Shown here: positions 1 to 64,000 of the stretch, piece by piece
How the letters are laid out: the number at the start of each line of letters is the position of its first letter
Numbering within the stretch: the first letter of the stretch is position 1
Origin: Novosphingobium indicum
GTDB lineage: Bacteria > Pseudomonadota > Alphaproteobacteria > Sphingomonadales > Sphingomonadaceae
Length of the DNA stretch: 64,000 bases
NCBI RefSeq assembly: GCF_014645195.1
Contig: NZ_BMLK01000019.1
Location: forward strand, 1 to 64,000
Direction: 5' to 3'
Notes under the pieces: model-generated
Told to the model about the DNA's origin: nothing
What the model saw: the letters and a program-made list of their open reading frames with translations, nothing else
The model's database searches: none
Position numbers and translations under genes: made by a program

Positions 1-7
1 TCGCCAT
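1..7 (-). CDS. Start of a gene cut off by the window edge
   Basis: On the minus strand an ATG at position 7 is followed by GCG and is preceded at 8-bp spacing by AAGGA, a good ribosome binding site. Only two codons are visible, so no function can be assigned. It could also be a chance match. Confidence 0.3.
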
Positions 8-160
8 ATCGATGGTCCTTTCCATTCCATCTATATGACCTCGCGCACAAAATTACTGACAGGCCCATGGGCGGAAGAGCGCACCCGTTACCGGCGTTGA
101 TCCGCTTTACTGAATGTCCGCAACGGAGCGAAACCGGACGTTCGAATTCACCCACGCCGC

Positions 161-1132
161 CTAGGAGACCTGTGCACGGGTCTTCCACAAGGACCAGCCG
201 ACACCGCCCGCGATCAGTGCCAGGGTTACGCCCAGGCTGATCAGCGGCGGGAACTTGGCCCCGCCCAGCGCGAAGTCGGCGATGAGGATCTTGCCGCCGA
301 TGAACACCAGCACCAGCGCCAGCGCATACTTCAGATAGTGGAAGCGGTGCACCATCGCCGCCAGCGCGAAGTAGAGCGCGCGCAGGCCGAGGATCGCCAT
401 GATGTTTGAGGTATAGACGATGAAGGTGTCCGTCGTGATCGAGAAGATCGCCGGCACCGAGTCCACCGCGAAGACAAGGTCGGCGAGGTTGATCACCACC
501 AGCGCCAGAAACAGCGGCGTCGCGGCCCAGACCAGCTTGCCCGCGCCATCCCGCTCGCGCACGAAGAAGTGCTGCCCGTGATGCTGCTTGGTCACCCGCA
601 TGTGGCGCGAGATCCAGCGGATCACGAAGTTGTTGCCGATGTCGGGATCGGGATCGCGCGACAGCAGCATCTTCACGCCGGTGAAGATCAGGAAGGCGGC
701 GAACAGGTACATCACCCAATAGGCCTGCGCGATCAGCGCCGCGCCGCCCGCGATCATCAGCCCGCGCAGCACGATCACCGCGAGAATGCCCCACAGCAGC
801 GCGCGGTACTGGTATTTCGGGGCAATCGCGAAGAAGCCGAAGATCATCGAGATCACGAAGACGTTGTCGATCGAGAGCGCCTTCTCGATGAAGTATCCGG
901 TGAAATACTCGATGCCCGGCCCGCTGCCTTTCGCCCACCAGATCCAGCCGCCGAACAGCATGGCGATGGCGATGTAGAAGACGGACAGCCTGAGCGATTC
1001 GGAAATGCCCATTTCCCGGTCGTCCTTGTGGAGGACGCCGAGGTCGAAGGCGGTGAGAAGCAGGACGAGGCCGGCAAAGGCCAGCCAGAACCAGGCCGGG
1101 GTTCCCAGCCAGTCGAGAAACAGAAAATCCAT
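161..1132 (-). CDS. TerC/Alx family integral membrane protein
   Basis: This 323-residue polytopic membrane protein has about eight to nine hydrophobic segments. The conserved acidic stretch around residues 80-95 (EKALSIDNVFV) and a second acidic site, NLADLVFAVDSVPAIF, are the hallmarks of the TerC/Alx family. Alx in E. coli is about the same length and has been linked to manganese export and alkaline response; TerC relatives are linked to tellurite resistance and metal loading of exported enzymes. Nothing nearby belongs to a ter operon, so an Alx-like housekeeping role is more likely than tellurite resistance. I saw no recognisable yybP-ykoY riboswitch upstream. Family assignment is firm; the substrate is inferred. 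Confidence 0.9.
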   Translation of the reverse strand: MDFLFLDWLGTPAWFWLAFAGLVLLLTAFDLGVLHKDDREMGISESLRLSVFYIAIAMLFGGWIWWAKGSGPGIEYFTGYFIEKALSIDNVFVISMIFGFFAIAPKYQYRALLWGILAVIVLRGLMIAGGAALIAQAYWVMYLFAAFLIFTGVKMLLSRDPDPDIGNNFVIRWISRHMRVTKQHHGQHFFVRERDGAGKLVWAATPLFLALVVINLADLVFAVDSVPAIFSITTDTFIVYTSNIMAILGLRALYFALAAMVHRFHYLKYALALVLVFIGGKILIADFALGGAKFPPLISLGVTLALIAGGVGWSLWKTRAQVS

Positions 1133-1203
1133 TCAGGTGTAACTCGCGATGGAGAAACGGGTTGCGCCGACGCACCCATGGGGAGGGCGCGCCGGCGCGT
1201 GGG

Positions 1204-1389
1204 TTACAGGCCCGTTGCGCTGGCGGTCGGGGGGGATAACAGCCGCGCCAGCCTGCCCCTGAGGTGTGATTTCCGCTCCCTGAGCCTCGCGATCTCGATC
1301 GGATCGACAAAGCGCCTCGCCCTGGCGGTTGCGAGCAAGGCATCGAGCTTCTGATAACGCTCGAGCAATTGGAACATACGTTCGGTCAT
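1204..1389 (-). CDS. DUF465 (YdcH-like) small coiled-coil protein
   Basis: This short protein of about 61 residues carries the DUF465 pattern: an amphipathic helix with LLERYQKLDALL, then DPIEIARLRERKSHLRGRLARL. YdcH-like proteins are common, uncharacterised small helical proteins in proteobacteria. The frame is open further upstream, but the methionine at 1389 has AGGGA six bases ahead and begins exactly where the family homology begins, so I chose it; a methionine at 1395 is also possible. The last ten residues (PPTASATGL) look like an unconserved tail. It lies 71 bp upstream of the TerC-family gene in the same direction. Confidence 0.7.
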   Translation of the reverse strand: MTERMFQLLERYQKLDALLATARARRFVDPIEIARLRERKSHLRGRLARLLSPPTASATGL

Positions 1390-1725
1390 CTTCATTCCCT
1401 GTCGAACAAGTTGGGTTCGATCGGGAGGAACCGACGCAAGACACCGGCGAGCCGGAGTTTCGGGGGGATCCTTGGATAGCGCCACCGGATCCTGCATCGG
1501 TCAACCCGATGCGGTCCGACATCACGCGCCACAGATACTGCCGGGATCCCGGCCAGATCATACGGCGCGCCAGAGGGGCCCGGCCCGCACGCCCCTTTTA
1601 AGACCGAATCGCTCTTTTTTCAAGTTTCTTCGACACGCCGCTTTTGAGCGGCCCCGAGAACCGATAGTCTCACCCCGGCTTGATCGGGTATTCCCCGCAG
1701 GCCGAGGCCATGAGGACGACGTCCA
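1390..1725. other. Gene-free interval
   Basis: About 335 bp separate the divergent DUF465 gene and the small membrane protein. Short open frames exist on both strands but have arginine/proline-rich shadow composition. I see no tRNA, repeat or clear terminator. Promoters for both divergent genes should lie here, but I could not pick convincing boxes. Confidence 0.5.
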
Positions 1726-1995
1726 ATGCTGCACATGTTCCTGAAAAAAGGCGATTGGTTCGCCCCAAAACGCTACGGCTACGGCGCCGGCCTGCCCATC
1801 GCCTGGCAAGGCTGGGCCCTGCTCGCCGCCTACTGCGCAGGCATCGCCGGTGCCCTCATGCTGGCACAGACCGGTGATCCCGCCGAGCAGGCTGTCGCCT
1901 GGGTGCTGATTCTGGTTCTGACAGTGCTGCTGATCGCCATCGCCGCCAAACGCACCCGCGGCCGCTGGAAATGGCGCTGGGGGGAGCGGGATTGA
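1726..1995 (+). CDS. Small two-helix membrane protein of unknown function
   Basis: The 89-residue product begins with a basic/aromatic segment (FLKKGDWFAPKRYGYG), followed by two hydrophobic helices at about residues 26-47 and 55-72. It ends in a strongly basic Trp/Arg tail (RTRGRWKWRWGERD). GAGGA lies nine bases before the ATG; a second ATG at 1735 would give MFLKKGDWF. Small proteins of this shape occur in sphingomonad genomes, to my recollection, without a known role. Inner-membrane location is inferred from the helices. Confidence 0.65.
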   Translation: MLHMFLKKGDWFAPKRYGYGAGLPIAWQGWALLAAYCAGIAGALMLAQTGDPAEQAVAWVLILVLTVLLIAIAAKRTRGRWKWRWGERD

Positions 1996-2354
1996 ATTTC
2001 GGCTCATGAAAGCGCCTTCGGAACAGATTCAAACCTTCCGCGACCTGCGCCGAAAAGAGCGCAGCGGGTATGGACGCTGGCTTTTGCTTATCAAGGAACT
2101 GCGGGTCACGCAGAACGGCTTGCCTTGAGCAACCGCCATCGACGCCGATGGGTGGAGAAAGCTATCAATTCCAATCAACAGTGCCGCAAACACGCATTGG
2201 CTCATATCCGGTACAACAAGGAAGCGTCTCTGATCGCACGCGACGGAGACAGCTTCCGGTTTCACATCCTGTGGAGCGACGAACAAATCACCAGCTTCGC
2301 TAAAAGCCCACCCCGCTGCGACTAGGCGCACCTGACGGTTCGCCAAGTCTCGCG

Positions 2355-2376
2355 GCCCTCCCGCTTGCGGGAGGGC
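2355..2376. repeat. Extragenic palindrome, copy 1
   Basis: A perfect 10-bp inverted repeat, GCCCTCCCGC and GCGGGAGGGC, has a two-base TT loop. It is nearly identical to the palindrome at 2412-2433, suggesting a REP-like element. Confidence 0.7.
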
Positions 2377-2411
2377 AGACTCGCATGTGGTCTCGATGGG
2401 GCGCTGGCACT

Positions 2412-2433
2412 CCCCTCCCGCAGGCGGGAGGGG
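2412..2433. repeat. Extragenic palindrome, copy 2
   Basis: A perfect 10-bp inverted repeat, CCCCTCCCGC and GCGGGAGGGG, has an AG loop and is followed directly by TTGGGGGTGGG. It shares the CCTCCCGC core with copy 1, 36 bp away. A related shorter palindrome (CGTCCCGC/GCGGGACG) lies at 2689-2705. Confidence 0.7.
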
Positions 2434-2755
2434 TTGGGGGTGGGCTCGCACACGCTTCGCTGCGTCACACCCCGCATTTTCCTACATCCGCAAACCTTGC
2501 CACACTGCGTGCGGCATTCGTTTGCCCTGCTCCTTGAACCGTCCATTCCCTCCCCTTCTCCGCATGCCGGCGCGTGTGAAGTTTGCGTGCCTGCATCCAT
2601 CTGAACCACAAGGCTTTTCCGGAAACTCTCCATGCGCCAGGTGGGCAAAGTTTGAAGATAGCGCCGCTGCAAGGTTTCGCCCCTCTCCCGTCCCGCCGCG
2701 GGACGGCGCCGAAGGCGTTTACACCTTGGCGATACGGGCGCGGTAAGGTCCGGGC

Positions 2756-3706
2756 ATGACCCGGACCCATCGACTCGCCCTCGCCGCCTCGGCGCTGCTA
2801 TTCTCGGCCTTTCCGGCCACCCTGTCGTCCGCGCAGAACGCGGCGCCCTACTCGGTGGTGGAAACCGGCCGCAGCTATACCCGGCTGCAGGACGCGGTGG
2901 ACGCCATCGGCAATGGCAGCGGCACGATCCGTTTCGCCTCGCTGCGCTTCGGCGACTGCGCGATCCAGACGGCGGGCGACGTGACCTACGAAGCCGCCGT
3001 GCCCGGCCAGTCGGTGCTCGACGGCGCCGTGTGCGAAGGCAAGGCCGCGCTGGTGCTGCGCGGGCGCAGCGCCACGGTCTCGGGCCTCGTCTTTGCCAAC
3101 ATCCGCGTCTCAGACAAGAACGGCGCGGGCATCCGGCTGGAGCATGGCAACTTGGCCGTGTCGCAATCGTGGTTCCGCGACAGCGAACAGGGCATCCTCA
3201 CCGGCGACGATCCGGCGGGCACGCTCACGATCGACAAGTCCACCTTCACCCGGCTGGGCACCTGCGAAGGCTCGGGCTGCGCGCACTCGCTCTACGTCGG
3301 CAACTACGGCGCGCTGACGGTGACCCGCAGCCGTTTCGAAGCCGGGACCGGCGGGCACTACGTCAAGACCCGCGCCGCGCGCGTGGCGGTGCTCAATTCC
3401 AGCTTCGACGACAGCCGCGGGCGCGGCACCAACTACATGATCGACCTGTCCGACGGCGCCACCGGAAGCATCTCAGGCAACTGGTTCGTGCAGGGCCGCG
3501 ACAAGGAGAACTACTCGGCCTTCATCGCCGTCGCCGCCGAACACCGCAACCACCCCTCCGGTGGGCTCGTGGTCGAAAGCAACAACGCCCGCTTCGCCCC
3601 CGGCATCGACCGCCGCAGCGCCTTCGTCGCCGACTGGTCGGGCGATGCGGTCGAACTGGGCGCGAACACACTGGGGCCCGGTCTGGTGCGCTACGAGAAG
3701 CGATAG
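2756..3706 (+). CDS. Exported right-handed parallel beta-helix protein
   Basis: The 316-residue protein starts with a Sec signal peptide (hydrophobic residues about 8-24, cleavage near SSAQ). The rest alternates short strand-like units rich in N, G, S and V, such as ATVSGLVFANIRV, GNLAVSQSWF, GTLTIDKSTF, GALTVTRSRF and RVAVLNSSF. These stack as pectate-lyase-like coils. Such proteins include polysaccharide lyases and surface proteins; I see no clear catalytic lyase triad, so enzymatic activity is not assigned. The methionine at 2756 is the only start that keeps the full signal peptide. The gene stands alone, convergent with ribA. Confidence 0.8.
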   Translation: MTRTHRLALAASALLFSAFPATLSSAQNAAPYSVVETGRSYTRLQDAVDAIGNGSGTIRFASLRFGDCAIQTAGDVTYEAAVPGQSVLDGAVCEGKAALVLRGRSATVSGLVFANIRVSDKNGAGIRLEHGNLAVSQSWFRDSEQGILTGDDPAGTLTIDKSTFTRLGTCEGSGCAHSLYVGNYGALTVTRSRFEAGTGGHYVKTRAARVAVLNSSFDDSRGRGTNYMIDLSDGATGSISGNWFVQGRDKENYSAFIAVAAEHRNHPSGGLVVESNNARFAPGIDRRSAFVADWSGDAVELGANTLGPGLVRYEKR

Positions 3707-3752
3707 ACGCGGGGCGAGGCCCTGTCCTGAACAGGGGCCACCTGCGCGGCCG

Positions 3753-4787
3753 TCAGAGCAAATGCCCGGTACGGTCGCGCTTGGTTTCGAGGTAGCGCGC
3801 ATTGTGCGGGTTGGGCGGCAGCTGGTGCGGGACGCGCTCGATCACGTCGACGCCGACCTCCTGCAGCGCCGCGACCTTGGCCGGGTTGTTGGTCATCAAC
3901 CGGATCGCATGGACGCCGAGCAGCTCCAGCATCCGCGCCGCCACCGGGAAATCGCGCGCCTCGGTCGGGAGGCCGAGCCGGTTGTTGGCGTCGACCGTGT
4001 CGAAGCCCTGATCCTGCAGCCGGTAGGCGCGCAGCTTGTTGATGAGGCCGATGCCGCGCCCTTCCTGCCGCAGGTAGAGCAGCACGCCCCAGCCGCCGTC
4101 CCTGGCCTCGTCCGCCATCGCATGCAGCGCGGCGTCGAGCTGCGGCCCGCAGTCGCACTTGAGACTGCCCAGGATGTCTCCGGTCAGGCATTCGGAGTGC
4201 AGACGGACGAGCGGCGCCCGGTCGCCATTCTGCCTGCCGATCACCAGCGCGACATGCTCACGCAGGTCATCGAGCGCCCGGAAGGCAACGATCTCGGCAT
4301 CCTCCGCAGCGGCCACCGGCAGGCGCGCCCGCGAGGCGATGGAGATACGGCTGGCGTCCTTCCATTCGGCAAGGTCCGCGGTCGATACATCCTGCACCTC
4401 GCCATCGAGCGTCGGTGCCACAAGGAAGGCCGGAAGGATACCGGCGAGCCGCGCCAGTTCCATCGCCGTGCGGGCAGTCTCTAGATCGCCGATGGGCTCG
4501 GCGGCGAAGGGCCCTTTCATCGGGTGGATCAGGTCCAGCGCCGGGTCGGCGACAGCCCGGGCGGTCTCCAGATCGAACGGCTCGGCCGCACGGATCAGCA
4601 CCGGGGCTTCGGGCACGGCCGCCTCGCGCTGGTTGGCCAGCTTGAGCGTAACCGCCCGCGCTGCAGAAATGAGCATGCGCGGCGCCGTCGCTCCGCCAGC
4701 AAAGCCCGTTTCCGCGGGCAGCAAGACGGCACCGTCGCCCACGCGCACCGGCCAACCGTGGCGCAGCGCATCGAGCGCCAGCGCCAC
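3753..4787 (-). CDS. ribA: GTP cyclohydrolase II (riboflavin biosynthesis)
   Basis: RibA converts GTP to 2,5-diamino-6-ribosylamino-4-pyrimidinone 5'-phosphate, formate and pyrophosphate, the first step to riboflavin. Zinc ligands are visible as SECLTGDILGSLKCDCG (Cys200, 211, 213), with the active-site QEGRGIGLINK at 241-251 and a C-terminal NNPAKVAAL motif. The protein is about 344 residues against about 200 for E. coli RibA. The extra N-terminal half ends in ELARLAGILPAFLV, which recalls the end of a dihydroxybutanone phosphate synthase fold, but I see no intact DHBP synthase active site. The GTG at 4787 is the first usable start after the upstream xthA; a CTG overlapping the xthA stop is an alternative. 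Likely co-transcribed with xthA. Confidence 0.93.
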   Translation of the reverse strand: MALALDALRHGWPVRVGDGAVLLPAETGFAGGATAPRMLISAARAVTLKLANQREAAVPEAPVLIRAAEPFDLETARAVADPALDLIHPMKGPFAAEPIGDLETARTAMELARLAGILPAFLVAPTLDGEVQDVSTADLAEWKDASRISIASRARLPVAAAEDAEIVAFRALDDLREHVALVIGRQNGDRAPLVRLHSECLTGDILGSLKCDCGPQLDAALHAMADEARDGGWGVLLYLRQEGRGIGLINKLRAYRLQDQGFDTVDANNRLGLPTEARDFPVAARMLELLGVHAIRLMTNNPAKVAALQEVGVDVIERVPHQLPPNPHNARYLETKRDRTGHLL

Positions 4788-4819
4788 TCGGCGCGCACCG
4801 GGAGAAGGCAGGCCTGCGC

Positions 4820-5608
4820 TCAGAGGTCGAACTCCGTGATCAGCGGCACGTGGTCGCTGGGCTTTTCCCACTTGCGGGTTTCCTCGACGAAGCGGTGCGC
4901 CGTCGCCTGTTTGGCAAGGTCGGGAGAGGCCCACATGTGGTCGAGCCGGCGCCCCTGATCCTTCTGGCGCCAGTAGCTGCGATAGGACCACCAGGAATAA
5001 TTGCGCTCGGGCGCAGGGATGAACTCGCGGCCGAGATCGACCCAGCCGTGGGCGTCCTTGAAGCGGTCGAGCGTCTCGACCTCGATCGGCGTGTGGCTCA
5101 CGACCTTGAGCAGCGCCTTGTGGTCATAGACGTCGCAGTCGAGCGGGGCGATGTTGAAGTCACCGACGATCAGCGTGGGCCGGTCGATCTTGTCCGCCCA
5201 TTCGGTCATGCGGCCAAGGAAGTCGAGCTTCTGGCCGAACTTGGGGTTCACCTCGCGGTCGGCAATGTCGCCGCCGGCGGGAATATAGACATTTTCGAGG
5301 ATCAGGCCCTGCCCCTTGCCCTGCAGCTCCACACCGACGTGGCGGGCCTCGCCGTTGTCCTGCCAGTCGTGGCGGCTGAACTCGGTGAATGGCACTTTCG
5401 ATACCGTGGCGACGCCGTGGTAGCCCTTCTGCCCGTGAATGGCGCGGTGGGTATAGCCCAGGCGCTCGAACATCTCGTGCGGGAAGAGGTGCTCGGCGAC
5501 CTTGATTTCCTGCAGGCACAGCACGTCGGGCTCGTGCTCGGTCAGGAAGCGCTCGACCTGATCGATGCGCAGGCGAACGGAATTGATGTTCCAGGTGGCA
5601 ATCTTCAT
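4820..5608 (-). CDS. xthA: Exodeoxyribonuclease III
   Basis: This 262-residue endonuclease/exonuclease/phosphatase-fold enzyme cuts at abasic sites and removes 3' blocking groups in base excision repair. Family motifs are all present: MKIATWNINSVRLR at the start, DVLCLQEIKV with the metal-binding Glu, GDFNIAP in the middle, and a C-terminal RRLDHMWAS...SDHVPLITEF containing the catalytic Asp-His. The methionine at 5608 begins the conserved first strand; the nine codons upstream lack conservation. It ends 32 bp before the ribA GTG start, on the same strand. Confidence 0.95.
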   Translation of the reverse strand: MKIATWNINSVRLRIDQVERFLTEHEPDVLCLQEIKVAEHLFPHEMFERLGYTHRAIHGQKGYHGVATVSKVPFTEFSRHDWQDNGEARHVGVELQGKGQGLILENVYIPAGGDIADREVNPKFGQKLDFLGRMTEWADKIDRPTLIVGDFNIAPLDCDVYDHKALLKVVSHTPIEVETLDRFKDAHGWVDLGREFIPAPERNYSWWSYRSYWRQKDQGRRLDHMWASPDLAKQATAHRFVEETRKWEKPSDHVPLITEFDL

Positions 5609-5714
5609 GGCGCAGGCTTTAGGCACCGCGCCCACGAATTGCCAGAGCCCGCTTGGCGATGGATCGACAGAGCGCAGCCGGACGAGGCAGATTTTCGGTG
5701 CTGAGTTTTTCGTC

Positions 5715-5810
5715 CGGGCGGAGCGAAAGAGGTGCTGGTCGAGAACCGGCGCGCGGCGGCCTTATGAGCCGTGAGCACCGGAAGCGCAGACCAGTGCCGT
5801 TCGCAGCCCG
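5715..5810 (+). ncRNA. Candidate rod-shaped structured RNA
   Basis: Three coaxial helices nest around an apical stem: 5715-5719 with 5806-5810 (CGGGC/GCCCG), 5723-5727 with 5800-5804 (GCGAA/TTCGC), and 5731-5740 with 5789-5798 (GGTGCTGGTC/GACCAGTGCC). Inside, CGGC at 5757-5760 can pair with GCCG at 5768-5771. The ten-base helix contains two G-U pairs that would be A-C mismatches on the other strand, which argues for plus-strand RNA. The overall shape recalls 6S RNA, but I could not match the 6S consensus and the length is short, so it is left unnamed. It could instead be a leader element. Confidence 0.4.
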
Positions 5811-5840
5811 ACCTGGGCCAATCAGCGATACACAAAGGAA

Positions 5841-5873
5841 AACCCTCGAGCCGGGGGCAGAGGCTCGAGGGTT
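5841..5873 (-). terminator. Probable terminator downstream of lolA
   Basis: AACCCTCGAGCC and GGCTCGAGGGTT form a perfect 12-bp stem with a nine-base loop. Read on the minus strand, the stem is followed by TTCCTTT, a partial U-tract, which suits termination of lolA transcription. It lies about 190 bp past the lolA stop. Confidence 0.5.
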
Positions 5874-5897
5874 CCATAAGCGTTCGTCACGCTAGTT

Positions 5898-5958
5898 CAG
5901 TACGGCCGGTTCAGGAGGCGTGGGCAACAGGGGGGAAAACCCGCCTCAAGCCGTACTG
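5898..5958. ncRNA. Stem-loop element of unknown function
   Basis: CAGTACGGC (5898-5906) and GCCGTACTG (5950-5958) form an outer 9-bp stem. GAGGCG (5915-5920) and CGCCTC (5942-5947) form an inner 6-bp stem, with a G-rich loop facing CCC. The strand cannot be decided because no wobble pairs break the symmetry. It may be part of the lolA 3' UTR, a small RNA, or an attenuator. Confidence 0.3.
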
Positions 5959-6064
5959 ACCAGTTCAATTTAGGAGCGAATGCCTTGCTGGCAAGTGAAC
6001 AAAATTCAGGAAACTGTCGCAATTTGTCGCTGGTTCGGCACAGGCTGCGACGGAACGAGCTTCC

Positions 6065-6727
6065 TCAGCGACGTTTGCGCTTGCGCGGGTCGTTCCAGCG
6101 AAAGGCGTTCTTGTCGATCGACACGCCGTAGCGCTGATTAGACAGGGCAATGGTGGTTCGCTGATTCTGCGAGTCGAGCGCCACCCAGTAGCTCAGTTCC
6201 AGACCACCGGGTGCCGAGGCCTTGCGAACGAAGATCAGGGTGATGATCCCGTATTCGGGATGTTCGGTGTCGCGCACCTCTACACTGATCACGTTCGGAT
6301 TGCCGGTGGGGATCACCTTGCCGAACTTCGCCACGTCGCGCTTGGGATCGAGCAAAGCGCCGAGCGGGCTGTTGCTGATCGGCCAGCGCTGGACCTGGTT
6401 GACCGCATAGTCGACGAGCGTCAGCGCCTTGCCGTCGCCCACGATCAGCATCTGCGCGCTGTCTTCGTACTGAAAGCGGATCTTGCCGGGGCGCTGGAGA
6501 ATCAGCGTCCCGCTCACCCGCTGCCCCTTGCGGTCGGTCTGGACGAAGTCGGCCTTCATCGTCGAGATGTCGCGCAGGGCGGCAACCGCCTGTGCGAGCT
6601 GCTTCTTGTCGGCAGAAGCGGTCTGCGCGGCCAGCGCCGGAGCAGACGGGAGAACGGCCGGAACGGAAAGCGCGGCCAGAGCGGCCGCGCTTGCACATTT
6701 GCGAAAGGTCTTGGTCACGGTTTTCAT
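6065..6727 (-). CDS. lolA: Outer-membrane lipoprotein carrier protein LolA family
   Basis: The 220-residue periplasmic protein has a signal peptide (residues 1-34, cleavage near ALA-AQ) and a LolA beta-barrel domain. Typical elements are STMKADFVQTDRKGQRVSGTLILQRPGKIRFQYE and DGKALTLVDYAVNQVQRWPISNSPLGALL. LolA accepts lipoproteins from LolCDE and carries them to the outer membrane. Sphingomonad members often have divergent C-termini, as here (basic RKRKRR). It lies downstream of rpmG in the same orientation, about 40 bp away. Confidence 0.88.
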   Translation of the reverse strand: MKTVTKTFRKCASAAALAALSVPAVLPSAPALAAQTASADKKQLAQAVAALRDISTMKADFVQTDRKGQRVSGTLILQRPGKIRFQYEDSAQMLIVGDGKALTLVDYAVNQVQRWPISNSPLGALLDPKRDVAKFGKVIPTGNPNVISVEVRDTEHPEYGIITLIFVRKASAPGGLELSYWVALDSQNQRTTIALSNQRYGVSIDKNAFRWNDPRKRKRR

Positions 6728-6769
6728 GGCTATGTCCCTAGGTACACAGCCTTTAACCGACCGTGAACC

Positions 6770-6937
6770 TTACTTGATCTTGGCTTCCTTGAACTCGACG
6801 TGCTTGCGCGCGACGGGATCGTACTTGCGAAAGCTCATTTTCTCGGTCGTGTTCCGGGGGTTCTTCTTGGTGACATAGAAAAATCCAGTGTCAGCAGTCG
6901 AGACCAGACGGATCTTTACAGTTGCGGGCTTCGCCAT
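6770..6937 (-). CDS. rpmG: 50S ribosomal protein L33
   Basis: I translated this short gene from the sequence: 55 residues beginning [20 protein letters not shown] and continuing with [20 protein letters not shown]. The length and the TKKNPRN...KYDP core are diagnostic of L33. The zinc-binding cysteine pairs of the C+ form are absent, so it is the C-minus (zinc-free) type. AGGAACC lies just ahead of the ATG. Confidence 0.95.
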
Positions 6938-7082
6938 GGCGGGTTCCTGTAATCTCTCGTTTCAGCCGCCCTGGCAGGTCGGCCTGTTCCATTGAAAAAC
7001 ATCGGGCGGCTACAATGCGCCGCCCTTCAAGGTTGCGGCCCATGCGTTACAGAGGGTGGAAAGTCAAGCCGAAGCGGCCGGT

Positions 7083-7865
7083 TCAGGGCAGCGGAAAGGG
7101 CTTGATCGGCTCAAGAACGTCGAATTTCTCTTTCTTGGGCTTTTTGGGGAGTGGAGGCACGTCCAGTTCGGGCGGATCGCACCGCGTATCCGGGAGCCGA
7201 TCCAGCAGGTCGCGAATCAGGGTCAGGCGGCCATGCTTCTGATCGTTGAAGTCCACCAGCGTCCATGGGGCATGCCGGGTATGGGTCGCCTCCAGCATCT
7301 TCTCTCGCGCCTTGGTGTAGTCCGTGTACTTCTCACGCGCCGCCAGATCGACGGGAGAGAGCTTCCAGCGCTTGAGCGGATCCTCGAGCCGCTCGAACAG
7401 CCGCTCCTCCTGTTTTTCCTGATCGCAGGTCAGCCAGTACTTGAACAGCAGGATGCCATCGTCGGTCAGCAGCTTCTCGAAGGTGGGCGTATGGCGAAGG
7501 AACGCCTCGACCTGCGTGTCGGTGGCATAGCCCATCACCTTCTCGACACCGGCGCGGTTGTACCACGACCGGTCGAACAGGACGATTTCGCCCGCCGCGG
7601 GCAGATGCGGCACGTAGCGCTGGAAATACCACTGCCCCTGCTCACGCTCGCTGGGCGCGGGAAGCGCGACGATGCGGTACTGGCGGGTGTTGAGATGCTC
7701 GGAGATGGCGCGGATCGTACCACCCTTGCCCGCCGTGTCGCGCCCTTCAAACAGGACGACGATGCGCGCGCCAGTCGTCTTGACCCAGCGGGCCATGCCG
7801 GCCAGCTCCTCCTGCATCGGCTCGAGCAGGGCTTCGTAGTCCTTGCGTCCCAGCCCGTCGCCCAT
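7083..7865 (-). CDS. ppk2: Polyphosphate kinase 2
   Basis: This 260-residue PPK2-family kinase moves phosphate between polyphosphate and nucleoside di- or monophosphates. The Walker A loop EGRDTAGKGG is at residues 40-49, Walker B with the lid Arg (VLFDRSWYNRAG) at about 95-106, and the DWKLSP-like RWKLSP motif follows. The C-terminus is rich in P and K. I use the methionine at 7865 because it falls immediately after the upstream uppP stop and begins the family homology; a longer frame would run into uppP. Class (nucleotide preference) cannot be told by eye. Confidence 0.93.
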   Translation of the reverse strand: MGDGLGRKDYEALLEPMQEELAGMARWVKTTGARIVVLFEGRDTAGKGGTIRAISEHLNTRQYRIVALPAPSEREQGQWYFQRYVPHLPAAGEIVLFDRSWYNRAGVEKVMGYATDTQVEAFLRHTPTFEKLLTDDGILLFKYWLTCDQEKQEERLFERLEDPLKRWKLSPVDLAAREKYTDYTKAREKMLEATHTRHAPWTLVDFNDQKHGRLTLIRDLLDRLPDTRCDPPELDVPPLPKKPKKEKFDVLEPIKPFPLP

Positions 7866-7870
7866 TCCCG

Positions 7871-8683
7871 TCAGACCTTCGACAGCAGGAACAGCGCTAG
7901 TGCACCGGCGACGATGCGATACCATGCGAAGGGCGCAAAGCCCGAGCGGCTGACGAAGGCCATGAACGCCTTGATCACAACCAGCGCGACGATGAAGGAA
8001 ACTACGAAACCGATGGCGATCTCGTTCCAGCCCACCGGTCCGGCACCGGCCATCAGCTTTTCACGCGCGCCCCACAATTCGAGCGTGGTCGCCCCCATCA
8101 TCGTGGGCACGGCGAGAAAGAAGCTGAACTCGGCCGCTGTGCGGCGCTCCACGCCCATGGCCAGCGCGCCCATGATCGTCGCGCCCGAGCGGCTGACGCC
8201 GGGCACCATGGCAAGACACTGCGCCACGCCGACGCCGATGCACTTGTTGAGCGGCAGTTCGGCTACGCCGGTAAGCGGGCCCTGCTTGGAAACCTTCTCG
8301 ATCACGAGAATGGCGATACCGCCGACGATCAGCGCCCAGGCGACAAGGCTCGGCTGGCCAAGCATCTGGTCGATATAGTCCTTGAGCGCGAGGCCGATCA
8401 CGGCCGACGGCAGGAAGGCCACCAGCACGTTGCGCACGAAACGGATCGAGATGGGGTTGAGTTCGAGCAGGCCGGTGCCAACCGCCCAGAAGGTGCGCCA
8501 GAACTGCACGATAACCGCCAGAATCGCGCCCAGCTGGATCACGATATTGAACGTGGACCACTGAGCGGCATCGTAGCCGAACAGTTCAGTGGCGAGAATG
8601 AGGTGCCCGGTCGAGGAGACTGGCAGGAACTCGGTAAGGCCCTCGACAATGCCGAGGAGGATCGCGGTAAAGGTAAGGTCCAT
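7871..8683 (-). CDS. uppP: Undecaprenyl-diphosphatase (BacA type)
   Basis: UppP recycles undecaprenyl pyrophosphate to the lipid carrier used for peptidoglycan and O-antigen. The 270-residue membrane protein shows both signature motifs: VEGLTEFLPVSSTGH at residues 13-27, and PGVSRSGAT in the second half. About eight hydrophobic helices are visible. It overlaps no gene and is followed after 5 bp by ppk2, so the two probably share a transcript. Overproduction of this family confers bacitracin resistance. Confidence 0.97.
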   Translation of the reverse strand: MDLTFTAILLGIVEGLTEFLPVSSTGHLILATELFGYDAAQWSTFNIVIQLGAILAVIVQFWRTFWAVGTGLLELNPISIRFVRNVLVAFLPSAVIGLALKDYIDQMLGQPSLVAWALIVGGIAILVIEKVSKQGPLTGVAELPLNKCIGVGVAQCLAMVPGVSRSGATIMGALAMGVERRTAAEFSFFLAVPTMMGATTLELWGAREKLMAGAGPVGWNEIAIGFVVSFIVALVVIKAFMAFVSRSGFAPFAWYRIVAGALALFLLSKV

Positions 8684-8780
8684 CGGCAGCAGGTCATGCC
8701 CGACGCGCTGCGCAAGTCAACCCGGCTGCTGCTGCGATGCAATATTTTTGATGTCCGCCGGCGGACTTAACGCATGTTTT

Positions 8781-8817
8781 CATGGTGAAGCGGCAATACG
8801 CTTGCCGCTTCACCATG
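8781..8817. terminator. Strong stem-loop after the M13 peptidase gene
   Basis: CATGGTGAAGCGGCAA and TTGCCGCTTCACCATG form a perfect 16-bp stem with a 5-base loop, 19 bp past the peptidase stop codon. No long U-tract follows on either strand, so it may act as a Rho-assisted terminator or 3'-end stabiliser. A second 14-bp palindrome (GTCCGCCGGCGGAC) lies at 8753-8766. Confidence 0.55.
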
Positions 8818-8835
8818 GCCAACCAGGTCAGCCGA

Positions 8836-10971
8836 TCACCAGATCCGCACACGCTGTTCGGGCGGCAGGTAGAGCTCGTCACCGGGCTTCACGTCGAAAG
8901 CCTTGTACCACTCGTCGAAGTTCCGGACGATGCCGTTGATGCGGTACTCCGGCGGCGAGTGGGGGTCGATCACCAGGTATTTGCGCGCCTGCTGTTCGCG
9001 GATCTTGCTGCGCCAGACCTGCGCCCAGGCCATGAAGAAGCGCTGGTCGCCAGTGTAGCCGTCAATCACCGGGGCTTCCTTGCCGTTCAGCGAGAGCCTG
9101 TAGGCACGATAGGCGAGACTCAGGCCACCGAGGTCTCCGATGTTCTCGCCCATGGTCAGCTTGCCGTTAACGCAGGTCGTGCCCTCGTCGAAAGGGCAGA
9201 ACTGGTCGTACTGGGCGCCCAGCTTGTCCTGCAGCTTGCGGAAGGCGGCCTTGTCGGCGGCGGTCCACCAGTTGCGCAGGTTGCCGCTACCGTCGGACTT
9301 GGAGCCCTGATCGTCGAAGCCGTGGCTCATCTCGTGGCCGATGACCGCGCCGATGGCGCCGTAGTTGACCGCGGGGTCGGCATCGATGTTGAAGAACGGC
9401 GGCTGGAGGATCGCAGCCGGGAAGACGATCTCGTTCATCGTCGAGTTGTAGTAGGCATTCACCGTCTCCGGCAGCATGCCCCACTCACTCCGATCGACTT
9501 CCTTGCCAATGCGGTTCATGTCGAAGTTCGTCTGCCATTCACCGGCGCCGACCATGTTGCCGAGCGGATCAGTGGCAGAGAAGGTCAGGCCTTCATATTC
9601 CTTGAACGTGTCCGGCGCGCCGATCTTCGGCGTGAAAGCGTCGAGCTTTTCCTTCGCCTCCTTGCGCGTGTCGGAGCCCATCCACTTCAGGTCCTTCAGG
9701 TTTTCGGCCATGGCCTCGCGCAGGTTGGCAACGAGCCTTGTCATCGCCGCCTTGCGTTCGGGCGGGTAGAACTTTTCGGCGTAGATCTTGCCGAGCAGTT
9801 CGCCGGCCTGGCTCTCGACGGCGCTGATGCCGCGCTTCCAGCGGGGGCGCTGCTCGGGCTGGCCGGACAGAGTCTTGCCGTAGAAGTCGAAGTTCGCTTC
9901 GTCGATGTCGGTGGGAAGCACCGAGGCATGGCTGCTGAGGAAGTGGGCAGCGAGATAGGCCTGCCATGTGGAAACCGGCACCGTGTCGAGCATCTTCGCC
10001 AGCGCCGGCATGCCGCCGCCAAACAGCGCTCCGGCCTGCGCCGCGTCGATGCCGGCTTCCTTCAGCTCTTCCGGCGTCGGCGGCATTTCGCCGACGATCA
10101 CATAGCTCGCCTTTTCAGCGCCGACCGTGTCGAGGAAGGTCTTCAGCAGGCCGGGGGCGCCGAGGTCTTCGAACTCCGAAACCGAGAGCTTGTTGTAGGT
10201 CAGGTCGCGGTTGCGCGCGCCGGCACGATCCCAGTCCGCCTGCGCGATCTGCGTTTCCAGCGAAAGCACGGCCTTGGCCGCCGCATCGGGATCGGCATAG
10301 CCCGCCTTGCCCAGCAGGAACGACAGGTACGAGACGTATTTCGCGCGGATTTCCTTCGAGCGCTCATCCTGCTTCAGGTAATAATCGCGATCGGGCAGAC
10401 CGAGGCCACCGATATTGGCGCGCAGCGCGTAGATGTCGCTCTTCTTGGGATCGGCGTCGACCCAGAGGCTCACCGGCGAGATATATCCCGGCTTGCCGAA
10501 CAGGCGCACGATGTCGGTCGGCGTCTTGGCCGCGAAGATACTGGACAGGTAAGGCTGCGCGGGTGCCAGCCCGGCCTTGTCTATGGCATCCGTATCCATG
10601 AACGCATTGTAGGCTGCGGCCACGCGCGCCGCGTCAGTGCCCGGCGCAGGATTGGACGCGACCAGATCGTCCATGATCGCATGCAAGCGCTGCTGCGACA
10701 GTTCGTTGAGTTCGATGAACGAGCCCCAGCGCGTGCGGTCCGCAGGGAGTTCGACCGAGGCCTTCCACTTGCCGTTCACGAATTCGTCGAAATCGTTGCC
10801 CGGCTTTACACTGGTGTCCATCCACTTCGTCTGGATGCCGAAATCACCCCAGTCGGTCGACAGTTCGGGGGTGTTGGTTTCATCTGCCAGCGCAGGCGCG
10901 GCGGAGAGCGAAAGGACAATGGCGGAAACGCTGGCCGATACGGCAAGCGCGCCTCCGAGGAACTTGTTCAT
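8836..10971 (-). CDS. M13 family zinc metallopeptidase (neprilysin/PepO-like)
   Basis: The 711-residue exported peptidase has a signal peptide (residues 1-30, cleavage near ALA-DE) followed by the two M13 domains. The zinc site HEMSH is at residues 546-550 and is followed by GFDDQG. The third ligand lies in GENIGDLGGL, and the substrate-binding NAYY motif (VNAYYNS) is present upstream. The C-terminal PPEQRVRIW is a lightly altered form of the usual CxVW ending. These enzymes cleave oligopeptides in the periplasm. The start at 10971 has GAGGGG six bases ahead. Gene is monocistronic. Confidence 0.95.
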   Translation of the reverse strand: MNKFLGGALAVSASVSAIVLSLSAAPALADETNTPELSTDWGDFGIQTKWMDTSVKPGNDFDEFVNGKWKASVELPADRTRWGSFIELNELSQQRLHAIMDDLVASNPAPGTDAARVAAAYNAFMDTDAIDKAGLAPAQPYLSSIFAAKTPTDIVRLFGKPGYISPVSLWVDADPKKSDIYALRANIGGLGLPDRDYYLKQDERSKEIRAKYVSYLSFLLGKAGYADPDAAAKAVLSLETQIAQADWDRAGARNRDLTYNKLSVSEFEDLGAPGLLKTFLDTVGAEKASYVIVGEMPPTPEELKEAGIDAAQAGALFGGGMPALAKMLDTVPVSTWQAYLAAHFLSSHASVLPTDIDEANFDFYGKTLSGQPEQRPRWKRGISAVESQAGELLGKIYAEKFYPPERKAAMTRLVANLREAMAENLKDLKWMGSDTRKEAKEKLDAFTPKIGAPDTFKEYEGLTFSATDPLGNMVGAGEWQTNFDMNRIGKEVDRSEWGMLPETVNAYYNSTMNEIVFPAAILQPPFFNIDADPAVNYGAIGAVIGHEMSHGFDDQGSKSDGSGNLRNWWTAADKAAFRKLQDKLGAQYDQFCPFDEGTTCVNGKLTMGENIGDLGGLSLAYRAYRLSLNGKEAPVIDGYTGDQRFFMAWAQVWRSKIREQQARKYLVIDPHSPPEYRINGIVRNFDEWYKAFDVKPGDELYLPPEQRVRIW

Positions 10972-11076
10972 GAGCGACCCCTCTTTCGGGATTGAAAGCA
11001 AAAGTACCGGCCCGGAAACCGATCACAATCACGAAATATAATTGCCGGCGCGCGCAACGCCAGTCCCTAAATGTCG

Positions 11077-12909
11077 TTAGCCGAGGGGAATCAGCCCTTC
11101 GTCGAACTGCAGGGAGGCCAGACGCGCATAAAGGCCGCCGGCTGCCGTCAGGCTGTCATGCGTGCCATCCTCGACGATCCGGCCATTTTCCATGACGACG
11201 ATGCGGTCCGCCTTGCGCACTGTCGCCAGTCGGTGGGCGATCACCAGCGTCGTGCGATGCGCCATCAGATGTTCGAGCGCGTTCTGGACCAGCCTCTCGC
11301 TTTCGGCGTCGAGCGCGCTGGTCGCCTCGTCGAGCAGCAGGATAGGCGCATCGCGCAGCAGCGCGCGGGCAATGGCAATGCGCTGGCGCTGACCACCCGA
11401 CAGGCGCGCGCCGTCTTCACCCAGGAAAGTATCCAGCCCCTCGGGCAGGTCGCGCAGGAACTGTTCGGCATTGGCCGCTCGTGCCGCTTCCCAAATCGCT
11501 TCGTCGTCGGCTTGCCAGTTGCCGTAGCGCAGGTTGTCCCGCGCGCTGGCGGCAAAGAGCACGCCTTCCTGCGGGACGAGGGCGATACGCTTGCGGACGG
11601 CTTCGGGATCGGCGGAAGTCAGCGGCACGCCATCGACCTTGATGACGCCGCTTTGCGGATCGTAGAAGCGCTCTGCGAGCTGGAACAGCGTCGACTTGCC
11701 CGCGCCCGACGGACCGACGATTGCCACCGTCTCGCCCGGCTCTACTGTGAGGCTGAACGCGTCAAGCGCGGCGGCATCGGGCCGCGAGGGATAGCGGAAG
11801 GTCACACGCTCGAAAGCGAGCTTGCCGCGCGCTGGTTCGGGCAGCGCCTGCGGGCGCGCAGGCGGCGAAATCAGCGGCCGCTCGTTCAGCAGCTCGGCCA
11901 GGCGGCTCGCCGCGCCGGCGCCGCGCACCAGATCGCCATAGACTTCAGACAGCGAACTGAATGCCCCGGCCACGAGGCCCCCGGTAATGACGAATGCGGC
12001 AATGGTCCCGCCCGTGATCGTGCCTTCGGCCACACCAACGGCACCGCGCCACATCAGCAGCGTGATCGACCCGAAGATCAGCACCATGATGACGGCGGTC
12101 ATGATCGCCCGGATCGTGATACGCCGCTTGGCCGTCTCGAACGTCCGCTCGACGCCGCCACTGAAGCGCTCGTATTCGCGCTTTTCCTGATTGAACGCCT
12201 GCACCACCCGCAACGCGCCGAGGACTTCGGTGGTCATCGCACCAATATCGGCGATCCGGTCCTGACTACTCCGCGATACCGAACGCAGGCGCCGGCTGAA
12301 CAGGATGATCGGCGGCAGCACGATGACAATCGTTCCCAGCAACCCGGCTGTCAGCCAGGGTGCCAGAATCAGGAGGTAGATGGTCCCGCCAACCGCCATG
12401 ATCGCATTGCGAAGGGCCACGGAAACGCTCGTGCCCACGATCTGCTCGATGACTGCGGTGTCCGCAGTCATTCGCGAGGAGATTTCCTTGGGGCTGTTCG
12501 ACTCGAAAAAGCTCGGAGAAAGGGTCAACAGATGGCGCTGCACCTGCAGACGAATGTCGGCAACGATGCGTTCGCCCAGCCAGGAGACCGTATAGAAGCG
12601 TATGGCCGTTCCGATTGCCAGAACGAAGACGATCGCAATCAGGATCAGGAACCATTTGCCGATCGCGGACGGATCCGCACCCTGTGCAAAGCCCCGATCC
12701 ACGATCCGGCGGAAACCCCAGGGAATGGCAAGGGTCGAAGTGGCCGTGACGACCAGCGCGCATAACGCGACAAGCGCCCGGCTCGGGTAGTTGAACAACT
12801 GCCCCCACACGAGACGCAGAGGGCCCAGGCTCCTGCGGCGCGGCGCAGGAGCCTCGTTACCGGTGGCTTCGCTCGATGACGGTGCGGCCGTACCCGAATT
12901 GGCGTCCAT
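11077..12909 (-). CDS. ABC transporter, fused permease and ATPase (MsbA-like)
   Basis: The 610-residue half-transporter has an N-terminal six-helix exporter domain (about residues 30-330) and a C-terminal ATPase: Walker A GPSGAGKST, Q-loop LVPQEGVLFAAS, signature LSGGQRQRIAIARA and Walker B ILLLDEATSALD. It resembles lipid/multidrug exporters of the MsbA/LmrA group and probably works as a homodimer in the inner membrane. No substrate clue is present; its divergent neighbour encodes a PHA depolymerase. It is distant from the lasso locus, so it is not an obvious lasso exporter. Confidence 0.92.
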   Translation of the reverse strand: MDANSGTAAPSSSEATGNEAPAPRRRSLGPLRLVWGQLFNYPSRALVALCALVVTATSTLAIPWGFRRIVDRGFAQGADPSAIGKWFLILIAIVFVLAIGTAIRFYTVSWLGERIVADIRLQVQRHLLTLSPSFFESNSPKEISSRMTADTAVIEQIVGTSVSVALRNAIMAVGGTIYLLILAPWLTAGLLGTIVIVLPPIILFSRRLRSVSRSSQDRIADIGAMTTEVLGALRVVQAFNQEKREYERFSGGVERTFETAKRRITIRAIMTAVIMVLIFGSITLLMWRGAVGVAEGTITGGTIAAFVITGGLVAGAFSSLSEVYGDLVRGAGAASRLAELLNERPLISPPARPQALPEPARGKLAFERVTFRYPSRPDAAALDAFSLTVEPGETVAIVGPSGAGKSTLFQLAERFYDPQSGVIKVDGVPLTSADPEAVRKRIALVPQEGVLFAASARDNLRYGNWQADDEAIWEAARAANAEQFLRDLPEGLDTFLGEDGARLSGGQRQRIAIARALLRDAPILLLDEATSALDAESERLVQNALEHLMAHRTTLVIAHRLATVRKADRIVVMENGRIVEDGTHDSLTAAGGLYARLASLQFDEGLIPLG

Positions 12910-13103
12910 GCGCGGCCCTTACAGCCTCGAACCGCCAAGGGAAAGGGTTGCCCGGAAAACCGTCACAACTCGCGCCGATGCCCCGATCCGGTCTGTCAAC
13001 TGGCCGGATTATTCGGAAATGCCGCATTGCACAAAAGGTGGGCAGAGCCCAAATTATGGCATATTCCGATTACAGGGCCGCCCGTTCGGCCAGGAGACGT
13101 ATC

Positions 13104-14348
13104 TTGCTTTACAATGCTTATGAGTTGCAGCGCACCATGCTGAATGGCGCCGCAGCATGGGCCTCGGTCGGCGCGGAAATGCTGACAAACCCCGCCATGC
13201 CAATGGGTTATTTCGGATTTGGACCTATCATGGCCTCGGCCCTGGATGTCTTCGCCCATGCCACGATGGCGCGCGGCAAGCCCGATTTCGACATCGAGGA
13301 AATCGAGATCGACGGCAAGAAGCACAGCGTTACCGAATCGATCATCCTGCATCGTCCCTTCGGCAACCTGGTGCGTTTCGACCATGACGGTCTGCCTGCC
13401 AATGCGCCCAAGCTGCTGATCGTGGCCCCCATGAGCGGCCACTTCGCGACGCTGCTGCGCGGCACGGTTACGCGCATGCTTCAGTCGTGCGAGGTCTACA
13501 TCACCGACTGGGCCGATGCTAAGATCGTGCCGACCGCCTCGGGCCGTTTCGATCTCGACGACTACATCGACTATCTTATCGACTTCCTGCGGCACATCGG
13601 CCCGGGCACGCACATGCTCGCGGTCTGCCAGCCTTCGGTTCCCGCCTTTGCCGCAGCCGCCGTGATGGGCAAGCACGAGGATCCGTGCCGTCCCGCCACG
13701 CTGACGATGATGGGCGGCCCGATCGACACGCGCGAGGCACCGACCAGCGTGAACGACGTGGCCATGAACCAGCCGTTGTCCTGGTTCGAAAACAACGTCA
13801 TCGCCACCGTGCCGCTCACTTATCCCGGCGCCGGGCGCCGGGTCTATCCGGGCTTCCTGCAGCTTGCCGGCTTCATGGCGATGAACCTCGGCAACCACAT
13901 GATCAGCCACTACGGCATGTTCAAGCACCTCGTCGAAGGCGACGAGGACGGTGCGGCAGCGACCAAGGCGTTCTACGACGAGTATCGCTCGGTCTGCGAC
14001 CTGACTGCCGAATTCTATCTCCAGACGGTCGAGCATGTCTTCCAGCGCCACTCGCTTCCCAAGGGCGAATTCGTCCACCGCGGCGAAGTGATCGACCTTG
14101 CCGGCATCCGCGACACGGCCCTGCTCGCCGTCGAGGGTGAAAAGGACGACATCTCGGGCATCGGCCAAACCAGGGCGGCCCTGCATCTCGCCCCCAAGCT
14201 GCCTGACGAGCAGAAGAAGTACTTCCTGGCCGAAGGCGTCGGTCACTACGGCATTTTCAACGGCAGCAAGTGGCGCAATCTGATTGCACCGGTGCTCGAG
14301 GACTGGATCCGACGGCACCAGAAAAAACCCCTGAAAATCGTCGCCTGA
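13104..14348 (+). CDS. phaZ: Intracellular polyhydroxyalkanoate depolymerase
   Basis: This 414-residue enzyme mobilises stored PHA from granules. It has the intracellular-depolymerase fold with nucleophile Cys175 in AVCQPSVPA, then MMGGPIDTR and the C-terminal GVGHYGIF carrying the catalytic His. I chose the TTG at 13104 because AGGAGA sits six bases ahead and the product then begins with the family pattern LYNAYELQRTMLNGA; the reading frame extends upstream without conservation. PHA synthase and phasin are 28 kb away in this window, so the PHA genes are dispersed. Confidence 0.93.
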   Translation: MLYNAYELQRTMLNGAAAWASVGAEMLTNPAMPMGYFGFGPIMASALDVFAHATMARGKPDFDIEEIEIDGKKHSVTESIILHRPFGNLVRFDHDGLPANAPKLLIVAPMSGHFATLLRGTVTRMLQSCEVYITDWADAKIVPTASGRFDLDDYIDYLIDFLRHIGPGTHMLAVCQPSVPAFAAAAVMGKHEDPCRPATLTMMGGPIDTREAPTSVNDVAMNQPLSWFENNVIATVPLTYPGAGRRVYPGFLQLAGFMAMNLGNHMISHYGMFKHLVEGDEDGAAATKAFYDEYRSVCDLTAEFYLQTVEHVFQRHSLPKGEFVHRGEVIDLAGIRDTALLAVEGEKDDISGIGQTRAALHLAPKLPDEQKKYFLAEGVGHYGIFNGSKWRNLIAPVLEDWIRRHQKKPLKIVA

Positions 14349-14365
14349 TCTGCGCCAATACGACA

Positions 14366-14396
14366 CCGGCCTGCGACCGTCTTCGGTCGGGGCCGG
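14366..14396 (+). terminator. Stem-loop terminator after phaZ
   Basis: CGACCG and CGGTCG enclose a TCTT loop, extended by an outer CCGGCC/GGCCGG pair. It begins 18 bp past the phaZ stop. No U-tract follows. Confidence 0.55.
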
Positions 14397-14433
14397 CTGG
14401 CGTGCCATCTCGGCTTGTGGTATTTCCACCCGC

Positions 14434-15081
14434 ATGGATCGCGCGTTTGCACGCAGAACAGTTCTCAAGGGTGGATTGGCAGCAGGCCTTGGCCTGACGC
14501 TCCCAGTTCGCGCGCTGGCGCAAGATGCCGTAGCGACCGGTGCATCGGCCTCTCCGCTGACGCCTTACGAACGGCGCGTCCTCGATGTCGCAGCCGCGCA
14601 GGTGCAGCGAGTGGGGGACAAGGTCTGGCGTTCGGATCTGGTCGGTATCGCCGACTTTGCCCAGCCCTCATGGAAGCCCCGGCTGCACTTCGCCAATCTT
14701 GAGGCGGGCACGGTCCGCTCCTTCCTGCTGGCGCACGGCAAGGGCTCCGATCCGCAGCACAGCGGCTGGCTGCAGTCATTCTCCAAAGTCCCCGGCTCCG
14801 AGGCGACCTCGCGCGGTGCCTATCTCACCTGCGAGTGGTACAAGGGCAAGTACGGCACCTCCATTCGCCTCGTGGGACTGGACTCCGACAATTCCACCGC
14901 GCTCGAACGCGCGATCGTGATGCACCCTGCGTGGTACGTCGATCAGGCGATGATCGAAAAATGGGGCAAGCTCGGCCGTAGCGAAGGCTGCTTCGCCATG
15001 AGCAACGAGAGCTTCAACGAGGCGCTCTGGCACTTGTCCGGCGGCCGGCTGCTCTTCGCCGACCGCATCGGCGAGGCCTGA
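14434..15081 (+). CDS. Exported L,D-transpeptidase-catalytic-domain protein (YkuD_2 type)
   Basis: The 215-residue protein has an ARRTVLKGG segment at residues 6-14 followed by a hydrophobic stretch, a possible Tat signal. The catalytic domain shows MHPAWYV (His164) and GRSEGCFAMS (Cys186), the YkuD_2-type cysteine motif of murein L,D-transpeptidase-like proteins. It should act on peptidoglycan peptides in the periplasm. About 85 bp separate it from phaZ, with a terminator between, so it has its own promoter. Confidence 0.85.
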   Translation: MDRAFARRTVLKGGLAAGLGLTLPVRALAQDAVATGASASPLTPYERRVLDVAAAQVQRVGDKVWRSDLVGIADFAQPSWKPRLHFANLEAGTVRSFLLAHGKGSDPQHSGWLQSFSKVPGSEATSRGAYLTCEWYKGKYGTSIRLVGLDSDNSTALERAIVMHPAWYVDQAMIEKWGKLGRSEGCFAMSNESFNEALWHLSGGRLLFADRIGEA

Positions 15082-15146
15082 TCGCAGCGCTTCGCCCTGC
15101 CCGCACGGGCATCGACACTCATGCAACGCAGTGTTACCAAACTGCC

Positions 15147-15749
15147 ATGGAGGGCACCCTGACATCGCCAAAGCGCGCCATGCCGACCGACGCGCGCCAG
15201 ATCCGGTCGCGCAAGGCCTTGAATTCGGCCTTGCTCGCGCTGCTGGAAGAACGGTCGTTCGACCAGCTCACCATTCGCGAAATCACCGCGCGGGCCGGCA
15301 CCGGCTATGCCACCTTCTTCCGGCACTATCCCGACAAGGAAGCGCTGCTCAGCGACATCGCCACCGACGAGATCGGCAACCTTTTAGCGATGACAGTCCC
15401 GGTACTCTACGAATCCAACAGCTATGAATCGACGCTGGCGCTGTGCCGTTACGTCGCCGAACATTCGCGGCTGTGGTCGGCGCTGCTGACCGGCGGCGCC
15501 GCCGCCATCGTGCGCGTGGAGTTCATCCGCCAGGCCCGCGCGCTGGTGGAGGAAGCCCGCACGACGCCGGAGTGGCTCCCCTCCGATCTGGGTGTGGTCC
15601 ACGGAACCGGCTCGACCTTCGACATTCTCGCCTGGTGGCTGGGGCAGGAAAACGACCTCGACGCAAAGGACGTGGCAACCATCCTGCACCGTCTGGTCAT
15701 CGCCCCGCTCATCGGCGACAAGGTTGAAAAGCGCGCGCCTGCACAATAG
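15147..15749 (+). CDS. TetR/AcrR family transcriptional regulator
   Basis: The 200-residue protein has an N-terminal helix-turn-helix (LTIREITARAGTGYATFFRHYPDKEALL at about 45-72) and an unrelated helical ligand-binding domain. A second ATG at 15180 would remove eleven residues and is a plausible alternative start. No divergent gene shares its promoter. It could control the XdhC/MocA-like genes 75 bp downstream, but this is only positional inference. Confidence 0.88.
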   Translation: MEGTLTSPKRAMPTDARQIRSRKALNSALLALLEERSFDQLTIREITARAGTGYATFFRHYPDKEALLSDIATDEIGNLLAMTVPVLYESNSYESTLALCRYVAEHSRLWSALLTGGAAAIVRVEFIRQARALVEEARTTPEWLPSDLGVVHGTGSTFDILAWWLGQENDLDAKDVATILHRLVIAPLIGDKVEKRAPAQ

Positions 15750-15822
15750 TCACGAAACACCCTGTATCATTGATAAGACTGGAAAGCCTCACGATGCGGT
15801 CGCGGCATTCGGGTGAAAGCCT

Positions 15823-16812
15823 GTGAGCGGAGAAATCGAAAACGGCGACTGGCCGACCTTCGGCTGGGTCGACGACATCCGTCCGGCGCTGGCCGAGGCC
15901 GTCGCGAACGGGAAACCCGCCGCGTTCGCCACGCTCTACCGTGTCGAAGGCAGTGCCCCGCGCGGTCCCGGCGCGCAGATGCTGTTCACGCTTCGTGACG
16001 ATGGCGACGTAAGGGCAACGGGCTACTTCTCCGGAGACTGCATCGAAGGCGATGTTGCCCATCACGCCGCGCAGGTCGTTGCCGACGGGGAACCGCGCCG
16101 GTTGCACTACGGCCTGGGCAGTCCGTGGATCGACATCCGCCTGCGCTGCGGCGGCGCGCTCTACATTCTTCTCGAGCGCGTAGAATCCGATGATGCGGCA
16201 GTCGCGGAGCTGCTGCGCCATGCCCGCGAACGGCGCCCCTGCATCTGGGAAAGCGATGGCAAGACGCGCGCGGTTCGCGATGCTTCAGGGCCGCTGCTGA
16301 CGTACTCGGAAGACCCTCTCCAGATTGCCCGGCGCTACGATCCGCCGCGCCGCCTCATCGTCTCGGGCGGCGACCCCGGCGCATTGGCCGCTGCCCAACT
16401 CGGCGCGCTGGGTCAGTTCGAGACCATTCTGGTCCGCCCGCAAGGCCCCCAGGCCCCGCCGCCCTTTGCCGTCGCGCAGTATCTGCGGTCCGCCCCCGCT
16501 TCTGCGCTGCAGGACCTCGGCGTCGACCGCTGGACCGGCTACCTCGGCGCCACGCACGAAGACGAACACGATCTCGGCGGCTGCCTCACAGCGCTTCGCG
16601 GCGGCGCGGGCTATGTCGGGATGATCGGTGCCAAGTCGCGCGCTCAGGGTCGCCTGAAAGCACTGGAAGCACTCGGCGCGACCAAGGAAGAGCTTGACCG
16701 CCTGCACCTGTCCCCGGGCATTCCCGGCCTCGGCAAGTCACCCTGGGAAGTCGCCACCGGCATCGTCGCCGAGATCATGCAGGCGCTCAATCCGGCGCAC
16801 GAACGGGCATGA
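15823..16812 (+). CDS. XdhC/CoxI family protein
   Basis: The 329-residue protein has an N-terminal XdhC_CoxI domain (PAAFATLYRVEGSAPRGPGAQML) and a C-terminal Rossmann-like domain ending YVGMIGAKSR...LHLSPGIPGLGKSPWEVATGIVAEIM, diagnostic of XdhC. XdhC proteins deliver sulfurated molybdenum cofactor to xanthine dehydrogenase-type enzymes. It starts at a GTG and overlaps the next gene by four bases (ATGA), so the two are translationally coupled. The molybdenum hydroxylase it should serve is not in the window, apart from the orphan [2Fe-2S] subunit at 31126-31710. Confidence 0.9.
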   Translation: MSGEIENGDWPTFGWVDDIRPALAEAVANGKPAAFATLYRVEGSAPRGPGAQMLFTLRDDGDVRATGYFSGDCIEGDVAHHAAQVVADGEPRRLHYGLGSPWIDIRLRCGGALYILLERVESDDAAVAELLRHARERRPCIWESDGKTRAVRDASGPLLTYSEDPLQIARRYDPPRRLIVSGGDPGALAAAQLGALGQFETILVRPQGPQAPPPFAVAQYLRSAPASALQDLGVDRWTGYLGATHEDEHDLGGCLTALRGGAGYVGMIGAKSRAQGRLKALEALGATKEELDRLHLSPGIPGLGKSPWEVATGIVAEIMQALNPAHERA

Positions 16813-17390
16813 GCCATGTCGCGGTGGTACTGGCGGCAGGCCATGCCACGCGCTTCGGCAGTGACAAGCTCAGCGCCACCCTCCACGGTGAACCGCTGCT
16901 GTTCCACGCCATCCGCGCCGCCCGAGCCGCGCCCGTGGAGCGTGTGATCGTCGTCGCTCGCCCCGGCCTCGACACTGGCACGTGGACGGGCGAGCCCACG
17001 GTCGAGATCCTGCGTATTAACAGCGATGCAATGTCCGATTCGCTGAAAGCCGGGATAGCCGCAGCGGCGGATGCCGACGGGGCCTTCATCTTCCTGGGCG
17101 ACATGCCGTGCGTTCCGCATGCAGAGGCAGCCCGGCTCGCGGCAGTGATCGGTCCCGCCTATGCCGCCATGCCCCGGCACGACGGGCGCCCCGGACACCC
17201 TGTCCTGCTCTCTTCCGCCGCCTTTCCGGACATCGCTGACCTTAGCGGCGACCAAGGCGCCGGGCGCCTTCTGCGCACGCGCGATGATGTAGTATTTGAC
17301 GACTGTACAGATCCGGCCATACATTTCGACGTGGACCGTCCCGAAGACCTCGGGTGGCTGGCGAGCAGGGACCGGGCCGACAAGAACTGA
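16809..17390 (+). CDS. MocA/MobA-like nucleotidyltransferase
   Basis: The 193-residue protein belongs to the NTP-transferase family that attaches CMP or GMP to molybdopterin. The nucleotide loop VVLAAGHATRFGSDKL is at residues 5-20, and the metal-binding FLGDMPCV and GRPGHPVLL follow. Coupling to XdhC suggests the MocA role, making MCD for the xanthine-oxidase group of enzymes, rather than the MobA role, which is filled by a separate gene at 46954-47478. Substrate assignment is inferred from context. Confidence 0.85.
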   Translation: MSHVAVVLAAGHATRFGSDKLSATLHGEPLLFHAIRAARAAPVERVIVVARPGLDTGTWTGEPTVEILRINSDAMSDSLKAGIAAAADADGAFIFLGDMPCVPHAEAARLAAVIGPAYAAMPRHDGRPGHPVLLSSAAFPDIADLSGDQGAGRLLRTRDDVVFDDCTDPAIHFDVDRPEDLGWLASRDRADKN

Positions 17391-17438
17391 AACGCCGCGC
17401 GCCAGGGACCTCGCGGCCAAACGCTTGGGAGAGCGTCC

Positions 17439-18590
17439 TTGACCGATTTCAGCCCCCTGTTCACGCCGTTCGAGCTTGGCAAGTTCACCCTGCCCAACCG
17501 CATCGTCTTCCCGCCCATGGGCCTGCAGGTCTGCGAAGGCGGCGTACCGGGCGAGGAAGCTGCCGATTACTATGCCCGCCGCGCCCAAGGCGGCGCGAGC
17601 CTGGTGATCACCGAGGGCGTCTACATCGATCACCCCTCGTCCGGCGACAACCCGCTGCTCGGTCGCTTCCATGGCGAGGACGCCTTTGCAGGATGGCGCA
17701 ACGTCGCAGCCAAGGTGCATGCGAAAGGCGGCATCTGCGTGCCGGAACTGTGGCACGTCGGGCTGATCTACAAAGGCCCGGACGTCCTGACCGGGGGCCC
17801 TCTGGCCTACAGGCCCGAACTCGGGCAGGTGAGCCCCTCGGGTTACATCGATCCGGAAAGCAAGGTCTGCGAGGGCATGACACAGGCCGAGATCGACGAT
17901 GTCATCGCCGCCTATGCCCGCGGTACGCGCAAGGCCGTGGAGCTTGGCTTCGACGGGATCGAGCTGCACGGCGCGCATGGCTATCTGATCGACCAGTTCC
18001 TGTGGAAGGCCCTCAACCGCCGGACCGACCGCTATGGCGGCTCCGCCCGCGCGCGCGGGCAATTCGTGGCAGAAGTGATCCGCGCATGCCGCGCCGAGCT
18101 GGAGCCCGGCATGCCGCTGATCCTGCGGCTCTCGCAATGGAAGATGGTCGATTATACCGCGCGGCTGGCTGAAACGCCGCAGGAACTGGAAGAACTGCTG
18201 AGCCTCGTGGTGGAAGCAGGCGTCGATCTGATCGATTGCTCGCAGCGCCGTTTTTGGGAACCGGCCTTCGATGATGGCTCGGATCTCAACCTTGCCGGAT
18301 GGGTCAAGAAGGTGACAGGCGTTCCCACCTGTACGATTGGCTCCATCGGTCTCGACAGCGACTTCTTCTCGAACCTTGGCGAAGGCAAGACCTCGGGGCT
18401 CGACCTGCCCCGGCTGGACGACCTGATGCGCCGCTTCGACCGTGGCGATTTCGATCTCGTCGCGGTCGGTCGCTCGATGATTGCCGAGCCCGACTGGCCG
18501 AAACTGGTTCAGGCGGGCCGGATGGACGCCCTCAAGCCGTTTTCACCCAAGGCGCTGGACGAAGCATTGATGGCGCACGTTACCGAATAG
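17439..18590 (+). CDS. NADH:flavin oxidoreductase, Old Yellow Enzyme family
   Basis: The 383-residue TIM-barrel flavoenzyme shows the OYE N-terminus (LFTPFELGKFTLPNRIVFPPMGLQ), the substrate-binding GIELHGAHGYLIDQFL and NRRTDRYGGS, and the FMN-phosphate region FDLVAVGRSMIAEPDWP. Such enzymes reduce activated C=C bonds or nitro groups. The start appears to be TTG at 17439 with GGGAGAG upstream. Its 3' end abuts a convergent TetR gene by 3 bp. Confidence 0.9.
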   Translation: MTDFSPLFTPFELGKFTLPNRIVFPPMGLQVCEGGVPGEEAADYYARRAQGGASLVITEGVYIDHPSSGDNPLLGRFHGEDAFAGWRNVAAKVHAKGGICVPELWHVGLIYKGPDVLTGGPLAYRPELGQVSPSGYIDPESKVCEGMTQAEIDDVIAAYARGTRKAVELGFDGIELHGAHGYLIDQFLWKALNRRTDRYGGSARARGQFVAEVIRACRAELEPGMPLILRLSQWKMVDYTARLAETPQELEELLSLVVEAGVDLIDCSQRRFWEPAFDDGSDLNLAGWVKKVTGVPTCTIGSIGLDSDFFSNLGEGKTSGLDLPRLDDLMRRFDRGDFDLVAVGRSMIAEPDWPKLVQAGRMDALKPFSPKALDEALMAHVTE

Positions 18591-18593
18591 CTG

Positions 18594-19331
18594 TCAGTCG
18601 CGTACGAGGCGGGTCGCCTCCTCGATGCGCGCGCGGGCCTCGCAGAGGCGGTCTTCGGCGTCGCGCAGGAGGCTGTGGAGCTGCCCTGCCTCGCTCTCGG
18701 CCGGCTGTGCGGTTTCAGCCAGCAGGCCGTGCAGAAACAGCCGCACGCAATAGCGCGTATGGCGTTCCACGGATGCCATTTCCATGCGCATGCCCCAGGC
18801 AGCATTGCTTGCAGTGCCGCCGACGACGATGCTGAGGAAAGCCTGCGCCGCATTCTCTGCCTCCGGGAAATCGCCCTTGTTGTTGCCGAGCCGGCGCCGG
18901 AACAGGTCCGCGAGATACTGCAGTGTCGGCTCGGTGCCGCGCCGCACGTTTTCGAGCGAGATTTCCGGCATCGTGACGGACTCGGAATTCGTGAGGCGCA
19001 AGAGCCGAAGACCGGCGGGCCCCAACACATTGCTGACGAGGATTTCGCCGATGCGCATCAGGCTGGCTTCGAAATCCTCGCCCTCCTGCTCGCGCAAACG
19101 GTCAATCGGCACGATCCATTCGTCGATCGCGCGGCTGAGCGCGGCCTTGAACAGCGCCTCCTTGTCGCCATAGCGCGAATAGACGGTCCGCTTGGCCATC
19201 CCGGCCGCCGCGCAGATGGCGTCTATGCTCGTCCCTGCGAAGCCCTTTTCGAGAAACAGATCCAGCGCCTTGTCGAGCAGTTCCTCATTGCTAAGCGACG
19301 GACGCCCAGGCTTCCTCTTTACCTTCGGCAT
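18594..19331 (-). CDS. TetR family regulator, probable regulator of the divergent catabolic operon
   Basis: The 245-residue protein opens with a basic arm (PKVKRKPGRPSLS) and a TetR helix-turn-helix (FAGTSIDAICAAAGMAKRTVYSRYGDKEALF), then a TetR_C domain of the AefR-like kind. The methionine at 19331 fits the usual start of this family. It is transcribed divergently from the TauD-led operon across about 246 bp, the arrangement expected for a local repressor. Operator not identified. Confidence 0.85.
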   Translation of the reverse strand: MPKVKRKPGRPSLSNEELLDKALDLFLEKGFAGTSIDAICAAAGMAKRTVYSRYGDKEALFKAALSRAIDEWIVPIDRLREQEGEDFEASLMRIGEILVSNVLGPAGLRLLRLTNSESVTMPEISLENVRRGTEPTLQYLADLFRRRLGNNKGDFPEAENAAQAFLSIVVGGTASNAAWGMRMEMASVERHTRYCVRLFLHGLLAETAQPAESEAGQLHSLLRDAEDRLCEARARIEEATRLVRD

Positions 19332-19527
19332 TCCGGCCGGCTCGATTTCCGCCACTCGCACGTCCTTCTTGTTTGCCGGGCATCCCCCAGTCGTGTCACC
19401 CTATCGCGTCCTCGCACCTGCGGCAAATCAATATAAAACGCATAAGGTTTCAAAATACGCTTAAAGTGCAAAATACCCTCGTGACGACGCATCGAATCAG
19501 TGTTATTGAAACGTCATAGGTAACAAT

Positions 19528-19560
19528 CAGGTGAGAGCGGACAGAAGATCCCGCCACCTG
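19528..19560 (+). promoter_or_regulatory. Leader stem-loop ahead of the TauD-led operon
   Basis: CAGGTG (19528-19533) pairs with CACCTG (19555-19560), and GCGG (19537-19540) with CCGC (19551-19554), leaving a three-base bulge and a ten-base loop. It ends 17 bp before the ATG, close to the ribosome binding site. It could be a 5' UTR hairpin or an operator; no function is demonstrated. Confidence 0.3.
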
Positions 19561-19577
19561 CCCGGGAGTGGAGACAC

Positions 19578-20462
19578 ATGGCGATACCATCCGTCGATTT
19601 GACACCCAGGATCGGATCGGAACTCAAGCTGGACAAGGCCGCACTGCTGAGCGGCGATCTTTCCGGCGAAATCCGCAAGCTGCTGGTTGATCGCGGTGCG
19701 ATCGTCGTGCGCAGCCTGCACCTCAACGATGCAGAACTGCGGACCGTCGCGCGCACCCTGGGAGACCTGCGCATCGGCGGCGTGAAGCGCGGCGCGGACG
19801 GCAAGACGCTCAACGAAGGCGACGAAGGCATCCTCAAGGTCAGCCTCGATCCGAAAGTGAACCCGGACTACGCGCGCTTCCTGTTCGGAAATCATCTCTG
19901 GCACATGGACGGCACCTACGAGGAAGTGCCGCCCTTCGCGACGCTGTTCACCCCCTATCGCCTTTCCGAACACGGCGGCGACACGATGTTCACCAGCACG
20001 TATGCGGCCTATGAAGACCTGCCGGACGAAGAGCAGTCCTGGCTTGAAACGCTGCGCGTCGTGCACACGATGCAGGCAGCGCTGTTCCCCGCAAAGCGCG
20101 ACTGCACGCCCGAGGAATTCGCCCTCTGGTGCAGCTACCCCCAACGCTCGCATCCGCTCGTCTGGCAGCACAAGTCGGGCCGCAAGTCGCTCGTCCTGAG
20201 CACCTCGGGCGCCTACGTCGAAGGCATGCACCCGGCCGAGAGCCACGACCTGCTGCAACGGCTGATGATCCACGCGACGCAGGAAAAGTACGTCTATCGC
20301 CACAAGTGGCAACTGGGCGACCTAGCGATCTGGGACAACACCGGCGCCATGCACCGCGCCATGCCCTTCGAGGCGGGCAGCAAACGCGAATTCCACCGCT
20401 GCACACTCAACGGCGAGGAACCGGTGACGGCACCGGGCGAGATGGCGGAAGCAGCGGCCTGA
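19578..20462 (+). CDS. TauD/TfdA family Fe(II)/2-oxoglutarate dioxygenase, copy 1
   Basis: The 294-residue enzyme has the facial triad His109-x-Asp111 (LWHMDGTY) and distal His259 (NTGAMHRAMPF), with Arg274 in the 2-oxoglutarate site (EFHRCTL). The family hydroxylates or cleaves substrates such as taurine and phenoxyacetates while decarboxylating 2-oxoglutarate. It is the first gene of an operon with a flavin monooxygenase, an SDR, a second TauD protein and an ABM protein. GTGGAG lies just before the ATG. The substrate is unknown. Confidence 0.92.
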   Translation: MAIPSVDLTPRIGSELKLDKAALLSGDLSGEIRKLLVDRGAIVVRSLHLNDAELRTVARTLGDLRIGGVKRGADGKTLNEGDEGILKVSLDPKVNPDYARFLFGNHLWHMDGTYEEVPPFATLFTPYRLSEHGGDTMFTSTYAAYEDLPDEEQSWLETLRVVHTMQAALFPAKRDCTPEEFALWCSYPQRSHPLVWQHKSGRKSLVLSTSGAYVEGMHPAESHDLLQRLMIHATQEKYVYRHKWQLGDLAIWDNTGAMHRAMPFEAGSKREFHRCTLNGEEPVTAPGEMAEAAA

Positions 20463-20505
20463 AGCTGCCCCAACGAGACAAACCGAAGTTCAAGGAGAGA
20501 GATCG

Positions 20506-21582
20506 ATGAAGGTAGGCGTACACCTGGGATACCAGAACCTTCGCGGCGAAAGCGACATGGAGTTCTTCCGGCGCGAAACGCAATTGATGGTCGAGGCGGA
20601 AGCCATGGGCTTCGATTTCGCGGCATGCGTGGAGCATCACTTCACCGACTACGCGGCCTGCCCCGACCCGGTTCAGGCGCTGAGCTACGTAGCGGCGAAG
20701 ACCAAGACCATCAAGCTGATGCCTGCCGCGATCATCCTGCCGTGGAACGATCCGCTGCGCGTGGTCGAGAAGATGGCCATGCTCGACAGCCTGAGCGAAG
20801 GCCGCGCCGTCCTGGGCATGGGCCGCGGCGCCGCCCGCCGCGAGTTCAAGTCCTTCGGACGCGATCTGGCCGACAGCCGCGAGATCTTCGACGAAGCCGC
20901 GATGATCATCCTCGACGGTCTGGAGACCGGGGTCGTCAAGGCAGACGGCAAGTGGTTCCAGATTCCCGAAACCGAAATCCGACCGCGCCCCGAAGGCTGG
21001 AGCCGCGATCGCGCGGTCATGGTCTCCATGTCGCCGTCTTCCGCCGAAGTGGCGGCGGACTACGGCCTGAAGGCCCTGCGCTTCAGCCAGGGCGACTGGT
21101 CCAAGGCGCTGCCGGAGATCAACAACTACCGCGACACCTTCAAAGCGAAGCACGGCAAGGCCGCACCGCCCTTCGTCATCTCGGACTTCATGGTCTGCTT
21201 CGACGACAAGGACAAGGTAACCGAATATACCGACAAGTACTTCGCCGCGCAGTTCCTGCAGGTCGCGAACCACTATGAGTTCATGTCGGACCACTTCAAG
21301 TCGCTGCCGAGCTATGCCACCTACGCCTACATGGGCGAGGCAGCCGAGGCCCGCGGCGGTGCGCACAACGCCTACAAGGACTACATCGGCGGAAACCTCA
21401 TCGGCACGCCCGAGGAGCTTTACGAGAAGCACCTGCAGCGCAAGGCGATGGTGGGCGACTACGAGATTATCGCCAATTTCTCGTTCGGCGGCATGCCTTA
21501 CGAGGATGTGTACGAGCAGATGAAGACCTTTGCCGACAAGGTCATGCCGAAACTCAAGGAGGAGGAGCCTGTCATGGCATAA
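20506..21582 (+). CDS. Luciferase-like (LLM class) flavin-dependent monooxygenase
   Basis: The 358-residue bacterial-luciferase-like TIM barrel has the features GFDFAACVEHHF, KTKTIKLMPAAIILPWNDPLRVVEKMAMLD and GRAVLGMGRGAARREF. Members use reduced FMN from a partner reductase for oxidation or desulfonation-type reactions. AAGGAGAG precedes the ATG at ideal spacing. It follows the first TauD gene by 43 bp. No dedicated flavin reductase is seen in the operon, so an unlinked one must supply FMNH2. Confidence 0.92.
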   Translation: MKVGVHLGYQNLRGESDMEFFRRETQLMVEAEAMGFDFAACVEHHFTDYAACPDPVQALSYVAAKTKTIKLMPAAIILPWNDPLRVVEKMAMLDSLSEGRAVLGMGRGAARREFKSFGRDLADSREIFDEAAMIILDGLETGVVKADGKWFQIPETEIRPRPEGWSRDRAVMVSMSPSSAEVAADYGLKALRFSQGDWSKALPEINNYRDTFKAKHGKAAPPFVISDFMVCFDDKDKVTEYTDKYFAAQFLQVANHYEFMSDHFKSLPSYATYAYMGEAAEARGGAHNAYKDYIGGNLIGTPEELYEKHLQRKAMVGDYEIIANFSFGGMPYEDVYEQMKTFADKVMPKLKEEEPVMA

Positions 21583-21682
21583 GCTTGCCATGCCCTGCGG
21601 GGCAAAAGGCAAAGCCATGATACGATCCCGGGTGCCGCACGCATCCGGGATCGATGTGCAAGAACCGGGAGAAGGGTAGAGA

Positions 21683-22573
21683 ATGACTGACATCACAGGA
21701 CGCACCGCCGTCGTTACCGGAGGCGGCAACGGCATCGGCATGGGAATGGCAAAGGAGCTGGCACGTCAGGGCGCGAAAGTCGCCGTGGCCGACATCATTC
21801 CCGAGAACGCGGAAAAGGTCGCCGCCGCCATTCGCGACGCCGGCGGCGAGGCCATGGCTGTGACCTGCGACGTCTGCGAACGCGGCTCGATCGACGCCAT
21901 GAAGAACGCCGTACACGAGACGTTCGGACCGGTGACCCTACTCTTCGCCAATGCGGGCGCGACGTCGTTTGAACCGCTGATGGAAATGAGCGACTACGAT
22001 GTAGACTGGATCCTGCAGGTCAATCTGCACGGCGTGATGAACACCACACGCGCCTTCCTGCCCGACATGATCGCGGCGAAGGGCGGCCATGTCTGCGCCA
22101 CCGCTTCGATGGCCGGGCTGCTGCCGGGCTGGATTCCCGTGCACGCCCCCTACTCCGCCGCCAAGGCCGGGATCATCGGACTGATGATGAACCTCGGCCT
22201 CGAACTGGCCGAGCACAACATATTCACCACCAGCTACTGTCCGGGCGGCGTTGCCACGGGTATGAAAGATAACAACGCCCGCTATCGCCCGGCGCGTTTC
22301 GGCGGCCCGGGCGAAGCGGAACTGCACGTCAGCGATGCCTCGACCAACGCGAAGTCGATGGCCTTCTATTCCCCGGACGCGGTGGCGCCGATGGTGCTCG
22401 ATGCCGTCCGGAACAATCGACAGTTCGTCTTCGATCATCCCGAGCAGCGCGCCGAGTTCAGGCGTACCTATTCGGGAATTGTCGAGGCATGTTATGATGC
22501 GGCAGACGACTGGCATGCCCAGCACGGCACTCCGGAAGCCAATCCCGAAGGTGCAAGGCTGGTGACGACCTGA
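21683..22573 (+). CDS. Short-chain dehydrogenase/reductase
   Basis: The 296-residue SDR has the Rossmann motif TGGGNGIGMGMA at residues 12-23, the NAG stretch ANAGA, and the catalytic Ser-Tyr-Lys as TASMAGLLPGW...YSAAKAGI. The C-terminal region is longer than the classical 250 residues. It probably oxidises or reduces an alcohol/ketone intermediate produced by the neighbouring oxygenases. A 100-bp gap before it contains a GC-rich stretch but no clear terminator. Confidence 0.92.
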   Translation: MTDITGRTAVVTGGGNGIGMGMAKELARQGAKVAVADIIPENAEKVAAAIRDAGGEAMAVTCDVCERGSIDAMKNAVHETFGPVTLLFANAGATSFEPLMEMSDYDVDWILQVNLHGVMNTTRAFLPDMIAAKGGHVCATASMAGLLPGWIPVHAPYSAAKAGIIGLMMNLGLELAEHNIFTTSYCPGGVATGMKDNNARYRPARFGGPGEAELHVSDASTNAKSMAFYSPDAVAPMVLDAVRNNRQFVFDHPEQRAEFRRTYSGIVEACYDAADDWHAQHGTPEANPEGARLVTT

Positions 22574-22612
22574 CGAGGCCCCAACCGGCCCGCAAGTTTG
22601 AGGAGAGAGACC

Positions 22613-23578
22613 ATGGCGAAGCTCAATGTCCGCCCGCTGATCGAAGGACGTAATTTCGGCGTCCGCATTAGCGGCATCACGCGCGAACAGACCAACGATC
22701 CCGAAGTGCGCCAGCAGGTCAACGACCTGTTCGAACGTCACGGCATGATCGTGTTCGAAGATGTCGAGCCCTCGGGCAAGATGCAGATCGCCCTCTCCGA
22801 TATCTTCGGCCCGCTCAAGGATCACCCGAGCAAGGCGGTCCCCCGCGTCGATCAGGACGCGATGCCCGGCGTCATAGACATGACCTGTCCGCCCTGGCCC
22901 GAAGGTCGCATCCATGTCGACGGCCAAGAAGTCACGCAGTGGCTGCCCTGGCACTTCGACCATGCCTACAACAACGAGCTGAACCGCGCCGGCGTGCTGC
23001 GCGCCATCGACATTCCGCCCGAGGACGGGCTGACGGGCTTCGTCGACGGAATCGAGCTCTACGATGCGATCTCGCCCGAGCTGCGCGAGAAGATCGAGGG
23101 GCACAACATCCTCTATCGCATGAACGTGATCATGAAGGACTTCCACTTCGGCGCGCCCGACGACTACCGCTGCATCGCCGAGAACCCCACGGCGGATTCG
23201 GTGATGGAAGCGGCCAAGGACGTGCCCCGCTCGGTCCATCCGGCAGTCTGGACCCGCGACACGGGCGAAAAGGTGCTCCACGTCTCGCCATGGATGGCCG
23301 AGGGGATCGAGAACGACGAGACTCCCGAAGGCAATGCCCTGCTCGATGCCGTCAGCCATGACATCTTCGACCGCGCCAAGGAGCTGTCCTACTGGCATCA
23401 CTGGAAGCCGACCGACATGCTGATCTGGGACAACTGGCGAGTGCTCCACGCGGTGAGCGGCCATCATCCGCAGTACCAGCGCCGGATGCAGCGCACGACG
23501 ATCAAGGGCGACTACGGTCTCGGCTACTTCGAGGGGGGCGCCTCGAACGACAACAAGATCCTCGAGCGCACGTACTGA
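22613..23578 (+). CDS. TauD/TfdA family Fe(II)/2-oxoglutarate dioxygenase, copy 2
   Basis: The 321-residue enzyme has iron ligands His114-x-Asp116 (WHFDHAY) and His279 (NWRVLHAVSG), with Arg near 291-294 for 2-oxoglutarate. It differs strongly from copy 1, so the two are not a recent duplication and probably act on different intermediates. The chosen methionine at 22613 has GAGGAGAGAG ahead of it. It is separated from the SDR gene by 39 bp and from the ABM gene by 4 bp. Confidence 0.92.
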   Translation: MAKLNVRPLIEGRNFGVRISGITREQTNDPEVRQQVNDLFERHGMIVFEDVEPSGKMQIALSDIFGPLKDHPSKAVPRVDQDAMPGVIDMTCPPWPEGRIHVDGQEVTQWLPWHFDHAYNNELNRAGVLRAIDIPPEDGLTGFVDGIELYDAISPELREKIEGHNILYRMNVIMKDFHFGAPDDYRCIAENPTADSVMEAAKDVPRSVHPAVWTRDTGEKVLHVSPWMAEGIENDETPEGNALLDAVSHDIFDRAKELSYWHHWKPTDMLIWDNWRVLHAVSGHHPQYQRRMQRTTIKGDYGLGYFEGGASNDNKILERTY

Positions 23579-23582
23579 TCGC

Positions 23583-23870
23583 GTGATCCTGGTAGTGGCG
23601 ACCGTGCGCCTGAACCCGGGGCGCGCGGCCGATTACGAAACGGCAGTGACGGAGATCATGCCGCGGGTGCGCGAGGCAAACCCGGGCATTCTCTTCTACC
23701 ATGCCGCCAGGAGCCGCGATGAGGCGGACACCTACCGGGTGATCGAAGCCTATGCCGATCAGGACGCCATGGACCAGCACATCGGCAGCGAAAGCCTGCA
23801 GCAATCGCTGGCTGGGCTCATGCCGATGATCGCGGACATCGACATCCGCATCCACGACAAGGTGGCCTGA
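23583..23870 (+). CDS. ABM-family (antibiotic biosynthesis monooxygenase-like) small protein
   Basis: The 95-residue protein is a ferredoxin-like dimeric alpha/beta-barrel. Visible features are VVATVRLNPGRAADYETAV, GILFYHAARSRDEADTYRVIEAYADQDAMDQHIGSESLQ. Members include quinol monooxygenases such as YgiN and heme-independent oxygenases. The GTG start lies 4 bp past the TauD gene, so it is co-translated. It ends the operon, facing a convergent YqgE gene 4 bp away. Confidence 0.85.
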   Translation: MILVVATVRLNPGRAADYETAVTEIMPRVREANPGILFYHAARSRDEADTYRVIEAYADQDAMDQHIGSESLQQSLAGLMPMIADIDIRIHDKVA

Positions 23871-23874
23871 TCGC

Positions 23875-24435
23875 TCAGGCCTGCCCGGTTTCAGTGGAAA
23901 GCAGCGCGGGATCGATACCCTCAGCCCGCCAGGTCGCCATCCAGCGGGCTTCCACCGGCGTGTCGAACAGGATCTCGGGATGCCCTTCGGCGGCATACCA
24001 GCCGTGATGGCGCATTTCGCCTTCGAGCTGCCCGGCGCCCCAACCGGCATAGCCTAGCGCCATCAGCCAGTGGCGCGGCCCTCGTCCTTCGGCAATGGCG
24101 CGCAGCACATCCATCGATGCGGAAAGCGCACAGAGCGGTTGCACCTCGACAGTGTCGGCCCCGCCCCAATCGGTCGAATGCAGGATGAAACCGCGCCCCG
24201 GCTCGACCGGACCGCCGTGCATGACCGGACAATCGGGCGCGACGCCAGGATCGATTTCCAGCTCTTCAAGGACTTCGTGGAAGGTCACGCCTTCGCGGAC
24301 ATGGCCGATGCCAATGCCGAGCGCGCCATGCTCGTCGTGCACGCACATGACATTGACCGAGCGCTCGAAGCGCGGATCGAACATGCCGGGCATGGCCAGC
24401 AGGATTCGTCCGGAAAGGTATTGCTCCGCTGTCAC
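23875..24435 (-). CDS. YqgE/AlgH family protein
   Basis: The 186-residue protein has family features SGRILLAMPGMFDPRFERSVNVMCVHDEHGALGI, VMHGGPVEPGRGFILH and MALGYAGWGAGQLEGEM. The family is widespread and structurally known, but its role is unclear. I use the GTG at 24435, where homology begins; a second GTG at 24468 is in frame and neither has a strong ribosome binding site. It looks like a core gene trapped between parts of the catabolic cluster. Confidence 0.88.
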   Translation of the reverse strand: MTAEQYLSGRILLAMPGMFDPRFERSVNVMCVHDEHGALGIGIGHVREGVTFHEVLEELEIDPGVAPDCPVMHGGPVEPGRGFILHSTDWGGADTVEVQPLCALSASMDVLRAIAEGRGPRHWLMALGYAGWGAGQLEGEMRHHGWYAAEGHPEILFDTPVEARWMATWRAEGIDPALLSTETGQA

Positions 24436-24557
24436 CCTACCGAATGTAGGCGCTCGCGCGGCAAGCACAAGGCGATGTTACCGCTCAACGGGACAGGGCA
24501 CTTTTCCCACGCGGCAGGGCCTCCTATGCAGGGTGCGACCAAAGGAGAGACCGACCC

Positions 24558-25253
24558 GTGAGCCTGCTTTTCGAGCTTCCCGAAACGCCCAGCATTCCTG
24601 TCCTCGGCACGGAGGCCCGCTTCCCGGTACGGCGCATCTTCTGCGTGGGCCGCAATTACGAGGCCCACGCCCGCGAGATGGGCAGCGCGGTCGACCGCGA
24701 GGCACCGATCTGGTTCACGAAGGCATCGGCTGCGGTGTGTCCAAGCGGCGCGACGATCCCTTATCCTCCCGGCACCAGCAATTGCCACTACGAGATGGAA
24801 CTGGTCGTCGCGATCGGCGCTTCCGGCTTTCGCGTCTCAACGGACGACGCCATGGAGCTGGTGTTCGGCTATGCCAGCGGCCTCGATATGACCCGGCGCG
24901 ATCTCCAGAACATCGCCAAGGACAAGAGCTGCCCCTGGGATACCGGCAAGGACTTCGAAAACGCCGCCGTCATGGCGGCGATCACGCCTGCGGCCGATTT
25001 CGGGACCGTTGCCAAACAGCGCATCACCCTCTCCCAGAACGGCACCCTCAAGCAGAACGCGACCCTGGCCGAACTGATCTGGTCGCTGCCCGAGCTGATC
25101 GCCGATCTCTCGCGCATGTATCACCTCACGCCCGGCGATCTCATTTATACGGGTACGCCAGCGGGCGTTGGGGCAGTCGCGCCCGGTGACGAACTGGAAG
25201 GTGCGGTCGAAGGCCTGGAGCCGGTTCGCCTGACCATCGGCCCGGCGGAGTAA
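24558..25253 (+). CDS. Fumarylacetoacetate hydrolase family protein
   Basis: The 231-residue FAH-family enzyme shows IFCVGRNYEAHAREMG, the metal-binding NCHYEMELVVAIG, GYASGLDMTRRDLQ and LIYTGTPAGVGAV. The family hydrolyses acylpyruvates (fumarylpyruvate, acylpyruvate) or decarboxylates oxaloacetate. Its place next to oxygenases suggests a late C-C cleavage step in catabolism. The start is a GTG with AAGGAGAG eight bases ahead. It is coupled to the following alcohol dehydrogenase (7 bp gap). Confidence 0.9.
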   Translation: MSLLFELPETPSIPVLGTEARFPVRRIFCVGRNYEAHAREMGSAVDREAPIWFTKASAAVCPSGATIPYPPGTSNCHYEMELVVAIGASGFRVSTDDAMELVFGYASGLDMTRRDLQNIAKDKSCPWDTGKDFENAAVMAAITPAADFGTVAKQRITLSQNGTLKQNATLAELIWSLPELIADLSRMYHLTPGDLIYTGTPAGVGAVAPGDELEGAVEGLEPVRLTIGPAE

Positions 25254-25260
25254 CCCCACG

Positions 25261-26268
25261 ATGCGGGCAGCGATCTATCCGGGCGGCGGCAAACCGATCA
25301 CCATCGAAACGCTGGCCGATCCCGAACCGGGCCCCGGCGAAGTGCTGCTGCGTGTCGAACGCTGCGGCATCTGCGGAACCGACGTCTCGATGACCAAAGG
25401 CCAGACCTGGGACTACGCGCCCGGCCAGTTCGGCCACGAATATGCCGGAGAGGTCGTCGCGCTCGGCAAGGGCGTGGAGCGACTGAAAGTGGGCGCCCGT
25501 GCAGCGGTGATACCGGCCCTCGGCTGCGGACACTGTCCCGCCTGCGACGCCGGCGACAATCCGATCATCTGCGCCAGCCCGCATGCCGCGCTAGGCGGAT
25601 TTTCCGAATATGTCGCCATTCCCGAAGCGGTGGCCTTCCCGCTGCCGGAGACCCTGTCGGTGAGCGACGGCGCGCTGATCGAGCCGCTGGCTGTCGGCCT
25701 CTACAGTATGCGCAGGTCGGGACTGGCAAAGGGCGAAACCGTGCTGGTGCTCGGTGGCGGGACAGTGGCGCTCTATGCCATCTACTGGGCCCGGCGCATG
25801 GGCGCGCGCCGGATCGTTGCCGCCTCCCGGTCCAACCGCCGCCGCGACTTGTGCCTGCAGATGGGCGCCGATGCTTTCGTCACCTTCGGCGACGATGAAA
25901 TGGCCGAAGCGATGGATGCGCTGGGTGGTCTTCCCGATGTGGTGATCGAGGCTGTTGGCGTGGAAGGCATGCTCGACAAGGCCGTGCTCCATGCACGGCC
26001 CTATGGCCGGGTCATCTCGCTGGGCTTCTGCACGCATCCCGACCCGGTGCTGCCGGCGATGGCCTCGTACAAGTGCGTCACCGTGCAGTTCCTCGTCGGC
26101 TATACGCCGGAGGAATTCCGCTACATCGCCGACGAATTCGACAAGGGGCACGTCGATCCGGCCACGATCCTGACGCGCACCGTCCCCCTCGACGCACTGC
26201 CGGCAGTGATGGCCGAATTGCGCGGTCCGAACGAGGACACCAAGGTCCACGTCAGCCTGCCGGGCTGA
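25261..26268 (+). CDS. Zinc-dependent alcohol dehydrogenase (MDR superfamily)
   Basis: The 335-residue protein has the catalytic zinc site CGICGTD and GHEYAGEVVALG, and structural-zinc cysteines in GCGHCPACDAGDNPIIC, where three or four Cys are visible. The NAD-binding VLVLGGGTVALYAI is a slightly unusual GxGxxG. It resembles threonine/sorbitol-dehydrogenase-type MDR enzymes. It ends the FAH-ADH pair and is convergent with a TonB receptor, with a stem-loop between. Substrate unknown. Confidence 0.9.
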   Translation: MRAAIYPGGGKPITIETLADPEPGPGEVLLRVERCGICGTDVSMTKGQTWDYAPGQFGHEYAGEVVALGKGVERLKVGARAAVIPALGCGHCPACDAGDNPIICASPHAALGGFSEYVAIPEAVAFPLPETLSVSDGALIEPLAVGLYSMRRSGLAKGETVLVLGGGTVALYAIYWARRMGARRIVAASRSNRRRDLCLQMGADAFVTFGDDEMAEAMDALGGLPDVVIEAVGVEGMLDKAVLHARPYGRVISLGFCTHPDPVLPAMASYKCVTVQFLVGYTPEEFRYIADEFDKGHVDPATILTRTVPLDALPAVMAELRGPNEDTKVHVSLPG

Positions 26269-26281
26269 GCCCCAGAACAGA

Positions 26282-26313
26282 CACCGGCCCTCCTTGGCGG
26301 GGGAGAGCCGGTG
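26282..26313. terminator. Bidirectional stem-loop between ADH and TonB receptor genes
   Basis: CACCGGC and GCCGGTG form a 7-bp stem around an 18-base loop, inside which CCTCC can pair with GGGGG. It lies between two convergent genes, consistent with termination from both sides. Confidence 0.45.
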
Positions 26314-26352
26314 CTCCGAAGCCGCCGGAGGACGGTCCGGATTCCGTCCCGG

Positions 26353-28797
26353 TCAGTAGTTGTAGGTCAACTGGATCGCGACTGTGCGCGGCATTGCCGG
26401 TGTCCCGATGATATCCGCCAGCGGGACGCAGCCTGTAGGCGTGCCGATGGAGGTGCAACTCACTCCGTCCGTACCCTTGGCACCGCCTGTGCCGGTACGG
26501 TCGATGCCGTTGATCAGGTTACGCTTGTTGGTGAGGTTGCGCCCGATCACCGCCAGCTCCCACTTCCGGTCCGGCGTGAACAGGCGGAACGTCGCATCGA
26601 GCTTGGCAAAGGCATCCTGAACGGCGAGCGGCTGCAATTGCGTGCCGACGTTGTACTTGCTCGAATAGCTGGCATCGGCCGACAGGCTCATCATCAGCGA
26701 CTCGCCAAGGCCGAACTCGTAGTAGCCGCCAAGCTGTCCGGTAAAGACCGGCGCCTTGCGCAGACGCCGTCCCGAAAGGTCCTGCGCCGTATAGCGCATC
26801 AGCACTGCGTCGTACTGCTGGTTGCAGCCGAGCGAGACGGTCTGGCCCGCGTAGCAATCGGCCAGATAGTCGCGGAACTTGGAATCGTTGAAAGCCGCCG
26901 CCGCATGCAGGCTCAGCCCGGGCACGGCGAAGGGGCTGAAGCTCGTTTCCATTTCGATGCCGCGGATCCGCGCCTTGGCCGCATTCTGCAGACGGAAAGC
27001 GCGGCTGGTCGTATCGAACACCGAAACCTGCAGGCCCGAATAATCGTACCAGTAGCCGGTGAGGTTGAACGTAACCTGCCGGTCGGCAAACCGCGACTTC
27101 AGGCCCACTTCGAACCCGCTCACTTCCTCGGGATCGAAGCTCTGCCCGCGTGTGGGATCGGCGGCGATGGCACCATTGGTGAACCCGGCGTCGAAGCCGC
27201 CCGACTTGAAGCCCTCCTTGTAGGAGGCGAAGAGCATGACGTCGTCACTCGGCTTGTAGTTGATCGTCAGCTCGGGCGAGAAGTCGTTGAAGGTCAGCTT
27301 CGTCGATGGATAGCGCGGATCGGTCGTCACATCGAAGGGCGTGCCGCCATAGGGTGTGACGGTGAAATCGAGCAGCTTCTTTGTTTCGTGCGTGTAGCGC
27401 CCGCCCGCCGTGATCTGAATTTGATCGGTGGGATTGAACAGGAGCTGACCGAAGGCAGAGGTCGACTTCTGATTCTGGTTGGTGGATTCGGTAGGCAGCG
27501 GGAAGTTGATGACCGGCACCGCGATGAAGGTCAGCGTGTAGAGCTTGCGATCCTCGTAGAAGCCGCCGAGCACGAAATCGAACATGCCGCCGAAGTCGGA
27601 GGCAAGCCGCAGTTCCTGCGAATACTGGTCGTTGGTGAAGCGCACGGCAAAGCCGTTGTTGCTCGTCGGACCATAGCCGCCGTTGGACGTCAGCGCTTCC
27701 CGGACGCCGTAGTACCCCGAGACACTGGTCAACGTCAGCGCATCGGTCATGTCCCAGTCGATCTGGCCGCTGACCAGATACTGCTTGTTCACGCGGCCAC
27801 CGTAGGGCCCGTAGAACAAGGGGCTGAGCGCCAGGAACGATGGATCGAGCTGCGAAGTATAGACCGTGCCGTCGTTTTCGCAGTTGCTGGCATCCTCATA
27901 CGGGCGCTGCGCCGAGCCGTAAGGGCAGGCCACGATGTCCGAGAAGAACGAGGAGCCGCCAACGATCTCGGTGTCGGTGTACGTCCCCTTGAGCCGGATC
28001 TTGAGCCTCTCGGTCGGATCGATGGCCACCGTTCCGCGCACGAAGATCTCGTCCTGCTTGGGGAAGCGGTGCAGCTCGGTGGGAATTACCCCGGGCGGCG
28101 GCGAACTGGTGCCCGGCGCATTGGGAGTGACCAGCCGGATATAGCCCTTCTGCTTTGACCAGTGCGTGGCGAGGCGTACGCCGATACTGTCGGTCAGCGG
28201 CGCGGAGGCGGTGATGTCGACGTACTTGTCGCGCGCCTTGAACTCATAGCCGGTGCGCACCATCAACTCGGAGGTGTCGCCCGGGTCCGCCGTAATGATC
28301 GAGATAATGCCGCCGGGGCTGTTCTTGCCGAAGAACAGCGACTGCGGGCCGCGCAGGATCTCGATCTGCTGAAGATCCATCTGCGCGGCACGCAGGATCT
28401 GCGCGCTCGAAATCGGCACGCCGTCGACGTTGACCGAAACGGCCTGGTCGATGAACGCCATCGATTCACCCGAACCGATGCCGCGCAGCGAGATCGACCC
28501 GCCCATAGCGCCGGAGGACTCGCCCGTGAGCAGGCCCGGCGTGAACTGGGCAATCGAATCGATGCCGGTCACACCGTAGCGATCGAGCAGGGTGTCGCTG
28601 AGCACGGTCATGGGCACCGGCGTGTCCTGCGCCGTTTCCACACGGCGGCGCGCCGTCACGATGATGTCGCCCCCGTAGACGTCGTTTTGCCCTGCCCTCT
28701 CATCTGTCGATGCGTTCTGCGCCAGCGCGGGTGCCGCGGGCAGTACAACTGCCAGTGCGGTGCAGGCGCACAGCCATGCCTTCGATGCCTTCATCAC
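26353..28797 (-). CDS. TonB-dependent receptor, catabolic-cluster type
   Basis: The 814-residue outer-membrane receptor has a signal peptide (cleaved near ALAQN), a TonB box-like DIIVTARRR at about 47-55, a plug domain, and a 22-strand barrel ending in the aromatic AIQLTYNY. It matches the large sphingomonad receptor class used for hydrophobic or plant-derived substrates. It lies next to the oxygenase operon and is probably its uptake route, which is inference. It is divergent from a second receptor; a strong palindromic operator lies between them. Confidence 0.93.
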   Translation of the reverse strand: MMKASKAWLCACTALAVVLPAAPALAQNASTDERAGQNDVYGGDIIVTARRRVETAQDTPVPMTVLSDTLLDRYGVTGIDSIAQFTPGLLTGESSGAMGGSISLRGIGSGESMAFIDQAVSVNVDGVPISSAQILRAAQMDLQQIEILRGPQSLFFGKNSPGGIISIITADPGDTSELMVRTGYEFKARDKYVDITASAPLTDSIGVRLATHWSKQKGYIRLVTPNAPGTSSPPPGVIPTELHRFPKQDEIFVRGTVAIDPTERLKIRLKGTYTDTEIVGGSSFFSDIVACPYGSAQRPYEDASNCENDGTVYTSQLDPSFLALSPLFYGPYGGRVNKQYLVSGQIDWDMTDALTLTSVSGYYGVREALTSNGGYGPTSNNGFAVRFTNDQYSQELRLASDFGGMFDFVLGGFYEDRKLYTLTFIAVPVINFPLPTESTNQNQKSTSAFGQLLFNPTDQIQITAGGRYTHETKKLLDFTVTPYGGTPFDVTTDPRYPSTKLTFNDFSPELTINYKPSDDVMLFASYKEGFKSGGFDAGFTNGAIAADPTRGQSFDPEEVSGFEVGLKSRFADRQVTFNLTGYWYDYSGLQVSVFDTTSRAFRLQNAAKARIRGIEMETSFSPFAVPGLSLHAAAAFNDSKFRDYLADCYAGQTVSLGCNQQYDAVLMRYTAQDLSGRRLRKAPVFTGQLGGYYEFGLGESLMMSLSADASYSSKYNVGTQLQPLAVQDAFAKLDATFRLFTPDRKWELAVIGRNLTNKRNLINGIDRTGTGGAKGTDGVSCTSIGTPTGCVPLADIIGTPAMPRTVAIQLTYNY

Positions 28798-28956
28798 TTC
28801 CCTCCTCCATGTTTCTCAGGCCCACGCGAGGCGGAAAGCTTCACGTGGCGCCGGGAGGAGGATGCCCATCCATGCACTGGTTCTTTGGTCTTTGATCCTC
28901 TTCCCGCGACTTTTCTAATTTTCTTTCGCACGAATATCAACACGTGTATCATTCTT

Positions 28957-28983
28957 ACTGAACATATGTTCATCATGTTCAGT
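28957..28983. promoter_or_regulatory. Palindromic GAACAT operator between divergent TonB receptor genes
   Basis: ACTGAACAT (28957-28965) and ATGTTCAGT (28975-28983) are exact inverted 9-mers around a 9-bp centre. Nested within is a perfect 12-bp palindrome, GAACATATGTTC (28960-28971), so the half-site GAACAT occurs three times. A separate palindrome, ACACGTGT, lies at 28940-28947. The position, 70 bp before one receptor and 160 bp before the other, suits a dimeric regulator such as a TetR protein. Confidence 0.6.
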
Positions 28984-29052
28984 GGCGCAATCCGCCCGGA
29001 TGTTACAAAATCTGGCGCTTGTATGGTTTGAGCGGTTGCTTATGGAGGCGCG

Positions 29053-31083
29053 ATGAGAATGTCGCGCTCGGTTTCCGCCCTTCCCGTCTCCACCTTTGCC
29101 CTTCTTTCCTGCCTCCTCGCTTCGCCGGCTGTGGCCGACGAAAGCGCCGATGCGGAAGCGATTGTCGTTACCGGGCACGGGCTGGCAGAAGGTCCGGCCG
29201 AGCCGGCCTACGACGTGACGGTGCTCGACCGCGAACAGATCACTTCGAGCGCTTCGGGCCGGATCGAGGATGTCCTGACTTCGGTTGCGGGCTTCCAGCA
29301 ATTCCGGCGTTCCGACAGCCGCTCCTCGAACCCGACGGCCCAAGGCGTGACCTTGCGCGCTCTAGGCGGCAATGCATCAAGCCGCGCCCTCGTCCTGCTC
29401 GACGGCGTACCGGTGGGGAACCCCTTCTTCGGCCACATTCCGCTTTCGGCCCTCAATCCCCAGCGGCTGTCATCCATCCGCGTGACGCGCGGCGGCGGCA
29501 TGGGCGCTTTCGGGACCGGCGCGGTTTCCGGAACCATCGACCTTACGAGCGCCGGCCCCGACGAGATCGGCTCGCTGCAGGCCTCGGCACTGGTGGGCCA
29601 GCGCGGCGAGACCCAGGTTTCGGCCACCACCGCGCCGCGCCTCGGTGACGGGTTCGTGATGGCCAGCGTGCAGTGGGACAGGGGCAAGGGCTTCTGGACG
29701 ACGCCGCGCGACGAGCGCGTCCCGGCTTCAGCCCGGGCAGCGTACGATAGCTGGTCGACGGCCCTGCGCGCCGTCGCGCCGCTAACCGATACCGTCGAGG
29801 TTCAGGCATCGGGCCTCGCCTACGACGATAACCGCACGCTGCGCTTCGAAGGCGCCGACTCCTCTAGTTCGGGCCAGCAGGCCAGCCTGCGCCTAGTGGG
29901 GCGCGGCGATTGGCAGTTCGACATTCTGGGGTATGCGCAGGCGCAGAACTTCTCGAACGTCGTCATAAGCTCGTCCCGCTTCAAGAAGGTGCTCGATCAG
30001 GCGAAGACGCCGACGCTGGCTGTCGGAGGCAAGGCCGAAGTGCGCCCACCCGTGGGGGATGCGCACGTCCTGCGGCTCGGCGCCGATCTGCGCGTAACCG
30101 AGGGACATCTGGTCGAATTGCCCTACTCCACGGTGAGCGGCCAGCCGACCGCCTTCCGCCGCGCCGGGGGCGACCAGTCCGACTTCGGTCTCTATGCCGA
30201 GGACGACTGGACCATGGGATCGTTCGTCCTTACTGCCGGTGTCCGCGCCGACCGCTGGACCATCCGCAACGGTTTCTATCGCGAACTCGACGCAACCGGC
30301 GCCGTGGCCGAAAACACGACTTTCGCCGACCGCTCGGACTGGAGCGTAAACGCCAGGAGCGGTGTGGTCTGGAATGCCAGCAATCTGCTGTCGCTGCGCG
30401 CTGCCGCGTACACCGGCATTCGCCTGCCGACGCTCAATGAACTCTACCGCCCCTTCGTGGTCTTCCCTGTGGTGACCCAGGCCAATGCCGCGTTGAAACC
30501 CGAGCGGCTGCGCGGCTACGAGGCCGGGATCGAAGTCCATCCTTCGGACGCCGTCTCGCTTTCGCTTACCGCCTTCGACAACAAGCTGAAGGACGCGGTG
30601 GCCAACGTCACGCTCGATACGAACCTGCGCCAGCGCCAGAATGTCGATGCCATCCGCGCACGCGGACTGGAAGCCTCGGCCAATGCCTCGCTGGGGGAAG
30701 TGAGTTTCAACGGTTCGCTGGCCTGGACCGACTCGAAGATGGACGCGAGCGGCACGCAGGCCGCGCTCGACGGCAAGCGCCCGCCGCAGGTGCCCAAGCT
30801 CGCCGCCAGCGCGACCCTCGCCTGGGCTCCGCGTCCGGGCTGGCGGCTCGCCGCCACGGTGCGTCATGTCGGCAAGCAGTACGAAGACGATCAGGAAACC
30901 GACGTCCTGCCCGCAGTAACCACGCTCGATGCCTATGCGCTTGTACCGCTCGGCGGCACCTTCTCGCTGATCCTGCGCGGGGAGAACCTGACCGACGAAA
31001 CTATTGTGACGCGCAATCAGGCCGGCTCGATGGACTACGGCCTGCCGCGCACCCTCTGGGCCGGCATTCAGGTCGGTCTATAA
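29053..31083 (+). CDS. TonB-dependent receptor, second type
   Basis: The 676-residue outer-membrane receptor has a signal peptide (to about residue 27) and a TonB box AIVVTGHG at about 35-42. The plug contains VLLDGVPVGNPFFGHIPLSALNP and a strongly conserved GAFGTGAVSGTIDL. The barrel ends LPRTLWAGIQVGL. It is shorter and more siderophore/cobalamin-receptor-like than its divergent neighbour. GGAGG lies five bases before the ATG. The [2Fe-2S] gene follows by 42 bp and could share its transcript. Confidence 0.92.
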   Translation: MRMSRSVSALPVSTFALLSCLLASPAVADESADAEAIVVTGHGLAEGPAEPAYDVTVLDREQITSSASGRIEDVLTSVAGFQQFRRSDSRSSNPTAQGVTLRALGGNASSRALVLLDGVPVGNPFFGHIPLSALNPQRLSSIRVTRGGGMGAFGTGAVSGTIDLTSAGPDEIGSLQASALVGQRGETQVSATTAPRLGDGFVMASVQWDRGKGFWTTPRDERVPASARAAYDSWSTALRAVAPLTDTVEVQASGLAYDDNRTLRFEGADSSSSGQQASLRLVGRGDWQFDILGYAQAQNFSNVVISSSRFKKVLDQAKTPTLAVGGKAEVRPPVGDAHVLRLGADLRVTEGHLVELPYSTVSGQPTAFRRAGGDQSDFGLYAEDDWTMGSFVLTAGVRADRWTIRNGFYRELDATGAVAENTTFADRSDWSVNARSGVVWNASNLLSLRAAAYTGIRLPTLNELYRPFVVFPVVTQANAALKPERLRGYEAGIEVHPSDAVSLSLTAFDNKLKDAVANVTLDTNLRQRQNVDAIRARGLEASANASLGEVSFNGSLAWTDSKMDASGTQAALDGKRPPQVPKLAASATLAWAPRPGWRLAATVRHVGKQYEDDQETDVLPAVTTLDAYALVPLGGTFSLILRGENLTDETIVTRNQAGSMDYGLPRTLWAGIQVGL

Positions 31084-31125
31084 GCCCTCTGGCAGTTCGC
31101 GAAACGAAGGCCTAAGAACCGGGCA

Positions 31126-31710
31126 ATGTCGCGCCTTACCGTCAACGACCGCCCGGTCGAATTCGATATGGACCCGCAGACGCCCCTGCTCTGGGCGCTG
31201 CGCGACGCTGCCAATCTGACGGGAACGAAGTTCGGCTGCGGCGTCGGCGACTGCGGTGCCTGCATGGTCATGGTGGACGGCACCGCGCTGCGATCCTGCC
31301 TCATCACCCTGGCCGAATGCGAAGGCCGCTTCGTCGTCACAATCGAAGGGCTTTCGCGCGACCGCTCGCATCCGGTGCAGCAGGCGCTTGTCGCCGAGCA
31401 AGCTATCCAGTGCGGCTTCTGTACGCCGGGCATCGCCATCAGTGCCGCCGCCTTGCTGGCGCGCAATTCCAATCCTGGCGAGACGCAGATCCTCGAAGCC
31501 ATTCCCAACCTCTGCCGCTGCGGCGTCTATCCCCGGCTGGTCCGCGCGATCCAGCGCGCAGGCGCCGTGCAGCGCCGCGAGGACACGATCAGCGCCGCCC
31601 CTGCCCCCGGTATCACCCGCGAGGACGCGGCGAAAGCCGTCCCGGCCCTTGCCCCGGCAACGCAGCCTTCACCGGCGCCGGCCCCAGAGCCCGCCCCCAC
31701 AGGACAATAA
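31126..31710 (+). CDS. Two-cluster [2Fe-2S] protein, molybdenum-hydroxylase small subunit type
   Basis: The 194-residue protein has a plant-type ferredoxin domain with Cys38, 43, 46 and 58 (GCGVGDCGACMV...SC) and an all-helical second domain with Cys96, 99, 130 and 132 (CGFC...CRC). This is the CoxS/IorA small subunit, which passes electrons from a molybdopterin large subunit. The last 35 residues are an unusual Ala/Pro-rich tail. No large subunit is adjacent. Instead the gene is followed after 10 bp by arsC, so the partner must be elsewhere. Confidence 0.9.
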   Translation: MSRLTVNDRPVEFDMDPQTPLLWALRDAANLTGTKFGCGVGDCGACMVMVDGTALRSCLITLAECEGRFVVTIEGLSRDRSHPVQQALVAEQAIQCGFCTPGIAISAAALLARNSNPGETQILEAIPNLCRCGVYPRLVRAIQRAGAVQRREDTISAAPAPGITREDAAKAVPALAPATQPSPAPAPEPAPTGQ

Positions 31711-31720
31711 GGAGACGATC

Positions 31721-32065
31721 ATGAAAGCCACGATCTGGCACAATCCGAAGTGCGGCACCTCGCGCAAGACGCTGGCCATCCTCGAAGAAACCCCCGGCGT
31801 GGACGTGGAAGTCGTCGAGTATCTCAAGACGCCGCCGAGCGCCGAGAAGCTCGCGCAACTCTACAAGGATGCCGGCATCACCCCGCAGCAGGGCCTGCGC
31901 ATGAAGGGCACCGATGCCGCCGATCGCGGGCTGCCGGAAGCAGACGACGCCACCGTTCTCGCCGCGATGGCCGCCGAACCGATTCTCATCGAACGCCCCC
32001 TCGTGGAGACCGACAAGGGCGCGCGGCTCTGCCGGCCGCAAGATAAGGTTCAGGAAATTCTGTGA
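31721..32065 (+). CDS. arsC: Arsenate reductase, glutaredoxin type
   Basis: The 114-residue ArsC-family protein has the active-site Cys11 in HNPKCGTSRKTL and later ILIERPLVE with the conserved Arg. Length is slightly shorter than plasmid ArsC (141). AAGGAGACGATC directly precedes the ATG. No arsR, arsB or acr3 gene is nearby, so it may be a YfgD-like housekeeping member rather than part of a resistance operon. Confidence 0.92.
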   Translation: MKATIWHNPKCGTSRKTLAILEETPGVDVEVVEYLKTPPSAEKLAQLYKDAGITPQQGLRMKGTDAADRGLPEADDATVLAAMAAEPILIERPLVETDKGARLCRPQDKVQEIL

Positions 32066-32178
32066 CAGTCCGATAGTTTATACGGACAGCCTGTCCCACC
32101 CACCTTGCAATGCGGAAGCTAATCTGCCACCGCACTGCTCATTCGTTACCCGGTAACAGTGCGAGAGCTTCCGCCAGC

Positions 32179-32832
32179 ATGAATAGTACAGAGCTTGCCC
32201 GAGAGGCGCTGCCCCAGAGGATCAAGCGGAAGATTAAGCAAGGGTTGGGACCTTGGGGCGTCTTCTTCGAGGGCTTCCTGCGCAACCCGGTGATGGTTGG
32301 CTCGATCGTACCGTCCTCGCGCTTCACCATCAATCGCATGCTGTCGCGCGTGGACTGGGACAACTGCAAGCTTTTCGTCGAATACGGCCCGGGTGTCGGC
32401 ACGTTCTGCCGCCCCGTGCTCAACCGCATGCGCCGTGACGGCATGCTGCTGGTGATCGACACGAACCCGCAGTTCATCGAGTATCTGCGCCGCACCATCA
32501 AGGACAGCCGCTTCGTGGCGGTTCACGGTTCAGCTGCGGACGTCGAGGATATCGTGCGCGCGCACGGCCATGAAAAGGCCGACTACGTGCTGTCCGGCCT
32601 GCCGTTTTCGACGCTGCCCGATGGCGTCGGTCCGGCCATCGCCGCGGCCACGCATCGGGTGATCCGCAAGGGCGGCGCTTTCCTCGTCTACCAGTTCACC
32701 CCCAAGGCCCGCTCTTACATGGCCAAGCACTTCAAGCGCATCGACAACGGTCTGGAGCCGCTGAACGTGCCGCCGTGCTTCATGTGGTGGGGCTGGAAAG
32801 ACGAAGAGAACGAAGACGCCGCCGCTGCCTGA
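32179..32832 (+). CDS. Class I SAM-dependent methyltransferase (phospholipid N-methyltransferase-like)
   Basis: The 217-residue protein begins GPWGVFFEGFLRNPVMVGSIVPSSRF, then the SAM motif FVEYGPGVGTF and acidic post-motif LLVIDTNPQF, then DYVLSGLPFSTLP. This order (GSIVPSS, EYGPGVG, GLPF) is typical of PmtA/Ksg-like methyltransferases that modify phosphatidylethanolamine. The methionine at 32179 is preferred because the upstream extension is unconserved. The substrate is inferred by family resemblance only. Confidence 0.8.
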   Translation: MNSTELAREALPQRIKRKIKQGLGPWGVFFEGFLRNPVMVGSIVPSSRFTINRMLSRVDWDNCKLFVEYGPGVGTFCRPVLNRMRRDGMLLVIDTNPQFIEYLRRTIKDSRFVAVHGSAADVEDIVRAHGHEKADYVLSGLPFSTLPDGVGPAIAAATHRVIRKGGAFLVYQFTPKARSYMAKHFKRIDNGLEPLNVPPCFMWWGWKDEENEDAAAA

Positions 32833-32858
32833 GCAGCGCGGCGCCTCAACTCTCTCCC

Positions 32859-33701
32859 TTATTCGAAGGTTTCCGAGATCGTCTCCGGCGACGGGCCGGC
32901 CAACTGCCTATGCGTGAAGGCCAGTACGGCGATGAAGATCACGCTGGTTACCGCGCTGATCACACCTGAAATCACGCCGGTGTAGAACGTCAACGCGTCT
33001 CCCTGCCCGAGAATCAGCGCCACTGGCCCGACCAGCACGACCGTCGTCATGAAGGCGACAGCGATATAGCCGATCGTCAGCAGCACGAAGAAGCCGAAGA
33101 GCCGCAGGCTGTTGTGGCGCGTCAGCTGCCATGAACGGACCATCGCCGCGACAGGGTTCCTTAGCCCTTCGTTGACGACGACGGGGACGACCAACGAAAG
33201 CTTGATCGAGGCATAGACCACCGCGATGATCAGGGCCACGGCGACGATTGCCGATGCCACGCTAGTGCCCAGAATGATGCCGAACAGGCCGCCCAGCACC
33301 AACCCGAAGACCATCGACGCCAGAAGCGTTGCCGCCATTGTCAGCACGAATATGCCGATCATCGTGGGCAGTGCGCGCAGGGCGACGACGATCGCTTCGC
33401 CCACCGTGGGCCGTCCGCGATCGCTGAGCAGCGTCATGACCGTCAGGTATCCGATCACCTGAACCAGCATGCCGCCAAGGCCGAAGATCAGGAAGAGCCC
33501 CAGATTGGCGGAAAAGATGCTTTCCACCGTCTCGGGCTTGTTCATGGCTTCGAGGATCTGCGTCTGCACATCGGTGAGGAACACCGTCGACAGCAGGGTC
33601 GGCAGCAGGAAGAACACGCCGGCAACCGCAAGCAGGACCTGCCGGTTGGCGCGAACGGCTGCCATCGCATCGAGCCAGGCCCCGTTACTGTCGAACTTCA
33701 T
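32859..33701 (-). CDS. Polytopic membrane protein (GDPD membrane-domain-like)
   Basis: The 280-residue protein has about six hydrophobic helices separated by short loops. Features such as RGRPTVGEAIVVALRALPTMIGI and ESWRL-like VRSWQLTRHNSLRLFGFF are seen in alphaproteobacterial proteins annotated as glycerophosphoryl diester phosphodiesterase membrane domain. No catalytic GDPD domain is present. The ATG at 33701 begins MKFDSNGAWLDAM; the longer upstream frame is arginine-rich shadow sequence. Function unknown. Confidence 0.75.
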   Translation of the reverse strand: MKFDSNGAWLDAMAAVRANRQVLLAVAGVFFLLPTLLSTVFLTDVQTQILEAMNKPETVESIFSANLGLFLIFGLGGMLVQVIGYLTVMTLLSDRGRPTVGEAIVVALRALPTMIGIFVLTMAATLLASMVFGLVLGGLFGIILGTSVASAIVAVALIIAVVYASIKLSLVVPVVVNEGLRNPVAAMVRSWQLTRHNSLRLFGFFVLLTIGYIAVAFMTTVVLVGPVALILGQGDALTFYTGVISGVISAVTSVIFIAVLAFTHRQLAGPSPETISETFE

Positions 33702-33781
33702 CACAAACTCCCGATCGTCCTGACGCGCAGGCTGTCTAAAGGCACTTGATAACCGCAGGGAATGACGCCACGCAACGCGCC

Positions 33782-34510
33782 ATGACGATTCCCGCGAAAC
33801 AATCCAGTGAATTGCAGGAAGCCAGCGAGCAGACGCTGCCCGGCGATATCGAACTGCGTATCTCGCCAAGCCCCGTACCCTATCGCGAGGCGCTGGATGA
33901 GATGGTCGCACGCAATGCCGCTATTGCCGCGGGCGAAGCGCGGGAACTGATCTGGCTGCTCGAGCATCCGCCGGTCTATACCGCCGGCACCAGCGCCGCT
34001 TCGGCCGAACTGCTCGATCCGCGCTTCGAAGTCGTCGAAGCCGGGCGGGGCGGGCGCTATACCTATCACGGCCCCGGTCAACGGGTGTGCTACGTGCTGC
34101 TCGACCTCAAGAAGCGCGCCCGCGACGCGCGTGGTTTCGTCCATGGCCTGGAAGGCTGGGTGATCGACACCTTGCGCGACTTCGGCGTGGAGAGCTTCCG
34201 GCGTGATGGCCGCATCGGTATCTGGACCACCGACGTCGATGGACAGGAAGCCAAGATCGGCGCCATCGGCGTGCGCATCCGCAAGTGGGTGACGATGCAC
34301 GGCTTCGCCGTGAACATCCGGCCGGACCTGTCGCACTTTGCGGGCATCGTTCCTTGCGGTATCGAGGAGTTCGGCGTGACAAGCCTCGATCGCCTGGGCC
34401 GCGAGATCGATTTCGCGACCTGGGACAAGGCGCTGCTCGCACGTGCGGACGGCTTCCTCGCTTCGCTGGAACGTCCGTGCCCTCAACCCTCTCCTCCGGA
34501 GACCGCCTGA
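33782..34510 (+). CDS. lipB: Octanoyltransferase (lipoate biosynthesis)
   Basis: LipB moves octanoate from acyl-carrier protein to the lipoyl domains of 2-oxoacid dehydrogenases. The 242-residue protein has [14 protein letters not shown], the binding motif [12 protein letters not shown], catalytic Lys in [10 protein letters not shown], and catalytic Cys in [15 protein letters not shown]. The methionine at 33782 gives an N-terminus of usual length. The gene is directly followed by a small lipoprotein gene with no gap. Confidence 0.96.
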
Positions 34511-34816
34511 ATGAAAGCCCATACCGCCCTTCCCGTCGCGATGGCCGCCGTTCTGGCGCTCGCGGGCTGCAAGAAGGACAAGGCGCCGGAACAGGCTGAT
34601 GCCGCCGGGGGCGAGATCCTCCCGCGTTCGGTCAGCGACGACATGCCGCCCTACGATACCGTGCGTTCGCAAGCTCCGCTCGCAAATCCCGAGGAAGGCG
34701 GCAGCGGAGACGTGACGAAGCCTGCCACCGCGCAGGAGGAAGAGGCTGCTACAGAAGAAGCCGCGCCCGAGCCGCAGGAAGACAGCGAAGCAGCAGCTAC
34801 GCCGGACGCAGAATAG
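34511..34816 (+). CDS. Small acidic lipoprotein of unknown function
   Basis: The 101-residue protein has a lipoprotein signal: a hydrophobic stretch ending in the lipobox LAGC at residues 17-20, followed by KKDK. The rest is low-complexity and rich in Glu, Ala and Pro, so it is probably disordered in the periplasm. The ATG abuts the lipB stop codon. Its 3' end overlaps the convergent lyase-like gene by 20 bp. No family recognised. Confidence 0.7.
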   Translation: MKAHTALPVAMAAVLALAGCKKDKAPEQADAAGGEILPRSVSDDMPPYDTVRSQAPLANPEEGGSGDVTKPATAQEEEAATEEAAPEPQEDSEAAATPDAE

Positions 34817-35735
34817 CGCCGCCGGTGCGCCCATGGCCGGCGTCCGTCTCATAGGCCGCCAGTTCCAGCGTCCTTTCTGCCATGGCCAGATGCGAACGAT
34901 CCACCGTTCGGCCTCCAAACGGCAGGGACGAGGCATGCGGCATGCTTTCGAAGGCCGCCATTATGGCCCGTGCATCCTCCACTTCGTCATCGCTGGGCGT
35001 GAAGGCCTCTTTGATGGTCGCCACTTGTGATGCGTCGGTAGCGAACATGCCGGCAAACCCGTCGCGGCGCGCCTGATTGGCGGCGCGGACCAGTCCGGCC
35101 ATGTCTTCCGGATCGGACAAGGGCGCATCGATGGCGACGATTGTCGCGGCATGTGCCGTCAGCAGCGTCTGCGCCCGCACGAACCCGCAGCTATCGGTCC
35201 ACGATCCGTCTTCGCGCGTCGCACCTATGGCGCCGAGCGCGGCGGCAAGACCGTTGGCGTTCCAGCTCAGCGCGCACAGGCGCTGGTGCGCCGTTCCGAG
35301 ATAATCGGCGATCCGCAGTGCGGAAATCGGGGTTTCTCCGACAACAGGCATGATCCGCGTCGAATTGGCAGGAAGGCGGTGGCGCTGCTCCAGTTCATAG
35401 ATGTCGCTGGCAAGGTGCCGGACGGCTTCCGGACCGGCCGATTTGGGCAGGATGATCCCATCGGGCGCCGCGGGCATCACCGCCGCGAGATCGCTTTGCG
35501 CATGACCGGAATCGAGCGAATTGATACGCACCCAGCGGCTCATCTGCCGGTGTTCAAGAAGGTTGGTGCGGTGCACGGCCAGCCATTCGGCGCCGAGCGC
35601 CCGGGCCTGCGCCTTGCTCTCGTACGGAACGCTATCTTCGAGATCGACCACCACGGCATCGGCACCGCTGCCGAAGGCAGAGCCAAGTGCGTCCTCGTTA
35701 TTACCGGGTACGATCAGCCAGGAGCGGAATTTCAT
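34797..35735 (-). CDS. HpcH/HpaI aldolase/CitE-like CoA ester lyase
   Basis: The 312-residue TIM-barrel protein resembles citrate-lyase beta/malyl-CoA lyase: SWLIVPGNNEDALGSAFGSGADAVVVDLEDSVP, WVRINSLDSGHAQSDL, IILPKSAG, and a metal site near GETPISALRIADYL. The C-terminal lid of true malyl-CoA lyases is not obvious. It is an isolated gene, convergent with the small lipoprotein gene. Likely a lyase of a CoA thioester; substrate unknown. Confidence 0.85.
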   Translation of the reverse strand: MKFRSWLIVPGNNEDALGSAFGSGADAVVVDLEDSVPYESKAQARALGAEWLAVHRTNLLEHRQMSRWVRINSLDSGHAQSDLAAVMPAAPDGIILPKSAGPEAVRHLASDIYELEQRHRLPANSTRIMPVVGETPISALRIADYLGTAHQRLCALSWNANGLAAALGAIGATREDGSWTDSCGFVRAQTLLTAHAATIVAIDAPLSDPEDMAGLVRAANQARRDGFAGMFATDASQVATIKEAFTPSDDEVEDARAIMAAFESMPHASSLPFGGRTVDRSHLAMAERTLELAAYETDAGHGRTGGAILRPA

Positions 35736-35828
35736 CGCCAGCCCGCCTTGCCTTCTTCACTACGTGCCGGAAAGCTAGCGACCGGACGTTAAGAAAGTCT
35801 GGAGATATCGGCCGGGCTCCCGGATTTC

Positions 35829-36998
35829 CTAAAGCGCCTTGTCGTAGATCGCGTATTCGCGGTTCACCTTGCTCTCAATGGCATCGGCAATCGCGACCAT
35901 GCCCTGATTGTCCTCGAGCACCCAGCCGATCTCGCCTCGCTTCGCGCCGAACTTGGCCGTCGCTGCACGGCGGATGTACTCGATCATCATAAAAGCGAGC
36001 TGGCTGGCGAGCCGCGACGACTGCAGCTTCTTGCGCACGCCCATCAACGGCACGCGCATGTCGGCATTGCGCGGCTTGCGCAGCCACAACAACAATTTGA
36101 GCAGCCCGAAGATCGACGGCTTCCCGTTCCGCCCGTTGAGCCGCATTTGCGGCTTGTTGAGATCGGGCAGCGTCATCATGAAAGCGACCGGCTCGCCTTC
36201 GTATTCGGCAATGCGAATCAGTTCGGGATGGACCAGCGGCTTCAGGGCCTTGCCGACGTACGCGATTTCCTCGTCGGTGAAAGGTACAAAGCCCCAGTTT
36301 TCCGCCCAGGCATCGTTGAGAATGTCGCAGATGATCGCGGCATCACGGTCGAAATGCTTCAACTCGGCGTTGCGAATCCGGATCTTCGCGTTCTTCTCGC
36401 CTGACGTGATGATACGCTGGATAAGCGGCGGATATTCCCTGGTCACGTCCAGATCGTAGGTCCGCAGCGTCTTCACGCGGTCGTAGCCTGCGCCTTCGAT
36501 CCAGGCCTGATAGGCGGCGTTGTGATGCGCCATCATCACCATCGGCGGATGATCGTGGCCATAGACTTGAAGACCTGGCTCTTCCCAGACGGAAAGGTTC
36601 ATCGGCGCCAGAACGCGCGTCATGCCCTGCTCGCGCAGCCACGCTTCCGCCGTGCTGATCAGCGCCTTGGCCGTTTCCTCGTCTTCCGCCTCGATAGCGC
36701 CCCAATTGCCGGTACCGGGCCCCATGCCCTGCTCGGCAGGCTGTTTCAGCGCCAGTTCATCGATATGCGCCGATATGCGGCCGACGATCCGACCACCACC
36801 CCGCCGGGCCAGAAACAGCTGGCAGCGGGCATGTTCGAAAAAGGGGTTCTTACCGGGTGTGAACTTGGAGATCTCTTCCGAACGCAGGTTGGGCACCCAG
36901 TTTTGATCTGCCGCATTGAGCCGGTATGCGCAGTCCACGAAAGCGGCGCGGTCGGCCTTGCTGGAAACGGGCGTGATGACTAGTTCGGAGTTGGCCAC
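35829..36998 (-). CDS. GNAT-like N-acetyltransferase-fold protein
   Basis: The 389-residue protein is of a type common in sphingomonads, with acetyltransferase-like features GGGRIVGRISAHIDEL, ILNDAWAENWGFVPFTDEEIAYVGKAL and EYEGEPVAFMMTLPDLN. The C-terminal segment VEWVLEDN-like IGWVLEDNQGMVAIADAI is characteristic. Some database names call relatives dATP pyrophosphohydrolase, but I see no Nudix motif. The GTG at 36998, preceded by AAAGG, fits the conserved start. Substrate unknown. Confidence 0.75.
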   Translation of the reverse strand: MANSELVITPVSSKADRAAFVDCAYRLNAADQNWVPNLRSEEISKFTPGKNPFFEHARCQLFLARRGGGRIVGRISAHIDELALKQPAEQGMGPGTGNWGAIEAEDEETAKALISTAEAWLREQGMTRVLAPMNLSVWEEPGLQVYGHDHPPMVMMAHHNAAYQAWIEGAGYDRVKTLRTYDLDVTREYPPLIQRIITSGEKNAKIRIRNAELKHFDRDAAIICDILNDAWAENWGFVPFTDEEIAYVGKALKPLVHPELIRIAEYEGEPVAFMMTLPDLNKPQMRLNGRNGKPSIFGLLKLLLWLRKPRNADMRVPLMGVRKKLQSSRLASQLAFMMIEYIRRAATAKFGAKRGEIGWVLEDNQGMVAIADAIESKVNREYAIYDKAL

Positions 36999-37145
36999 GA
37001 TGCTGCCTTTGTTCGATATTATGGGGCGCTTGGAAACGCGAAGTGCGGCGCCATACCGCATCTTGTCAAGCAAGAGCGGACGTACCATTTCCACACCCCT
37101 GCCCCGGGCGTTGCCGTACCCGGACGTTTTTTGGAATTTGAAAGC

Positions 37146-38249
37146 ATGATTGCCCAGGACCTAGCGCAAGAGCCCCGGCCTTCCCCGAAGCCCGACGCCT
37201 CTGGAAAGGTGGCCGGAACGTGGCACTCGCAGATCCCCGACGACAAGGAGATGCTGCGCGCGGCGGTCGAGCTGACGCGCGACATCTCGACGGCGCGCCC
37301 GGCAATCTACTGGCCGGACATGCTGGCTTCCGCTGCGCTGGGCTATGCTGCGCTGGCCGGCGCGATCCTGCTCGACAACACCTTCGCTGCCGTCGCCTGC
37401 GGTCTGCTGGCCTCGCTCGCGCTCTATCGGGCGCTGCTGTTCATCCATGAGCTGACGCACATCCACAAGGAGGCGCTGCCCGGGTTCCGGTTCGCCTGGA
37501 ACCTGCTCGTCGGCATTCCGATGCTGATCCCCTCGTTCATGTACGAGGGCGTGCATACGCAGCACCATGCCCGTACGCGTTACGGCACGATCGAGGACCC
37601 GGAGTACATGCCGCTCGCGCTGATGAAGCCGTGGAGCCTGCCCGTCTTCGCCCTCACCGCGATCCTCTTGCCGATTGCCCTGCTCATCCGGTCGGCCGTG
37701 TTGGTGCCACTCGGCGTGGCGATCCCGCCGCTGCGCCAGCTCGTCTGGGAGCGTGCCTCGGCGCTTTCGATCAACCCGCAATACCGCCGCCGCCGGCCGG
37801 AGGGTGAATTTGCCCGTATGGTCTTCTGGCAGGAACTGGGCTGTTCGGTCTGGGCGATCAGCGTGCTGACCGCGAGCTACCTCTATGGCTGGCGCCCGTT
37901 GCTCATCGCGCTGTGCGTCGTCTCGTTCACGGCTTTCCTCAATCAGGTCCGGACGCTCGTCGCGCACCTGTGGGAAAACGACGGTGAGGCGATGACGGTC
38001 ACCGCGCAGTATCTCGATTCGGTCAACGTCCCGCCGCCCGCGCTGTTTTCACCGCTGTGGGCGCCTGTGGGCCTGCGTTATCACGCACTGCACCACCTGC
38101 TGCCGTCGATGCCCTATCACTCGCTCAACGAGTGCCACCGGCGTCTCTCGGCCCATCTCGGCGAAGACACGACTTACGCCCGCGCCAGCTACAAGGGCCT
38201 TGCGCCGCTTCTCCGGCGATTGGCGGGCAGCACGATGCGCGCGCGCTGA
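37146..38249 (+). CDS. Membrane fatty acid desaturase
   Basis: The 367-residue di-iron membrane enzyme has three histidine boxes: HELTH(IH) early, HTQHHARTRYG, and HALHHLLPSMPYH near the end. Hydrophobic spans lie before and between the boxes. The enzyme introduces a double bond in a lipid-linked acyl chain, using reduced ferredoxin or cytochrome b5-type donors. The ATG at 37146 is chosen over an upstream TTG. It converges on lptG with only 4 bp between. Confidence 0.9.
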   Translation: MIAQDLAQEPRPSPKPDASGKVAGTWHSQIPDDKEMLRAAVELTRDISTARPAIYWPDMLASAALGYAALAGAILLDNTFAAVACGLLASLALYRALLFIHELTHIHKEALPGFRFAWNLLVGIPMLIPSFMYEGVHTQHHARTRYGTIEDPEYMPLALMKPWSLPVFALTAILLPIALLIRSAVLVPLGVAIPPLRQLVWERASALSINPQYRRRRPEGEFARMVFWQELGCSVWAISVLTASYLYGWRPLLIALCVVSFTAFLNQVRTLVAHLWENDGEAMTVTAQYLDSVNVPPPALFSPLWAPVGLRYHALHHLLPSMPYHSLNECHRRLSAHLGEDTTYARASYKGLAPLLRRLAGSTMRAR

Positions 38250-38253
38250 GGGG

Positions 38254-39351
38254 CTATTCCTCGGTCCTGACCAGCACCGTCTCGCCGATCAGGGCGAACA
38301 GCACGAAGGGTGCCCATGCCGCAACGAGCGGCGGGTAGCCGCCGAAGTTGCCCATCGCCAGCGCCGCATTGTCGAACACGAAGTAGGCAAAGCCCAGCGC
38401 CATGCCGATCACGGCACGGATGAGCAGCTGCCCCGAACGCGCGAGACCGAAAGCGGCGACCGCTCCGAGCAGCGGCATCAGCGTTGAGGACAGCGGGCCG
38501 GAAATCTTGTGCCACCAGGCCGCTTCGAGCGTGCTGGTGCGTTGCCCGGCCACCTTCATGGCCTTGATCGACCCGGCCAGCTTGAAGATGTTCTCCGAAT
38601 CCGCATCGACCTTTGACAGCGTGACCTTGCTCGGCGTGATGCCCGGAGCAACCGTGGCCGAGGGTATCTCAGTCGTCCTCGTGCCCTCCACTTCGAACCG
38701 GACCGGGTTTTCCAGCGTCCAGCCGGGATTGGCGTAAGTCGCCCGCGGGCTGCGCAGCTGCTCGACGATCATGTCGTTGGCATCGCGCCGATAGAAGGTG
38801 ACGCCCGTCATCACCATGTCCGCGCCCGTACCTGTCAGCGTCTTGGCCATCATCAGGTCGCGCCCGTCGGACAGGTAGAGATTACTTCGTACGCCGGAAT
38901 CCCTGGGAAGCGGGCCATAGTCGACGGCATGCCAGGCATCGAGCGCCGCTGTGGCGCGCGTGACCACCCGCTCGTTGAAAGCGAAACTGATGGAGGAGAT
39001 CGCGAAGGCCGCGAGCATCAGCGGCGCCAGCACCTGATGCGCCGAAAGTCCCGCGGCCTTCATCGAGATGACTTCGCTGTTCTGATTGAGCGTGGCGAGC
39101 GTGATGATCGTCGCCAGCAGCACCGAATAGGGCAGGAAGCGGGCGACGAGTTGCGGCACGCGCAGTGAAACGTAATAGAGCAGCTGCATCTGCCCGTTGC
39201 CCGAATAGGCAAGGATGTCGCCACTCTCACCCAGCAGGTCGAGCACCTGCAGCACCATCACCAGCATCAGCAGCACGGCCAGAATGCGGGTGATGAACAG
39301 GCGCGCGAGATAGAACGTCAGGGTGCGCGAGGGAAAGAATTCGAGCTGCAT
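38254..39351 (-). CDS. lptG: LPS export permease LptG
   Basis: The 365-residue protein is one half of the LptBFG inner-membrane extractor that lifts lipopolysaccharide into the Lpt bridge. It has an N-terminal helix pair, a large periplasmic beta-jellyroll, and C-terminal helices (IRAVIGMALGFAYFVFDNAALAMG). The methionine at 39351 lies immediately after the lptF stop and begins the usual amphipathic start LEFFPSRTLTFYLARLF. The much longer upstream frame runs inside lptF and is rejected. Confidence 0.95.
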   Translation of the reverse strand: MQLEFFPSRTLTFYLARLFITRILAVLLMLVMVLQVLDLLGESGDILAYSGNGQMQLLYYVSLRVPQLVARFLPYSVLLATIITLATLNQNSEVISMKAAGLSAHQVLAPLMLAAFAISSISFAFNERVVTRATAALDAWHAVDYGPLPRDSGVRSNLYLSDGRDLMMAKTLTGTGADMVMTGVTFYRRDANDMIVEQLRSPRATYANPGWTLENPVRFEVEGTRTTEIPSATVAPGITPSKVTLSKVDADSENIFKLAGSIKAMKVAGQRTSTLEAAWWHKISGPLSSTLMPLLGAVAAFGLARSGQLLIRAVIGMALGFAYFVFDNAALAMGNFGGYPPLVAAWAPFVLFALIGETVLVRTEE

Positions 39352-39352
39352 G

Positions 39353-40579
39353 TCAGGAATGGTCCGCCGGTTTGGGCAGCATGGGGCCACGGCGCTGGCG
39401 GCGCAGCAGCGACTTGAACCGCTTGGAAATACTGTCTGCCGCCTTCTCCAGCCATCCGATCGCCTGCCCGCCCGGCACATAGGCCACCCGCCAGTACATC
39501 CACAGGATGATCGCCGCGAACACGATGAAGGGCCCCCAAAGCCCCAGGATCGGATTGATGCGGCCAAGCGAGGCCACGTCGTTCGCGTACTGATTGACCT
39601 TGTGGTAGGCGACAATCATCACGATCGAAACGAACAGGCCCAGCGCCGACGTCGACCGTTTGGGCGGGATAGCCAGCGCCACTGCCAGCAACGGCAGCAG
39701 CAGCATCATCACCACTTCGACCATGCGATAGCTGAAATTCGCCTGGCTCGACACGCGGCCTTCCTGGGGCTGGTTGTCGTTCCAGCCAAGTTTCATGAGT
39801 TCGGGCAGCAGATACTCGCGCGCCGCGCCGCCGCGCTGGCGGAACTTCTCGATCTCGGGAAGGTCGATGGGCAGGTCGTGCCGGGTAAAGGCCAGCACAC
39901 GCGAATCCTGCCCAGGTTCGTCCTGGATGATCTGGCCCTGCTCCAGCCGCAGGATGATGGTGTCGGGCGATCCCTTCAACGCAAGGAAACGGCCTTCGCG
40001 GGCCGAGATCGAGAGCACCTGCCCCTTGCTGTTGGCGACACGGGCGAAAATGCCCATCAGCCGCCGGCCATCGTCCTGGCTTTCATCGATGCGCAGCGCG
40101 ATGCGGTCCTTGAGCGAGGTGAACTCACCGACCTTGATCGATGCACCCAGCGCGCCGGACTTCAGTTCGTAATTGAGCTGTTCGTAGGCGTAGCGCGCAA
40201 GCGGCTGCAGATAACCGACATTGGCGAAATTGATCGCCACCATCACCAGCGTGATCAGGTAGGGCACGCGCAGCATGCGGGTATAACTCAGCCCGACAGC
40301 GCGCATTACGTCGAGCTCACTGCTCGTGGCCAGCTTGCGGAAGGCCAGCAGGATACCGAGCATCAGCCCCAGCGGAATGGCGAGGCTGGCATATTCGGGC
40401 AGCATGTTGCCGAGCATCTTGAAGACGACGCCGACCGGCCCGCCTTCGGTCGCCACGAAGTCGAACAGGCGCAACATCTTGTCCAGAACCAGCAGCGACG
40501 CGGCGAGCAGAAAGATCGCGAGCATCGGCATCAGCACGAGCCGGAAGATATAACGATCAAGGGCGGTGAAGAATTTCAC
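39353..40579 (-). CDS. lptF: LPS export permease LptF
   Basis: The 408-residue protein has the same topology as LptG and pairs with it and with LptB ATPase (not in this window). Family marks are FFTALDRYIFRLVL at the start, the coupling-helix region ATSSELDVMRAVGLSYTRML, and a periplasmic domain. The C-terminus carries an extra basic tail (RFKSLLRRQRRGP). It leads the lptFG operon. Confidence 0.95.
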   Translation of the reverse strand: MKFFTALDRYIFRLVLMPMLAIFLLAASLLVLDKMLRLFDFVATEGGPVGVVFKMLGNMLPEYASLAIPLGLMLGILLAFRKLATSSELDVMRAVGLSYTRMLRVPYLITLVMVAINFANVGYLQPLARYAYEQLNYELKSGALGASIKVGEFTSLKDRIALRIDESQDDGRRLMGIFARVANSKGQVLSISAREGRFLALKGSPDTIILRLEQGQIIQDEPGQDSRVLAFTRHDLPIDLPEIEKFRQRGGAAREYLLPELMKLGWNDNQPQEGRVSSQANFSYRMVEVVMMLLLPLLAVALAIPPKRSTSALGLFVSIVMIVAYHKVNQYANDVASLGRINPILGLWGPFIVFAAIILWMYWRVAYVPGGQAIGWLEKAADSISKRFKSLLRRQRRGPMLPKPADHS

Positions 40580-40650
40580 GTGTCTCGGCGACTACTCTGG
40601 AACTGGGCAAAGTCTGCCTTAACCGCATCCCGGCACCTGCGAAAGGGGTC

Positions 40651-41046
40651 TCAGCCCCCCAGCATCGGCACCAGCACCATGAGCAGCCCGATCAGGCTCA
40701 CCAGAAAGATGATCGTGCGCAAACCCTTGATTCCGAGCAGGTAGACCGGGACGTAGGCGACACGCATCGCCAGCCACAGCCAGGCACCGACAACGGTGGT
40801 GTCGCTCGATCGTCCGGCCACCGCGACGCCGAGCATGGCAACGATGGCGACCGGAAAGGTCTCCATCATGTTGTCCTGCGCCCGCTTTGCGCGTGCGGGC
40901 ACGGGCTCCAGCGGCGGCATCGGCTCGTCGCGCGCGCCGATGTTCCAGTCCGCCCCGTACTGCTTGGTCTTGAGGTGACCGGCCAGAAATATCTGGACGA
41001 TCAGGAGGACAGCGCCCCACGCCAAGACGAGAATTTCCTGAGACAT
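40651..41046 (-). CDS. MAPEG family membrane protein
   Basis: The 131-residue protein has four hydrophobic helices and the MAPEG pattern ARAKRAQDNMMETFPVAIVAMLGV, followed by RVAYVPVYLLGIKGLRT. Eukaryotic MAPEG enzymes act on glutathione conjugates and eicosanoids; bacterial roles are mostly unknown. The methionine at 41046 gives MSQEILVLAWGAVLL. Standalone gene. Confidence 0.88.
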   Translation of the reverse strand: MSQEILVLAWGAVLLIVQIFLAGHLKTKQYGADWNIGARDEPMPPLEPVPARAKRAQDNMMETFPVAIVAMLGVAVAGRSSDTTVVGAWLWLAMRVAYVPVYLLGIKGLRTIIFLVSLIGLLMVLVPMLGG

Positions 41047-41126
41047 GGCACCGTTCCCCTTATCCTGAACCGACAAAGCCCGCAGCTCCGAAGCCACGGC
41101 AAACAAGCGTCAGATGCCTGCGGAAA

Positions 41127-41513
41127 TCAGGCCTTTTCGAGGGTGCACTGCAGCGGATGCTGGTTCTGCCGGGCGAAATCCATCACCTGGTTCACCTTGG
41201 TCTCCGCGATTTCATAAGGAAAAATACCGCAGACGCCGACGCCCTTCTGATGAACATGAAGCATCACGCGGGTCGCCTGTTCCATGTCCATGTGAAAAAA
41301 GCGCTTGAGGACCAGCACCACGAATTCCATCGGAGTGTAGTCGTCGTTCAGCATCAGGACTTTGAACTGGCTGGGTTTCTTCGGCTTCGCACGCGTCTTC
41401 GTGGCGATACCGACCTGCTCGTCGCCGCCCGTGTCCTTGTCCGAATCGTTGTCATCCCCGGCATGCACGGGCCATGGGCGCGAGCGCTCGGAATCGGCGA
41501 TAGAGGAAATCAT
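41127..41513 (-). CDS. clpS: ATP-dependent Clp protease adaptor ClpS
   Basis: The 128-residue adaptor brings N-degron substrates to ClpA. The core is intact: [57 protein letters not shown], including the [10 protein letters not shown] pocket residues. The N-terminal 40 residues are a flexible acidic and basic linker. Start is uncertain between ATG at 41513 and GTG at 41540; neither has a strong ribosome binding site. No clpA follows within the window. Confidence 0.95.
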
Positions 41514-41625
41514 AGGGTTCAGAATATCGTACCGGGGCACCTTTCTTCAAGATGCCCCGGACGAGAATATCGATTTGCAGCAGGTTCGGTCAGGCATTCG
41601 AGCCCGGCCGGTCAGGCTTTCGACC

Positions 41626-42555
41626 TCAAAGCGAGGCCGAACGCGCCTTTTCCATGGCAATGCTGACGCGGCCCGAAATCGGCGCCATCACGTCGCTGGC
41701 GAGCTTGAGCATGGCTTCGCTGTTCTTCGAACCGTAGGCCACGGCGCTGTCGAAGCTCTTGCGCATCATGTCGCCCTGGATCTTGAAGAAATCGGTCGGC
41801 GACTTGGCCGAAGCGAGTTCCTTGATGTCGCCGCTCATGGTTTCGAAAGCGCTGCGGCTTTCGGTGACGATTTCCGAGCCGAGCGACTGCATGCCTTCGG
41901 CGAGAATCTTGCTCGATTCCATTGCCGCCTCGACGTTGCCCTTGGCGAAATCGCCGGCTTCGCCGAACGCCTTGGTGCTCTTTTCAAAAACGTCCTTGGC
42001 CTTGGCCTGGGCTTCAGTCATCGCATCCTGGAAACCGGTGAAATTAGCGCTCATGTCCATTGTCGTATCCTCGAGCATGAAATTGGTGAAAAAATCTGCG
42101 AACGCGGGCTTGGAGGCGGTCTTTGCCGCCTTTGGGGTGGCTGCCTTGGGACCTTTGACAGACGTGTCCGCCTTCCCCTTCGTCCCGGCAACCTTGACAG
42201 CCGGTGTGGGCGCCGCAGCCTTCACCGGAACACTTTTCTTTGCCGGCTTCGCCGTCGCGGCCGGCTTGACCTTTGCCGCCGATTTGGCGGCAGGCTTCGA
42301 TGCAGTCTTTGCCGCAGGCTTCGGCTTGGCCGCAGGCTTGCGCGCCGCGGGCTTTGCCTTCGCAGCCGCAGGGGCCGGCGTGGCCTCTGCTGCCTTGGGC
42401 TCTGCCGCCTCGACAGGTGCAGCTTTGGACTCAGGCTCTGTCTTAGCCTTGGCCTCGTCTGCGCCATCCTTCGACTTGATAGGCGTTGCCTCGACAGCGG
42501 CCTGATAGGCCTTGTCGGCTGAAGCTACGTCTTTCGGGTCTTCATTGTCGGCCAT
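41626..42555 (-). CDS. Phasin with long Lys/Ala/Pro-rich N-terminal region
   Basis: The 309-residue protein coats PHA granules. The C-terminal half (about 165-309) is a phasin domain with amphipathic helices: NFTGFQDAMTEAQAKAKDVFEKSTKAFGEAGDFAKGNVEAAMESSKILAEG is the pattern (shown here in pieces). The N-terminal half is a histone-H1-like run of AKPAAK/KPAAKTASK repeats that could bind DNA or RNA, linking granules to the nucleoid as PhaM or PhaF do in other bacteria (inference). It is downstream of phaC in the same direction, with its own promoter and a PhaR-like operator. Confidence 0.88.
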   Translation of the reverse strand: MADNEDPKDVASADKAYQAAVEATPIKSKDGADEAKAKTEPESKAAPVEAAEPKAAEATPAPAAAKAKPAARKPAAKPKPAAKTASKPAAKSAAKVKPAATAKPAKKSVPVKAAAPTPAVKVAGTKGKADTSVKGPKAATPKAAKTASKPAFADFFTNFMLEDTTMDMSANFTGFQDAMTEAQAKAKDVFEKSTKAFGEAGDFAKGNVEAAMESSKILAEGMQSLGSEIVTESRSAFETMSGDIKELASAKSPTDFFKIQGDMMRKSFDSAVAYGSKNSEAMLKLASDVMAPISGRVSIAMEKARSASL

Positions 42556-42642
42556 TAGACAATCCCAGCAATCGAGTGGCATAAAACATAATTCGACGCA
42601 CATCAGCGCCGGTACGAACCAAAGCGATTCGTCTCATCGTTG

Positions 42643-42727
42643 CTGCAATGCAAAATAGGTTTGTGCGGGCGCGAAGTCAAATTAAATTTTGTTGCACTGC
42701 AGCGCAAATGCTGCAGTGCAACAAAAG
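42643..42727 (-). promoter_or_regulatory. Probable PhaR operator array upstream of the phasin gene
   Basis: A perfect 17-bp inverted repeat (arms 42688-42704 and 42711-42727, six-base loop) contains GCTGCAGTGCAAC in each arm, read outward. A further CTGCAATGCAA lies at 42643-42653. PhaR repressors of Paracoccus and relatives bind CTGC-N3/4-GCAG and TGC-rich sites ahead of phasin genes. CTGC-N3-GCAA occurs here three times, 88-172 bp upstream of the phasin start. The same structure may also act as the phaC terminator. Confidence 0.6.
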
Positions 42728-42852
42728 ACCGCGCGCGCTGGCGCCGGCAATCGGGCTCGATGCAGTCGGGCAAGCCGTCGACGTCATGACACTTCGGGCC
42801 TTCAAAAGTTCCGACAGTGCGCTCCGAATTCGCCGGACAGGCCTATGCTTTC

Positions 42853-44715
42853 TCAACGCTCGGCAACGTAGCGACCGGGCGCATCCTCGATAACGCGATC
42901 GCCGCGGCCGCCTGGCCTGCGTTTTCCTCGGGCCGAAACCTCTGTCGAATCCAGCTTGCCGATCCACTCGCGCCAGTGCGGCCACCAGCTTCCCGGATGC
43001 TCGCTGGCCCCGGCGACGAAGTCTTCGAGGGTTTCGGGCGATCCATCGTTGGTCCAGTACTGGTACTTGCCCGATGACGGCGGGTTGACCACCCCCGCGA
43101 TGTGTCCCGACCCGGCGAGCAGGAAAGTCCACGGGCCGGACAGATAGTGCGTCAGTTTCCAGACGCTTTGCGGCGGCGCGATATGATCCTCGCGCCCGGC
43201 CTGGATATAGACGGGTGTTGCAATGCGGTGAAGATCGACCGGAACCCCGCAAGCCTGAAGCGAGTCCGCCACAACGAGCCGGTTGTCGCGATAGAGATCG
43301 CGCAGGTAGTCGCGGTGCCAGCGTGCAGGCAGGTTGGTGACGTCGCCGTTCCAGTGCAGCAGGTCGAACGCCGGATGCTCCTCGCCCTTGAGGTAGTTCT
43401 TCTCGACGTAGCTCCAGATCAGGTCGTTCCCGCGCAGCGCATTGAACGTCGCGGCCAGATAGCGCCCGTCGAGATAGCCCTCGGGCGAGAGCTTGCCGAC
43501 CGTCTCGATCTGCTGGTCATCCACGAAATGCTTGAGGTCGCCCGCCTCCTCGAAATCGACCTGCGCGGTGAAGAACGTCGCGCAGGCAACCTTGTCGGCT
43601 TCGCCCTTGCGCGCCAGTACGGCCAGCGTCGCCGCCAGCGTCGTCCCCGCCACGCAGTAGCCGACGGTATGGACCGCAGGCACCTTGAGCCGCTCGCGCA
43701 CCACGTCGATCGCCTCGATCTGGGCCTTGATGTAATCGTCCCAGACCATGTCCGCCATCGACGCATCGGCCGACTTCCACGACACCATGAACACGGTTAC
43801 GCCCTGCTCCACCGCCCAGCGCACGAAGCTCTTCTTGGCGTTGAGATCGAGGATGTAGAACCGATTGATCCACGGCGGGAAGATCACCAGCGGCGTCTTG
43901 AGCACCTTATCAGTCGTAGGGGTGTACTGGATGAGCTGAAACAGCGGCGTTTCGTACACGACCTTGCCCGGCGTGACGGCAATGTTCTCGCCTAGCACGA
44001 AGGCGCCGGGACGGCTGTGTGTCAGCTGCCCCTTGCGCATGTCGTCGAGCATGTTCTGCAGGCCGCGCACCAGGCTTTCGCCCTTCGTCTCGCTGGCCTT
44101 GCCCAGCGCGACCGGGTTGGTGAAGGGAAAGTTGGCGGGGCTCAGCGCATCGACGATGGCATTCGTCGCGAACTCGAGCTGCGCCTTCCGTGCGGGATCG
44201 AGCCCTTCAACCGATGCGGCCATGTCCTTGATGTTGTCGCTCAGAAGCAGATAGAGCTGGTGAAGGACCGCAAAGAACGGCTGATTGCGCCATTCCGGAT
44301 CGGCAAAACGCCGGTCCTTGCGCGGCAGTTCGGGTGCTTCCTCCGCGTTTCCGGCCGCTTGCGGACCGAGCCCATACTGTCCGAGTACCGCGTTGGTGAG
44401 CGCAAGGCCTTCTTCCCAGAGGTTCTGCTGCACCTCGGGATTGGCCAGCGGCAATTGCCGGAACACCGCCTCCGCCGTGGCGACCCATTTCACCGGATCG
44501 ACATAGTGCGGCGGACTGTCCTTGGCCTTTTCCAGCTGTTCGACCTGGAACTCGGTCCAGATCGACTGCATGCGGGCGGCAATCTGGGCCCATTGCACCG
44601 CGGTTTCGGCTTCCTGCGTCCCCTCGGCGGGAACCATGGCTCCGAACAGGGTCGCGAGGCTTTCGGTCTGGGTGCTCAGGACGTTATTCAAAAGGTCGCT
44701 GGCATCGCTCGCCAT
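42853..44715 (-). CDS. phaC: Class I polyhydroxyalkanoate synthase
   Basis: PhaC polymerises (R)-3-hydroxyacyl-CoA into PHA. The 620-residue protein has the N-terminal PhaC domain and an alpha/beta-hydrolase core: catalytic Cys354 in VGYCVAGTTLA, Asp in AGREDHIAPPQSVW, and His in GSGHIAGVVNPP. Length and lack of a phaE partner make it class I. An ATG at 44715 and a TTG at 44721 are both possible; AAGGAG is 11 and 5 bases ahead respectively. The C-terminal 30 residues are basic and unconserved. No phaA/phaB genes are adjacent. Confidence 0.96.
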   Translation of the reverse strand: MASDASDLLNNVLSTQTESLATLFGAMVPAEGTQEAETAVQWAQIAARMQSIWTEFQVEQLEKAKDSPPHYVDPVKWVATAEAVFRQLPLANPEVQQNLWEEGLALTNAVLGQYGLGPQAAGNAEEAPELPRKDRRFADPEWRNQPFFAVLHQLYLLLSDNIKDMAASVEGLDPARKAQLEFATNAIVDALSPANFPFTNPVALGKASETKGESLVRGLQNMLDDMRKGQLTHSRPGAFVLGENIAVTPGKVVYETPLFQLIQYTPTTDKVLKTPLVIFPPWINRFYILDLNAKKSFVRWAVEQGVTVFMVSWKSADASMADMVWDDYIKAQIEAIDVVRERLKVPAVHTVGYCVAGTTLAATLAVLARKGEADKVACATFFTAQVDFEEAGDLKHFVDDQQIETVGKLSPEGYLDGRYLAATFNALRGNDLIWSYVEKNYLKGEEHPAFDLLHWNGDVTNLPARWHRDYLRDLYRDNRLVVADSLQACGVPVDLHRIATPVYIQAGREDHIAPPQSVWKLTHYLSGPWTFLLAGSGHIAGVVNPPSSGKYQYWTNDGSPETLEDFVAGASEHPGSWWPHWREWIGKLDSTEVSARGKRRPGGRGDRVIEDAPGRYVAER

Positions 44716-44907
44716 GGGCAATCGAACTCCTTGCTGTGCCTTGCCGATGTGGCCGCTGGGAACGCTCGTGTCGAGTCCCTAACAGGCACCTTTGACAGCA
44801 CTTCGTGTTACAATCTTTGCAACGATCGGGCATTTGCGCAACGAGCGTAATCCCCTACAGGGGCGGGGCGGCGCTCATGCCGCGCTATTTATGGATTTAA
44901 AGAGGCC

Positions 44908-46107
44908 ATGGAAGACGAGTTCTACCGCATCAAGCGCCTGCCGCCCTATGTCATCGCCGAAGTCAACGCGATGCGTCACGCGGCACGCCAGGCGGGCAGG
45001 GACATCATCGACCTCGGCATGGGCAATCCCGACCTGCCGCCGCCCGATCACGTGATCGACAAGCTTTGCGAAGTCGCGCGCAAGCCCGACGCCCATGGCT
45101 ATTCGCAGTCCAAGGGCATCCCCGGCCTGCGCCGCGCCCAGGCGAACTATTACGCCAACAGGTTCGGCGTCGAACTCGACCCCGAAAGCGAAGTGGTCGT
45201 CACGATGGGCTCGAAGGAAGGGCTCGCCAGCCTCGCAACCGCAATCACAGCGCCGGGCGACGTGGTGCTGGCCCCCAACCCCAGCTACCCGATCCACACG
45301 TTCGGCTTCATCATCGCCGGCGCGACGATCCGCTCGGTCCCGACCACGCCGGACGAACGCTACTGGCACTCTCTCGACCGGGCGATGGCGTTCACTGTGC
45401 CGCGTCCCTCGATCCTCGTGGTCAACTATCCGTCGAACCCGACGGCCGAGACCGTGGATCTCGCCTTCTACGAGCGTCTCGTCGCATGGGCGAAAGAGAA
45501 CAAGGTCTGGATCCTGTCCGACCTCGCCTATTCCGAACTCTACTACGACGGCAATCCGACCCGCTCGATCCTCGAGGTGCCGGGCGCGAAGGACGTTGCG
45601 GTCGAGTTCACCTCGATGAGCAAGACCTATTCGATGGCCGGCTGGCGCATGGGCTTTGCGGTGGGTAACCAGCGCCTGATCGCGGCGATGACCCGCGTGA
45701 AGTCCTACCTCGACTATGGCGCTTTCACCCCGATCCAGGCGGCAGCCTGTGCCGCGCTCAACGGACCGCAGGACATCGTCGAGCGCAACCGCCAGCTCTA
45801 CCAGAAGCGGCGCGACGTGATGGTGGAAGCCTTCGGCCGAGCCGGGTGGGAAATCCCCAGCCCCAAGGCCTCGATGTTCGCATGGGCTCCGCTGCCCCCG
45901 GCGCTGAAGGAAATGGGCAGCCTGGAATTTTCCAAGCAGCTTCTGACCCATGCCGAAGTCGCTGTCGCACCCGGAGTCGGATACGGCGAGGACGGAGAAG
46001 GCTATGTCCGCATCGCCATGGTCGAGAACGAACAGCGCCTGCGACAAGCCGCCCGCAACGTGAAGCGGTATTTGACCTCCATGGGCGTAAATGCCCCGGT
46101 TTCCTGA
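44908..46107 (+). CDS. PLP-dependent aminotransferase, class I/II (AlaC-like)
   Basis: The 399-residue enzyme has the aminotransferase fold with IIDLGMGNPDLPPPDHV, the tyrosine/aspartate site LSDLAYSELYYDG, and the PLP lysine in FTSMSKTYSMAGWRMGF. The C-terminal Arg for substrate carboxylate lies in GYVRIAMVENEQRL. The sequence is closest to the AlaC/LL-diaminopimelate-aminotransferase-like group that makes alanine from pyruvate; the precise substrate is inferred. Confidence 0.9.
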   Translation: MEDEFYRIKRLPPYVIAEVNAMRHAARQAGRDIIDLGMGNPDLPPPDHVIDKLCEVARKPDAHGYSQSKGIPGLRRAQANYYANRFGVELDPESEVVVTMGSKEGLASLATAITAPGDVVLAPNPSYPIHTFGFIIAGATIRSVPTTPDERYWHSLDRAMAFTVPRPSILVVNYPSNPTAETVDLAFYERLVAWAKENKVWILSDLAYSELYYDGNPTRSILEVPGAKDVAVEFTSMSKTYSMAGWRMGFAVGNQRLIAAMTRVKSYLDYGAFTPIQAAACAALNGPQDIVERNRQLYQKRRDVMVEAFGRAGWEIPSPKASMFAWAPLPPALKEMGSLEFSKQLLTHAEVAVAPGVGYGEDGEGYVRIAMVENEQRLRQAARNVKRYLTSMGVNAPVS

Positions 46108-46123
46108 GGTAAACTACCATATA

Positions 46124-46140
46124 ATGTGGAAAAACCACAT
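46124..46140. terminator. Short stem-loop after the aminotransferase gene
   Basis: ATGTGG and CCACAT form a 6-bp stem around a five-A loop, 17 bp past the stop. It may be a weak terminator or part of the next gene's control region. Confidence 0.3.
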
Positions 46141-46227
46141 GCACGACCTGTAAGACAATAGGAGTTGTCCAAAGCGCCTGCGCGCCCGATCCTTTTTCCC
46201 ACACCGTGATTGAAAAGTGGGGGATTA

Positions 46228-46968
46228 ATGGGCTCGACGGAACCTTTTGGAAGGACGCCCTTTCAATTTTGCTGGCTGGGGGAAGGCCCTCTTCCCTCAG
46301 CCCTCGACCTGCGACGCCGCGGGTGGACACAGGATCTGGACCGCACCGCAAGGTGCGGATGCCTCGGCCTGATAAACGCCGGGGATCTCGACAGCATTTC
46401 ATGGATGGGCGTGCTTTCGTCCTACTCGGCGCGTGACCGGCGGTTCATCGTTGTGACCGGGGTCAAGCGGGCACACGAGCGTGCCACGCTGTTGCAGCTC
46501 GGCTTCGGCGACGCCCTGCCCGAGGTTCTCGCTATCGAGGAACTCGACGCGCGGGCCGGACGGGTTGCCGATGCGATGAACTGGTTGCCGCGCATGCGCC
46601 GGATCGGGACGCTCCAGCTCGACCTGCTGGCGCGCGAGGGATACGGCAATGGCCGCCCGCTCAACCTAAACCCTCGCGAATTCGCGCTGCTCTGGCGTCT
46701 GACCGACAGTCCGAACCGAACCGTCAGCAAGCAGGCGCTGATCCAGGACGTGTGGCGCATGGGTTTCGTTCCGGAAACGAACAGCATCGCGGTGCACATG
46801 TCTCGCCTTCGCCGCAAGCTGGGCTTTGCCGGGCTTACCGGCGTGATCGAGACTGCCTCGGAAGGCGGCTACAGCCTGCGCATCGCAGATGAATTCGGTC
46901 TGCCGAACAATTTCCGATCGGACGACATTGCGGATGCCGACGAAGAGCGGATGTCAGCCCGGCTTTGA
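46228..46968 (+). CDS. OmpR-type winged-helix regulator with degenerate receiver-like N-terminus
   Basis: The 246-residue protein ends in a winged-helix Trans_reg_C domain: PLNLNPREFALLWRLTDSPNRTVSKQALIQDVW, NSIAVHMSRLRRKLGFAGL, and IETASEGGYSLRI. The N-terminal 130 residues are the size of a receiver domain, but the phosphoacceptor pattern (DD...D...K) is not visible, so phosphorylation control is doubtful. GGGG lies just ahead of the ATG at 46228. No histidine kinase is nearby. It overlaps the 3' end of convergent mobA by 15 bp. Confidence 0.78.
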   Translation: MGSTEPFGRTPFQFCWLGEGPLPSALDLRRRGWTQDLDRTARCGCLGLINAGDLDSISWMGVLSSYSARDRRFIVVTGVKRAHERATLLQLGFGDALPEVLAIEELDARAGRVADAMNWLPRMRRIGTLQLDLLAREGYGNGRPLNLNPREFALLWRLTDSPNRTVSKQALIQDVWRMGFVPETNSIAVHMSRLRRKLGFAGLTGVIETASEGGYSLRIADEFGLPNNFRSDDIADADEERMSARL

Positions 46969-47478
46969 AAGCGCTGCGAGATCGGCGGGCGTGTTGATGT
47001 TGGGAATGTCCATCGGAATCTCGACCCTGCGCGCGCCGATCTTGCCCGCAAAGTTCAGCATCGAATGCCGCTCTGCGCTGTGGAGCAGGTCTTCCAGAAC
47101 GGAAGCGGCAGACGCCAGCCAGTGGCCGATCACCGGCTGCGCCGCAAGACAGGCCGGCGCCGGGGACAGTCGCTGCAGCAGGTCATCCGGCAAGGTTCCT
47201 GCGTCCACGCCGCAGGTCAGCACCGTCTCGTAGCCTTCATCGACAGCATGGCGCAGCGCCGCCGCCAGCCCGCCGAGCGGCCCCATGCCCGGACCAGGCC
47301 AGTCGGGGTGGGTCGGTGCCGGCGCCAGTTCGCGACCGACCACGATCACATGCTCGCACCAGCCGGACAGGGAATCGACGGCAAGCGCCAGCAGCGTATG
47401 CCCCCCCAGTTCGGCAAGCGCCTTGTCGCTGCCGAAACGGCTGGACATTCCCCCGGCGAGAACGGCTCCTAGGATCAT
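46954..47478 (-). CDS. mobA: Molybdenum cofactor guanylyltransferase
   Basis: MobA adds GMP to molybdopterin to make the bis-MGD cofactor of DMSO-reductase-type enzymes. The 174-residue protein has LAGGMSSRFGSDKAL at residues 7-21, GPLGGLAAAL and the metal-binding CGVDAGTLP (a variant of the usual D-x-P). The C-terminus has INTPADL. The ATG at 47478 sits at the normal distance from the nucleotide loop. Last chromosomal gene before tRNA-Cys. Confidence 0.9.
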   Translation of the reverse strand: MILGAVLAGGMSSRFGSDKALAELGGHTLLALAVDSLSGWCEHVIVVGRELAPAPTHPDWPGPGMGPLGGLAAALRHAVDEGYETVLTCGVDAGTLPDDLLQRLSPAPACLAAQPVIGHWLASAASVLEDLLHSAERHSMLNFAGKIGARRVEIPMDIPNINTPADLAALSKPG

Positions 47479-47687
47479 GGAAATTGCTCCGCAGTCTGAG
47501 GGAAAGATGCCCGGCATCATACGCACGGGAGGGCCCCGGAAGAAAGGCCCGAGCCATCAGCCGGTTGCATCATTGGGGCAGCACACCCGCAATCCGCGAA
47601 CGCCCCCGCGCGATTTCCGGCAGAACGCGCGAATCTGAGTTGCACCCCGCCCGATCCGTTGCTAGGCGCGCATTCCTCCACACGGAT

Positions 47688-47761
47688 GGCCCGATGGCGG
47701 AGTGGTGACGCAGCGGACTGCAAATCCGTATACGCCGGTTCGATTCCGGCTCGGGCCTCCA
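47688..47761 (+). tRNA. tRNA-Cys (GCA)
   Basis: The acceptor stem GGCCCGA pairs with TCGGGCC, followed by T and an encoded CCA. The anticodon arm GCGGA-CTGCAAA-TCCGT carries anticodon GCA, and the T-arm is CCGG-TTCGATT-CCGG. All arms fold without mismatches apart from one G-T pair. Its 3' end is the likely attachment site for the adjacent integrase-encoding island. Confidence 0.97.
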
Positions 47762-47805
47762 TCCCTTTCATTTTTCTTTTTAATTTGAATTAGTTACGAG
47801 GAAAA

Positions 47806-47845
47806 ATGTCTAACCCGATGTCTAACTTTTTCCAAGGTTAGACAT
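47806..47845. repeat. ATGTCTAAC repeats at the island's left end
   Basis: ATGTCTAAC occurs as a direct repeat at 47806-47814 and 47818-47826 and inverted at 47837-47845. The set overlaps the 3' end of the integrase gene. On the minus strand the inverted pair makes a stem whose outer copy is followed by TTTTTCC, so it may terminate integrase transcription, be an arm-type integrase binding site, or both. Confidence 0.5.
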
Positions 47846-48994
47846 TTGCCACGCCGACAGAGCCGATTTTGCGGCCTCCGCCAGTGCATCTTCCTTTTTG
47901 GTTTCAGGCAGTTTCTCCCAATCCGAGACTCGGGCGATAGCGGCCGCTGCAAGACGTCTTTGCTCAGCGCCACGGACATAGATTGCCACCTCTTCATCGC
48001 GGCTGTGGCCAGATACGGACTTAAGGCCTTGCTGGCTCGTCTCAACGTCAGCCAGACGCCGCATCATCGCCTTTCGCAGGCCGTGCGCCGTGCACTGATG
48101 CAATCCGGCCTCGTCACATCGATCTCGAAACCAGTTTCCAAATCCTGCATTGGTGAAAGGACGCCCGAGTTCATTCAGAAGGAAGCAGTCTGCTCCTTCG
48201 GGCAATGGGGGCATGGCGACGATTGCTTCGAGTAGCTGAGGTGCGACGGGTAATCCCAGGACCTTCCCGCCCTTGGATTGGCTGAGTTCAATTCGCCCGG
48301 TCGCCACATGCCTGGGGCCAAGATGAATAGCATCGATCCGGCGCTGCCCAGTCCACAACATCAATTCCATCGCAAGCCGAGCGCGAGATCCTAGAGGATG
48401 GCATTCGCGATACTGTTCAATGTCGCCCTCGGTCCAACTGTAAAAGCCTTTGGAACGTTCGCCGGGAGCGATCTTGATGCGATCGGCCAGAGTTGCAGGG
48501 TTGCGATCTATCATCCGGGATTTGACGGCGAAATCGAAAAGGCGGACCAATTCCTTGCGGAGCTTGCGGGCGGCCTCAACGCCGCCTTCCATTCGCGAGC
48601 CGACCTTCCGCCGTTCCATTTTTCGCTGCAAGATGGCCTCAACATGCTCGAATTCCAGATCAGCAACTGTGCGATGGCCATGCTCCTTCCTGAATTTCTC
48701 CAGGATGCCGCGAATTTTTCGCTGTGTCGTTTCAGTCGGACCTAGCCGTGTCGGCAAAGAACAATAGCGTGCCACGAGGTCATCAATAGTCCCCGGAGCA
48801 CTGCGCTTAACTTTGACTGGTGCGGCGACTTCCCGACCATCGAGGCATGCCCGATATTCTTGTCGAAACTCCTCGGTTCCCAACTTGGATTTGAAATAGT
48901 GGCTTTCGAATCCGGTGCGCCGAAAACGCAAGCGCTCCTTGCCGTGGCGGTCGATAAACGCCGTCACGTATTTGGGCAGAAATCGGCGTCTCAT
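47822..48994 (-). CDS. Tyrosine-type site-specific recombinase/integrase
   Basis: The 390-residue protein has an N-terminal arm and core-binding region and a C-terminal catalytic domain. The catalytic residues are Arg in WTGQRRIDAIHL, His-Leu-Arg in AHGLRKAMMRR, His in SGHSRDEEVAIY, and nucleophile Tyr in the same segment. It should recombine island and tRNA-Cys sites. Its stop lies 61 bp from the tRNA, as in many tRNA-targeted islands. A small gene overlaps its start by four bases. Confidence 0.93.
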   Translation of the reverse strand: MRRRFLPKYVTAFIDRHGKERLRFRRTGFESHYFKSKLGTEEFRQEYRACLDGREVAAPVKVKRSAPGTIDDLVARYCSLPTRLGPTETTQRKIRGILEKFRKEHGHRTVADLEFEHVEAILQRKMERRKVGSRMEGGVEAARKLRKELVRLFDFAVKSRMIDRNPATLADRIKIAPGERSKGFYSWTEGDIEQYRECHPLGSRARLAMELMLWTGQRRIDAIHLGPRHVATGRIELSQSKGGKVLGLPVAPQLLEAIVAMPPLPEGADCFLLNELGRPFTNAGFGNWFRDRCDEAGLHQCTAHGLRKAMMRRLADVETSQQGLKSVSGHSRDEEVAIYVRGAEQRRLAAAAIARVSDWEKLPETKKEDALAEAAKSALSAWQMSNLGKS

Positions 48995-49176
48995 CGCAAA
49001 AGATCGTCCCAGCTGTTCTCACGCTGAGGCATCGCCGCGCCGGGGGCAGAAACTGCATGAAGGATGATTCGCCCGTTGGGATCAATTTCGATCCGGCCGA
49101 CATGCATGCCGGCGGCCTCGGCTGCCTTGATGGCGCGAGTAAGGTCTGACTGTTTGAAACGGGATGGTTGCGTCAT
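48991..49176 (-). CDS. Small conserved-looking protein coupled to the integrase
   Basis: The 61-residue product reads SRFKQSDLTRAIKAAEAAG followed by MHVGRIEIDPNGRIIL. This helix-plus-strand pattern occurs, to my recollection, just upstream of integrases in alphaproteobacterial islands. It overlaps the integrase start by four bases (ATGA), so translation is coupled. It could be a recombination directionality factor, but no excisionase motif is certain. Start at 49176 lacks a clear ribosome binding site. Confidence 0.55.
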   Translation of the reverse strand: MTQPSRFKQSDLTRAIKAAEAAGMHVGRIEIDPNGRIILHAVSAPGAAMPQRENSWDDLLR

Positions 49177-49912
49177 TGCCGAACCGGTCTCAGTTCGAAT
49201 GGCACGTTCCATCCGCTCAGACCTCTGCCACTCCCTCCCCTTCCAACTTCGCTCTTATGGCCGACATCGAACCAAGTGCTTCGCGTGGGCTTGATGCGCG
49301 ACAAGCGTAAGCGTTTGGCAAAGCGCGCCTGGCATTTCGCGAACGCCGCGCCTGCCAACCGGACCGTTTCTGATGAACTGGTTGCGACGAGCGTATCTCT
49401 AAAAGGAAATGGTCCCGCTGGTGCGGCAGTGCCCCCTACACACCGCAGCGCATGACCGTTGCGCCAACGATGACGTCGACGGCTGCAAGGGCCAGCAGTG
49501 TCTTGGAAGTGGATGACATCCAAGTCGCGGGTTCCTCACGGATTGCCCGGCGCGGTGTCATGAAGCATCTAAAATGTTATACGAATTTCGATGCCAATGG
49601 AATGAGCAAATCGAGCCCGCTGATCGTCACCGCTATAAGCACATGAGCCGTTGAAATAGACCGCCTCGATTGCGTAACAAAAATGTCATGATCCAATTTG
49701 CGGCCAGTAGTATATTCATGCCGTTGATCGCGAGTCCGAAATCGGGACTGGTTGCGGTCATATTGGTCAGGGCGCGCGCACGTTGGTTGTCCATGGCCAC
49801 ATCTACAACCTGCAGGCGATCAGCCTGGCTGAATGGAAACGCTTCGAAGTAGCGAGAATAGACTGGTCGCCAGCCAAACCGAATGCCTGCGCTTCAACAG
49901 GGGAAGTGCTGC
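49177..49912. other. Gene-free, partly AT-rich interval ahead of luxR
   Basis: About 735 bp without a supportable gene. The stretch 49560-49760 is clearly more AT-rich than its surroundings and could hold decayed mobile DNA. CCTGCAGG, a perfect 8-bp palindrome, lies at 49809-49816. The luxR promoter should lie in this interval. Confidence 0.5.
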
Positions 49913-50680
49913 ATGTTTATCGGTTCAGAGCTTATCGAGTTTTTTCTCTGCCTCGGCCAGGTGCGCTCGGATGCGGACTTCTTTGACCTCATGCTGGAAA
50001 CGACCCGCAGGCTGGGCTTCGAGCAATTTGCTTTCGTCAGCCATGTCGATCTTGTTGCTGCGGCCCACGAGGCGGTCGCAATATCAAACTACCCTGACGG
50101 CTGGGTCGAGCGGATCCTGACCGAGCGCTATTATCTCGACGATCCGGTACATGCCGCCAGCATCGGTCGCAACACGCCCTACGCCTGGCATGCCATCGGC
50201 GCGGAGATGATTCAGAGCAGACGTCAACGAACCATCCTCAAGGAAGGTGCCAGTTTCGGGCTCCAGGACGGCGTCACCGTGCCGGTCCATTCGCCGGGGG
50301 AATACCGTGGGACCTGCTCCTTCGCGACCTCGCAGCCTGTTTCCATGACCCCGCATATTCAGGGGGCTACGCATATCGTCGCAGGCTTTGGTTTCGAGAC
50401 TGCGCGCAAACTGGTTCGCATGCGGCTAGGCCTTGAGCGGACGATGCCTACCCTGCCCCGGCTCAGCCCGCGCGAGGTAGACTGCGTGGGCCTTGTCGCA
50501 TCCGGCATGGGAGATACCCAGATCGCGCACGCCCTTGGGCTCTCCGAAGCCACAGTCCATCAGCACATCACCGGCGCCATGCGCAAATGCGGCGTTTTCA
50601 AGCGGACTGCGCTGGTATTCCGGTCCTTGTTCGATGGACACATCTGCTTTCACAGTCTGCGCCGGACATCCTCTAAATAG
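49913..50680 (+). CDS. LuxR family AHL-responsive regulator
   Basis: The 255-residue protein has an N-terminal autoinducer-binding domain with the conserved pocket residues Trp64, Tyr73/74, Asp77, Pro78 and Trp92 (YPDGWVERILTERYYLDDPV...YAWH) and Gly116. The C-terminal LuxR helix-turn-helix runs LSPREVDCVGLVASGMGDTQ, then IAHALGLSEATVHQHI. These support true acyl-homoserine-lactone sensing. I start at 49913 with GGGGAAG ahead; the ten codons upstream are unconserved. It lies directly upstream of luxI. Confidence 0.93.
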   Translation: MFIGSELIEFFLCLGQVRSDADFFDLMLETTRRLGFEQFAFVSHVDLVAAAHEAVAISNYPDGWVERILTERYYLDDPVHAASIGRNTPYAWHAIGAEMIQSRRQRTILKEGASFGLQDGVTVPVHSPGEYRGTCSFATSQPVSMTPHIQGATHIVAGFGFETARKLVRMRLGLERTMPTLPRLSPREVDCVGLVASGMGDTQIAHALGLSEATVHQHITGAMRKCGVFKRTALVFRSLFDGHICFHSLRRTSSK

Positions 50681-50710
50681 AGGAATTTTCGCGAAGGTCC
50701 GTTTCACTGA

Positions 50711-50732
50711 TCCTGTCGTCATCACAACAGGA
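50711..50732. promoter_or_regulatory. Inverted repeat ahead of luxI, lux-box-like
   Basis: TCCTGT (50711-50716) and ACAGGA (50727-50732) are exact inverted hexamers spaced by 10 bp. A classical lux box has ACCTGT-N8-ACAGGT, so the half-sites match at five of six bases but the spacing is two bases too wide. Its right arm overlaps the luxI ribosome binding site, which would suit repression better than activation. A further palindrome, TCCTCTAAATAGAGGA, spans the luxR stop (50669-50684). Confidence 0.4.
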
Positions 50733-50742
50733 GATGGCGAAC

Positions 50743-51357
50743 ATGGCCCACATCATTCAAGGCGGATGGGCGGCAGCGCAAGGCGCGCTGCTTGCCCAGA
50801 TGTACCAGGAACGCAAACACGTATTCATCGACCTCCTGCGCTGGGACCTGCCCGCGCTCGATGGGCGCTATGAAATCGACCAGTTCGACACGCCCTCGAC
50901 GATCTATCTCATCATCGCGGGCACCGACGGCAAGCATCTGGGCTCGCTGCGGCTCTTGCCGACCACCCAGCCCCATGTACTGGGAGATATCTTCCCGGGC
51001 CTGTGCGATCGGGGGGCTCCGAGCGCACCGGACGTGTGGGAGATTTCGCGGCTATGCCTGTCCCGCAGCATCCGGGCGGCCGAGCGGCTGTATGTTCGCA
51101 ATCAACTCGCGACCGCCCTGACCCGCTTTGCTCAGGACAATGGCATTCGCGCTTACTGCTGCGTGGCCGACATGCCCTGGTACAACCAGATCCTCTCGTT
51201 CGGATGGCGCTGCGAGCCTCTTGGCCTGCCGCAGGATCTTTCCTGCGGCATGATCGCCGCCCTGATGATCCACATCGACGACGAAACGCCCGGGCGACTG
51301 GAAGCGGCCGGGATCTGGTCTGAAAAACTCGCACCCCTTGTGGCGCTGAGCCAGTGA
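50743..51357 (+). CDS. Acyl-homoserine-lactone synthase (LuxI family)
   Basis: The 204-residue enzyme makes an AHL signal from S-adenosylmethionine and acyl-ACP. Starting at 50743, the invariant residues fall at Arg24, Phe28, Trp34, Asp46, Asp49, Arg70, Glu100 and Arg103, almost exactly the standard LuxI numbering. AGGAG lies nine bases ahead, whereas the in-frame ATG at 50734 abuts it; this decides the start. It follows luxR by about 60 bp and overlaps or touches the dioxygenase gene. Acyl chain length cannot be predicted. Confidence 0.93.
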   Translation: MAHIIQGGWAAAQGALLAQMYQERKHVFIDLLRWDLPALDGRYEIDQFDTPSTIYLIIAGTDGKHLGSLRLLPTTQPHVLGDIFPGLCDRGAPSAPDVWEISRLCLSRSIRAAERLYVRNQLATALTRFAQDNGIRAYCCVADMPWYNQILSFGWRCEPLGLPQDLSCGMIAALMIHIDDETPGRLEAAGIWSEKLAPLVALSQ

Positions 51358-51371
51358 TGATGGGCGAAACC

Positions 51372-52325
51372 ATGACCGCTATCTCACCGCACGCCCGGTG
51401 CATGGCCGATCTACATGAACAGGGTTACGCCATCATCACGGACCTGGTCTCGGCCGATCTGATCACGGCACTGGGCGCCGATCTCGCCCCGCAATTTGCT
51501 AACACCGGATTTTCCGAAGGCAGCTTTTCCGGTGCCGAGACGCGGCGCTTTGCCGGCCTGCTCAAGCGATCTTCGCATGCGGCGAGCCTGGTCGAGCACG
51601 AGTTAATCCTCAAGATTGGCGAAGACATGCTGGGACCATGGTGCGATCATATCTCGCTCAATCTCACCCAGGCGATCGAACTCGCGCCGGGCGCAGCCTC
51701 ACAGGTGCCCCATCGCGATCAGGACATGTGGCCCTGCAGCGGCCTGGTTGCGCAGGAGCGCGGTGTCGAGTTCCTGATTAATGTGATGTGGCCGCTGTCG
51801 GACTTTACGCAGGACAACGGTGCCACGCTCGTCTGGCCCGGGAGCCACCGGCAGCAGGATGAATTGCTCATCGCCCCCGAGGAAGCGGTCATTGCAGAAA
51901 TGGCGCAGGGCTCGGCACTCGTATTCCTGGGCTCGACCCTGCACGCAGCCGGCGCGAACCATACCGCCCTTCCCCGGCGCGGCATTATCATCAGCTACTG
52001 CCTTGGTTGGCTAAAACCCTACGAGCTTCCCTGGCTTGCCTACCCGCCAGAAGTCGCGCGGCAATTTCCGAAAAGCCTTGCCCGCCTTGCCGGATACCAG
52101 GTGCATCGTCCGAACCTGGGTACTTACGAGGGGCGCTGCCCGTCCCTCCTGCTCGACGGCACGCTCGACACGCCCGGCGCAGTGGACGCGCTGCTGCCCG
52201 AACAGGAAGAGCTTATCAGGGCATGGCGAAGTGGTATGATTGATCCCAAGCGCACCGTTGCCAGGTCCGGCCAGTCCACGCTTGCCGCAACCGTGTCCCC
52301 AGGTGGGCAGGCATCCCATGGATAG
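51372..52325 (+). CDS. Phytanoyl-CoA dioxygenase-like Fe(II)/2-oxoglutarate enzyme coupled to luxI
   Basis: The 317-residue PhyH-family protein has iron ligands in VPHRDQDMWP (His-x-Asp) and a distal His in GSTLHAAGANHTA, with Arg in RRGIIISY for 2-oxoglutarate. A GTG/ATG cluster overlaps the luxI stop (51354-51360), and an ATG at 51372 begins the conserved part, so luxI and this gene are translationally coupled. The linked luxR-luxI-phyH order is, as I recall, recurrent in Sphingomonadaceae. Whether it modifies the AHL or another substrate is unknown. Confidence 0.85.
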   Translation: MTAISPHARCMADLHEQGYAIITDLVSADLITALGADLAPQFANTGFSEGSFSGAETRRFAGLLKRSSHAASLVEHELILKIGEDMLGPWCDHISLNLTQAIELAPGAASQVPHRDQDMWPCSGLVAQERGVEFLINVMWPLSDFTQDNGATLVWPGSHRQQDELLIAPEEAVIAEMAQGSALVFLGSTLHAAGANHTALPRRGIIISYCLGWLKPYELPWLAYPPEVARQFPKSLARLAGYQVHRPNLGTYEGRCPSLLLDGTLDTPGAVDALLPEQEELIRAWRSGMIDPKRTVARSGQSTLAATVSPGGQASHG

Positions 52326-52728
52326 CGGCCCCGCTGGCGGAAAGCGCCTCGCGCTGTGCCGGACGTTGATCCTTGAGCGCAAGCTCGCAAAGGAGCTGCT
52401 CGGGGCCGGCCTGTGCGCCAATCCGATCTGGGACATGTTGCTCGAACTTTATGTCGCCGACCGGGAAGGCGTACTGCTCTGCATCTGGCAGCTCAGCGTT
52501 TCGGCCAACATTCCCATTTCCAGCGCGCACCGCAAGATCGACATCATGGTGCACAAGGGCTTCGTGGAGCGCACCATCGATGAAAGTGACCTGCGGCGCG
52601 TCGGCATCCAGTTGGCATCGCCGTTTCGCGAAATGATGGATCAATTATTCGATACGCTGACGCGCATACTCATGACATCGTGCTGCCAGTGCGGTTCGGG
52701 CGGCAGAGCGCATTCCAGCAGCGATTAA
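52318..52728 (+). CDS. MarR-like winged-helix regulator
   Basis: The 136-residue protein contains a winged-helix pattern: NPIWDMLLELYVADREGVLLCIW, then LSVSANIPISSAHRKIDIMVHKGFVERTIDESDLRRVGIQL. The recognition helix and the D-x-R-R wing motif are MarR-like. The start at 52318 overlaps the end of the dioxygenase gene by eight bases, so the quorum-sensing block is probably one transcript of four genes. The C-terminus has an odd Cys-rich segment (TSCCQCGSGG). Targets unknown. Confidence 0.7.
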   Translation: MDSGPAGGKRLALCRTLILERKLAKELLGAGLCANPIWDMLLELYVADREGVLLCIWQLSVSANIPISSAHRKIDIMVHKGFVERTIDESDLRRVGIQLASPFREMMDQLFDTLTRILMTSCCQCGSGGRAHSSSD

Positions 52729-52749
52729 GCGCCGCCTGATCGAGGATAC

Positions 52750-53043
52750 TCAGTTATCGGGACCAGCGCCCCGATTTTCCCGGCAATGCCAGAGACGCAG
52801 AATGAAAATCGTAGCCTGCGAAATTTCGTAGCGTATTTCGTAATTGCCAACGATGATTCGCCGTACCTCGCGAGGATCGAAGGCATCCAGCCTCTCGCCG
52901 AGGCGAGGGTAGTCCAGCAACCTACCCGGCGCACGGGCCAATTCCTGGACAACGCGCGCCGCGGCATCGGGCGCGAATGGTTTCAGATGTTCATGAAGGC
53001 GAACAAGGTCCGAAGAAGCCTTGCTGGTCCACTGGATTTTCAT
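52750..53043 (-). CDS. ParE/RelE-type toxin
   Basis: The 97-residue protein has the ParE/RelE toxin pattern: KIQWTSKASSDLVRLHEHL, then EVRRIIVGNYEIRYEISQATIFILRLWHCRENR. It would be a gyrase or ribosome-dependent poison held inactive by the antitoxin. Its start overlaps the antitoxin stop by four bases. ParE versus RelE cannot be told by eye; the sequence is closer to ParE. Confidence 0.88.
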   Translation of the reverse strand: MKIQWTSKASSDLVRLHEHLKPFAPDAAARVVQELARAPGRLLDYPRLGERLDAFDPREVRRIIVGNYEIRYEISQATIFILRLWHCRENRGAGPDN

Positions 53044-53309
53044 GCCAAGGGCGGTGCCAGCGGATCTTTCGTGGAAAGGCTCTCGGCCCAGGCGACGATG
53101 CTCTGATGGTCGATCACATTGCCGGCATCGACATCATGCAGCGCTTCAAGCGTAAGCCGGTGCCGCTCCTCTTCCTGGTCGATCCATGCGGTCAAGGCCT
53201 GCTTCATGATCCAGCCACGCGACCGGTCCATCCGTTCCGCCAGGACATCGACCTTGTCCGCCAGGTCGGCGGACACATGGGCGGTGATAACGCGGGTAAC
53301 AGCCACCAT
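53040..53309 (-). CDS. Ribbon-helix-helix antitoxin
   Basis: The 89-residue protein has an N-terminal ribbon-helix-helix (ITAHVSADLADKVDVLAERM and DRSRGWIMKQALTAWI), a C-terminal toxin-neutralising helix (IDQEEERHRLTLEAL), and an acidic tail. It precedes the toxin gene as usual in type II systems and should autorepress the pair. The start is an ATG at 53309 or a TTG at 53324, neither with a clear ribosome binding site. Confidence 0.88.
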   Translation of the reverse strand: MVAVTRVITAHVSADLADKVDVLAERMDRSRGWIMKQALTAWIDQEEERHRLTLEALHDVDAGNVIDHQSIVAWAESLSTKDPLAPPLA

Positions 53310-53316
53310 ACGATTT

Positions 53317-53345
53317 GCTTTCAATCAGTTTGATTAAAATCTAAT
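53317..53345 (-). promoter_or_regulatory. Overlapping palindromes ahead of the toxin-antitoxin genes
   Basis: AATCAGTTTGATT and GATTAAAATCTAATC, imperfect and overlapping inverted repeats, lie just upstream of the antitoxin start in AT-rich DNA. This is where a ribbon-helix-helix protein would autoregulate. Confidence 0.4.
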
Positions 53346-53379
53346 CGTTCATGTACATTGGTGCAAGCAGCAACACCGT

Positions 53380-54303
53380 TCAGACCGGCGCAGCGGCCTT
53401 TTCCAATTCGGCAATCTTGTCGCTGCAAATCAGGTGGACCACCCGCCCAAGTTCCTCGACGCGCTCACCGAGCCAGGTCAGCTCTTCCTCGCTGATCCGG
53501 TAGTGCCTGGAGTAGCGGGCCTTGGTGTAGGCTTCCTTCAATTTCTGGAACATCGCCCGCTCGCGGCGTGAGCCTTCCGGCCAGATGCCGACCATCCGCC
53601 CGTCAAGGCGCTCCGCCTGGGTGCGAAGGAATGCGATGTTGTGATTGTAGGGCGTATAGTTCTGCACGACGAGCAGCATACAGGAATAGAGCCGCTCGGT
53701 TGCTTGGTGCAGCTCAAAGGCGGCCTTCTTGAAGCGTCCCCGCTCACAATTTGATTGGAAATCGTCGAAGAACTCCCCGGCGCTGGGATACCACTCCTCG
53801 AAATACTCCCTCGCCATAGCTAACGCCTCCTTGGGCGTCTTCGGCTTGGGTTGATGAAGTTCGCGCTCGTCGGATTCGTAAAGGGCGATGCCTTCCTTGG
53901 CCATTTCCAGGAAGAAAATGCGGCCGTGGGCCAGTCCGTCGTTCACTTCCTGGAGCGAGTGGACAATGAAGTTCACCGGCGTGCGCAGCGCCTTCTCGAT
54001 CATGTACTCGCGGATCAGCCGCTCCTCGCACTTGGCCCAGTACTTGGCCCGATCGGCCAGCTCCTTCTGGCTGACGATAATGAGGATGTCGTAGTCGCTC
54101 TTGTACTGGTTGGCCGAGAGCGGCGCATCGACCCAATCGCCACGGCTGTATGAGCCGAACAGGACGATCTTCAGGATTTGCGCACGGGCACGCGGACCGG
54201 TCGCATGCTCGGTCGCCTCGCGAAATTCCTCGAAGATGACGCCGACGACGCGCTCCAGCTCGCGCTGCCTGGCCGGTGGAAGATGATCAATTCCCGTACG
54301 CAT
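53380..54303 (-). CDS. Nucleotidyltransferase-HEPN fusion protein
   Basis: The 307-residue protein joins an N-terminal minimal nucleotidyltransferase domain (IVLFGSYSRGDW...SDYDILIIV at about 48-82) to a C-terminal HEPN domain (AFELHQATERLYSCMLLV and KARYSRHYRIS). In most MNT-HEPN systems these are two proteins, toxin and antitoxin; here they are one chain. Catalytic acidic residues DYD of the transferase are present. A role in defence or toxin control is inferred. It is a single gene beside the ParE module. Confidence 0.8.
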   Translation of the reverse strand: MRTGIDHLPPARQRELERVVGVIFEEFREATEHATGPRARAQILKIVLFGSYSRGDWVDAPLSANQYKSDYDILIIVSQKELADRAKYWAKCEERLIREYMIEKALRTPVNFIVHSLQEVNDGLAHGRIFFLEMAKEGIALYESDERELHQPKPKTPKEALAMAREYFEEWYPSAGEFFDDFQSNCERGRFKKAAFELHQATERLYSCMLLVVQNYTPYNHNIAFLRTQAERLDGRMVGIWPEGSRRERAMFQKLKEAYTKARYSRHYRISEEELTWLGERVEELGRVVHLICSDKIAELEKAAAPV

Positions 54304-54631
54304 GGACCGTCACCCTAAACGCAACACCGCAAGATTGCCCAGCGCCAATTGCATGCGACGGCACACAATAATTACGCCTTCTTGCAACAATTTAATCACC
54401 CCTCCCTCCCCTCATTCACGCCAGGGCTTGCCGGAGTCCATGGTTTGTTCCATATTCCGGTGATGAGACGGAAATGCTGGCGACCGTCCTCAGGATCATC
54501 CTGCCAGGCATCAACACGCCCGTCCGCAATGGCCGGTCGGCTGGAGCACTTCGGCTCACGGCACACCTTAGCTTCGAATGTCCCGCTTGCCGGGAACGCT
54601 TCGTATTTGGCCGGCGCAGGCTGTGTTGCCC
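54304..54631. other. Interval ahead of the sigma-factor gene
   Basis: About 328 bp. A minus-strand frame at 54396-54653 has ordinary amino-acid composition but no family or ribosome binding site, so I do not call it. The promoter of the sigma-FecR-TonB-isopeptidase operon should lie here. A short inverted repeat is visible at the sigma start (CGCTTGCCGGGAACG), unremarkable in GC-rich DNA. Confidence 0.4.
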
Positions 54632-55240
54632 ATGCGCTCTCCGCACCTGTCACCGCGTTCGTCCGCTGCCCTGGACGAAGCGTCCGGTTACGTCGATACC
54701 GGCGGTTCCCATGCTGGCACCATCAACCCGGTGGAGCGGGAACGGCAACTGACCGACCTGCTTTGCACGGAACGCCCAAGGCTCGTCCGGTTCTTCCGCA
54801 GGCAGGCAAGGTTCGCTAGCCCCGATGAGGCGGACGATCTCGCGCAGGAAGCCATCACCCGGTTCCTGCGCGCAGCCCCTTCGACGCACATGGCAACGCC
54901 GCAGGCCTATCTGCGCCGGATCGCCAGCAATCTGCTCATCGACCGGGCCCAGCACGGATCGACCCGCCTTGCGCAGATTTCGGTCCCCCTGGTCGAAGGA
55001 CTGGACCGGCCTGTCGAGTACGATCAGCACCAGCAACTCGAAGCGCGCGAGGAGCTTGCCCATTACGAGCAGGTCCTGCGCCAGCTCAAACCACGAGTGC
55101 TGAAGGTCTTTCTGCTCAGCCGCGTCGAAGGCTATACCTACAAGGAAATCGCCGCACGCCTCGGCCTCACTGTCTTTACGGTAAAGCGCGACATGCTGCA
55201 GGCCATTGCCCATCTCGACCAGAGCCGGAGGCATCGGTGA
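54632..55240 (+). CDS. ECF sigma factor (FecI type)
   Basis: The protein of about 202 residues has region 2 (RFFRRQARFASPDEADDLAQ and EAITRFLRAA) and region 4 (LKPRVLKVFLLSRVEGYTYK and EIAARLGLTVFTVKRDML). It is the first gene of an operon with FecR, a TonB receptor and the lasso isopeptidase, the classical FecIRA cell-surface signalling layout. The start is uncertain: the ATG at 54632 has no ribosome binding site, and GTG at 54731 would remove an unconserved leader. Confidence 0.88.
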   Translation: MRSPHLSPRSSAALDEASGYVDTGGSHAGTINPVERERQLTDLLCTERPRLVRFFRRQARFASPDEADDLAQEAITRFLRAAPSTHMATPQAYLRRIASNLLIDRAQHGSTRLAQISVPLVEGLDRPVEYDQHQQLEAREELAHYEQVLRQLKPRVLKVFLLSRVEGYTYKEIAARLGLTVFTVKRDMLQAIAHLDQSRRHR

Positions 55241-56268
55241 GTCTTGGCAAAGCAGAAGGACGTTCAAGGCCGATGCACCGGATCGAACGCCAGGCCTATA
55301 AATGGGCGATGAAGATGGCCGGTGATCCCGAACGGCACCGGGCGGGTCTTGAATGCTGGATCGTGCGCAGCCCGGACCACCTCATCGTGTACAACCGCGT
55401 TGCCCGGGAAATGCGGCTCGCCACATGGAGTGCCGCTCAGCTCGACTTGGACCCGGCAGACACGAGAGCGACAAGACGAAGGCCTTTCTGCAATTCAGGA
55501 TTCGTGTGGGCAGTCGCGGTCCTCGCGTCTGTCCTGGCAGCCAGTTCGGCCGCGTTCCTGGTGCTACGCAGCCAACAAACGCCCGGCAAAGACATCGTTT
55601 CCGGCGCCCCCACAGTCGCCCAATCCTGGTCTTCCCATGCCGATGACATTCGCCGCACGCGGCTCCCCGATGGATCGGTTGTGACGCTCGACGGGGACAG
55701 CGCCATTGCCATCCGCTTTTCGGCGGACCGGCGCATGATCGAGTTATCCCACGGCCGCGTCCGCTTCGAAGTCGCACGTGATACCTCGCGGCCTTTCGTG
55801 GTACTCACACCCGGCGGAAGCGTCACAGCGACAGGAACTGTGTTCGACGTTGAAGTCAGCGACAAGGTTCGCGTTCACCTGATGCGCGGCGCAGTCGAAG
55901 TCGCCATGGCGCACAATTCATCCGCAAACGAGGACACCCCTGTCAGGCTTATTCCCGGCCAGAAGTTGGAATTTGCATCGCGCCGGCAGGCTGTCATGCC
56001 GGTTCCGCAGGCCGCTCCCGCCGCAGACGGCCGATGGCTGTCCGGGACGATGAGCTTCGAAGACATGCCGCTCGGCGATATCATCGCGCAGACCAACGCC
56101 TATTCCAGCAGCAGGATTTCAGTGTCGGAGCCGGGACTTCTGCAGAAGGAGATCTTCGTCGATCTCGACATTCGCGATGCCGATGCTGTCGCGCGCAAGC
56201 TCGCCATTCTGCTCGACCTGACTGTCGATAGAAGCCAACCGGGCAAGCTCATCCTGCGGCCGCGATAG
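55237..56268 (+). CDS. FecR-type transmembrane anti-sigma factor
   Basis: The 343-residue protein has a cytoplasmic DUF4880-like start (RIERQAYKWAMKMAGDPERH), a single transmembrane helix at about 88-110, and a periplasmic FecR domain (RLPDGSVVTLDGDSAIAIRF...GRVRFEVA...VTATGTVFDVE). A C-terminal DUF4974-like domain (FEDMPLGDIIAQTNAYSSSRI) follows. Its GTG start overlaps the sigma stop by four bases. It should hold the sigma factor and release it when the TonB receptor senses its ligand. Confidence 0.92.
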   Translation: MSLGKAEGRSRPMHRIERQAYKWAMKMAGDPERHRAGLECWIVRSPDHLIVYNRVAREMRLATWSAAQLDLDPADTRATRRRPFCNSGFVWAVAVLASVLAASSAAFLVLRSQQTPGKDIVSGAPTVAQSWSSHADDIRRTRLPDGSVVTLDGDSAIAIRFSADRRMIELSHGRVRFEVARDTSRPFVVLTPGGSVTATGTVFDVEVSDKVRVHLMRGAVEVAMAHNSSANEDTPVRLIPGQKLEFASRRQAVMPVPQAAPAADGRWLSGTMSFEDMPLGDIIAQTNAYSSSRISVSEPGLLQKEIFVDLDIRDADAVARKLAILLDLTVDRSQPGKLILRPR

Positions 56269-56358
56269 ATATTTTGCATCTTTTCGCGCACCGGTTTCGG
56301 CCTTGTCCCGTCTAGCCCTGATGCCCGCACACAGCGCGGGCTCCACAGGGGCAAGGAC

Positions 56359-58944
56359 ATGGACAACAAGAGCCGGCTAATACTCGCGGCCATTCTATCC
56401 AGCACGGCGATCTGCTCGGTCGCACAGGCACAGGAGGACACCCGGCGCGATTTCGATGTCCCGGCGCAAGAACTCAAGTTCTCGCTGCATGCCGTCACGC
56501 GCGCTGCCGGCCTCGAACTGGCCGCAACGTCCAAGGCCCTGAGCGGCAAGCGCGCACCAGCCCTCAAGGGACACTACAGCGCAGCAGAGGCCATCGCGCT
56601 CATCCTCAAGGGGACAGGCCTTACCGCGCAAGTTTCCGGACGCACCGTATTCATTCGGGAGAACTCCCGTTCGCCGCAGTCGGCAGATGACTCTGCCGCC
56701 ATAGGACCGGAAATCACCGTCACCGGATCGCGCATACGCGGCGCGGTGCCAACCTCGCCCGTCGTTGCCAGCAGCCGCGAAGAGATCGAACGGCGCGGTA
56801 TCACCGATCTTGGAGCCTATGCCCGCAGCGTGTCGCAGAACTATGCAGGCGGACAGAACCCCGGCGTCATCGGCAGTGTCCAGGAGGGGTCAGAAAACTT
56901 CAACTCCTCCTCGACCCTGAACCTGCGAGGCCTTGGCGCCGACGCGACGCTCACGCTCATCAACGGTCACCGTGCGGCCTACGATTCCGTTGTTCAGGGC
57001 GTGGATATTTCGGCGATCCCGCTCGTAGCGATCAACCGGGTGGAAATCGTCGCCGACGGATCCTCTGCGCTCTATGGTTCGGATGCCGTCGGCGGGGTCG
57101 CCAATGTCATCCTTCGCCAGGACTACGAGGGCGGCAAGGTTTCCGCGCGCCTGGGCGCCGCGACCGAAGGCGGCGATGTCCAGCAGCAGTACAATGTCGT
57201 GACAGGCAGCCGCTGGGATGGCGGCGGCTTCATGGTGGCAGGCGACTTCAGCCGTTCCACGGACGTGGCGGCCGGGCAGCGCTCGATCACCTCTACGCTC
57301 GACGGCTCGACCACGCTGTATCCCTCGCTGAATCAAAAGAGCGCCGTCCTTGCCGGGCATCAGCAGATCAACGACACGTTCAGTGTCGAGCTCGACGGCC
57401 AGTTCAGCAAACGGCATTCGGAAACGGCGCTGGCGTTCCTCGCCACAGGCGACTTCACGGTGAACGGCACGGCGGCGCAGCGGGACGTCAAATCCTGGTC
57501 CATCGCCCCGCGTATCAAGGCGGTCTTGCCGGGCGGATGGCTCGCAACGCTGGGCTATGTCCATGGCAGCAGCGATTCCGATGCTGAAACCGTGACCAAT
57601 CTGAGTGGCAAGGAATCCTCCCGCAACCGCATCTTCTATGACAACATCCTGGATACGCTGGAAGCGAGCGCGGAAGGCGGCGTTCTGCAACTGCCGGGCG
57701 GAGAGGCCAGGCTCGCATTGGGCGGCGGGTGGCGGTCTGTCAGCCTAGATGCCAACATCCGCTCGACGCGCGGCGGCATTACCAGCACGCTTGTCGATTA
57801 CACGAGCGGGCAGGACGTGTGGTTCGGCTATGGCGAACTCTCGCTTCCGCTGGTTGCTCCTGAGAACGGCGTGCCGCTGGTTCATCGCTTTCGGCTGACG
57901 GGTGCCGCGCGCTACGAGGATTACGAGCGTTTTGGCGGCACGACGACACCCAAGTTCGGCGTTGTCTATGAACCGGTCAGCGGTCTTGCGATCAAGGGAA
58001 CCTGGGGCAAATCGTTCAAGGCCCCGACACTGGCGCAGATGAACAAGGTCCCCGAAGGCAATCTCCTCAATGCAAGCTACTTCGTACCGGCAGCGCCGGG
58101 CGGTCAGCCTGTCCTCCTGCTCGGCGGCGTCAGCCCGGACCTGAAGCCGGAAAAGGCGACAACCTGGACTGCCACGGTGACCGCAACGCCCACATTCGCC
58201 GAGGGACTTCGCCTGGAGGTCAGCTACTTTCATACCCGTTACAAGGACCGGGTCGTTCAACCGGCGACCTCGTCCTCTCAGGTCTTCGGGAACGACATCT
58301 ACGACCGGCTGATCGTCTACAATCCGACGGCAGACCAGGTGAACGCGGTCATTGCCGAGCTGCCGCTCGGGCTCGTCAATCAGACCGGACAGCCCTTCGA
58401 TCCCGCCAATGTCGGCGCGATCGTCGACAACAGCCTGCAGAATGCGGCAAGCCAGACATTGGAGGGCGTCGATGCCTCGGCGGACTATCAGCTGACTTTC
58501 GCACGCGGGGACCAGTTGGGCTTCAATGCTGCGGTCAGCTACCTCAAGAGCAACCAGAAGCTGAGCGACGGTCAACCGACGATCCAGCGCGCGGGCACGA
58601 TCTTCGATCCCCCGCACTGGCGCGCGAGGAGCAGTGCGACCTGGCAGCGCGGCGATTTCACGCTGAGCCCGAGTATCACCTATATCGGCGGAACCCTCGA
58701 TGACCGCTACCAGCCTTTCGTTCGTGTCGGCTCCTATACCAGCGTCGATACCGTCGCGCAGGTACGGACCTCGCAAACGGCAGGATTTCTCTCCGGCATC
58801 GAGATCACGCTTTCGCTGCTCAACATTTTCAACGAGATGCCGGCCACGATCCGCAATTCATCCGCGGCCGCACCGACCTACGATGCCACCAATTACCCCG
58901 TCATAGGCCGAAGTGTCAGCCTCGGCCTTTCCAAGGCCTGGTAA
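56359..58944 (+). CDS. TonB-dependent transducer with STN domain, lasso locus receptor
   Basis: The 861-residue outer-membrane receptor has a signal peptide (to about residue 24), an STN signalling domain at about 30-102 (FDVPAQELKFSLHAVTRAAG and GTGLTAQVSGRTVFIRE), a TonB box-like EITVTGSRIRG, a plug and a 22-strand barrel ending SVSLGLSKAW. The STN domain lets it signal through FecR to the ECF sigma factor. In related astexin-type loci a TonB receptor is present beside the isopeptidase and is thought to import the lasso peptide. That role here is inferred. Confidence 0.92.
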   Translation: MDNKSRLILAAILSSTAICSVAQAQEDTRRDFDVPAQELKFSLHAVTRAAGLELAATSKALSGKRAPALKGHYSAAEAIALILKGTGLTAQVSGRTVFIRENSRSPQSADDSAAIGPEITVTGSRIRGAVPTSPVVASSREEIERRGITDLGAYARSVSQNYAGGQNPGVIGSVQEGSENFNSSSTLNLRGLGADATLTLINGHRAAYDSVVQGVDISAIPLVAINRVEIVADGSSALYGSDAVGGVANVILRQDYEGGKVSARLGAATEGGDVQQQYNVVTGSRWDGGGFMVAGDFSRSTDVAAGQRSITSTLDGSTTLYPSLNQKSAVLAGHQQINDTFSVELDGQFSKRHSETALAFLATGDFTVNGTAAQRDVKSWSIAPRIKAVLPGGWLATLGYVHGSSDSDAETVTNLSGKESSRNRIFYDNILDTLEASAEGGVLQLPGGEARLALGGGWRSVSLDANIRSTRGGITSTLVDYTSGQDVWFGYGELSLPLVAPENGVPLVHRFRLTGAARYEDYERFGGTTTPKFGVVYEPVSGLAIKGTWGKSFKAPTLAQMNKVPEGNLLNASYFVPAAPGGQPVLLLGGVSPDLKPEKATTWTATVTATPTFAEGLRLEVSYFHTRYKDRVVQPATSSSQVFGNDIYDRLIVYNPTADQVNAVIAELPLGLVNQTGQPFDPANVGAIVDNSLQNAASQTLEGVDASADYQLTFARGDQLGFNAAVSYLKSNQKLSDGQPTIQRAGTIFDPPHWRARSSATWQRGDFTLSPSITYIGGTLDDRYQPFVRVGSYTSVDTVAQVRTSQTAGFLSGIEITLSLLNIFNEMPATIRNSSAAAPTYDATNYPVIGRSVSLGLSKAW

Positions 58945-58949
58945 GCACA

Positions 58950-61112
58950 ATGCGGGTCATCCTTGCCCAAGCGGCGACAGCGGCACTGATGGTAGCTGGC
59001 CTTCTCTATGCGGAACGGGCTTCGGCAGCCCCTGTCGGTTGCGGTTCGCTCGTTCCCGGCAAGCTGGACGAGGATGGACTGCATCGGGCACTGACCCCTC
59101 TCGACCTCGTACAACTGCGCGATATGGGCTCCATCCCCGATATGCGGCAGCCGATAGTTTCGGTGTCGCCTGACGGAAAATGGCTGGCATTCGAGATCCA
59201 CCGGGCTGACCCGCGCAGCAACACCTATTGCCAAGGCATGGCCGTGATGGAGGCACGCCCCGGCGCGCAGGCCGTGCTCGTCGATCAGCATCCGGACATC
59301 ATTCGCTGGCGCTTCCCTGAGCTACCAGGAAAGGCAGACTTCCCCTCGGGCTTCGCAAAAGTGATCACGCCAAGGTGGTTTCCCGACAATAAGGCCATCG
59401 CGTTCCTGAAACGCACGGGAACCACCATACAAATATGGCGGGCACACATCGACGGGAGCCGCAGTGCTCCCGTCACCCATTCCGATACCGATATACTCGA
59501 TTTCCGGATCGCAAGGGACGGCCGCACGATCGTCTATTCGGCCAGTCCCGCTCTACACGCGGCGTGGAGCCAGATCGAGGAGGAGGGCCTTTCCGGCTTT
59601 CATTTCGATAACCGGTTCGCACCCAACGCCTCCACCCGGCCGTTTCCCGCGCCACCGATCCCGGTCCAGACCTTCACGCTCGATTTGACCAGCGGGAAGG
59701 TTCGAGCGGCATCCCCGGCGGAAGCAGCCTTGTTGCAGGATGACAAACCACGCGGCCCGCCGGGCGCGATTGCCGTTGCGCTCTCGCCATCCGGAAGACG
59801 GGCCTGGACCAAGCCGACGCTATCGAAACGATTTCCACCGCATCCGCAACTGATGGCGGAAGACTCTACCGGATCGCCCATGAGTTGCGAGGCGCAAGCC
59901 TGCCGATCGGTCACGACCTTGCTGGGCTGGTCTGCCGACGGCCAGCGGATCCGCTTCACGCACCTCGAAGGCTGGGCCAACAGCAAGACCGCCATCTACG
60001 AATGGAAGCCCGGTGCGCAAGCCGTCAAACGCCTTTACGTCACGACCGGCCTGCTGGTCGACTGCGCCCCCTTGAAGGATGACCTGGTCTGCGTCGAGGA
60101 AGGCTCCAGTGCGCCACGGCATATCAGCCTACTTCGGTTTGCTCCCGGGCAGGACGAAGTGCTGTTCGATCCGAACCCGGAATTCGGCAAGTTGCGGCTT
60201 GGAAAGGTCGAGCGGCTCACATGGAAGACCGCCTATGGCACCGAGAGCTTCGGGGACCTTGTCTATCCGGCCGGTTACCAACCCGACCAGCGCTATCCGC
60301 TTATTGTCGTCCAGTATATCTCGCGCGGCTTCCTGCGGGGCGGAACGGGCGACGAGTATCCCATCCAGGCCTTTGCAGGTCGCGGCTATGCGGTGCTGAG
60401 CATCCAGCGTCCGCGCTCGCCGGTCGCTGTCCCTGACGCCACGAGCTATACCGACCTCGACAAGGCGGATCTTGTGGATTTCAAGGACAGGAAAAATGTC
60501 CTGTCGTCGATCGAGACAGCCGTCCAGTCGCTGATCGATCGCGGCATTGCCGATCCCGCGCGCGTCGGCATCACCGGTCTTAGCGACGGGGCTTCAACGG
60601 TGCAGTTCGCGGGTCTTCACAGCGAGTATTTCGCGGTCGCCGCCATGAGCAGCTGCTGCTGGGAACGTTCGCAATTGGCCATGCTCGGCCCGGCCGTCGC
60701 GCGACAGTACGTTCGGACAGGCTGGCCGCGCCAGTCGGACAACGCGCCGGGATTCTGGAACGAAATCTCATGGGCTCAGCAGCCCCGGCGCGTTGCGTTT
60801 CCAGTACTCATGCAGCTTTCGGACAATGAGCTTCTGCCCGCACTGGAGACCTATACGGCGCTGGTCGAAGCCGATGCGCCGGTGGATCTCTTCGTCTACC
60901 CTCACGAAGACCACGTCAAATGGCAACCGGCCCATCGCCTCGCGGTCTACCGGCGCAACCTCGACTGGTTCGATTTCTGGTTCAAAGGTTCGGCGCCCGA
61001 TGCGCCGCCCGCCGAGATTTCCCGTTGGCAGGCGTTACGAGATCGGATGGCCGAGCACGCCCGGAAAGAGGATGCCGATGGAGGCCCGAATACGTCTCGT
61101 CCCGCCTCCTGA
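58950..61112 (+). CDS. Lasso peptide isopeptidase (prolyl-oligopeptidase-like)
   Basis: The 720-residue protein has an N-terminal beta-propeller (TolB-like DKTxxFL repeats in the first 400 residues) and a C-terminal alpha/beta-hydrolase with Ser545 (TGLSDGAST), Asp625 (LSDNELLP) and His655 (HEDHVKW). This matches AtxE-type enzymes, which hydrolyse the isopeptide bond and linearise lasso peptides. A signal-peptide-like N-terminus (residues 1-26, ending ASAAP) implies export or a need for experimental start checking. It follows the TonB gene by 5 bp and converges on the cyclase gene with a 36-bp gap. Confidence 0.9.
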   Translation: MRVILAQAATAALMVAGLLYAERASAAPVGCGSLVPGKLDEDGLHRALTPLDLVQLRDMGSIPDMRQPIVSVSPDGKWLAFEIHRADPRSNTYCQGMAVMEARPGAQAVLVDQHPDIIRWRFPELPGKADFPSGFAKVITPRWFPDNKAIAFLKRTGTTIQIWRAHIDGSRSAPVTHSDTDILDFRIARDGRTIVYSASPALHAAWSQIEEEGLSGFHFDNRFAPNASTRPFPAPPIPVQTFTLDLTSGKVRAASPAEAALLQDDKPRGPPGAIAVALSPSGRRAWTKPTLSKRFPPHPQLMAEDSTGSPMSCEAQACRSVTTLLGWSADGQRIRFTHLEGWANSKTAIYEWKPGAQAVKRLYVTTGLLVDCAPLKDDLVCVEEGSSAPRHISLLRFAPGQDEVLFDPNPEFGKLRLGKVERLTWKTAYGTESFGDLVYPAGYQPDQRYPLIVVQYISRGFLRGGTGDEYPIQAFAGRGYAVLSIQRPRSPVAVPDATSYTDLDKADLVDFKDRKNVLSSIETAVQSLIDRGIADPARVGITGLSDGASTVQFAGLHSEYFAVAAMSSCCWERSQLAMLGPAVARQYVRTGWPRQSDNAPGFWNEISWAQQPRRVAFPVLMQLSDNELLPALETYTALVEADAPVDLFVYPHEDHVKWQPAHRLAVYRRNLDWFDFWFKGSAPDAPPAEISRWQALRDRMAEHARKEDADGGPNTSRPAS

Positions 61113-61148
61113 CAGCAAATTTCGAGGCTGGTCGTTTGGCGCGAATGG

Positions 61149-62891
61149 TCACGACCAATGTCCGATCCAGGCTTCGGTATCGAGCAGAGCCATGATCCGC
61201 ATGTACTCCGATGCCGTATGCAGCCTGCTCTCACCGAGGCAGGCCCCCAGAGCGTCGAGATCGAGCAATCCTTGTGAGGCGAGTCGGCCGCCGAGCAGCC
61301 TTTCGCGGATCTCGCCCAATCGGCTTGTGAGCAATTCCACGATGAAGCTGTCAGGTCCCGCCTTTGAACGCCGCTCGAGAATTTGGGGTGGAAGCCGTGA
61401 TACGTAAGCATCGCGGGCGACAGCACGATTGATACCTCCGGCGCACATCGCCCAGGAAGGAATGGCAAGGCAGGTTTCGACGATCGGCTGTGAGACGAGC
61501 GGATTGACCAGCGTGAATGGCAGAGCGCGATCGCAGCCATCGAGATGCTGCTGCATGCGCAGCAACATGGCGACATGGCCTGCCTTGCCCGGGAAGGCCT
61601 CGCGTGGCGCTTCAAGCCAGGGGTGTTCGGCGGGTTGGCGGCTGTCGTGGGCGGCGATGTCGGAATGCAGGAACAAGGGATCGGTTCGCCAGACATAGCC
61701 CTTCCCACTGCGTTTCAGGACTCGCCGGGCCTCGCGCATCGCCTGCCATGCTCCAGCACCAGTGACAGCGCACACGTCGCGCAGTGTGCGGACGAGTCCG
61801 GGGCCGATGCCTTCGGCCAGATAGCGATCCGCTATCGGGCGCGCCGAGGCGCTGTTGTAGAATACGTTGTCGCCGCCATTCCCGGTAAAATAGGCATCGG
61901 CGCCCTGCTCTGCCGCTGTGGCGGTGACCACGGCCCGAAAGGCCAGGTCGTGTGTCCTTCCGCAAGGACGGGGGAGATGGGCTACCACTGAACGATCGAG
62001 GTCGATGGCATCGAGAGAGTAGCCGCACTCATGGAGGCGGGCATGGCAATGCGCGGCGATGATCCGGGCATAGGAACGCTCGTCGCCGCTTGGATCTCTC
62101 GTAGCAAGCGTCAGGCACGAGAATGAAAGGCCCCGGTCTGCCAGCGTAGTGGCAACGATCGACGAATCGAGGCCACCGGAAACGCTGAGAAGAATGTTCG
62201 CGTAGCGCGAACCCCATGCCGATATACACTGCTGCAATGCGCGGCCCAATCGCTCGGCACATTCCTCGGGTTCCATGACATCCAGCGTGGCGGCATAGTC
62301 CCATGGCGACCAACATTGGCTGACACCCTCGCCGTCCTCGGCAAGAGAGGCGCATGTACCGGGAAGGAGCTCGCACAGTCCTGCGATGGCGGTCCGGGGC
62401 GATGGCAAGTCTCGCACGAAGAGATGGCGCTGCAATTCATCCCAGTCGATCCGGGGCGCCAGAAGCCCAGCCTTCAGGAGAAGGCCTGGATCGGATGCGA
62501 AGATGTGCAGACCGCCTTGCCGCAATTGGAAGCATGGCAGTGCGCCCTGGGGGGCTCGCAGCACGCACGCGCCGCCGGGCATCTCGAACGCCGCCAGGTA
62601 ACCACCCCAGTACCGTTCGATCAGGTGTGCGCCGTTCGATTTTCGAATGGCCTCAGCGCAACGCTGATCCAGATCGCGGATCGCTTCAGGAGGACCATGG
62701 CGATGAAAGATCGTGCCGATCACCGCGCCGCCACCGGGAATGGGCAGAACATCGCTTTCATCGCTCACTACGAGCGAAAACGGGCCCGGCACCGCAACCA
62801 TGGTGAGGCCGCAGCGCTGCGCGGCCCGACTAGCCGCACCTTCGCGCTCATCTGCGTCCGGCGAATGGAAGAGAATGTAGCGCGGCGCCAT
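61149..62891 (-). CDS. Lasso peptide cyclase (asparagine-synthetase-like, C protein)
   Basis: The 580-residue protein is related to asparagine synthetase B. The N-terminal half is a glutaminase-like domain without the catalytic N-terminal cysteine (sequence starts MAPRY), and the C-terminal half has the ATP PP-loop SVSGGLDSSIVATTL at residues 236-250. It adenylates Asp8 of the precursor and joins it to the new N-terminal glycine, threading the tail through the ring. It overlaps the B gene stop as TAATG, so translation is coupled. This is the last gene of the operon. Confidence 0.93.
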   Translation of the reverse strand: MAPRYILFHSPDADEREGAASRAAQRCGLTMVAVPGPFSLVVSDESDVLPIPGGGAVIGTIFHRHGPPEAIRDLDQRCAEAIRKSNGAHLIERYWGGYLAAFEMPGGACVLRAPQGALPCFQLRQGGLHIFASDPGLLLKAGLLAPRIDWDELQRHLFVRDLPSPRTAIAGLCELLPGTCASLAEDGEGVSQCWSPWDYAATLDVMEPEECAERLGRALQQCISAWGSRYANILLSVSGGLDSSIVATTLADRGLSFSCLTLATRDPSGDERSYARIIAAHCHARLHECGYSLDAIDLDRSVVAHLPRPCGRTHDLAFRAVVTATAAEQGADAYFTGNGGDNVFYNSASARPIADRYLAEGIGPGLVRTLRDVCAVTGAGAWQAMREARRVLKRSGKGYVWRTDPLFLHSDIAAHDSRQPAEHPWLEAPREAFPGKAGHVAMLLRMQQHLDGCDRALPFTLVNPLVSQPIVETCLAIPSWAMCAGGINRAVARDAYVSRLPPQILERRSKAGPDSFIVELLTSRLGEIRERLLGGRLASQGLLDLDALGACLGESRLHTASEYMRIMALLDTEAWIGHWS

Positions 62892-63562
62892 TACACGACC
62901 ATGATCGGCGTGAAGGGGCGGACGTTGTCGACGGTGTCATTGAGAACGGTCTCACCTTGCTGCACCCAGCAATGCGCGGAAAACGGGCTGGCCTGCACGC
63001 CGAATACAAGGCTGGGAGCAAAACCCCGGCGCAGGCAAATCCATACAAAGGCGAGCGAGCGAACGAGGCACCGGTCCGAGCGCCGAAAGATCAGGCCGAG
63101 CGCCTCGAAAGCCGCATTTATCCGGGCATATTCATCGTCATGCCGCCAGGCAACGTCAGCCCCTGCGGTAGGCTTGCGACTTTCGATATCCCGTATGAGC
63201 GCGGGCAATCCACGAAGCCGTACCCGCCATGCGAGAACGCATTGGGCAACGGCGACCTGCATGAGCATGGATGGGCCAGGGCGTTGACCTACGCTCGCAA
63301 CGACATCGCGGGACGCAGGCATGATGCGAATGGATAAGTCAGTATCGGGGGCCTGCGTCTGCTCGATGAGCATGCCCCGGGCGAGGAGCGGTTGCAGCAC
63401 CCCGTCATCATCCGGACTGCAGGGTTCACCGCCTGCCGCGCGGCGAAAGGCCTCATCCATACCGGGCGGCAGCGCGAAATACCGGTCGGCCTCGATGTCG
63501 AGAACGATCGTGCGCCCACTTGCCGTGCAGTGATGGAGATTGTCGCGCAAAGAGAAGAACAT
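62891..63562 (-). CDS. Lasso peptide leader peptidase (B protein with fused RRE)
   Basis: The 223-residue protein has an N-terminal PqqD-like recognition domain (about residues 1-75, VLDIEADRYFALPPGMDEAFRRA) and a C-terminal transglutaminase-fold protease with Cys165 (SDRCLVRSLA), His197 (SAHCWVQ) and Asp209 (LNDTVDN). The domain fusion is the proteobacterial type; in other phyla B1 and B2 are split. It binds the leader and cuts after residue 23 of the precursor. The ATG at 63562 is 57 bp past the precursor stop. Confidence 0.93.
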   Translation of the reverse strand: MFFSLRDNLHHCTASGRTIVLDIEADRYFALPPGMDEAFRRAAGGEPCSPDDDGVLQPLLARGMLIEQTQAPDTDLSIRIMPASRDVVASVGQRPGPSMLMQVAVAQCVLAWRVRLRGLPALIRDIESRKPTAGADVAWRHDDEYARINAAFEALGLIFRRSDRCLVRSLAFVWICLRRGFAPSLVFGVQASPFSAHCWVQQGETVLNDTVDNVRPFTPIMVV

Positions 63563-63584
63563 GGTCGCGGCGCCTTGGCAGTGA

Positions 63585-63610
63585 CGCGCCCCGGCAGGAG
63601 CCGGAGCGCG
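63585..63610 (-). terminator. Hairpin between precursor and B gene
   Basis: CGCGCCCCGGC (63585-63595) and GCCGGAGCGCG (63600-63610) form an 11-bp stem (one G-U pair in RNA) with a four-base loop. It starts 10 bp past the precursor stop and could attenuate transcription or protect the precursor message, giving more precursor than enzyme. No U-tract follows. Confidence 0.6.
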
Positions 63611-63619
63611 CCGGTTTGC

Positions 63620-63760
63620 TCAGTCGTCGGAGATGGCACCAAAGATCTGGCGCGGCTGACCTTCGAGGTCGGCTTCGCCCTGGACGGCGCCCTTGGTCTC
63701 GGTGCTGACAGCGCCGAGATCGATCAGCTCGTCATCGCGATGTTCGTCAATCACGGTCAT
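63620..63760 (-). CDS. Lasso peptide precursor (46 aa)
   Basis: This small gene was found by reading the DNA: 46 codons, preceded by AAGGAGGT at about six bases' spacing, one of the best ribosome binding sites in the window. The leader is 23 residues and ends ...STETK, with Thr at position -2, as in nearly all lasso leaders. The core starts GAVQGEAD, giving an eight-residue ring Gly1-Asp8, and continues LEGQPRQIFGAISDD (15-residue loop and tail). Arg14, Gln15 and Phe17 are possible steric plugs. The acidic end SDD recalls sphingomonad lasso peptides such as sphingonodin. No other precursor is seen in the next 240 bp. Confidence 0.9.
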   Translation of the reverse strand: MTVIDEHRDDELIDLGAVSTETKGAVQGEADLEGQPRQIFGAISDD

Positions 63761-64000
63761 GATGACCTCCTTCTTGTCGTCGCAGGGATTTGCGACAGCG
63801 AGAAGGATATCGCGACAGTACGCGAAACGTCGATTTTATAAGTTTCCAATTTGAGTTCTTATAAGCCAAAATACTCATTCATTGTCCTGTGAATTGGAAA
63901 GACCACTCCGTGAAGGGCCGGGTTATCGACAATCACGGCGTGAATTTCAGACCTGATCCTCGGAAGGAATGAGCCTCGAGACTTGCCGCAATCGCCGGCG
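63761..64000 (-). promoter_or_regulatory. Upstream control region of the lasso operon
   Basis: About 240 bp to the window edge. On the minus strand a TATAAAAT sequence (near 63833-63840) could be a -10 box. A perfect 9-bp inverted repeat, TTTCCAATT (63843-63851) and AATTGGAAA (63892-63900), has a 40-bp spacer in AT-rich DNA, possibly an operator pair. No other gene is supportable here; a start-like GGAAGGAATG on the plus strand at 63963-63971 lacks spacing for a ribosome binding site. Confidence 0.45.

Follow-up and report, generated by a model that had tools for sequence, protein, structure and literature searches.

Gene A of the Novosphingobium indicum stretch analysed here is very probably the precursor gene for a 23-residue lasso peptide that belongs to the benenodin/subterisin family. 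The peptide would be made by an isopeptidase-type cluster, in which the genes GntR-A-B-C face the genes FecI-FecR-TonB receptor-isopeptidase. The whole stretch, 64,000 nucleotides in length, is referred to below as the window. Our main concern is where the cluster is found. We place most weight on the reading that the lasso module is carried and exchanged by conjugative elements, whether it is simply cargo or serves in signalling linked to transfer. The setting may be more telling than the peptide: in many genomes the module has a near-constant place by transfer genes, it often lies near acyl-homoserine-lactone (AHL) synthase genes, and it seems to be exchanged between similar backbones.

Gene A encodes a benenodin-family precursor

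The 46-codon reading frame, proposed earlier by a sequence-only reading of this DNA, is present on the minus strand at positions 63620–63760 and starts with ATG. A Shine-Dalgarno sequence (AGGAGG, 63766–63771, minus strand) is positioned 5 bases ahead of this start, which bears out the claim of an optimal ribosome binding site. The product is MTVIDEHRDDELIDLGAVSTETK-GAVQGEADLEGQPRQIFGAISDD. Briefly, leader codons occupy 63692–63760, core codons 63623–63691 and the stop codon 63620–63622. This gives a leader and a core of 23 residues each, the core length that had been claimed. The leader ends T-K, with T22 as Thr(-2) and G24 as core position 1. The core begins with Gly1, carries Asp8 and ends in an SDD tail; these claimed features can all be read in the sequence. 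Gene A had also been said to lie directly before B and C in the same direction. Consistent with this, B starts 57 bases downstream of A on the same strand, and its last base is shared with C.

According to the consulted part of PMC11006600, the acid that closes the ring is found at position 7, 8 or 9. Among these positions, the only acidic residue of the core is at position 8. We considered ring closure elsewhere and rejected it: positions 7 and 9 are not acidic, and Glu6 and Glu10 are outside the 7–9 rule. The core GAVQGEADLEGQPRQIFGAISDD is a predicted class II lasso peptide, a label that follows only from the absence of cysteine.

Precursor A scored 46.1 bits against the benenodin model NF033522 (NCBIfam; cut-off 33) and 44 bits against the subterisin model PF24178 (Pfam; cut-off 27). 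In the whole 4.96 Mb genome, gene A was the sole benenodin-model match at E ≤ 10. At the same threshold 5 of 14 control genomes had a match, none of them above the cut-off, and at E ≤ 0.01 there was a match in none of the 14. The exact core strings of precursor A were not found in the papers searched.

The sequence-only reading had held the gene to be too short for the usual gene callers. This was mostly wrong. Among 15 annotated plasmid clusters, a gene was called at the position of A in 14. Ten of these calls are "benenodin family lasso peptide" and four are a short "hypothetical protein", two of the four being assigned to A by position alone; in the remaining cluster the gene was missed. 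On plasmid pBSY17_1 of Sphingobium sp. RAC03 we noted an unlisted precursor (L119, 9119–9265; core GPGFDNSDGIGGQQLVPGLSDD) between GntR and B. The annotation has an antisense hypothetical protein there instead.

The precursor is conserved wherever a close cyclase is found

Absence of the precursor from close relatives with intact B and C genes had been named as evidence against the assignment. The opposite was found. We searched 195 Novosphingobium genomes and detected the precursor at E ≤ 1e-6 in four. The same four genomes alone have a cyclase at least 88% identical to that of the window, the next best being 50% identical. Hence, all four genomes with a close cyclase keep the precursor, and in all four the core is unchanged. 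Gene A of N. mangrovi HK4-1 (G006) is identical to that of the window. G096 corresponds to strain PP1Y, the cyclase having equal coordinates on its contig C1 and on PP1Y plasmid Lpl. The copies in G031 and G096 differ from that of the window at five codons; three differences are synonymous, all in the core, and two are non-synonymous, both in the leader.

Across the genus we read 32 precursors in 30 loci, the window's included. Thr(-2), Gly1 and an acidic residue at core position 8 are present in all 32, in agreement with the claim that these are defining features. A tblastn search detected gene B in 28 of the 30 loci; in one of the other two, the contig stops where B would be expected. At E ≤ 0.01, 52 of 149 genus genomes have a benenodin-family match, and 45 exceed the cut-off. 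There are 27 distinct cores including the window's, and the nearest to it by alignment score shares 10 residues. A scan of named genomes for related loci, made with C, returned only two, in N. naphthalenivorans and N. mangrovi. With so many cores and so many genomes matched, the peptide is one more member of a well-populated kind. It adds one new sequence to a known family and, as a peptide, is of low novelty.

The surrounding genes form an isopeptidase-type cluster

Gene B (62891–63562, minus strand) encodes a protein of 223 amino acids with an RRE-like N-terminal domain and a C-terminal transglutaminase-like protease (NF033537, PF13471). It scored 81.6 bits against NF033537 (cut-off 33), and the protease residues Cys165 and His197 are invariant in 22 sequences. 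The predicted model of B has a mean pLDDT of 88.4. When the N-terminal domain of this model was compared with PDB folds, ranks 1, 2, 4 and 5 were lasso B1/RRE proteins (TbiB1, 6jx3; probabilities 0.99–1.00, E 0.028–0.15). The matches to 5v1v, 5v1u and 6jx3 had E values of 0.028–0.13; no match in the PDB reached E ≤ 0.001. An RRE-style search had been suggested as a check. The fold comparison agrees with such a domain, and the Pfam scan of B gave no RRE match. We call the domain RRE-like, as it is assigned by fold only and the match is weak.

Gene C (61149–62891, minus strand) encodes a 580-residue asparagine-synthetase-like lactam (isopeptide) cyclase with an SGGLDS motif at residue 238. It scored 87.7 bits against PF00733 (cut-off 21) and stays below the NCBIfam cyclase cut-offs. 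A PDB sequence search with C found no relative at E ≤ 0.001, and searches with B and with the precursor returned nothing useful.

The facing genes are all on the plus strand. Gene E (58950–61112) encodes an Atxe2-family lasso peptide isopeptidase of 720 residues (NF033523, 792.6 bits; cut-off 400), which aligns with AtxE2 (5txc) over ~650 residues (E 8.7e-137). AtxE2 residues Ser527, Glu610 and His638, which we take to be the catalytic triad, are matched in E by Ser545, Glu627 and His655. Next is a TonB-dependent receptor of 861 residues (56359–58944) with an N-terminal STN signalling domain (PF07660), a plug and a barrel. Judging from its family, we take the STN domain as the mark of a transducer-type receptor. 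A FecR-like anti-sigma factor (55237–56268; PF04773) and a FecI-like ECF sigma factor (54578–55240; Sigma70_r2 and r4_2; start codon uncertain) complete this side. Just upstream of A is a GntR-family regulator, mostly outside the window. Its 3' end occupies 63947–64000 on the minus strand (PF00392, 50.2 bits), and on the contig the gene spans 63947–64570.

These features of isopeptidase-type clusters are present: an AtxE2-like isopeptidase, a TonB receptor, a sigma/anti-sigma pair and GntR before A. An ABC exporter (D) gene was not found among 15 Pfam-scanned proteins, 12 in the window and 3 beyond it. The combination of A-B-C, isopeptidase, receptor, FecR/FecI and GntR is a canonical isopeptidase-type cluster. 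The sequence-only reading had named B and C but none of the isopeptidase, receptor, sigma/anti-sigma, luxI/luxR or conjugation genes nearby. The claim that A is a lasso precursor is upheld by family models over their cut-offs, by conservation in relatives and by catalytic residues of B, C and the isopeptidase that are conserved or aligned. Beside FecI is a nucleotidyltransferase/HEPN gene (53380–54303, minus strand; Pfam). Genes with this annotation are near five related plasmid clusters, three with a VapC-type gene adjoining. The window's copy is a possible toxin-antitoxin companion of the module.

By analogy with the family, the steps of biosynthesis and cleavage can be proposed with high confidence. 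The RRE-like domain of B would bind the leader and the protease would cut after Lys23. C would activate Asp8 and join it to the amine of Gly1 with loss of water. The predicted cyclised core has a calculated monoisotopic mass of 2354.114. The tail would be trapped in the 8-residue ring. The peptide would leave the cell, and its recognition by the transducer-type receptor would send a signal through FecR/FecI. After uptake, the peptide would be opened by E (+18 Da).

A TTATAA array precedes gene A

A 37-base block upstream of A (63830–63866, minus strand) is a candidate promoter or operator. It is identical in the window, G006, G031 and G096 and contains two TTATAA sequences (63836–63841 and 63859–63864). 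These start 81 and 104 bases ahead of the gene A ATG and are the only copies of TTATAA within the 64-kb window. Counting was extended to loci L003–L032 and L050–L076, with 2 of the 57 loci left out. Among 48 distinct upstream regions, 22 have at least one TTATAA and 12 have at least two; a first-order Markov model expects 2.3 and 0.13, respectively. Adjacent copies follow an 11-bp phasing in 15 of 16 spacings, the exception being the 23 bp of the window. The idea that the array is an operator of the adjacent GntR was not supported in its simple form. Using ~1.5 kb of upstream stretch per locus, TTATAA occurs in 11 of 35 loci with a GntR relative versus 14 of 20 without one. The idea keeps some room beyond that simple form because GntR can occupy the far end of the cluster, as seen in an annotated plasmid cluster. 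No sigma-70-like promoter was found within 61–64 kb.

The cluster adjoins an F-type transfer operon

Past the cluster, the contig continues with an F-type transfer operon in the order DsbC, TraE, TraK, TraB, TraV, TraC, TraU, TraH, TraG. The mating-pair genes TraE, TraK, TraB/TrbI, TraV, TraC, TraU, TraH and TraG were identified by Pfam. On the other side of the cluster the order is FecI, nucleotidyltransferase/HEPN, PhyH, LuxI, LuxR, integrase, tRNA-Cys. Specifically, these are a phytanoyl-CoA dioxygenase family protein (PhyH; 51354–52325, plus strand; PF05721), a LuxI-type AHL synthase (50734–51357, plus strand; PF00765, 74 bits), a LuxR-type regulator (49883–50680, plus strand; PF03472, PF00196) and a tyrosine integrase (47822–48994, minus strand; Pfam). 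The integrase is a possible left end of the element. Some 60 bases from it, tRNA-Cys (GCA; 47688–47761, plus strand) is a possible attachment site.

From its gene content, the host of the module looks like a conjugative element, with the module divergent from the tra operon. A second exact copy of the last 15 bases of tRNA-Cys was not found on the contig, which ends at 90,318. Hence, it may be either an integrated plasmid or an ICE. Because related elements are homologous only from ~49.8 kb onwards, the integrase could be part of a different element. Colinearity with G006 extends from ~50 kb to 89.9 kb. With G031 and G096 it covers 59–89 kb and 50–89 kb, respectively, with gaps, in the parts available.

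Identity to G006 is ~100% from 63 kb to ~90 kb and 85–93% per kb from 50 to 63 kb. The break is near the B/C junction, at ~62.9–63 kb in the window. This suggests recent transfer with recombination inside the lasso cluster, although the break may also be an assembly effect. G006, G031 and G096 each have another element whose TraC is of the window's class (L092, L097 and L098), and no lasso gene was matched there.

Some precursors recur at fixed positions relative to transfer genes

We measured the position of 163 precursor matches in 116 genomes, divided into a first set (89 matches, 57 genomes) and a hold-out (74 matches, 59 genomes). The genomes were chosen for carrying NF033522 matches, and the first set consists of those with loci among the matches listed. 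The matches include weak ones (E up to 0.01 within the genus and 1e-4 within the family), and tandem copies are counted apart. They are not all independent because near-copies are included, such as the window, G006, G031 and G096, and several trbI loci at 578 bp.

Twenty-six of the 163 matches are 6.5–8.1 kb from one class of TraC (PF11130), with TraC always upstream of A and divergent. In the first set this applies to 20 of 89 matches (17 genomes, six genera; 6.5–8.0 kb), where uniform placement expects 0.6, a crude null since mobile cargo clusters in islands. The hold-out has the same arrangement for 6 of 74 matches (7.4–8.1 kb), all in Novosphingobium. The TraC class concerned is the lower-scoring one. 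A precursor is present within 10 kb of this class at 19 of 29 loci in the first set and 6 of 11 in the hold-out. For higher-scoring TraC the counts are 0 of 52 and 0 of 35. The boundary between classes, 100–265 bits, was set after the first set had been seen and applied unchanged to the hold-out; each set also has a PF11130 fragment (65.5 and 64.6 bits, respectively) that belongs to neither class. Where matched, the gene order is C, B, A, GntR, HTH, 172-aa protein, DsbC, TraE, TraK, TraB, TraV, TraC, the 172-aa protein being unmatched in L078.

A second arrangement involves trb genes. Here, A is 547–594 bp downstream of trbI on the same strand. This holds for at least 11 of 89 and at least 10 of 74 matches, lower bounds because 15 of 89 and 74 of 74 precursor matches were checked against hand-picked trbI genes (13 and 33) from listings of limited length. 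Three further matches are 3.4–8.4 kb from trbI. At one such locus, Pfam identified TrbL, VirB8 (TrbF), CagX (TrbG) and the TrbE and TrbB ATPase families upstream, and TrbI was identified by Pfam in a copy of that locus. The P-type ATPase family PF03135 was tried as a marker and abandoned: 1 of 89 precursor matches was within 10 kb of it, and the single trbE tested next to a lasso cluster scored weakly (E 6e-7), short of the limit used. The marker taken in its place was trbI. As far as checked, 116 of the 163 matches are in neither arrangement.

At 10 of the 29 lower-scoring TraC loci in the first set, a precursor was not found within 10 kb. Nine of these gave a TraC match in the fetched regions, some of which end at contig ends, whereas none of the queries matched in L093. 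Both B and GntR are retained in L096. At the corresponding end, the two loci inspected have an integrase (L092) and a serine-recombinase-like ORF recognised by reading alone (L099).

Quorum-sensing genes are often found nearby

LuxI (PF00765) is within 20 kb of 56 of the 89 precursor matches in the first set, compared with a rough uniform expectation of 1.2. Twenty-nine of the 56 are within 2.6 kb, and LuxI is upstream on the same strand in all 29. Conversely, 52 of 85 LuxI are within 20 kb of a precursor; 85 of 86 matches were typed and one fragment was dropped.

The sole independent check of this nearness is provided by the annotated plasmids, where an AHL synthase is in the stretch at 5 of 15 clusters (PP1Y Lpl, S. 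paeninsulae, ES2-1, RAC04 and S. indica). The 15 clusters are drawn from 39 plasmid records matched by cyclase. Transfer genes of the tra or trb type are listed for five (pCHQ1, PP1Y Lpl, RAC03, S. panacis and N. resinovorum). PP1Y Lpl thus has both. Neither was listed for six: DBS4, S. fribergensis, S. macrogoltabida, P6W and both Caulobacterales records. In P6W, genes for a MobF relaxase and a type IV DNA-binding protein are found at a distance of at least ~10 kb, and the RAC04 stretch ends upstream of A at the start of the record.

In the window PhyH adjoins luxI, and its substrate could be the AHL or the lasso peptide. The order luxR-luxI-phyH then GntR is already in print for a Novosphingobium. 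The words "lasso" and "asparagine synth" are absent from the main texts, figures aside, of PMC7432010, PMC6163740 and PMC11024222, and likewise from both main texts consulted on luxR-luxI-phyH with GntR.

Lasso modules differ on similar backbones

Twenty pairs of loci have a TraC identity of 93% or more and cyclases that can be compared. In 14 pairs the cyclases are only 38–62% identical; the other six pairs all fall within the group formed by the window and its three close relatives. For example, L091 and the window have TraC proteins that are 98% identical, cyclases that are 38% identical and GntR regulators that are 45% identical. Mean identities across 9 to 18 loci are 37% for B, 40% for C, 40% for GntR, 53% for HTH, 64% for DsbC, 62% for TraV, 73% for TraE, 77% for TraB and 84% for TraC. 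This contrast suggests that the lasso module moves as a unit and is swapped on a more slowly changing tra backbone. The distances between cyclases correlate with those between isopeptidases (Mantel r 0.96), GntR regulators (0.83) and TraC proteins (0.52). These values are a poor measure of linkage, since TraB versus TraC, from one operon, gives only 0.31.

What the module may be for

The module could be ordinary cargo of a variable region between one end of the element and the tra operon. It would then be a competitive or nutritional trait with no tie to transfer. We regard this as plausible, if somewhat short of probable. The ten TraC loci lacking a nearby precursor, with recombinase-type genes in L092 and L099, fit this reading, as do the 116 matches in neither arrangement. 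Cyclase distances also track isopeptidase more than TraC, although the TraB and TraC comparison means that this proves little. However, cargo does not readily account for the near-constant distance, side and orientation of 26 matches in six genera. It also sits poorly with the absence of precursors within 10 kb of all 87 higher-scoring TraC, and with a second transfer system, trb, that has its own fixed lasso spot.

The alternative form of carriage by conjugative elements ties the peptide to transfer. In Sphingomonadaceae, isopeptidase-type lasso peptides might be the peptide arm of a signalling module of such elements. LuxI/LuxR would measure density. The lasso peptide, sensed outside by its own receptor with FecR/FecI and destroyed by its own isopeptidase, would report whether neighbours already have this module, and so decide the timing of transfer or which cells are shut out. 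We offer this tentatively and consider it unlikely. If it were true, the fast swapping of whole modules between similar tra backbones would mean that specificity groups are diversifying, for which the peptide pheromones of Gram-positive conjugative plasmids are a comparison.

A narrow-spectrum, microcin-like antimicrobial, with receptor and isopeptidase giving uptake and self-protection, seems quite unlikely. Fast module turnover on similar backbones does resemble toxin/immunity diversification, and the consulted part of PMC9266682 mentions narrow-spectrum activity for astexin-1. However, it describes the other known isopeptidase-type lasso peptides as not antimicrobial, and such clusters as having no ABC exporter gene, with one named exception.

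Improbable, too, is an extra modification such as hydroxylation by PhyH, in which case the mass would not simply be that of the core minus water. PhyH adjoins luxI in the window and in 5 of 15 annotated plasmid clusters. However, PhyH in those five is always with luxI, and the part of PMC5012321 consulted describes phyH as belonging to novR-novI-phyH; the target of PhyH may therefore be the AHL or something else. For the remaining 10 clusters, PhyH is absent from the genes listed in the stretch. Finally, that gene A is a chance reading frame with no peptide made can be dismissed, given scores of 46.1 bits (NF033522) and 44 bits (PF24178), the single match in the genome, the conserved core and the codon pattern.

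To our knowledge, the role of isopeptidase-type lasso peptides is open. The recurrent place beside DNA-transfer genes and near quorum-sensing genes is a testable clue to their purpose. With the position by transfer genes, the nearness of luxI and the exchange of modules, the question becomes experimentally approachable.

Comparison with known systems

Among the best-ranked papers, mostly non-subscription, we found no report that joins lasso peptides to conjugation, type IV secretion, mobile elements, pCHQ1 or luxI. In the parts consulted, PMC8600333 deals with natural-product clusters on cyanobacterial conjugative plasmids and names lasso peptides only in general, and PMC6771000 describes a Sphingopyxis genome that has transfer genes separate from its three lasso regions.

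The precursor exceeds the cut-offs of both the benenodin and subterisin models, and its core sequence is its own. Similarly, the isopeptidase is homologous over ~650 residues to AtxE2 (5txc/5txe) of the astexin-2/-3 clusters, whereas the core is different. Isopeptidases are reported to cut only the lasso peptide of their own cluster, and isopeptidase-type clusters have the same architecture and gene set as the window's (PMC9266682, consulted part).

Plasmid pCHQ1 of Sphingobium indicum UT26S (NC_014007.1) has the same order of tra, DsbC, HTH, GntR, A, B, C, receptor, FecR and sigma. Unlike the window, it is a plasmid typed as conjugative, with no luxI in the stretch examined. Its gene table, which is incomplete, lists no isopeptidase between C and the receptor.

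The closest published precursor that we found is SpgA of sphingocin, from Sphingomonas sp. BPH (PMC11006600). In the section consulted, the sphingocin cluster resembles the window's in having A-B-C, an adjoining isopeptidase and TonB receptor, and no D gene. Transfer genes are not described in that section, unlike the tra setting here. The sphingocin core, GPGFINNDGVGGKLPFAGLSDD, has 22 residues. SpgA shares Thr(-2), Gly1, Asp8 and an SDD tail with the window's precursor; otherwise, its core is unlike our 23-residue core at most positions. In contrast, the leaders, HRDDELIDLGSVTEETKG in SpgA and HRDDELIDLGAVSTETKG in the window, are near-identical from HRDDELIDLG on.
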